Origin: a virus
Length of the DNA: 22,017 bases
Strand: one strand, 5' to 3'
IMG/VR virus record: IMGVR_UViG_3300017987_000396
Location: 1 to 22,017 of that record
How positions within the stretch are numbered: position 1 is the first letter of the stretch; each line of letters begins with the position of its first letter. The translations under genes were made by a program, and so were the position numbers. Positions 1 through 22,017 of this stretch are shown here, piece after piece. The notes below the pieces were generated by a model. The model had not been told where the DNA came from and did not search any database. It saw only the letters and a list, made by a program, of their open reading frames with translations.

Positions 1-1548
1 CTTCCACGCTGCTGCTCTCTTGGAGATCTCCCTCTCGTATTTCTGGCGACTGCCTCGCGGTGTGGCCAACCGAATACTCATATCCTCCTGCGACTCCTCC
101 TGTGGAGGGGCCTCCTCGGTCTGGTCAGGGGTTTCCTCAACCTCAGCCGTGCCTGGATCCGCCTCAGACTCCTGTTCTTCCGACTCCCGTGTTGGGATCC
201 TCAACTGTTTCAGCAACTTCAGTTGGTCAATCATGGACGTGAGAGGGTTCTCTGGCAGATTCCCCTTTTCGTACTCGACGATCATCTTCAGTACCTCGGT
301 CAACACATCCATGTTCTCTTGGCTCATGGCGCCTGGGACGATCCTGGCTGGTGGCGCCGTCGGACCGAAGTTCGCAAGCACCAATGGAGGAAGGATCTGC
401 TGGCTGATCTGCTCGAAGAGAATCTTCTGGAGGTTCAACGAGATCATGTCCGCCACACCTGACTGGACCTGGACCATGGCATATGCTCCGACACTCTTAC
501 CCTCGATCAAACGCTTCTCTGGCTGAAGGCAGGCTCTCATGATGAGAATGGACAGATGCTCCAGCACCTCCAAGAAAACAGCTTGCCTCATGTCGTCTTC
601 CAATAGGGAGATCTGCCACTTCTGCTCTTTCGTTTCCAGATCGATATCGAATGGCAAGACCACGACACCATGACCCCTGACAGTCTTGCAGGTGTCGAGC
701 ATGACATCGAGGTTGTCCTTAGACACCGCGTCGACACCCTGAGATGTTCCCTTGGGAGCTCTACCGATGATGGGCGGATCTCCCAAGCGCTCCAGGTACC
801 GCAACATGAACTGCATCGTGTTCACTTTTGCCCACCACGGATCGTAGCACTGCTCCAGCCTTCCCTCTCCTGAGTAGTCGCCCCATCGAACTCGTGGCAT
901 GGTAACTACCGCCCCCTTGTCGATGGTCTCACCACTCGGATCGATCTCAATTGTCACTTTCCCACATTTGAACCCTGCCAGCTCTCCCTTCTTGATGACA
1001 AACTCCGCTTTGGAAGGATCTACGTCGAACAACTCCTTGTACGTCACAGCATTCGACACTACCGTGATTTCTTCATCCTTCTCGCCCGTCCTGATCTCCA
1101 CGTCCTTCACAACGTAGACCTTCTCGAACGCCTGGAACCCATACGCGACTGCGTCAACGGCCGCTGAGATGAACGGAGCCCACACTGGTCTCAACGCTCC
1201 CTCCAGGAAAGCTGCAATATCCCCATCGCTGCACTCGATAGCCCACTCGCTTCCAGAGATCGGACCTGCCAACGCTTGCATAGCAAAGTTCACGTCAGGG
1301 TCCCGCATCATTTTCTTCTTGGTGTCGGGCTTGATATCGTTGTCATACGCCTCACCACCAAATTCCCCCATGAAGTCGGATCCTGTACCGATCCCCTTGA
1401 CCATTGACCCCTCTTTGATTTTCATTCCCGCCTTCTGGAGTTCCTTCGAGGCTGCTGCGAAATGCTCGTTTACTCTCCGACTGACTGTCGGGTCAAGGCC
1501 CTCAGTAAGATCTCGGGCCACTCGTTCTAACTGGAGGTCGCTCGACAT
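1..1548 (-). CDS. Portal protein, DUF935-like (partial, runs off left edge)
   Basis: An open frame of 516 codons starts at ATG 1548 and has no stop before the window edge, so the C-terminus is missing. The start has a GAGAGGAG ribosome site and overlaps the end of the terminase gene by 47 bases. Residues 81-105 (RDPDVNFAMQALAGPISGSEW) and the middle (PWWAK near 237, GDPPIIGRAPKGTSQG at 256-271) resemble portal proteins of the DUF935/Mu gp29-like class. Portals form the dodecameric ring through which DNA enters the head and to which terminase docks. Gene order HTH-terL-portal supports this. A highly acidic E/Q/P-rich stretch at about 455-489 separates the portal-like body from a basic tail that continues out of view. 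Family recognised by eye, not by search. Confidence 0.75.
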   Translation of the reverse strand, partial: MSSDLQLERVARDLTEGLDPTVSRRVNEHFAAASKELQKAGMKIKEGSMVKGIGTGSDFMGEFGGEAYDNDIKPDTKKKMMRDPDVNFAMQALAGPISGSEWAIECSDGDIAAFLEGALRPVWAPFISAAVDAVAYGFQAFEKVYVVKDVEIRTGEKDEEITVVSNAVTYKELFDVDPSKAEFVIKKGELAGFKCGKVTIEIDPSGETIDKGAVVTMPRVRWGDYSGEGRLEQCYDPWWAKVNTMQFMLRYLERLGDPPIIGRAPKGTSQGVDAVSKDNLDVMLDTCKTVRGHGVVVLPFDIDLETKEQKWQISLLEDDMRQAVFLEVLEHLSILIMRACLQPEKRLIEGKSVGAYAMVQVQSGVADMISLNLQKILFEQISQQILPPLVLANFGPTAPPARIVPGAMSQENMDVLTEVLKMIVEYEKGNLPENPLTSMIDQLKLLKQLRIPTRESEEQESEADPGTAEVEETPDQTEEAPPQEESQEDMSIRLATPRGSRQKYEREISKRAAAWK

Positions 1549-3103
1549 GGCTTTCTCCTCTCTGCGATTGGATCGGTGCAGGACCCATCGTTCTTGGTTC
1601 GCCCATCGCTACGACTTTACCCTGAGCAGGCTCGTACTTCAAGTGCTGGTCGGCCATGAACAGCGCCATGGCCATGTCATCATGGGCTGCTGCTCCGAAT
1701 TGATTCAGTTCGTGACACAGTTGATCGATTAGCTCTCTTGTCCTTTCTCCACGGTACGGGAAGATGTACTCCTTATTCTCCAATCGGACGCTTAGACCCG
1801 CTGTACGGCTCTTGAGCTGGACCTTATGAATGTAGCTCGTGTTGTGGGATCGAATGGGCAAGTCCAGCTCCTCCCTCGCATGGGCAGCATAGTAGTGTTG
1901 CACTCCTACAGTCTCGACAATGATGATATCGGGCTGGTGCTTCTCGTACTGATACTTGGCCGCGGACAGCCATCCTCTCGGTGTAAGTCCCCTCTGGCGC
2001 CAAACCTCGGCTATCTGGCGTTCATTCTCAGGAGTCAACCCGATGGTGGCACATGCGTAGTAATCCGAGTCCTTCCGACGTGCATCCTCTGGATTGTCGA
2101 TACCCGCTACATCCCAGGCCTGAACTACGTATTGAAGTCCAAGCTCCCTGGCTGGTCCCATTTCAAGATCGACCCCCTTCTCCCTGGCCCACTGTAGCCA
2201 GTTCTCAGGAACAGGTGCGTTCTCATCGGACATCGGCATGTTCCGCTTATCCCTGTCATACGCCGATCTGTTCTGTTTCATCAGCGCCTTGAGCCGTCTC
2301 GCTGGCCATAGCTCAGGCCACCTGGACTTGAACTGGCCATCCTCTTTGTAGTCGGCCCTCTCGTATTTCGTGGGGACGTAGAACTCGGGATGCTCGGTCT
2401 CTAGCTCGCCATAGAGGTCCCCAAAGTGCTTACGTGTTCCTACCATCAGGAAGGGCGTGTTGGCTTCTCGACATCCACCTAGAGTCTGCCAGAACCACTC
2501 CTTGACTTTGGCCCGACGCTCTGGTGTGCCCGTATTCTCCAGGGTCAGAATGTCATCGCAGATAATGACATCGGCTCGCATTCCAGTAACACCACTACCG
2601 ATACCGACGGCCTCCAGCGTGGCATCAACCAGACTGCGATTCTTCCTCTGTTGGATCGTGAACCTGGTATCGTTCCAAGGACGCCTGGACTGGAATCGTC
2701 CGAACTCTTGATGAAGCTTCGTGTTCATCTCCAGCTCGTTCCTCACGGCTGCTACCCTCGTCTGCGCCTGGCCCTTCGTATCAGACGCCAACTTGATGCG
2801 TATGTCGGGGTTCATACACATCAACCAGATCGGAAGGATGAACGAGAAGCATGTGGACTTCGCAAAGTCCTTGGGAGACTTCAACAGGAAATTCTGCCCC
2901 TCAGCAGCTATCTGCATCCATTCGTGGTGGAATGGTTTGGGAGGGACAGGAAGTTTCCATAGACCAAACTCGACCGCAAAGTTAATCGGATCGAGGAGCC
3001 GCTCCTGGGCCTTCGTCATCTGGAGTGCTATCTGCGTCAGGTACTCCTCCGACATCTGTACGTTCGGAGTCCTCAACAGATCGCTCGCCGGTATCCCTTG
3101 CAT
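1502..3103 (-). CDS. terL: Terminase large subunit (packaging ATPase-nuclease)
   Basis: This 533-residue protein is the motor that pumps DNA into the prohead and cuts the concatemer. Visible ATPase motifs are a Walker A variant SPKDFAKS at about 77-84, the coupling stretch GSGVTGMRAD at 169-178, Walker B VIICDD at 179-184 and VGTRKHFGDLYGEL near 221-234. The nuclease half shows acidic positions QAWDVAGID (about 328-336), IVETVG (about 396-401) and AHDDMAMALF (about 473-482). Length is normal for the family. I chose ATG 3103 behind GGAGAG. An in-frame TTG at 3109 and later ATGs are possible, because this start overlaps the upstream gene by 122 bases. Confidence 0.93.
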   Translation of the reverse strand: MQGIPASDLLRTPNVQMSEEYLTQIALQMTKAQERLLDPINFAVEFGLWKLPVPPKPFHHEWMQIAAEGQNFLLKSPKDFAKSTCFSFILPIWLMCMNPDIRIKLASDTKGQAQTRVAAVRNELEMNTKLHQEFGRFQSRRPWNDTRFTIQQRKNRSLVDATLEAVGIGSGVTGMRADVIICDDILTLENTGTPERRAKVKEWFWQTLGGCREANTPFLMVGTRKHFGDLYGELETEHPEFYVPTKYERADYKEDGQFKSRWPELWPARRLKALMKQNRSAYDRDKRNMPMSDENAPVPENWLQWAREKGVDLEMGPARELGLQYVVQAWDVAGIDNPEDARRKDSDYYACATIGLTPENERQIAEVWRQRGLTPRGWLSAAKYQYEKHQPDIIIVETVGVQHYYAAHAREELDLPIRSHNTSYIHKVQLKSRTAGLSVRLENKEYIFPYRGERTRELIDQLCHELNQFGAAAHDDMAMALFMADQHLKYEPAQGKVVAMGEPRTMGPAPIQSQRGESHVERPPVRTSGPRSY

Positions 3104-3587
3104 GTCCAAATCTCTCCATCAACATCTGCTTCGTAAACTGGACCACTTCAGGCAACTGCTCTCCACTGGCTGGAGTATCGGTCTCGAACGTGAACTTGCT
3201 CCTGCTGTGTCCCTCCATCGTTCCCGACCCTTGCCGTCTCATCTCGGCTGAGAAGTCCATCATGGCCTTGATAAGATCGATCTTTACTGGACTCGGTAGA
3301 TCGGACCAGTCCTGTTTCTTCAGGACATTCTCCTGGAGCCATTGAGCCAGGGACGCACCATCCACTACTGTCTCTCGCCATTTCAGCAGGGAAACGACTT
3401 CTCTCCAGTCCTCCGGCGTGAACTTCCCCTCGAGACCGTGGTTCATGTGACGTGAGAGGGTCTCCCTTGCCATTCCTACTGCTTTTGCTGCACGGGTGAT
3501 GTTCCCATGTCTTGAAAACTCGATCACCGCTCCTTGATACTCTGGAGGCCAGTCTCGGATCATCAGGCGGATCTTGTCATCATTCAA
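2982..3587 (-). CDS. terS: HTH protein, probable terminase small subunit
   Basis: The 201-residue product begins at TTG 3587, which overlaps the TGA of the upstream gene (TTGA), with GGGAGG 8 bases before it; no in-frame ATG sits near that site. Residues 28-48 (GNITRAAKAVGMARETLSRHM) form a typical helix-turn-helix like those of phage small terminases and Fis/resolvase-type domains. The C-terminal 40 residues are acidic and likely disordered. Position directly before terL, with overlap, is the main support for the small-terminase role, which is to bind the packaging site and load TerL. An unrelated DNA-binding regulator is the alternative. Confidence 0.65.
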   Translation of the reverse strand: MNDDKIRLMIRDWPPEYQGAVIEFSRHGNITRAAKAVGMARETLSRHMNHGLEGKFTPEDWREVVSLLKWRETVVDGASLAQWLQENVLKKQDWSDLPSPVKIDLIKAMMDFSAEMRRQGSGTMEGHSRSKFTFETDTPASGEQLPEVVQFTKQMLMERFGHARDTGERSVEDSERTDVGGVPDADSTPDDEGPGAAPRSD

Positions 3588-4024
3588 GGCTGATACCTCC
3601 CAATCTCATCTCCACAGATCGGACATGCCAGAACGCCATCGGGCAGCTCGCACCAGCATGACTCACAAATCAGGGAATCGCAAGTCGTACATGGTACGCG
3701 GTCCACTCCATCCTTGATCTTGTTCTCACAAGCATCGCACGTTGTGGCGTCATCTGGAGGGTCTTCGTGTAGGTCTGCAATCTGATCCTTGAGAGCCGCT
3801 ATCTCCTCACCCATGCTGTCGATCATCCCCTGCATCGACTCCTTGGAGATCTCATCTTTGTCTTGAACGACTGGCTCATAAAAGAATGTGTGACCAGATC
3901 GATGGAACAGCACGGCATCCCACTCGTTATCGACAACCTTCTCCAGATGGATCCAGATTTCATTGAGCGCATCCCACTGATCGAACCCCTCATCGATATG
4001 AAACAGTTTGCTCTCATTCTCCAT
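3584..4024 (-). CDS. RING-like zinc-finger protein
   Basis: The 146-residue protein has an N-terminal half with no recognised domain (FHIDEGFDQWDALNEIWIHL, then HRSGHTFFYEP), a short predicted coiled coil (about 65-85), and a C-terminal Cys-rich module: CDAC, then CTTC, ICESC and CPIC, eight cysteines in four pairs. Their order and the small loops resemble RING or treble-clef zinc fingers, which in eukaryotes often bind E2 enzymes and in prokaryotes are of mostly unknown role. It lies directly upstream of the terminase genes and overlaps both neighbours. Start is ATG 4024 with GGAGG about 9 bases upstream. Zinc binding is inferred from cysteine spacing; function unknown. Confidence 0.6.
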   Translation of the reverse strand: MENESKLFHIDEGFDQWDALNEIWIHLEKVVDNEWDAVLFHRSGHTFFYEPVVQDKDEISKESMQGMIDSMGEEIAALKDQIADLHEDPPDDATTCDACENKIKDGVDRVPCTTCDSLICESCWCELPDGVLACPICGDEIGRYQP

Positions 4025-4220
4025 ACTTCTTCACCTCCGCCTGTTCCCAGTACCAGCACGGTTTCTCCGACTCCCCTTCAAAGTCCCTGAGAATGTCCAT
4101 GTGTCCACAGTTCGCCGGCCATTCCTCGCTGACAGTTGGATCCCAGACGCCGAACTTGCATGACCTACAGTCTCCGCTCTGCCAGTTGTTCTCATGTCGC
4201 TTCCGTGTGTCCTTAGCCAT
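4014..4220 (-). CDS. Small Cys-rich protein, putative zinc binding
   Basis: This 68-residue protein starts at ATG 4220 behind GGGAGG. It carries CRSC at 18-21, NCGH near 38 and PCWYW near 54. The pattern C-x2-C ... C ... C followed by aromatics is common in small phage and bacterial proteins of unknown role that probably hold a metal or an iron-sulfur cluster. It overlaps the genes on both sides by about 8-11 bases, so it is almost certainly translated with them. No specific function can be assigned. Confidence 0.6.
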   Translation of the reverse strand: MAKDTRKRHENNWQSGDCRSCKFGVWDPTVSEEWPANCGHMDILRDFEGESEKPCWYWEQAEVKKYGE

Positions 4221-4611
4221 TCAGACCTCCCATCTCTCCAAGAGGATCTTCCCTCTCTCGCTGAAACTTCCTTGCCTGGGCAATCATCAGCTGCATTGCA
4301 TTCGGATACTGCATCTGCCCAACCTTCGGCTTGAAGATCGATGCGAACGCATACGTCATATCGTCCAGGCAATCCTCGCAGACCCACACCTGGACTCCAA
4401 GATTGGCCAGAGCCTGGATCCACGGCCTCGTGGTCCCCTGGCTGTGCGGAGTCAGTCCCATCCCACATCCAGCATCAACAGGAACATCCTCTCCTACTTG
4501 GGCCTGGCATATCTCGTTCCCGCAGACGTAGCACGCAGAGATCGAGTTCCCATTCCTCCACATCCGTCCACAGCCCTCACAGATCTTCATCGGGACGCAC
4601 CTACTCTTCAT
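4213..4611 (-). CDS. Cys-rich protein with several CxxC pairs
   Basis: The 132-residue product starts at ATG 4611 with GGAGG five bases upstream, overlapping the stop of the preceding gene. Cysteine pairs are CEGCGR (11-16), CYVCGNEIC (27-35) and CEDC (about 78-81), the last followed by a helical tail (MQLMIAQARKFQRERED). This looks like one or two zinc ribbons or treble clefs. It is one of several such genes between the HNH gene and the terminase genes. I do not recognise the family. Confidence 0.6.
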   Translation of the reverse strand: MKSRCVPMKICEGCGRMWRNGNSISACYVCGNEICQAQVGEDVPVDAGCGMGLTPHSQGTTRPWIQALANLGVQVWVCEDCLDDMTYAFASIFKPKVGQMQYPNAMQLMIAQARKFQREREDPLGEMGGLNG

Positions 4612-4882
4612 CGGATCCTCCAGTCCCTGGACATTCTCTCTCTTTCACGATCATCGACAGCATCTTCGAGAACTTGAAGGCGTGGTCGATGGGAAGCTCA
4701 CCGTAGACCTTGTTGGCGTTACCCGACTGCTCCCTGCTGAGGATCACCATCTTCCTCGGAATATCCCACCTCACCATGAAACCCTCGCAGTGGACTTGCA
4801 CACATTCCCTCGTCTGGCAAATTGTATCTGTCTTCTCTGGCACCATCGAATAGATACCAGTCTCAAGCATCCTGTATTCCAC
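4601..4882 (-). CDS. Hypothetical protein
   Basis: A 93-residue protein with GTG start at 4882, seven bases after GAAAGGAG; the frame is open further upstream but that part lies inside the HNH gene. It overlaps the HNH stop by 20 bases. The sequence contains CQTRECVQVHCEGF and a hydrophilic body; no domain is recognised. The stretch MVRWDIPRKMVILSREQS suggests beta strands. The C-terminal GTGGSDEE is acidic. Confidence 0.5.
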   Translation of the reverse strand: MEYRMLETGIYSMVPEKTDTICQTRECVQVHCEGFMVRWDIPRKMVILSREQSGNANKVYGELPIDHAFKFSKMLSMIVKERECPGTGGSDEE

Positions 4883-5162
4883 TCGCTCGCTCCTTTCGTC
4901 TTGCCGCTCTCCTGGGAGCATCATGTCTGTTATGGCACAACTGGCACAACGCTGCAAGGTTCAACAGTGAACACGCCTCTGGCCGATGGTCATACACATG
5001 GGCACAGGTCAGCACGACTTTACTCCCTGTTATCGGATGGGGCTTCCCGTTCTCCGCGCCACACCACTCGCACTTGTTCTTCGCCCGGTATTTCCGGACA
5101 AACAGGCTCCGCTTCTTCCAATCCTTCGGGTATCTTGCCTTGTCCTCTGGACGGATGGGCAT
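4863..5162 (-). CDS. HNH endonuclease
   Basis: The 99-residue protein has a basic N-terminus, CEWC at 31-34, TCAHVYDHRPEACSLLNLAALC at about 52-73 and CQLCHNRHD at 73-81. This is the HNH fold with two structural CxxC pairs, metal-binding histidines and the central Asn (N68). HNH nucleases of this size are often found beside terminase genes and, in HK97-type phages, stimulate terminase cutting; others are mobile homing enzymes. Here it lies five genes upstream of the small-terminase-like gene, so either role is possible. I chose ATG 5162 with GGAG six bases upstream; a GTG at 5174 is in frame. A strong hairpin lies in the gap upstream. Confidence 0.85.
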   Translation of the reverse strand: MPIRPEDKARYPKDWKKRSLFVRKYRAKNKCEWCGAENGKPHPITGSKVVLTCAHVYDHRPEACSLLNLAALCQLCHNRHDAPRRAARRKERASGIQDA

Positions 5163-5215
5163 GCCGCGCTCCACCTACCCCTTGACTCACGAGGCGGTTC
5201 GAGGTACTCATAAAG

Positions 5216-5258
5216 AGACCCCGGACCTAACACTAGGTTGGTATCAGGTCCGAGGTCC
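5216..5258 (-). other. Long stem-loop upstream of the HNH gene
   Basis: On the minus strand, 5258-5246 can pair with 5228-5216 to give a 13-bp stem with two G-T wobbles (core CGGACCT/AGGTCCG) and a 17-base loop. The loop region offers a small competing stem (ACCTA/TAGGT). Only CTTT follows, so it is a poor fit to an intrinsic terminator. It fills the 128-base gap between the 128-residue coiled-coil gene and the HNH gene and could be an attenuator, an RNA-processing site or a protein-binding site. Confidence 0.55.
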
Positions 5259-5290
5259 TAAATGACTCTTCGTGACTGGCTGTGACCGTC

Positions 5291-5677
5291 TTAGCCTTCA
5301 CGACCGCCGTTTCCTCCACGGTTTTCGGTCAACTCGCTGTCTTCCTCTTCATCATCCTCGTCTATGCGGATCTGAGCATCACCTGCCACCTTTGTCTCCA
5401 GAGAGACAGAGAGTTCGGCAAGCTCGTCCTTCAACAGCTTCTTCTCCTTTTCGAGGTCCTTGACTGCTTGCGGTGTAAGCTCGCGTATCTCCTTGGCCAC
5501 CTTCTTGAGCCGTCTACGGATGGTTCTCATCTTGACGGCATCACGAATCATCTCCTCATCTCGGATGCCTGGAGCTGTCAGTCCTTCGAGGACTTCAGAG
5601 ACAGCCGCATCGATCACCTCACGGAGTTTCTCAAGAGGTGAGTTCTTCCCTAGTTTTGGATTCCTTCCTTCAGTCAT
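5291..5677 (-). CDS. Hypothetical charged coiled-coil protein
   Basis: The 128-residue protein starts at ATG 5677, five bases after GAAAGGAG; an in-frame GTG at 5683 overlaps the ribosome site and is less likely. It is rich in Lys, Arg and Glu with long helices (EKLREVIDAAVSEVLEG; KDLEKEKKLLKDELAELSVSL), and ends in an acidic run IDEDDEEEDSE followed by NRGGNGGREG. This is typical of a coiled-coil oligomer with a disordered tail. It is the last gene before the 128-base gap containing the hairpin. Function not recognised. Confidence 0.55.
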   Translation of the reverse strand: MTEGRNPKLGKNSPLEKLREVIDAAVSEVLEGLTAPGIRDEEMIRDAVKMRTIRRRLKKVAKEIRELTPQAVKDLEKEKKLLKDELAELSVSLETKVAGDAQIRIDEDDEEEDSELTENRGGNGGREG

Positions 5678-5689
5678 CTTCACTCCTTT

Positions 5690-6139
5690 CTACGGACTCT
5701 GTAACGCTCGCATCATCTGTCTTCCCAGTTTTGCGGACAGATACTGCTGAAGCAATTCGTTCGAGGTCCCATCAGGCCAGATAAGGTTCATCCCCTTGGC
5801 CCTCTTGAACAGCGCCTTGAAGTCTTCCGTCTCCATGCCCATGCGCTTAGCCCAATCCGAATAGTCCAGCTTGACTCCATTCCATGCTGCTTCTGCAATC
5901 ATAGACTCTTCTGAACGCATCTTCTTGGTCTTGCTTCCGCTCTTGGGGGAGGTTTTCCGAGCAACTGGCATGGTCGGCCACATCAGGACTAGCTCCATGA
6001 GTTGAGGATCTCTCTCAAGAACGGGTGCACTTAGGGCGCCGCGCTTCTCACAACGGTTCTTCAGTTCCGCAACAGCTAGTTTCCACGCGCTGTCGTCGGG
6101 GGGCAGGTTCGGGAGGGTTTCCTGGCCACTCGCTTCCAT
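5690..6139 (-). CDS. Hypothetical protein
   Basis: The 149-residue protein starts at ATG 6139 after GAAAGGAG with five-base spacing. The first third is polar, followed by a basic patch (ARKTSPKSGSKTKKMRS near 60-76). The C-terminal half is helical and might be a small DNA-binding domain (LDYSDWAKRMGMETEDFKAL is compatible with a helix-turn-helix). No family is recognised. It sits 12 bases from each neighbour in one transcription unit. Confidence 0.5.
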   Translation of the reverse strand: MEASGQETLPNLPPDDSAWKLAVAELKNRCEKRGALSAPVLERDPQLMELVLMWPTMPVARKTSPKSGSKTKKMRSEESMIAEAAWNGVKLDYSDWAKRMGMETEDFKALFKRAKGMNLIWPDGTSNELLQQYLSAKLGRQMMRALQSP

Positions 6140-6151
6140 GACGGCTCCTTT

Positions 6152-6442
6152 CTACAGGAAGATCGAGATCACGATCCCAACAATGTCCTTGACCGCATCT
6201 CCCTGGATGACCAGACCGAACCCCGTATCGTTCTCCTGGAAGAACTCCAAGAGCCCTGCCTGAGTCTTGATGCACCACGCTCCACCAGTGAGACTAGCAC
6301 TCACCGCCAGGCTGAACTCGTTTTCCGAGACATACTCCTCGATGAACTCGATGCACTGTTCGGGCTTGCCCACGATCCCTGGACCATCACCCTTCAGTAT
6401 CTGGCCCAGTTCCTTCAGAAACTTCCTCGACTGCTGACTCAT
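6152..6442 (-). CDS. Hypothetical protein
   Basis: The 96-residue product starts at ATG 6442 with GGAGG eight bases before it, inside the 3' end of the ASCH gene (56-base overlap in another frame). The frame is open further upstream, but the ribosome site favours this start. The C-terminal half is hydrophobic beta-type (GFGLVIQGDAVKDIVGIVISIFL), perhaps a small domain core rather than a membrane helix because of charged residues within it. No recognised family. Confidence 0.45.
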   Translation of the reverse strand: MSQQSRKFLKELGQILKGDGPGIVGKPEQCIEFIEEYVSENEFSLAVSASLTGGAWCIKTQAGLLEFFQENDTGFGLVIQGDAVKDIVGIVISIFL

Positions 6443-6860
6443 CCGAATCACCTCCACTTTCTTCTTCCTTTGACAGTTCCACATCGAACAGACCCTGCTT
6501 CCCTGGACATACGACGGGAGGATCCCATCTCTGAGGGTCGGAAAGCACGAACATGAACGGCCCACTACACCAGCGGTTGGTCTTCCTCATGGTCAGGCCT
6601 TCGGGTGTGTTCATCTCGACACAGCCCTGAACTGTGACTTCACCGAGGATCGCTCCTGTGACGGGCTCGTAATCCTCTGCCCTTCGTACACCGAGGGCAT
6701 TCAAGATTTCTCCACGCTTGAGCGCGTTTTCATCGATGGTCTTCGGAGCATGAACCAGGAGAGGCCCCTTGTGGTTCGTGGACCACGTGCGGTTCTCCAC
6801 GTTCTTGACCCCAAGCATGATGAGGTCTGCCCATGGTTGTCGGATACTCAACGCTTTCAT
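6387..6860 (-). CDS. ASCH-domain protein
   Basis: The 157-residue product begins MKALSIRQPWADLI, the classic start of the ASCH fold, followed by GVKNVENRTW and KGPLLVHAP (about 17-38). ASCH domains are beta-barrels related to PUA that bind nucleic acid; some members are RNases or amidohydrolases of modified nucleosides, and phage copies are mostly uncharacterised. The ATG at 6860 has GGAAGGAG five bases upstream; the longer open frame upstream overlaps a small gene and is not used. The C-terminal 25 residues are very acidic. Domain assignment is firm; function is not. Confidence 0.82.
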   Translation of the reverse strand: MKALSIRQPWADLIMLGVKNVENRTWSTNHKGPLLVHAPKTIDENALKRGEILNALGVRRAEDYEPVTGAILGEVTVQGCVEMNTPEGLTMRKTNRWCSGPFMFVLSDPQRWDPPVVCPGKQGLFDVELSKEEESGGDSDESAVEEVSEGTGPDTEG

Positions 6861-6879
6861 CGGTACTCCTTCCGTTGGG

Positions 6880-7047
6880 CTACCCTTCGCGGGTGCCCTC
6901 TTGAGATGGCTTCTTCTTCCTCCGGCGGCCGCGGTATCCCTTGGACGCCTTTCCCTCCATGGCATCTTCCAGATCCATCAACTCCTTCTCGGACATGCCC
7001 GTGATCGCTTGGGCAGCTCGGCCCTTGATGACAAATGCCTTTCTCAT
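6880..7047 (-). CDS. Small basic protein (55 residues)
   Basis: This gene begins at ATG 7047 with CAGGAG six bases upstream and ends at TAG 6882-6880. The product starts MRKAFVIKGRAAQAI, has an acidic helix (MSEKELMDLEDAMEG) and then a very basic stretch (YRGRRRKKK), suggesting nucleic-acid binding. It is the first gene after a 158-base structured gap, and its ribosome site can be sequestered in a hairpin (see 7051-7098). No family is recognised. Confidence 0.6.
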   Translation of the reverse strand: MRKAFVIKGRAAQAITGMSEKELMDLEDAMEGKASKGYRGRRRKKKPSQEGTREG

Positions 7048-7050
7048 GAG

Positions 7051-7098
7051 GGTCTCCTGACGTGGAGACGGGCCTGAGAGCTTTTCTCAGGCCACGTC
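7051..7098 (-). promoter_or_regulatory. Alternative RNA structures over the 55-residue gene's ribosome site
   Basis: On the minus strand, GTCTCC (7069-7064) can pair with GGAGAC (7057-7052), hiding the GGAG ribosome site of the gene at 7047. A competing pairing joins GACGTGG (7098-7092) to CCACGTC (7065-7059), which would break that hairpin. Between them lies a perfect 9-bp hairpin, GGCCTGAGA/TCTCAGGCC (7093-7085 with 7079-7071). Mutually exclusive stems of this sort are typical of translational switches. Seen in sequence; function inferred. Confidence 0.5.
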
Positions 7099-7117
7099 GC
7101 CTTGACTGTGGTGTGAT

Positions 7118-7127
7118 GGGGGGGGGG
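7118..7127. repeat. Homopolymer G10 (C10 on minus strand)
   Basis: Ten consecutive G on the plus strand within the non-coding gap. Such runs are prone to polymerase slippage and to sequencing error. The length may vary between copies. Confidence 0.9.
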
Positions 7128-7128
7128 T

Positions 7129-7195
7129 GAGGGGCCCCGACTTGTAGATCGGCCTATGGCCGCTTCTGGAAACACAGAAAGGAGCGGGACCCCTC
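7129..7195 (-). ncRNA. Candidate antisense RNA or structured leader with anti-leader loop
   Basis: On the minus strand 7195-7186 pairs with 7138-7129 over 10 bp (one wobble), closing a 47-base loop. The loop contains, at 7185-7168, GCTCCTTTCTGTGTTTCC. This is the exact complement of GGAAACACAGAAAGGAGC, the leader and ribosome site shared in close form by eight genes of this window. A small CGGCC/GGCCG hairpin (7162-7150) follows. A TATAAT lies at 7211-7206, placing a start near 7199. No start codon follows the sense copy on the plus strand, so it is not a ribosome site there. Whether an RNA is made, and its 3' end, are unknown. Confidence 0.45.
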
Positions 7196-7205
7196 GGAGG
7201 TCTGT

Positions 7206-7211
7206 ATTATA
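7206..7211 (-). promoter_or_regulatory. Consensus -10 hexamer TATAAT without clear -35
   Basis: TATAAT reads on the minus strand at the very end of the transglycosylase-like gene. At 16-18 bases upstream the hexamers (for example CGAAGA) match TTGACA poorly, and no TGn extension is present. If used, it would drive the structured gap and the 55-residue and ASCH genes, perhaps with an activator. Confidence 0.4.
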
Positions 7212-7800
7212 CCCCACCCCTGAAAATTTCTTCGCTGTGGTCATGGAACGTTTCCAGAAAGTCATTGATATATTCAACCATACGTGATGACTCTTTGTCA
7301 GGTCCACCGTGATGAAGTGCCACCAACTCCTTCAGGTACATCATGACTTTCGCGTCTGGCGTACGTAGCATCTCCCTCGGTTGGGGTCGGTCGTTGTACC
7401 CGTAGTACCACAGATACAGGATACGGTTGCATGCCTGGCCTCGGATGGTTGTCATGTCTGGAAACAGCGCCTCTGATCTCAGACTGAACCCTGGATCGAA
7501 ACGGTCATTCTCGGAACGGCGTATCGCTAGCCCATGCAGATCCTTGTACGCCATGAACCCGTCGATCGCGGCGCCGTACATGATCTGGAATGGCCCGATC
7601 TCTCCTGCAGCCCCCTCGATGTTCTCCAGGTCACGTCGCTCCCACTCCCCTCGGCTCTCTACCCAGGCAATCGAGTAGAGGAACCTGGCCGTGTCCTCGG
7701 AGGTCAATCCCAACAGCGTCCACCTGTCATGTCCGTTCGTGATGCAGACGCTATCCAACGTCGCTTGCCATATCGCTGCTCTCAGCCCTCCTGAATACAT
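7207..7800 (-). CDS. Lysozyme/lytic transglycosylase-like protein
   Basis: The 197-residue protein has IAWVESRGEW (44-53, with E48 as the candidate catalytic acid), EGAAGEIGPFQIMYG (62-76) and LHHGGPDKE (162-170). These match the SLT/goose-lysozyme pattern E-S-R ... G-x-x-G-x-x-Q-I ... N-G-G-P. Such enzymes cut the glycan of peptidoglycan during lysis or DNA entry. There is no signal peptide. Start is ATG 7800 with AAGGAGG four bases upstream, overlapping the previous gene by 19 bases. The neighbours are small zinc-finger-like genes, not obvious lysis genes. The catalytic role is inferred from motifs only. Confidence 0.65.
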   Translation of the reverse strand: MYSGGLRAAIWQATLDSVCITNGHDRWTLLGLTSEDTARFLYSIAWVESRGEWERRDLENIEGAAGEIGPFQIMYGAAIDGFMAYKDLHGLAIRRSENDRFDPGFSLRSEALFPDMTTIRGQACNRILYLWYYGYNDRPQPREMLRTPDAKVMMYLKELVALHHGGPDKESSRMVEYINDFLETFHDHSEEIFRGGV

Positions 7801-8183
7801 TTCGCCTCCTTCTCCTTTCGGATCTGAGCCATTCTCTCTGCATGCTTCTCTTCACTACAGGAACATTCTCGAAGGAACTTTACGTCCGTCCAGTCCTCAT
7901 TCATCTCCACCTCGTGCTTGCATGGCAGACAGAGGGCCATACTCTGGCTTGAATACCCCCTGAGCCCCTGAGTGAGGTCCAGTAGGTTGATGGCCTTACA
8001 CTTGGGACATTCCCCTCGCCAAACTCCATAGGAATCGTCCAGGAGGCACAGGTATTCCCAGACTTCCAGCCCACAGTGGGCACAGTTCCCCCATACCTTG
8101 TCTCCTCCACGAACATTCCAGACCGCATGCTTGGTGAACATCTCAATGGTAAGCCACGGCCTACCGTTAAGCATCTTTCCCAT
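7782..8183 (-). CDS. Cys-rich protein with four CxxC-type knuckles
   Basis: The 133-residue product starts at ATG 8183, six bases after GAAAGGAG. It has CAHCGLEVWEY (about 34-44), CPKCKAINLLD (59-69), CLPCKHEVEM (85-94) and CSC near 107-109, followed by a charged helix. This is consistent with two zinc ribbons. No enzyme motif is visible. It belongs to a run of five Cys-rich genes (7782-9135). Confidence 0.6.
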   Translation of the reverse strand: MGKMLNGRPWLTIEMFTKHAVWNVRGGDKVWGNCAHCGLEVWEYLCLLDDSYGVWRGECPKCKAINLLDLTQGLRGYSSQSMALCLPCKHEVEMNEDWTDVKFLRECSCSEEKHAERMAQIRKEKEAKCIQEG

Positions 8184-8195
8184 TGCTTGCTCCTT

Positions 8196-8399
8196 TCATT
8201 GGGATCGCGCTTCCCAACAGTCGCACAGCCCAAGCTCCTCCACATCTAAGACCATGGGATGGAACCTGCGACATTTATACATCGGCAATCCCTTGCTCTC
8301 CGTCTCTACCCGCACCCATCCACAACAGCTGCAATGCTTGTCGTTGGTGTGGTGAAACCCGATCTCTTTCTTGATCCCTCGCTCAAGCTCCTTGTTCAT
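8196..8399 (-). CDS. Small Cys/His-rich protein
   Basis: This 67-residue protein from ATG 8399 contains FHHTNDKHCSCCGW (15-28), YKCRRFHP (41-48) and CDCW (59-62). It probably binds metal. The start has GAAGGG upstream and overlaps the preceding gene by 17 bases. Function not recognised. Confidence 0.55.
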   Translation of the reverse strand: MNKELERGIKKEIGFHHTNDKHCSCCGWVRVETESKGLPMYKCRRFHPMVLDVEELGLCDCWEARSQ

Positions 8400-8622
8400 T
8401 GCTGCCCTTCTCCTTCTCGATTACGTCGGCCAGCGTGATCCCAAGCTCAACTAGCTCGTTGTGCATCCTCTCGATGGCCGTCTTTCTGTTCTGTATCTCC
8501 TTCTCAACGTCCGCACTTGGCTTGGTGAGTCGGGTCTCCGCATAGCTCACCATGACCAGTTGATTGCAGTGAGGACATTTCCTCACAAATTTCGAACGCT
8601 CCAACGGATTACACATTCCCAT
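8383..8622 (-). CDS. Small protein with zinc knuckle and coiled coil
   Basis: The 79-residue product begins MGMCNPLERSKFVRKCPHCNQ, with a C-x2-C pair and an earlier Cys, then a helical segment (SADVEKEIQNRKTAIERMHNELVELGI) typical of a coiled coil. Start is ATG 8622, six bases after AAGGAG. The 19 bases around this start (AAGGAGCAAGCAATGGGAA) also occur at the start of the 8183 gene. Confidence 0.55.
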   Translation of the reverse strand: MGMCNPLERSKFVRKCPHCNQLVMVSYAETRLTKPSADVEKEIQNRKTAIERMHNELVELGITLADVIEKEKGSNEQGA

Positions 8623-8896
8623 TGCTTGCTCCTTCCTCGCCCTCTTCGGCGAACTGCTTGTAAAAGTCTTCGGTGCCATCGATCCCGACTATCCATCCGT
8701 CAAAGGACCCAATCACTTTGATGAGCCATCCCCTGCCTCCGCAGGAAGGACACTCATCGGCCCCCTTCGGCTTCAGCCCGTTGCAGTACGGGCACTCGAT
8801 GACTCTCATGTTCTTCAGTCGAACGATCCGCATCCGACGCGTCTCACCCTCCCACGGTACTAGCGCAAATCCATGGTCTGGATTGTCAATGCCCAC
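8609..8896 (-). CDS. Protein with DnaJ-type zinc finger
   Basis: The 95-residue protein contains ECPYCNGLKPKGADECPSCGGRGW (C35, C38, C49, C52), two CxxCxG repeats like those of the DnaJ Cys-rich domain and of small phage zinc ribbons. GTG 8896 has AGGAGG six bases upstream and is preferred to the in-frame TTG at 8902, which abuts the ribosome site. The remainder has no J-domain; it begins with IDNPDHGFALVPWEGETRRMRIVRL, beta-rich. Function unknown. Confidence 0.6.
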   Translation of the reverse strand: MGIDNPDHGFALVPWEGETRRMRIVRLKNMRVIECPYCNGLKPKGADECPSCGGRGWLIKVIGSFDGWIVGIDGTEDFYKQFAEEGEEGASNGNV

Positions 8897-8898
8897 GA

Positions 8899-9135
8899 TC
8901 AACCTCCTCCCTCTGAGAGGTCCTTACGAACGAGATGCTCGAACTCGGTCCTCAGTCCAGACTTATACAGCTTGGCCACTTTCCTCTTGATCTCCGACTT
9001 GGCACATCGGATACAGATGTTCGAGTAGATCACCCATGTGATGATGGGCTCCCCACCCGCACTCACGTTCAAGGTGAAGTCCGTCCCGTGAGTGAAGAGA
9101 CGGCACCCGCACTTCCTACAGGTCTGTTCAACCAT
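8899..9135 (-). CDS. Small zinc-ribbon-like protein
   Basis: The 78-residue product starts at ATG 9135, which overlaps the TAA of the preceding gene (TAATG). CRKCGC at 6-11 and CIRC near 45-48, separated by beta-type sequence, suggest a zinc ribbon. The C-terminus is helical and basic. No specific role recognised. Confidence 0.55.
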   Translation of the reverse strand: MVEQTCRKCGCRLFTHGTDFTLNVSAGGEPIITWVIYSNICIRCAKSEIKRKVAKLYKSGLRTEFEHLVRKDLSEGGG

Positions 9136-9404
9136 TACTTGCCCTCCACTTGGAGCCTGGCATCGGCTACGGCCTTCTCCCACTTGTCCACACCACAGTC
9201 CCTCCAGCTCTCGTAGTCCATGCTGCTGTGCGCCCAATCGAGGTCCGACAGGAGTTCATCGGCTGCATTGAGCGTAACCCTCAAGAGTTCCACTACCCGC
9301 TCCAACTCGGACTTGTAGTGCTCCCTGGCTCTGGCAGTAGCAGTCAGACTTGCTTGCTTCTCTCTGAGAGCCAGCTTACACGCCAACAGCTCGCTACTCA
9401 CCAT
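9135..9404 (-). CDS. Hypothetical coiled-coil protein
   Basis: The 89-residue protein from ATG 9404 overlaps the stop of the SbcC-like gene and is helical throughout (SELLACKLALREKQASLTATARAREHYKSELERVVELLRV). It ends with a Trp-rich acidic segment (DLDWAHSSMDYESWRDCGVDKWEKAV). Tight coupling to the ATPase gene suggests a related role, but nothing in the sequence shows it. Confidence 0.5.
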   Translation of the reverse strand: MVSSELLACKLALREKQASLTATARAREHYKSELERVVELLRVTLNAADELLSDLDWAHSSMDYESWRDCGVDKWEKAVADARLQVEGK

Positions 9405-10642
9405 CGGTCCACCACCTGGCCGTCCTCGATTACAATGGCAACCTCCGCCCCTTCACCAACCCTCTCCACCCAGAGCTGCGCTCCATGCTCGTCTGCAAGC
9501 TCCATGAGCAATCGGAGGTTCTGCTGGTCCAGAACTGAGCCTTCACGAATGAACATCACCCGGAGTTCTTTGTTCTCAGCAATCCCCACAGCTACCGAGA
9601 CCTTCAGTCGTTCGGCGCTACTGCATTGATCGAGTGGAGTCCCGTTGAACGTGATTCGATCCCAGTCGAACATGAGCCCGTCGATGGGAAGTTCGGCCTT
9701 CTCCATCTTTAGCTCCTTGTCCAGATCGATCTGCTCGATCTCGGCAGACAGCTCCGTGTACTGCGCCGACAACGACCGGAACTCCTCGCTCTTCTCCGCA
9801 AATTGGATGTTTCGCCTCACCACCTTGTTGATCTCCTCAACGTCCTCCACCTGGGACTCGATTTCATCCAGGTCCTCGAACTCAAAGCTCATGTAGCGCT
9901 GCTCTGCGGCTTCCAGCTGGACCTCCGCTGCGGCCTTCTCGGTCATAAGGTGATCTATCTGCATCTGAAGGCTCTGGATCTTCTCTTTCCAGCTCGATAC
10001 CGTTCGGCTGATAGACATTCCCTGTTCATTGTGCTCTCGTGCCTCTCTGAGCTTCCTGAGTAGCTCTTCAAGCGAGACTTCTTCCTCCCCTGCATCCTCA
10101 TCATAGGAGAGAGCCTTGAGCTGTCCCTTCACCTCGTCACGGTGCCGACCCACTACCCGCCTGTCCTCGTAGAGTTTCTGTCTGGCCTCGTCCAGCATGT
10201 CGAACTCATCCTCGAGGCCTGTGACTTTCTTGAGCATCTCCAGTTGTTCCTTGGGGGATGCGTTGGCAAAGTGCAGAGGATCGAACGTCAGAGAGCCTGT
10301 CATGCGATCCAACAGCTTCTGGGGAGAGGCAATCTTCTCTCCCTCGGCCCCATACACTTCCAGGAACGACTTGAAGTCCTCGCCCTTCCGCTTGAACACT
10401 CGACGGATCCTGAGATCTCCCAGGTCCACCGTCACCTCTGCCTCATCCTCCCCATGTCTGATCGGATCGGACGGGCACAGCTTCTTCCCTCCCAACGCCA
10501 TCGAGATGGCATTGAGAACCGACGACTTGCCCTGAGCGTTCTCCCCTCCGATAACAACAAAGTTGTCGTCTGGAGAGATCGACACTGCCTTCAGACGCAT
10601 CACATTGTTCGCAGTCATCCCTACAATCGTCCGTGACTCCAT
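9398..10642 (-). CDS. SbcC/RecF-like AAA ATPase
   Basis: The 414-residue protein has a Walker A GENAQGKS at 33-40 within FVVIGGENAQGKSSVLNAI, as in RecF/SbcC/Rad50. A long charged coiled-coil region follows (about 170-320), then the ABC-type C-terminus with SSAERLKVSVAVGIA and the Walker-B-like LRVMFIREGSVLD. The family tethers and processes DNA ends, usually with an Mre11/SbcD nuclease; a phosphoesterase gene lies at 12300. It is shorter than full SbcC, which is common in phages (T4 gp46-like and smaller). Start ATG 10642, five bases after GAAAGGAG. It follows the ERF gene by 13 bases. Confidence 0.85.
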   Translation of the reverse strand: MESRTIVGMTANNVMRLKAVSISPDDNFVVIGGENAQGKSSVLNAISMALGGKKLCPSDPIRHGEDEAEVTVDLGDLRIRRVFKRKGEDFKSFLEVYGAEGEKIASPQKLLDRMTGSLTFDPLHFANASPKEQLEMLKKVTGLEDEFDMLDEARQKLYEDRRVVGRHRDEVKGQLKALSYDEDAGEEEVSLEELLRKLREAREHNEQGMSISRTVSSWKEKIQSLQMQIDHLMTEKAAAEVQLEAAEQRYMSFEFEDLDEIESQVEDVEEINKVVRRNIQFAEKSEEFRSLSAQYTELSAEIEQIDLDKELKMEKAELPIDGLMFDWDRITFNGTPLDQCSSAERLKVSVAVGIAENKELRVMFIREGSVLDQQNLRLLMELADEHGAQLWVERVGEGAEVAIVIEDGQVVDRW

Positions 10643-10655
10643 GGTTGCTCCTTTC

Positions 10656-11756
10656 CTAGAACGTGCTGTTTGCGATTTCATCCAGCTCGTTGTTCATGTC
10701 CTTATCGAACTCTTCCTCATCACCGTCGTGAAGAGGCTCGAACCCCTTGCCGTCTACGGGGTCTGGCTTCTTGTTGGCTTCGGCTTCCCTCGCCTCACGC
10801 TTTTCCTTCTGCTTCTGCGCTTTGGTCTTTCCCTTGGTTTTCTCCTTGACCTCGTCCGGCGACAAGATCGCCTTCATCACTCGCTCGACTTCTTTGTCAA
10901 TGTCGGACCACTGCTTGTCAGTGAGTGGGTTCTCCGCTATCCACTCGGACGCCCACACTGCCTCATCCGAGATCTCCTCATGTTTCCTCAGCGCACCAGT
11001 CAACAAGGACAGGACTTTTTCCTTGTCCTTGTACTTGGCCATCATCTTCTCGTAGATCGCCTTCGCCTTCTTCGGCGGTTCAACTCGTTCCTTTTGGTTC
11101 CCGTTGATCTTCACTTTCCGTCTAGCTTGTTCCGCGATCTCAGTTCCCCTCTCGCTGGACCACGCTTTGCCCGATACTGTCGCCTCCTTGTTGGTTCCGT
11201 TGTGGGTCACATGGGACGCGTCATCATCGTAGCCTGGGGGCTGGAGTCCGAAGATCGCTTCGAGACAGTATCGACATGCGTACGTGACTGACCCGCCGAC
11301 CTTCTGGATCTCCAGGGGTTCCTTGACAATGACCTCGAACGACTTGATGACCCACTGGCCAGACTTGTGCGTGATCCACGTCTCGATCCTCAGCCGTCCC
11401 TTCCGAGGATCCCCCACCATCTCAGGGAACTGATTGACTGCCAGCCCACTCTTCGAGAGAGGTCCTCGGATCGCATCCCAACACTGGGATATGTCCGCAT
11501 ACCTGTACGAGTACAGGAACTTGCCTTCTCGGTTCTTTACCTCAACCAGGTTGGTCCGCTCGGGAGGAACAATCTCCCCCATGGCATTGGCCATTGCCTC
11601 TGCCCACTTGCCGATCTCAGGAGACATCTCCCGTTGCGACGGCGCCACTACCTCGATGAAAGGATCATCTGGAGGTGGAGCTGTGGCCGTTGCAGCGTTC
11701 CGCTTCAGTTCCCTCTGAACATCATCGTACATCTCCTCACCATTCGCATATGCCAT
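10656..11756 (-). CDS. erf: ERF-family single-strand annealing protein
   Basis: The 366-residue product has, in its N-terminal half, YSYRYADISQCWDAIRGPL, LAVNQFPE, LRIETWITHKSGQWV and GGSVTYACRYCLEAIFGL followed by DDDAS. This is the ERF core known from phage P22, whose proteins form rings that anneal complementary strands. The C-terminal half is a Lys/Glu-rich extension with an acidic end (DGDEEEFDKD), probably for SSB or partner contacts. I chose ATG 11756, eight bases after AAAGGA of a GGAAACACAGAAAGGA leader; the ATG at 11765 overlaps that site. With the SbcC-like gene just downstream it forms a recombination unit. Confidence 0.9.
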   Translation of the reverse strand: MAYANGEEMYDDVQRELKRNAATATAPPPDDPFIEVVAPSQREMSPEIGKWAEAMANAMGEIVPPERTNLVEVKNREGKFLYSYRYADISQCWDAIRGPLSKSGLAVNQFPEMVGDPRKGRLRIETWITHKSGQWVIKSFEVIVKEPLEIQKVGGSVTYACRYCLEAIFGLQPPGYDDDASHVTHNGTNKEATVSGKAWSSERGTEIAEQARRKVKINGNQKERVEPPKKAKAIYEKMMAKYKDKEKVLSLLTGALRKHEEISDEAVWASEWIAENPLTDKQWSDIDKEVERVMKAILSPDEVKEKTKGKTKAQKQKEKREAREAEANKKPDPVDGKGFEPLHDGDEEEFDKDMNNELDEIANSTF

Positions 11757-11789
11757 GCCGCGCATCCTTTCTGTGTTTCCTGCTCGCCC

Positions 11790-11984
11790 CTACAGGGACG
11801 TTGCAATGAACAGAGCAATCCCGTGGAAGATCATTCCCATCAAAAAGATCCACGTCTTCTGCCAGGCCACTTCATCGAACGGAACATCGATCCTCTTCAC
11901 ATGATCTGGGAACGTGTAAGCGATCATCCACACCATCCCGATGAACGTGAAGAAACACATGCCTGCTACCTTCAATGCGATCAC
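11790..11984 (-). CDS. Small two-helix membrane protein
   Basis: The 64-residue protein begins at GTG 11984 (GTGA overlap with the previous stop), six bases after GAAAGGAG. Two hydrophobic segments, about 1-23 (MIALKVAGMCFFTFIGMVWMI) and 44-63 (KTWIFLMGMIFHGIALFIAT), flank a polar loop. Size and topology fit an inner-membrane protein such as a small holin, but the neighbours are recombination genes, so a holin role is only a possibility. Confidence 0.55.
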   Translation of the reverse strand: MIALKVAGMCFFTFIGMVWMIAYTFPDHVKRIDVPFDEVAWQKTWIFLMGMIFHGIALFIATSL

Positions 11985-12235
11985 AGCGAACTCCTTTCTA
12001 CATCCTGCCACTGGGCTTCAAGCCACTCGAAGATCGTCCTGGACTCCTCCATGCACAGGTTTGCCGCAGCGATCGCAGCAAAGCCCTGATCCTCTGGAGT
12101 CCTCTCGCCGTTGGCTACTGCATCCTTCCCTCGAGACCGAACCTTCAGGAGGAAGGATACTTCATCCACGATCTTGTGGACGGTCGACTCACTACCGACA
12201 AAGCTCTCGACGAGACGAATTAGGGATTGGTTCAT
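11981..12235 (-). CDS. Hypothetical protein
   Basis: An 84-residue, mostly helical protein from ATG 12235, with GAAAGGAG five bases upstream at the end of the conserved leader. It is the first gene after the promoter at 12275-12303. No domain is recognised; the C-terminal half is amphipathic (AAIAAANLCMEESRTIFEWLEAQWQDVE). Confidence 0.55.
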   Translation of the reverse strand: MNQSLIRLVESFVGSESTVHKIVDEVSFLLKVRSRGKDAVANGERTPEDQGFAAIAAANLCMEESRTIFEWLEAQWQDVERSSL

Positions 12236-12241
12236 TGGCGC

Positions 12242-12303
12242 TCCTTTCTGTGCGGTGTTTCCATGTCCAGAAGTATTGTAACCTTTTCTCGCCTATCGAT
12301 CAA
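12242..12303 (-). promoter_or_regulatory. Sigma70-type promoter P4 and conserved leader
   Basis: TTGATC (12303-12298), 17-base spacer ending GAGAAAAGGT, then TACAAT (12280-12275). The -35 overlaps the stop codon of the phosphoesterase gene, so the promoter is embedded in a coding end. Downstream, ATGGAAACACCGCACAGAAAGGAGC forms the conserved leader and ribosome site of the 12235 gene. Confidence 0.75.
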
Positions 12304-13193
12304 GCATCAAGATCAACCATCTTGACGGGTACTAGCCCGTTCATTCTCATCTCGACCAGGCGGCGCCTCTCAAATTCCCAGATGCCCATACGGATGATTT
12401 CCTTCGATGGTCCTCGGACCTTCATGGGAACTGCACTGCCCAGGTTGACGATCTCGATCCCCTTGTACTTCCACCACCCAATCCTATGAGTATGACCCCC
12501 GATAATCACATCGACCCGCATCGCCTTCGCGGCTTCTACAGCGCAATCCAGGTAGTGCTGATCTTCCAGACGGTCCCCTCTCTTTTGAATGAGCCTCAGA
12601 GGCGCTTTAAGCGTACCAAGGACCCACTCGTCTATCATTGGGTGTACTCCAGTTTCGAGTGCCCGTCCGTTCTTCAAAAGGGCCTCTCCAAGCCTCGCAC
12701 GTAGCCAGCCTGGATCATTCCAGATCGGATCGAACTGGTGCCAGTGCATGCAGAGATAGCTGTACCCCTCCCCGTAGACGTCATCTATTGCGACTCCGCC
12801 TGGGATAATGAGGTCTCCCTTCTTCACCAGGAAGGTGCGCTCCTGTCGCTGCTGGATGCTGTCCGTCCCTTGCGTGTCCGCTGGCTTGGCTCCCTTGTTC
12901 CGCCAGTCGTGGTTCCCCGGAATGATGGTGAGCCCAGCTCGCCTCAGCATCATGATGATCTCGGCGTGTTCCCGCATGGCTTCGGACAACTTCCCACAGT
13001 AGTCGTACATGTCGCCTATTCCGTAGGTGTGCCAATCATTCGCTACAGCCAGAGCCGCATACCGGTTCATGAGCTGCTTCCCAGAACACCGGGACCCCGA
13101 CAAGTCCACTACATAGCGGTCCAAGTCGGGGTCCCCCCAATGCCAGTCGCTTACTGCACGTCTCGCCTTCTTCTGTCCTTCCACAATTCCCAT
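12300..13193 (-). CDS. Metallophosphoesterase (calcineurin-like)
   Basis: The 297-residue protein shows the metal-ligand series of the superfamily: DWH at 16-18, GDMYD at 60-64, GNHDW at 93-97, MHWHQFD in the middle and IIGGHTHR near the C-terminus. Members include Mre11/SbcD nucleases, phosphodiesterases and protein phosphatases. Location in the same block as the ERF and SbcC-like genes makes a DNA-end nuclease role attractive, though other genes and a promoter lie between. I chose ATG 13193 with AAAGGA upstream because it keeps the DxH motif; it overlaps the preceding small gene by 43 bases. A few downstream GTG codons are alternatives. Confidence 0.85.
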   Translation of the reverse strand: MGIVEGQKKARRAVSDWHWGDPDLDRYVVDLSGSRCSGKQLMNRYAALAVANDWHTYGIGDMYDYCGKLSEAMREHAEIIMMLRRAGLTIIPGNHDWRNKGAKPADTQGTDSIQQRQERTFLVKKGDLIIPGGVAIDDVYGEGYSYLCMHWHQFDPIWNDPGWLRARLGEALLKNGRALETGVHPMIDEWVLGTLKAPLRLIQKRGDRLEDQHYLDCAVEAAKAMRVDVIIGGHTHRIGWWKYKGIEIVNLGSAVPMKVRGPSKEIIRMGIWEFERRRLVEMRMNGLVPVKMVDLDA

Positions 13194-13312
13194 GTGATGA
13201 GTCCTTTCAGCAGCCATTCTGCCAGCTTGATCTTCCATCGAGTCGTCGACTTCCAGATCGGCCCCTCACCATACTCCTCCAATTGCAGGTGAACATCAAC
13301 CTTTGGCACCAT
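13151..13312 (-). CDS. Small hypothetical protein (53 residues)
   Basis: ATG 13312 overlaps the previous TAA (TAATG), with GAGAGGA about seven bases upstream. The product (MVPKVDVHLQLEEYGEGPIW...) is Trp-rich and basic at the C-terminus (WELWKDRRRRDVQ). No family recognised. Overlap coupling on both sides supports translation. Confidence 0.5.
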   Translation of the reverse strand: MVPKVDVHLQLEEYGEGPIWKSTTRWKIKLAEWLLKGLITWELWKDRRRRDVQ

Positions 13313-13629
13313 TAGTTCATCCTCTCCATCTGCTCGGCCAGCATCTCGAACGCTGACGCTGTACCACGTTTCACTGCTTGCTTTCGAGTCTCCATGATCC
13401 TTCGATACTGAGGATGCAGGGCGTTGAGGAACCACTCTTCACACAAGCTGAAAATCTTCTCCGAGTCCTCCCTTCCGCGTTGAGAGATTGCACAGAACAG
13501 CGTTGCCGCGCCAAGCGCCTTGCACCACTGCAAATAGATCATCTTCCAGTCCTCAGTGAGCCTCGCCAACGTGACTACGGTTCCCTTGAGAACATTCAGC
13601 ATCTGCTGCTCGGTACGTACGGTCATCAT
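13312..13629 (-). CDS. Hypothetical helical protein
   Basis: The 105-residue protein starts at ATG 13629, overlapping the RadC stop (TGATG), with GGGAG five bases upstream. It is helical with aromatic residues (WKMIYLQWCKALGAATLFCAIS; LCEEWFLNALHPQYRRIMETRKQAV). Not recognised. Confidence 0.55.
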   Translation of the reverse strand: MMTVRTEQQMLNVLKGTVVTLARLTEDWKMIYLQWCKALGAATLFCAISQRGREDSEKIFSLCEEWFLNALHPQYRRIMETRKQAVKRGTASAFEMLAEQMERMN

Positions 13630-14318
13630 CACTTCTCCCATTTCATCCACTCCACGATACTCTGGTACCCGTTGTCTGACAGTATCACATGGTCGAAACA
13701 CGGGATACCAACGACTTTGCCCACCTCGACCATCTTCTTGGTGAGGTCCTTGTCAAAGCTGGACGGCTCCAGCCCCCCAGACGGATGGTTGTGCGCGAGA
13801 ATAACTCCAGATGCCCCCACACTGATCGCCCGACGGTACACCTCCCTCGGATGGATCACTGTCATGTCCTTGGACCCCATGCTGATGACGCTCTTGTCCA
13901 GTAGAACGTTCCTGTTGTCCAGAGACAGCACCCATGCTCGCTCCGTTCCCAGGAGTCTCATGTCGCTCTCAAGCACCTTGAAGACGTCCTCCGGGCTCCT
14001 GATGGCATCCAGGTTCTTCGAGGTTTCCACCCAGATCCTCCGGCCTAACTCGACCGCGGCCTCGATTCGTTCTGCTCCTTTCCTTCCGAACCCACGATAA
14101 GCCGTCCGCGCCTGGATCTCGGCTGCGTTCATCTCGGACAGCTCCTCGATCCCTGCGAGGTCCTTCTGCAGCGCCTGGCCGATCTCCACGCCATGGTTGG
14201 TCTGGAGGATCAGGCCTACCAGCTCCGCAATGCTCAAGGACCTGGGACCCTGGCTCCGCATCCGTTCCGTCGGCTTTTCCCACTCTGGCATCTCGCGCAC
14301 TAACCACCGCCGATCCAT
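13629..14318 (-). CDS. radC: RadC family protein (JAB/MPN domain)
   Basis: The 229-residue product is full length for RadC. The N-terminal part has a helix-hairpin-helix region (AYRGFGRKGAERIEAAVELGRR, 73-94). The C-terminal JAMM metalloprotease-like site is HNHPSG at 176-181 with S187 and D189, followed by GIPCFDHVILSDNGY. Despite its name, RadC is not established as a repair protein; copies on plasmids and phages are often near antirestriction genes and may act as DNA-modifying or isopeptidase-like enzymes. ATG 14318 overlaps the previous stop (TGATG) with a weak ribosome site; the ATG at residue 10 is an alternative. Confidence 0.93.
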   Translation of the reverse strand: MDRRWLVREMPEWEKPTERMRSQGPRSLSIAELVGLILQTNHGVEIGQALQKDLAGIEELSEMNAAEIQARTAYRGFGRKGAERIEAAVELGRRIWVETSKNLDAIRSPEDVFKVLESDMRLLGTERAWVLSLDNRNVLLDKSVISMGSKDMTVIHPREVYRRAISVGASGVILAHNHPSGGLEPSSFDKDLTKKMVEVGKVVGIPCFDHVILSDNGYQSIVEWMKWEK

Positions 14319-14545
14319 CAGTCGTCACCGAACCCTTCCCGCATCAAGCGCTGGACTTCTCTGCACTTCTCACGCCCCTTGTTCTCAATCGAGTACACAT
14401 GGGCTACCGAGCACCTCATGGCCTCAGCTACTTTCAACCTGGAGGTATTCGTCCTGAGCTGCAGGACCATATACTCTTGCGGTGTCGTGACGGCCTCCAT
14501 TAGCTTCTTCATCCTCTTCAGCTCACCCTTGGTGACAATTATCAT
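14318..14545 (-). CDS. Small HTH protein, sigma region 4-like
   Basis: The 75-residue protein (MIIVTKGELKRMKKLMEAV...) starts at ATG 14545 with GGAGG upstream, overlapping the preceding gene by 23 bases. TPQEYMVLQLRTNTSRLKVAEAMRCSVAHVYSIENKGREK resembles the four-helix HTH of sigma70 region 4 or LuxR-type regulators (leucine-rich helix, AEAMRCSVAHVYSI as the HTH). A DNA-binding regulator is likely. Its target is unknown. Confidence 0.55.
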   Translation of the reverse strand: MIIVTKGELKRMKKLMEAVTTPQEYMVLQLRTNTSRLKVAEAMRCSVAHVYSIENKGREKCREVQRLMREGFGDD

Positions 14546-14891
14546 GGACTCCTCCGAGGAAACGGTCGCCCATCTCGAAGATAGGCGCCACACGGTCAAT
14601 CCTGAGACGCAAGCTCGCTTCGTTCGGAAAGCTGTTGCATGACAGGTACCGAACCAACGCCTTGTCCAGGCTGTCCCTAAGCCCGACGTCGGCTGCCCTC
14701 TTCACCATCCTCCGAAGACATGCAATCTCACAGCCCTTCTCTTCCTCCGCTGGATACCTCCCTTCTACGTTCGCTGCACGGTTGGACAGATCGAGAATAT
14801 TCTCCTTGTGGTCCTCGATACGACGATCCAGGGCATGCAGCATCTGCCCTGCCAGAACTACAAGACCCTCGTTGATGGGAAACAAGTTCAT
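14523..14891 (-). CDS. Hypothetical protein
   Basis: The 122-residue product starts at ATG 14891 (ATGA overlap), five bases after GGGAGG. It is largely helical, with ALDRRIEDHKENILDLSNRAANVEGRYP followed by CEIACLRRMVKRAADVGLRDSLDKALVRYL. Not recognised. Confidence 0.55.
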   Translation of the reverse strand: MNLFPINEGLVVLAGQMLHALDRRIEDHKENILDLSNRAANVEGRYPAEEEKGCEIACLRRMVKRAADVGLRDSLDKALVRYLSCNSFPNEASLRLRIDRVAPIFEMGDRFLGGVHDNCHQG

Positions 14892-15169
14892 TTCGACCTC
14901 CCGATCCTGATGCTGCGCTTCGCTGACTCGACCCTATCGTCGAGGTCAGTGGGCAGCATGCCATACGCCTCATCCAGATGGTTTCCGATCTGACAGAGCA
15001 GATCCCACAGCTCCTCCTGCTCGTTGTGCGCTTCCTGGCGGTCGACCATGTTGCAGTTGGGATCCAGCGCCTCAAGCTGGCCCATCAGACCGTCGACTCT
15101 CCGCTTTGCCCGGTGGATATCAGAAACAAGCTGAACTCCTGAGTAACTGAAGTAGGTGAGCGTTTCCAT
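14888..15169 (-). CDS. Hypothetical protein
   Basis: The 93-residue helical protein starts at ATG 15169 with GAGGAG five bases upstream. It contains HRAKRRVDGLMGQLEALD and NEQEELWDLLCQIGNHLDEAYG, suggesting a helical bundle. Overlaps the next gene by 4 bases. No family recognised. Confidence 0.55.
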   Translation of the reverse strand: METLTYFSYSGVQLVSDIHRAKRRVDGLMGQLEALDPNCNMVDRQEAHNEQEELWDLLCQIGNHLDEAYGMLPTDLDDRVESAKRSIRIGRSK

Positions 15170-15178
15170 TTGAACTCC

Positions 15179-15487
15179 TCAGCCTTGGTAGGCCAGCACG
15201 GTTCCGCCATCGTGGAACTCAGCATAGAAGCCGAGATCGCTGAGGGCCTTCACGAGTTTCGGATGGATGCCGAACTCATACCCCAACTTGTAGAGCCCGT
15301 ACTCGTCGTACATGGTCGCTGCTGGCAACTCGTCGATGGTTCCGCCCTCAGCTGCATCACCCAGATGGATCGCTCCAGGCCTGCCCCAGAACGACGCCTC
15401 CCTGATCCCGTTGATCCCAGGGAACATCCTGTGCAGCTTCCTGGCTGCTCCTACCGCCTTCTTCTTCGCTTTCTGCTCTGCATTCAT
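15179..15487 (-). CDS. Hypothetical protein with conserved leader
   Basis: The 102-residue protein starts at ATG 15487, six bases after AAAGGA in GGAAACACAGAAAGGATC, a copy of the conserved leader placed between genes without a promoter of its own. The N-terminus is basic (NAEQKAKKKAVGAARKLHRMF); the rest has Gly-rich turns (GIREASFWGRPGAIHLGDAAEGG). No recognised family. Confidence 0.55.
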   Translation of the reverse strand: MNAEQKAKKKAVGAARKLHRMFPGINGIREASFWGRPGAIHLGDAAEGGTIDELPAATMYDEYGLYKLGYEFGIHPKLVKALSDLGFYAEFHDGGTVLAYQG

Positions 15488-15522
15488 GGTCGATCCTTTC
15501 TGTGTTTCCGTTTCGGCCCCAA

Positions 15523-15822
15523 CTACCTGGGCAATAACTCCTGAAATCCCTCGTGCCCACCCTCAAGCACAACTCGATACACTACGTTGTACCGCCTACC
15601 CGAAAGTCGGATCCGATGAAGGTAAACCTCGGCAATCGGGCCAACTACATACCCGCCAACATCATCGTGTTTCATCATCTTGGTCTTTTTCCCGATGGCT
15701 TGCTCCATGTGCGTCAGGATGCTCACTGCAAACCGCCTACGATTTGCGATGTCCAGATTGCGGACCTGCTCGACTACTTCCTCTACCGTGGAGAAGGGGC
15801 GGTGGGTTGCGACTTCGGCCAT
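15523..15822 (-). CDS. Hypothetical protein
   Basis: The 99-residue product begins at ATG 15822, five bases after GAAAGGAG at the end of the full leader downstream of promoter P2. The frame is open upstream through the leader (METWKTQKGAS), but the ribosome site indicates the internal ATG. It has an N-terminal helix (TVEEVVEQVRNLDIANRRRFAVSILTHME) and a beta-rich C-terminus (GGYVVGPIAEVYLHRIRL, YNVVYRVVLEGG). Not recognised. Confidence 0.55.
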   Translation of the reverse strand: MAEVATHRPFSTVEEVVEQVRNLDIANRRRFAVSILTHMEQAIGKKTKMMKHDDVGGYVVGPIAEVYLHRIRLSGRRYNVVYRVVLEGGHEGFQELLPR

Positions 15823-15895
15823 GCTAGCTCCTTTCTGTGTTTTCCATGTTTCCATCTTACACTTATACTTTAACCTTTTCTGTCTCATGCGTCAA
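15823..15895 (-). promoter_or_regulatory. Sigma70-type promoter P2 and conserved leader
   Basis: TTGACG (15895-15890), 17-base spacer ending CAGAAAAGGT, then TAAAGT (15872-15867). The leader carries ATGGAAAC twice, then ACACAGAAAGGAGC before the start codon at 15822. It contains three GGA triplets, the last in the ribosome site. Confidence 0.8.
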
Positions 15896-16070
15896 GCGTT
15901 TTTGATAGACCGAGTCAAACCCCCTGCTCTTTTCTCGATCTTTTTTCATCTTCACCTGAAGGGGCCTAGAATGCCTCCAGACTCCACCGTTCCCACAGGG
16001 GTATCCTCTGTCCATAACAGGCTCGATCTTGCTGAATTGCTTCTCCTGGCCACGTAGGACTTCCGTTCCC

Positions 16071-16110
16071 TGAAATAGAGAAGGGGCCCAGGGAATGATC
16101 CCTGAGCCCC
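16071..16110 (-). terminator. Rho-independent terminator
   Basis: On the minus strand, 16110-16100 pairs with 16093-16083 over 11 bp (GGGGCTCAGGG/CCCTGGGCCCC), six-base loop, then TTCTCTATTTC. It closes the operon ending with the HTH gene at 16129. Confidence 0.85.
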
Positions 16111-16128
16111 AACCATCAAACAACGCCA

Positions 16129-16434
16129 TCAGGCGCCCAGCAAATCCTCCAGCTTCCTTGCTGCCTCGGAAGCAAAGTACTTCGCCCTCTCCACGTCCTG
16201 CTTGATCCCAGTCAAGCAGTCGGCATCCAAAGCTGACTCGGCCGCCGGTTCCCCGGGGGAGGTCTCGTTGGTCCACCAGGCCATCAGCGCAGTGCGGTTG
16301 AAACGGTACGCCTTGCCCACCTTGACGTGGGGAATGTCCTCCCTCTTCTTGCACCACCTGGCCAGGGTCGGGTACTGGATCCCCAACAATGCCGCGGCCT
16401 CTTTCAGGTTCAACTGCTCCTTCTGTCCTTCCAT
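16129..16434 (-). CDS. Excisionase/MerR-type HTH protein
   Basis: The 101-residue protein has LNLKEAAALLGIQYPTLARWCKKREDIPHVKVGKAYRFNRTALMAWW (about 8-54), the winged HTH_17 domain of phage excisionases, Cox/Xis-like and AlpA-like proteins: an HTH, a wing with KVGKAYRF, then the closing Trp-rich helix. The C-terminus is a helix. No integrase is in view, so a transcription or DNA-architecture role is as likely as excision. Start ATG 16434, with GAGGA overlapping the previous stop. Last gene before the terminator. Confidence 0.75.
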   Translation of the reverse strand: MEGQKEQLNLKEAAALLGIQYPTLARWCKKREDIPHVKVGKAYRFNRTALMAWWTNETSPGEPAAESALDADCLTGIKQDVERAKYFASEAARKLEDLLGA

Positions 16435-16441
16435 AGCATCC

Positions 16442-17170
16442 TCACTTTGGTACGCGGATCGACACCTGGCGCCCGGCTTTCGAGTACTGACCCGTCCGAA
16501 CTACGTCCTGGCCCCACTTCTTCCGCAACTTCCTCGTCTGTTCATGAAGCATCTCGTTCGAGCGGACAGACGCATAACCGCCCTTGTTGGTGAACACTGT
16601 CCACACTGCTGTGAACCGTGTGTCCTGCCATACTCTCCGATGCCTGGCCAACGTCTGCAAGGTGAAGTCAATGTCGGTGTGGTACTGTAGCGACTCGTCG
16701 TAACGCTGGCCATCGTCGATGTAGCCGACAAGTCCTCCCCAACAGATCGTCCTGAGCATGAAGGGGTTGAAGTCCTGATACCGCATGGGATAGCCCGTGC
16801 CCAGGAAGAAGAGATTGGTCCCCAGGTCCGAAGCGCACTGACACACCTGATGCAAACAGTTCACCAGGAGGTCCTCAGACATCCTCAATAGTCTGGGCCC
16901 TGGCTCCTGCAGGACAATCCCAACGTAGTGGAGATCATCATCTACGTTGACCACGCACTCGACGTCCACTACGTTGTCCAACATCCAGTTCTTGATCCGC
17001 CCAAGATGACCCACTCCGCAAGGATGGCCAATCACTGGACGGCCTGTCTTCTGCTCGTACTCCTCGACCTCGTCCTCTGCTACCAGGAACTCGACATGAT
17101 TCGGAAACACCTTCATCACGCCCTGAGCTACTTGATCTGCTCGGCCATGACTTGGACATATGATCCTCAC
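16442..17170 (-). CDS. TAGT-like glycosyltransferase (GT-A fold)
   Basis: The 242-residue product begins MRIICPSHGRADQVAQGVMK, has EFLVAEDEVEEYE, then VVNVDDDLHYV (74-84) with the metal-binding DDD, PFMLRTICWGGLVGYIDD, YHTDIDFTLQTL and a C-terminal GQYSKAGRQVSIRVPK. This order fits the TET-associated glycosyltransferases, phage GT-A enzymes linked to glycosylation of modified DNA bases; related GT-A enzymes act elsewhere. No TET/JBP dioxygenase or base-modifying partner is in the window. GTG 17170 overlaps the ParB-domain gene stop (GTGA), with GGGAGG upstream; the longer open frame is inside the previous gene. Confidence 0.65.
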   Translation of the reverse strand: MRIICPSHGRADQVAQGVMKVFPNHVEFLVAEDEVEEYEQKTGRPVIGHPCGVGHLGRIKNWMLDNVVDVECVVNVDDDLHYVGIVLQEPGPRLLRMSEDLLVNCLHQVCQCASDLGTNLFFLGTGYPMRYQDFNPFMLRTICWGGLVGYIDDGQRYDESLQYHTDIDFTLQTLARHRRVWQDTRFTAVWTVFTNKGGYASVRSNEMLHEQTRKLRKKWGQDVVRTGQYSKAGRQVSIRVPK

Positions 17171-17799
17171 GTGTCCCTCCCTTTCAGCAGATCCATGAGG
17201 ACCTTCCCATCGAGAACCCTGCCCAGACCCACTCGCGGCTTCTGAGTCCATCGGTTCTTCACCAGGCCCATGCCTAGCGCAGTCTGGATGTGAGCAAAGT
17301 CCACCTCGTCATCGAAGACAAAGACTACGTAGTTGTGCTTCTCGTTGAAGCGCGGTGAGAGGTCCTCAGCAGCCTGAGTTCGCGGCTCTGACGGCGCGCT
17401 CTTGGTTCCCTTCTCTGCAAGCAACTCGTTCAACCTGAATGCGTCTACAAGCCCCTTTCCGATCTCGCTTGCCTCAAGTTCCTCGATGACTCCCCTCACG
17501 TCCTTCGTGTACCGTCCCTGGAGAGTGGAGGAGTTGAGCGCAATCATGAGCGCCTTTTCCTTCTCCTCCGGAACATCGACCACATTGACCCAGACCTTCT
17601 CCACTCCTCTCGACCTGAGAACCAGGAGACGCTTCTCGCCACCCAGGAGGTACTCCGTCCTCTTGTTCCACACTAGCGGAACAACCTGATCGAACTCCTC
17701 CAGCGAACGGCCAAGTGCCTCGCGGTTCTCCTCTGGCATCACCCTTGGGTTGTTTGGGTGAAACCTGATCTCAGCAACCTTCATCTCCTGAACATCCAC
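17167..17799 (-). CDS. ParB N-terminal (ParBc) domain protein
   Basis: The 210-residue protein contains NNPRVMPEENREALGRSLEEFDQVVPLVW, YLLGGEKRLLVLRSRG (a GGEKR version of the usual GxxR box) and ALMIALNSSTLQGRYT (about 13-100), typical of phage ParB-like proteins, some of which are nucleases, NTP-dependent switches or fused to DNA methylases. The C-terminal part (HNYVVFVFDDEVDFAHIQTALGM) is a ferredoxin-like add-on seen in that group. No HTH is evident, so plasmid-style partition is unlikely. GTG 17799 lies five bases after GAAAGGAG. It overlaps the glycosyltransferase gene by four bases. Confidence 0.8.
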   Translation of the reverse strand: MDVQEMKVAEIRFHPNNPRVMPEENREALGRSLEEFDQVVPLVWNKRTEYLLGGEKRLLVLRSRGVEKVWVNVVDVPEEKEKALMIALNSSTLQGRYTKDVRGVIEELEASEIGKGLVDAFRLNELLAEKGTKSAPSEPRTQAAEDLSPRFNEKHNYVVFVFDDEVDFAHIQTALGMGLVKNRWTQKPRVGLGRVLDGKVLMDLLKGRDT

Positions 17800-17812
17800 T
17801 TCGACTCCTTTC

Positions 17813-18448
17813 TCAGAACAGCGACGGCTCTTTGTGTGTCGTGGAGTCCTTCTTCTTCCTTCCGTTGGACCCCATGAACGACCAATCCTTCCAATGTTGA
17901 GAAGCCGACTTCGCTACCTTCTCAGCCCTCTCGTAGTATTCGTCGGCATACGGCTCACCCTCTGGGATCTTATTCTCGAGACGATCACCCTCACCCCAGA
18001 AGTCCTCCATGGTCTTGCCCATCTGACGGCCACGCTTCGTGTGTTTGTCCAGAGCGAACTCGGGGATCTCAAGCCTCAGACCCTCCTGTCGCAGTCCCGC
18101 CATCAACGCTTGGTAGTTATGGATCTGCCTGGACTTTTGTGCCCTGCACAGCGCGTAGACCACGTGAGAAACGCAGAAATGAGTATCCCCAGTCCGTCTC
18201 TTGTCAGCTACCAACTCCTGGAACCATCGATAGCACACATCCACTAACTGGAGAATGTCCGGCGCCATCTCTTCCAGAGCAATCACCCTCAGTCGATACC
18301 ACAGATACTTCGAGTATCCATTCGAGAGTTCCATCGCCCAGTACAGCGCATCCAACTCCATCCCACGCCTGATGGATTTCTGGAGGGCACTCGACACCTC
18401 GTCGAGAGGGTATCCCCCCACCGTTCTGATCTCGTAACTTCCGCCCAT
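17813..18448 (-). CDS. RarA/MgsA C-terminal-like protein without ATPase domain
   Basis: The 211-residue product resembles the C-terminal tetramerisation/clamp-loader-like part of RarA (MgsA): LDEVSSALQKSIRRGMELDALYWAMEL, then YLWYRLRVIALEEMAPDILQLVD and HFCVSHVVYALCRAQKSRQIH (about 15-108). The P-loop AAA domain that normally precedes it is absent, and no frame upstream encodes one. The C-terminal half is specific to this protein (GEGDRLENKIPEGEPYADEYY, basic GSNGRKKK). It may bind SSB or a replication protein. ATG 18448, five bases after GAAAGGAG of the conserved leader. First gene after promoter P3. Confidence 0.55.
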   Translation of the reverse strand: MGGSYEIRTVGGYPLDEVSSALQKSIRRGMELDALYWAMELSNGYSKYLWYRLRVIALEEMAPDILQLVDVCYRWFQELVADKRRTGDTHFCVSHVVYALCRAQKSRQIHNYQALMAGLRQEGLRLEIPEFALDKHTKRGRQMGKTMEDFWGEGDRLENKIPEGEPYADEYYERAEKVAKSASQHWKDWSFMGSNGRKKKDSTTHKEPSLF

Positions 18449-18512
18449 TTCGACTCCTTTCTGTGAGGTTTCCACTTTGTCCTATTCTAACCTTTTCTCA
18501 ACTATTGGTCAA
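18449..18512 (-). promoter_or_regulatory. Sigma70-type promoter P3 and conserved leader
   Basis: TTGACC (18512-18507), 17-base spacer ending GAGAAAAGGT, then TAGAAT (18489-18484), a near-consensus promoter. The leader GTGGAAACCTCACAGAAAGGAG precedes ATG 18448. Confidence 0.85.
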
Positions 18513-18533
18513 GCGTTCTGCTTCTTCCTCTGA

Positions 18534-18569
18534 CAAGAAAAGGGGCGCCACCCTTTCGGATGACGCCCC
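18534..18569 (-). terminator. Rho-independent terminator with GAAA tetraloop
   Basis: On the minus strand, 18569-18558 pairs with 18553-18542 over 12 bp (two G-T wobbles) around a GAAA loop, then TTTTCTT. It lies 15 bases after the stop of the DUF932 gene and directly upstream of promoter P3. Confidence 0.9.
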
Positions 18570-18584
18570 ATGATCGAGGAAGGG

Positions 18585-19691
18585 TCAGGCGGCTGTTTTC
18601 ATCAGTTTGCCGGCCATCCTTTCTGCTTTCACCCTCGTGTCGGTATGAGTGATGGATCGGGCCAGGGCACTAGCCCCATTGACGACATCCATCAACGTCC
18701 TCGCCTGTCCCTCTTCGGCCTTGGCGGACTTGATGATCCCCTCGGCCTCTCGCTTCTTGTAACCACGCTTCATGAGCCACTCGCCAACTTCCTCTTCGTC
18801 CCGTCCGACCTCAAGCTCCTTCGCACGTCGGATGGTAGCCTCGACCTCGCGAGGTGAAGAGTTCGCGTATTCCTTCAGCACCTTGGCACCCTCTCGCCTG
18901 AACTGGTCAGGCCCATTGGCACGGTGAACGATCTTGAGTTCCCTGTACTCCTGCTGTCCCCAGATGATGCGATTGGCGCAGACGTACCTGTACAGGAACA
19001 TCGCCAGCCCGAACGTCGCACTCCCGACCTCCGAGTTCCACGTATAGAACCCTCGATACATGAGGTCCCCGTTGACCTCGATGGGATTCTGCTCGTCCAC
19101 GAGGAACATAAAGCAGTCACGATCGCTGGCGTACAGCGTGGTGGATCTCTTCGAGGGTTCGTTGTGGACGTGCCCGGGGACCCGCCACCTGCCCTCCACA
19201 TTGAGGTCCATCACAGCGTTCACCACATCGAGATCCCAGATGCGGCCGTAGCTCGCACCGGTGAACGCTCTCAACCTGGGCGGCTCCACCTTGGTTGGAG
19301 GATCCACGAGATGAGGATCCTGCGTCGGCATGATGCCCTTGTCAAAAAGGACCATCCCGTCCTGCGACTCACAGTGGTCCAGCCCCCACTGCAGATTCTG
19401 CACTGCAAATTCTGCAGGCAGGGTCTGGAGATAACGCCCTGGCGCGGAGGCCTTGCGGCATATCTGATTGAATGACCAGTTCGTGAGGCCCATGGGACCC
19501 TCGACAGTTTCGAGGAACAGGTCATTGTCCGCTGTGTGCCCCATCTTGAGATGAGCTGTCTCGGTAACGAACGACTGTGAACGGTCGGTTCGCTCCTGGA
19601 CAGCACTCCTCAACGACTCAAGAGTCAGGAACCTCTCGTCGTCTGGACGACTGGCCCACTGGCGGCTGGCTGTGTGGTCGTTGCGTGTCAT
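18585..19691 (-). CDS. DUF932 family protein
   Basis: The 368-residue protein has the DUF932 hallmark YRGFYTWNSEVGSATFGLAMFLYRYVCANRIIWG (about 212-245), preceded by TTLYASDRDCFMFLVDE (184-200), and an N-terminal half with FTGASYGRIWDLDVVNAV (143-160). The family is common in phages and plasmids, with no established activity. The C-terminal third is a charged helical region. ATG 19691 lies four bases after AGGAGG and 9 bases after the previous gene; the gene ends just before a terminator. A 14-base tandem repeat lies in the N-terminal part. Confidence 0.85.
   Translation of the reverse strand: MTRNDHTASRQWASRPDDERFLTLESLRSAVQERTDRSQSFVTETAHLKMGHTADNDLFLETVEGPMGLTNWSFNQICRKASAPGRYLQTLPAEFAVQNLQWGLDHCESQDGMVLFDKGIMPTQDPHLVDPPTKVEPPRLRAFTGASYGRIWDLDVVNAVMDLNVEGRWRVPGHVHNEPSKRSTTLYASDRDCFMFLVDEQNPIEVNGDLMYRGFYTWNSEVGSATFGLAMFLYRYVCANRIIWGQQEYRELKIVHRANGPDQFRREGAKVLKEYANSSPREVEATIRRAKELEVGRDEEEVGEWLMKRGYKKREAEGIIKSAKAEEGQARTLMDVVNGASALARSITHTDTRVKAERMAGKLMKTAA
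19389..19416 (-). repeat. 14-base tandem repeat inside the DUF932 gene
   Basis: Two adjacent copies of TGCAGAATTTGCAG and TGCAGAATCTGCAG (minus strand), one mismatch, encoding part of EFAVQNLQW. Each copy is itself near-palindromic. It is in frame with the gene only as a 28-base pair. Confidence 0.8.
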
Positions 19692-19700
19692 AGTGACCTC

Positions 19701-19982
19701 CTACTGTTTGGCGCTGAGCGCCGCTACGATATCCGAGAACTGCAACATGCAGGCTCGGGGTGAGTTCATCTCTGTAAGTCGGACGACCTTGCCGTCCTCA
19801 TGGTGGACTTGGTTCTGCCACTTGCATCCTGCAAACCAGACTCGATGGGCAGCAAGTCGGACCATCGTGACACAGTACTGCTTGCCCTCGCCGTCGCGGT
19901 TGACATGCGTACCCATAAGCGGTTGGTCCTTCTTCGGATCGGTGACTGCTGTCGTGTCGAGGTACTCGGCTACTCGGATCAT
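19701..19982 (-). CDS. Hypothetical protein
   Basis: The 93-residue protein (MIRVAEYLDTTAVTDPKKDQ...) starts at ATG 19982, four-base overlap with the preceding gene, seven bases after GGAGG. It has a beta-rich middle (KQYCVTMVRLAAHRVWFAGCKWQNQVHH). Not recognised. Confidence 0.6.
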   Translation of the reverse strand: MIRVAEYLDTTAVTDPKKDQPLMGTHVNRDGEGKQYCVTMVRLAAHRVWFAGCKWQNQVHHEDGKVVRLTEMNSPRACMLQFSDIVAALSAKQ

Positions 19983-20212
19983 GACTGCACCTCCCACACT
20001 GAGATTTTGCAGCACCCCTCAGAGGATCTAGCACACTCTTCCCCACACTCCACTTTGGCGCACCTGCGAGTGAGGTCGTGGGCAAGTTTCTTGCTCCGAT
20101 CCACGATACTGCCAAGCGCCTCCAGATGTTCCTGGAGCCTCCAACCGTTCTGGAGAACTCCTACATCACCCATCAACGCTTGGATCTCATCCATGTACTC
20201 TTCTGCTGTCAT
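19979..20212 (-). CDS. Hypothetical helical protein with Cys-rich end
   Basis: The 77-residue product (MTAEEYMDEIQALMGDVGV...) starts at ATG 20212, after GGAAAGGAG that overlaps the previous stop codon region. Helical (RLQEHLEALGSIVDRSKKLAHDL), then CAKVECGEECARSSEGCC with five cysteines that might bind a metal. Confidence 0.55.
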   Translation of the reverse strand: MTAEEYMDEIQALMGDVGVLQNGWRLQEHLEALGSIVDRSKKLAHDLTRRCAKVECGEECARSSEGCCKISVWEVQS

Positions 20213-20214
20213 GA

Positions 20215-20430
20215 CTAGCTCCTTTCCACAATGGGCTTGCGGACGATCTCGATACATTCGACTGGATCCAGGTCTCCAGCCTCACACCGCTCGGCGGCTT
20301 CGATCCAGTCCAGGTAAGTCCCGTACGGCGTACGATACTCGATCGTGTGAGTGGGAGGATCCTGGGCTGTGCGGTCATCAACGGTCTCGAACTGTCGGAC
20401 CATCTCAGGGGTGACTACCAGGGCTTTCAT
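20215..20430 (-). CDS. Small hypothetical protein
   Basis: The 71-residue protein (MKALVVTPEMVRQFETVDDRTAQ...) starts at ATG 20430, five bases after GAAAGGAG; the upstream in-frame ATG lies in the conserved leader and has no ribosome site. It contains HTIEYRTPYGTYLDWIEAAERCEAGDLDPVECIEIV. First gene of the DUF932 operon. Not recognised. Confidence 0.55.
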   Translation of the reverse strand: MKALVVTPEMVRQFETVDDRTAQDPPTHTIEYRTPYGTYLDWIEAAERCEAGDLDPVECIEIVRKPIVERS

Positions 20431-20503
20431 CGCGGCTCCTTTCGTGTGTTTCCATGTTTCCATCTTACACTCATACTTTAACCTTTTCTATATCATCAGT
20501 CAA
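20431..20503 (-). promoter_or_regulatory. Sigma70-type promoter P1 and conserved leader
   Basis: TTGACT (20503-20498), 17-base spacer ending TAGAAAAGGT, then TAAAGT (20480-20475). Leader with two ATGGAAAC copies and CACACGAAAGGAG before ATG 20430. It is the near twin of P2. Confidence 0.8.
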
Positions 20504-20683
20504 GCCAAGTTGATAGACCGAGTCAAACCCCCTACTCTTTTCTCGATCTTTTTTCGATACTTGCGAGACTGTGCCTAGAATGCCTCCAGACTCCACCAAG
20601 ATCGCAGGGGTATCCTTTGTCATTGAGGTGCTCGATCTTGCTGAATCGCTTCCAGGGCTTACGAATGGCCTTGTTTCACCAGG

Positions 20684-20718
20684 CATAGAAAAGGGGCCCA
20701 CGGTTGCCCATGAGCCCC
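20684..20718 (-). terminator. Rho-independent terminator with GCAA tetraloop
   Basis: On the minus strand, 20718-20693 folds into an 11-bp stem (GGGGCTCATGG with CCGTGGGCCCC) around a GCAA loop, followed by TTTTCTATG. It ends the operon whose last gene stops at 20746. Confidence 0.9.
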
Positions 20719-20745
20719 TGTCCTCTCTCTCTCTGGCAGCTATTC

Positions 20746-21189
20746 CTACTCTAGGGGTTCCCTTCGTCCAGCTTCCACCCACCGGTCGATCATTGCATCC
20801 TCGGCTGCAAGGTCCTGATGGATCCGCAACTGCTTCCACTCGATCTCGGTCTGTTCCCTCAGCTCACCGAGTCCAGCCATCAACGTGACCCACAACCCTG
20901 GCCTCCTCTCTTCCAGGAATTGCCACGTCAGGTTCTCCACATACTCCAGGCTCTTGGACATTTCCCGATGGAAGCGATCAAGCTCCGCAATTCGGACTCC
21001 CCACATCCTGGCGCCGCTTCCGTCCAAATGGACAAACCTTTCGTACTCCTTGTCTGCATGCAGCTTCTTGTCCTGGATCAGAACAAGTTGCTCCTTGGCT
21101 CGCTTGCGTGATGTTGCGACTGATTTCAAGAGGTCTCCAATGTACGGAGCTACTGCCTCCATCCATCGCTGTTGGTCATTGTGATTCAC
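20746..21189 (-). CDS. Hypothetical helical protein
   Basis: The 147-residue protein (MNHNDQQRWMEAVAPYIGDLL...) begins at GTG 21189, overlapping the preceding TGA (GTGA), six bases after GGAAAGGAG. It is almost entirely helical with charged heptad-like stretches (SVATSRKRAKEQLVLIQDKK; ELREQTEIEWKQLRIHQDL), suggesting a coiled-coil protein. No family recognised. Confidence 0.6.
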   Translation of the reverse strand: MNHNDQQRWMEAVAPYIGDLLKSVATSRKRAKEQLVLIQDKKLHADKEYERFVHLDGSGARMWGVRIAELDRFHREMSKSLEYVENLTWQFLEERRPGLWVTLMAGLGELREQTEIEWKQLRIHQDLAAEDAMIDRWVEAGRREPLE

Positions 21190-21464
21190 TTCAGCTCCTT
21201 TCCGTTCCGAAACACCAGCCAGGCCTGGGCTTCGGGCTTATGGCATCTGCGGGATCTACAAACCCGCTCGGTTATCATGTCGTTCAACGCCCATCCTGGA
21301 GGAGTGACATAGACCCACCGCTTGCACCCCTTCGGGCAATGAACCCTCCAGTCCATCGCTACCTTGCTGTTTCTGAAGTACTTGACCACATAGTCCTTCA
21401 TGCTAACTGAGCCCATGCGCTCAATTCCCCAGACTTTGGGCTTCGGCACTTCCCGTTGCTCCAC
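21186..21464 (-). CDS. Hypothetical Cys-containing basic protein
   Basis: The 92-residue protein begins at GTG 21464, one-base overlap with the preceding TAG (TAGTG). It carries CPKGCKRWVYVTPPGWALNDMITERVCRSRRCHK (about 44-75), a C-x3-C ... C-x4-C arrangement that could hold zinc. Basic, possibly nucleic-acid binding. Not recognised. Confidence 0.55.
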   Translation of the reverse strand: MEQREVPKPKVWGIERMGSVSMKDYVVKYFRNSKVAMDWRVHCPKGCKRWVYVTPPGWALNDMITERVCRSRRCHKPEAQAWLVFRNGKELK

Positions 21465-21730
21465 TACCAGACCCTCCCAACTGCCGCGAAGCGATCGAAC
21501 TCAAAGTCGTCCAAGTCGATACACCGGTGCGGTTCCTCCAGCTCCTCCACCATCGCCTCATGATGATCCAGCCAGTCCTGCAGAGCATCGGTGCCCTGCC
21601 TGATGGCCTCGACCTCCCTGGAGAGGTCCTCGACCTTCATCAGACCGCGGTTGGCGATCAGAAAGTCAAACGACTTCACCATGCCCGTGGCGATGACCTT
21701 GCCTCTGTGAATTCCTGACAACTCTCTCAC
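21464..21730 (-). CDS. Hypothetical protein
   Basis: The 88-residue product (MRELSGIHRGKVIATGMVKSF...) is read from GTG 21730, five bases after ACACAGAAAGGAG, the conserved ribosome site. A longer frame upstream passes through a terminator hairpin and is not used. Helical middle (VEDLSREVEAIRQGTDALQDWLDHHEAMVEEL). No domain recognised. Confidence 0.55.
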   Translation of the reverse strand: MRELSGIHRGKVIATGMVKSFDFLIANRGLMKVEDLSREVEAIRQGTDALQDWLDHHEAMVEELEEPHRCIDLDDFEFDRFAAVGRVW

Positions 21731-21750
21731 ACTGACTCCTTTCTGTGTCC

Positions 21751-21785
21751 CAACAAGAAAGGGGAGGGACCCTCTGCCCCTCCCC
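21751..21785 (-). terminator. Terminator-like hairpin between two coupled genes
   Basis: GGGGAGGG (minus 21785-21778) pairs with CCCTCCCC (21768-21761), nine-base loop, followed by TTTCTTGTTG. Only 30 bases separate it from the next start, with no room for a promoter, so it is either leaky or regulated. Confidence 0.75.
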
Positions 21786-21797
21786 ACACTCACTCGA

Positions 21798-21950
21798 TTA
21801 CGCTTGATCCATGTACTGCCTGGCTGTCCTCATGCAGATCCTGGCGTCCCGAATGGATCGGACCATATCGTCCATGTCCGTTGCATCGAGGGCGTCCTGC
21901 CAGTGGCTCGGCGTCATCGCCCTGCTCTCGCCCTTGGTTGCTGTTGCCAT
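21798..21950 (-). CDS. Small hypothetical protein (50 residues)
   Basis: ATG 21950 lies six bases after GAAGGGAG of the conserved leader; the stop is TAA at 21800-21798. The product starts MATATKGESRAMTPSHWQDA and ends in a helix (MVRSIRDARICMRTARQYMDQA). A longer open frame in another register over the same bases has no ribosome site. Not recognised. Confidence 0.6.
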   Translation of the reverse strand: MATATKGESRAMTPSHWQDALDATDMDDMVRSIRDARICMRTARQYMDQA

Positions 21951-22017
21951 GCTGACTCCCTTCTGTGTGTTTCCATGTTTCCATCTTACACTATCATTAT
22001 GCCCTATTCTGTCTCGA
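21951..22017 (-). promoter_or_regulatory. Partial promoter P5 and conserved leader
   Basis: CATAAT (22001-21996) follows CAGAATAGGG; the -35 would lie at or beyond the window edge. The leader repeats ATGGAAAC twice and ends CACACAGAAGGGAG before ATG 21950. The order matches P1 and P2. Confidence 0.65.

Follow-up and report, generated by a model that had tools for sequence, protein, structure and literature searches.

A candidate structured phage RNA complementary to the start leaders shared by eight of its genes

We found that a bacterial virus appears to encode a small folded RNA that carries the complement of a ribosome-binding leader shared by eight of its early genes, and that could therefore shut off those genes together when the virus moves to its late stage. 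One relative keeps the arrangement, and some mycobacterial viruses have a similar one. We analyzed a window of 22,017 nucleotides, the whole of IMG/VR virus record IMGVR_UViG_3300017987_000396. The main genes run on the minus strand, from small genes at the right end, through Mre11-like, Erf-like and SbcC-like genes, to terminase (1502-3109) and a long open reading frame at 1-1548 that we read as the portal, based on its position and our reading of the sequence. There was no close DNA match to the window among 50,697 phage records. Protein matches to Arthrobacter and Microbacterium phages suggest an actinobacterial host, although this is an inference. A weak, below-cutoff match of 16442-17251 to a TET-associated glycosyltransferase family (TAGT) could point to modified phage DNA.

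A first-pass annotation, made from the sequence alone, had described an 18-base antisense copy of the leader within a stem-loop and proposed that an RNA made there could block translation of several early operons at once, switching the phage program when transcription reaches the region. The observation was confirmed, with corrections to the stem length and the loop. The exact complement of GGAAACACAGAAAGGAGC is at 7185-7168 on the minus strand, inside a folded 159-nt intergenic element located between the early genes and those leading to terminase. Allowing up to 3 mismatches, the 18-mer occurs four times in the window, compared to 0.03 expected, and the other three occurrences are leaders. 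All eight genes named in the annotation have the leader, GGAAACACAGAAAGGAG, or a variant of it directly before the start codon. No leader is identical to the 18-mer: two differ at 1 base, one differs at 2, and the rest have small indels or more changes. The features of the element and its predicted targets, all on the minus strand, are as follows.

7206..7211 (-), TATAAT, candidate -10 box of the antisense RNA, overlapping the stop codon of the upstream gene 7207-7800; no -35 box was found
7062..7199 (-), candidate structured antisense RNA; the 5' end is inferred about 7 nt after TATAAT, and the 3' end is uncertain and may continue into the downstream operon
7168..7185 (-), antisense segment GCTCCTTTCTGTGTTTCC, complement of the consensus start leader
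7129..7195 (-), stem P1, 7195-7185 paired with 7139-7129, 11 bp
7150..7162 (-), hairpin P2, 7162-7158 paired with 7154-7150
7067..7098 (-), hairpin P3, 7093-7085 paired with 7079-7071, extended by 7098-7095 paired with 7070-7067
21954..21974 (-), predicted target leader of the gene starting at 21950
21735..21752 (-), predicted target leader of the gene starting at 21730
20435..20453 (-), predicted target leader of the gene starting at 20430
18454..18473 (-), predicted target leader of the gene starting at 18448, whose ortholog in the relative is 81% identical and also has a leader
15827..15844 (-), predicted target leader of the gene starting at 15822
15492..15509 (-), predicted target leader of the gene starting at 15487, with no promoter directly upstream
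12240..12262 (-), predicted target leader of the gene starting at 12235
11763..11780 (-), predicted target leader of the Erf-like gene starting at 11756, with no promoter directly upstream

The stem is one pair longer than the 10 bp first described. No gene of the main set lies in 7048-7206. The minus strand of the 159-nt gap folds at -67.7 kcal/mol, compared to -47.5 ± 4.2 kcal/mol for shuffled sequences (z -4.8), whereas the plus strand gives a z of only -2.2. The antisense motif, described at first as held in a loop, is not a simple open loop. In the predicted fold about half of it lies in a weak inner hairpin, and opening this hairpin costs about 6.6 kcal/mol. The linker of the element contains a run of ten C on the minus strand (7118-7127), partly kept in the relative as CCCC plus pyrimidines; C-rich linkers could pair with G-rich sites. 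A scan for promoters found no full sigma-70 site. There was no Rfam match at the gathering score in the window, and only sub-threshold hits in the element loci.

Because two of the eight leaders have no promoter directly upstream, the motif goes with translation starts rather than with promoters. The promoters at 12274-12305, 15866-15897, 18483-18514 and 20474-20505 share a conserved spacer (minus strand GCTTGAC...AGAAAAGGTTAnAnTA), so a common recognition beyond the -35 and -10 boxes is possible. A duplicated stretch of about 220 bases (15827-16043 and 20435-20652; 88% then 76% identical) carries promoter and leader in front of two different genes.

To determine if the element is conserved, we searched for relatives using the terminase and found one, IMGVR_UViG_3300017963_000119 (43,362 bases, terminase 75% identical), referred to here as G001. 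The only other terminase match, at 22%, was too remote to use. Searches of IMG/VR with the 197-aa neighbor protein, the SbcC-like protein, the RNA pattern and the leader pattern returned no relative or only G001. GTDB genomes gave none, and GenBank phages gave no usable DNA match to the window or the element. Exact 16-mers of the leader in IMG/VR gave 29 stretches with one match each, which we read as chance.

G001 has one reverse copy of the motif, at the place equivalent to position 7200, in an intergenic gap and inside the same kind of stem (GCGGGGCCCCATCCCTTCTGTGTTTCCAATTGG...ATTGGGGCCCCGC). It is preceded by TGATATAAC where the window has TATAAT; the equivalent box is TATAAC, preceded by TG. 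We compared helices P1, P2 and P3 pair by pair. Of 29 modeled pairs, 19 were unchanged, 5 were changed on one side, 5 were changed on both sides, and none were broken. P1 had 2 two-sided and 1 one-sided change, P2 had 2 two-sided changes, and P3 had 1 two-sided and several one-sided changes. The helices were chosen by eye from the two predicted folds, so the count of zero broken pairs leans towards the structure, and the two-sided changes are the stronger evidence. Read as the plus strand, 5 pairs would be lost because they are G-U. Gaps of 1 and 2 bases between the two genomes exclude a conserved reading frame. Based on these two genomes, this looks like a conserved RNA structure of the minus strand. 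In G001, but not in the window, P3 is terminator-like with a U-rich tail. It is very unlikely that the plus strand is the functional one, as a decoy RNA that carries the leader in a stem and titrates a leader-binding protein or ribosomes, given the pairs that would be lost, the weaker fold, and the location of the conserved TATAA box on the minus strand.

The antisense segment is the best-conserved stretch between these two diverged phages. The loop is kept (CYUUCUGUGUUUCC), and its one internal change tracks the leaders. G001 has its own family of leaders, five of them behind TTGAC-type promoters, such as GGAAACATGGAACCGGACACAGAAGGGAG. The leader core is AAAGGA in the window and AAGGGA in G001, and the loop differs in the matching way (UCCUUU in the window and UCCCUU in G001). 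Mean duplex energies were better for cognate than for swapped pairs: -29.2 kcal/mol for the window loop with window leaders, -26.6 for the window loop with G001 leaders, -25.3 for the G001 loop with G001 leaders, and -22.2 for the G001 loop with window leaders. Whether a relative keeps the antisense match with compensatory changes in the leaders had been named beforehand as a test, and the one relative found passed it, although the compensatory change is a single event. One leader gene is a clear ortholog with leaders in both phages (start 18448), and a second (12235) is a weak match. The Erf-like gene has a leader in the window, but we saw none before its G001 counterpart. A mimic of the 16S rRNA 3' end was considered, as CUCCUUUCU would be shared, but the UCCCUU of G001 follows its leaders instead.

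We assessed the specificity of the predicted pairing by sliding the loop of the window along its coding strand. The eight leaders took ranks 1-7 and 9. The eighth was a helix-turn-helix (HTH_17) protein gene (16129-16434) whose first codons, ATGGAAGGACAGAAGGAG, resemble the leader. Fourteen of fifteen other gene starts checked had energies of -10.8 to -23.3 kcal/mol, compared to -26.9 to -31.4 for the leaders. Ordinary Shine-Dalgarno sites are weaker predicted targets, with one exception, gene 8183, at -26.3. Among 8,800 20-mers taken every 5 bases from both strands, the best mean energy to the eight leaders belonged to the element itself, ahead of the antisense of any single leader. The segment thus resembles the complement of the leader consensus, which an inverted copy of one leader would not be expected to give. 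In G001 the loop was about 4.9 standard deviations below the mean on its leaders, but the antisense of its own leaders would do better, so the fit there is good but not optimal. The best predicted target of the G001 loop is the first codons of the SbcC-like gene, ATGGAAACACAGAAGGA, which read like a leader (1394-1410 of the extracted G001 stretch L034).

These results bear on two of the alternatives. It seems very unlikely that the element is a DNA-level site (an operator, or a packaging or replication site) or an inverted leader remnant without function, a leftover leader being one alternative raised in the first-pass annotation. The motif does recur in intergenic DNA, and the element lies on the way to the terminase gene. 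However, the RNA stems covary with G-U pairs, the leaders keep their register with start codons and not with promoters, and a remnant of one leader would not be the best match to all eight. It also seems unlikely, though less so, that the element is a cis-acting 5' leader of the downstream operon (gene start 7047), an attenuator or riboswitch-like structure acting on its own mRNA, with the likeness to the leaders an inherited leftover or coincidence. It lies directly upstream of gene 6880-7047, and the Shine-Dalgarno sequence of that gene (GGAG) can pair with CUCC near the 5' end in the predicted fold. However, a cis structure does not require that the antisense segment be the best-conserved stretch or that it track the leaders, and the downstream gene shows no conservation that we tested.

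An unrelated group of phages shows a parallel. The leaders resemble the start-associated sequences (SAS) of cluster K mycobacteriophages, which are repeated leaders that contain the Shine-Dalgarno sequence and lie directly before many gene starts, some behind promoters (PMC3203893, PMC11373665, PMC12699233). The leaders of the window are likewise conserved beyond the Shine-Dalgarno sequence, but they do not have the SAS consensus, GGGATAGGAGCCC. The 2011 description notes that three K1 genomes have a single SAS on the complementary strand, and leaves open whether SAS are bound by an RNA or a protein (PMC3203893). In Adephagia (JF704105) the reverse SAS lies in the gene 92-93 gap (43448-43879 of the extracted locus L044; loop from record position 58,684) and, on the coding strand, forms the apical loop CCTCCTATCC of a strong predicted hairpin. 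The surrounding element matches 163 mycobacteriophage records. In nine of ten related genomes read for this comparison, the loop is invariant while the outer stem varies; all 90 pair cells stay paired, and two pairs show two-sided changes. A conserved TTGRCG...TAGACT promoter-like sequence precedes the hairpin in most. Published RNA-seq of Adephagia places the start of late transcription in this gap, and the same paper states that the role of SAS is not known (PMC11373665). Thus, in a cultured phage, the antisense-SAS hairpin lies where the late transcript begins. The K1 system differs in that its sequences and structures are unrelated to those of the window and its match is 10 contiguous nt rather than 16-18, and the parts of these papers that we consulted do not propose that the reverse copy is an RNA regulator.

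The parallel has limits, as many cluster K phages have SAS but no matching loop. The same hairpin in Ekdilam, Unicorn, Bryler, Shandong1 and TClif carries C/U-rich loops (CCTCCTTCCC, TTCTCCCTTCCC, TTATTCCCTTCC) with only partial complementarity to SAS. Pixie, ShedlockHolmes, Pharb, SirPhilip, Marshawn, Yuna and LilPharaoh lack the anti-SAS loop, and TM4 has no reverse SAS. We predicted that phages with altered loops (Ekdilam, Unicorn and Shandong1) would have altered SAS. This was not the case: their SAS is the standard GGGATAGGAGCCC, so those loops pair only imperfectly. In a shuffle test of the 72-nt hairpin region, the K1 loops reached p = 0.013-0.043 and the others were not significant. 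The cluster K phages whose SAS we read share one consensus, which leaves no co-variation to be scored. AnnaSerena, a Microbacterium phage with SAS-like leaders, has no reverse copy.

We favor, with moderate confidence, a model in which the minus strand of about 7199-7062 makes a structured RNA, either a short RNA or the 5' leader of the transcript leading into the later genes (terminase and portal). In this model, stem P1 holds the segment complementary to the consensus leader of at least eight upstream (early) genes. When transcription from this point begins, the segment would pair in trans with the leaders, cover the Shine-Dalgarno sequence to within 3-4 nt of the start codon, and block ribosome loading on the whole set at once. 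After opening costs (6.6 kcal/mol for the RNA and 3-10 for the mRNAs), the estimated energy remains favorable for every leader. Our analysis establishes the anatomy of the element, its complementarity, its target specificity by computed energy, and the conservation of fold and complementarity in one relative. Transcription of the RNA, its timing, pairing in the cell, and repression as the outcome are inferred. The proposal in the first-pass annotation is partly supported, and the K1 parallel, with published late transcription from the corresponding spot in Adephagia, fits its suggestion of a switch when transcription reaches this region. It is also possible, though unlikely on present evidence, that pairing occurs but that the main outcome is mRNA decay, premature termination of early transcripts (as for phage P4 CI RNA), or early mRNAs acting as sponges that hold back the RNA. 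The same pairing evidence supports these outcomes, and sequence does not separate them, but the predicted position of pairing over the Shine-Dalgarno sequence favors an initiation block as the first effect.

Phage antisense RNAs are already known. The sar RNA of phage P22 and the c4 RNAs of phages P1/P7 are small phage RNAs that pair with phage mRNA to control its expression (reviewed in PMC12197685). They control a single target (antirepressor), whereas here at least eight leaders spread over 10 kb share the site. The phage P4 CI RNA is a short structured RNA whose exposed segment pairs with repeated complementary sites in phage transcripts. It acts by transcription termination in prophage immunity at few sites, whereas the sites here are Shine-Dalgarno leaders of many genes. 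The cluster A mycobacteriophages L5, D29 and StarStuff also make intergenic small RNAs, of unknown function (PMC5712189); the abundant one comes from the early promoter, and in what we consulted no antisense relation to start leaders is reported. What is new here is a candidate phage antisense RNA aimed at a regulon through a repeated start leader.

A broader and more tentative possibility, which we consider less likely than not, is that this is a general control device of actinobacterium-type phages. Early genes would share a start-associated leader, and a hairpin RNA at the head of the late transcript would carry the matching antisense loop, so that the start of late transcription itself switches off early protein synthesis. 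This would explain what the SAS of cluster K mycobacteriophages, unexplained since 2011, do in at least subcluster K1. One RNA silencing a whole set of phage genes through a repeated ribosome-site leader would be an RNA counterpart of a regulon repressor and a direct link between late transcription and early translation. It gives a testable function for the long-unexplained SAS in cultured, genetically tractable phages such as Adephagia.
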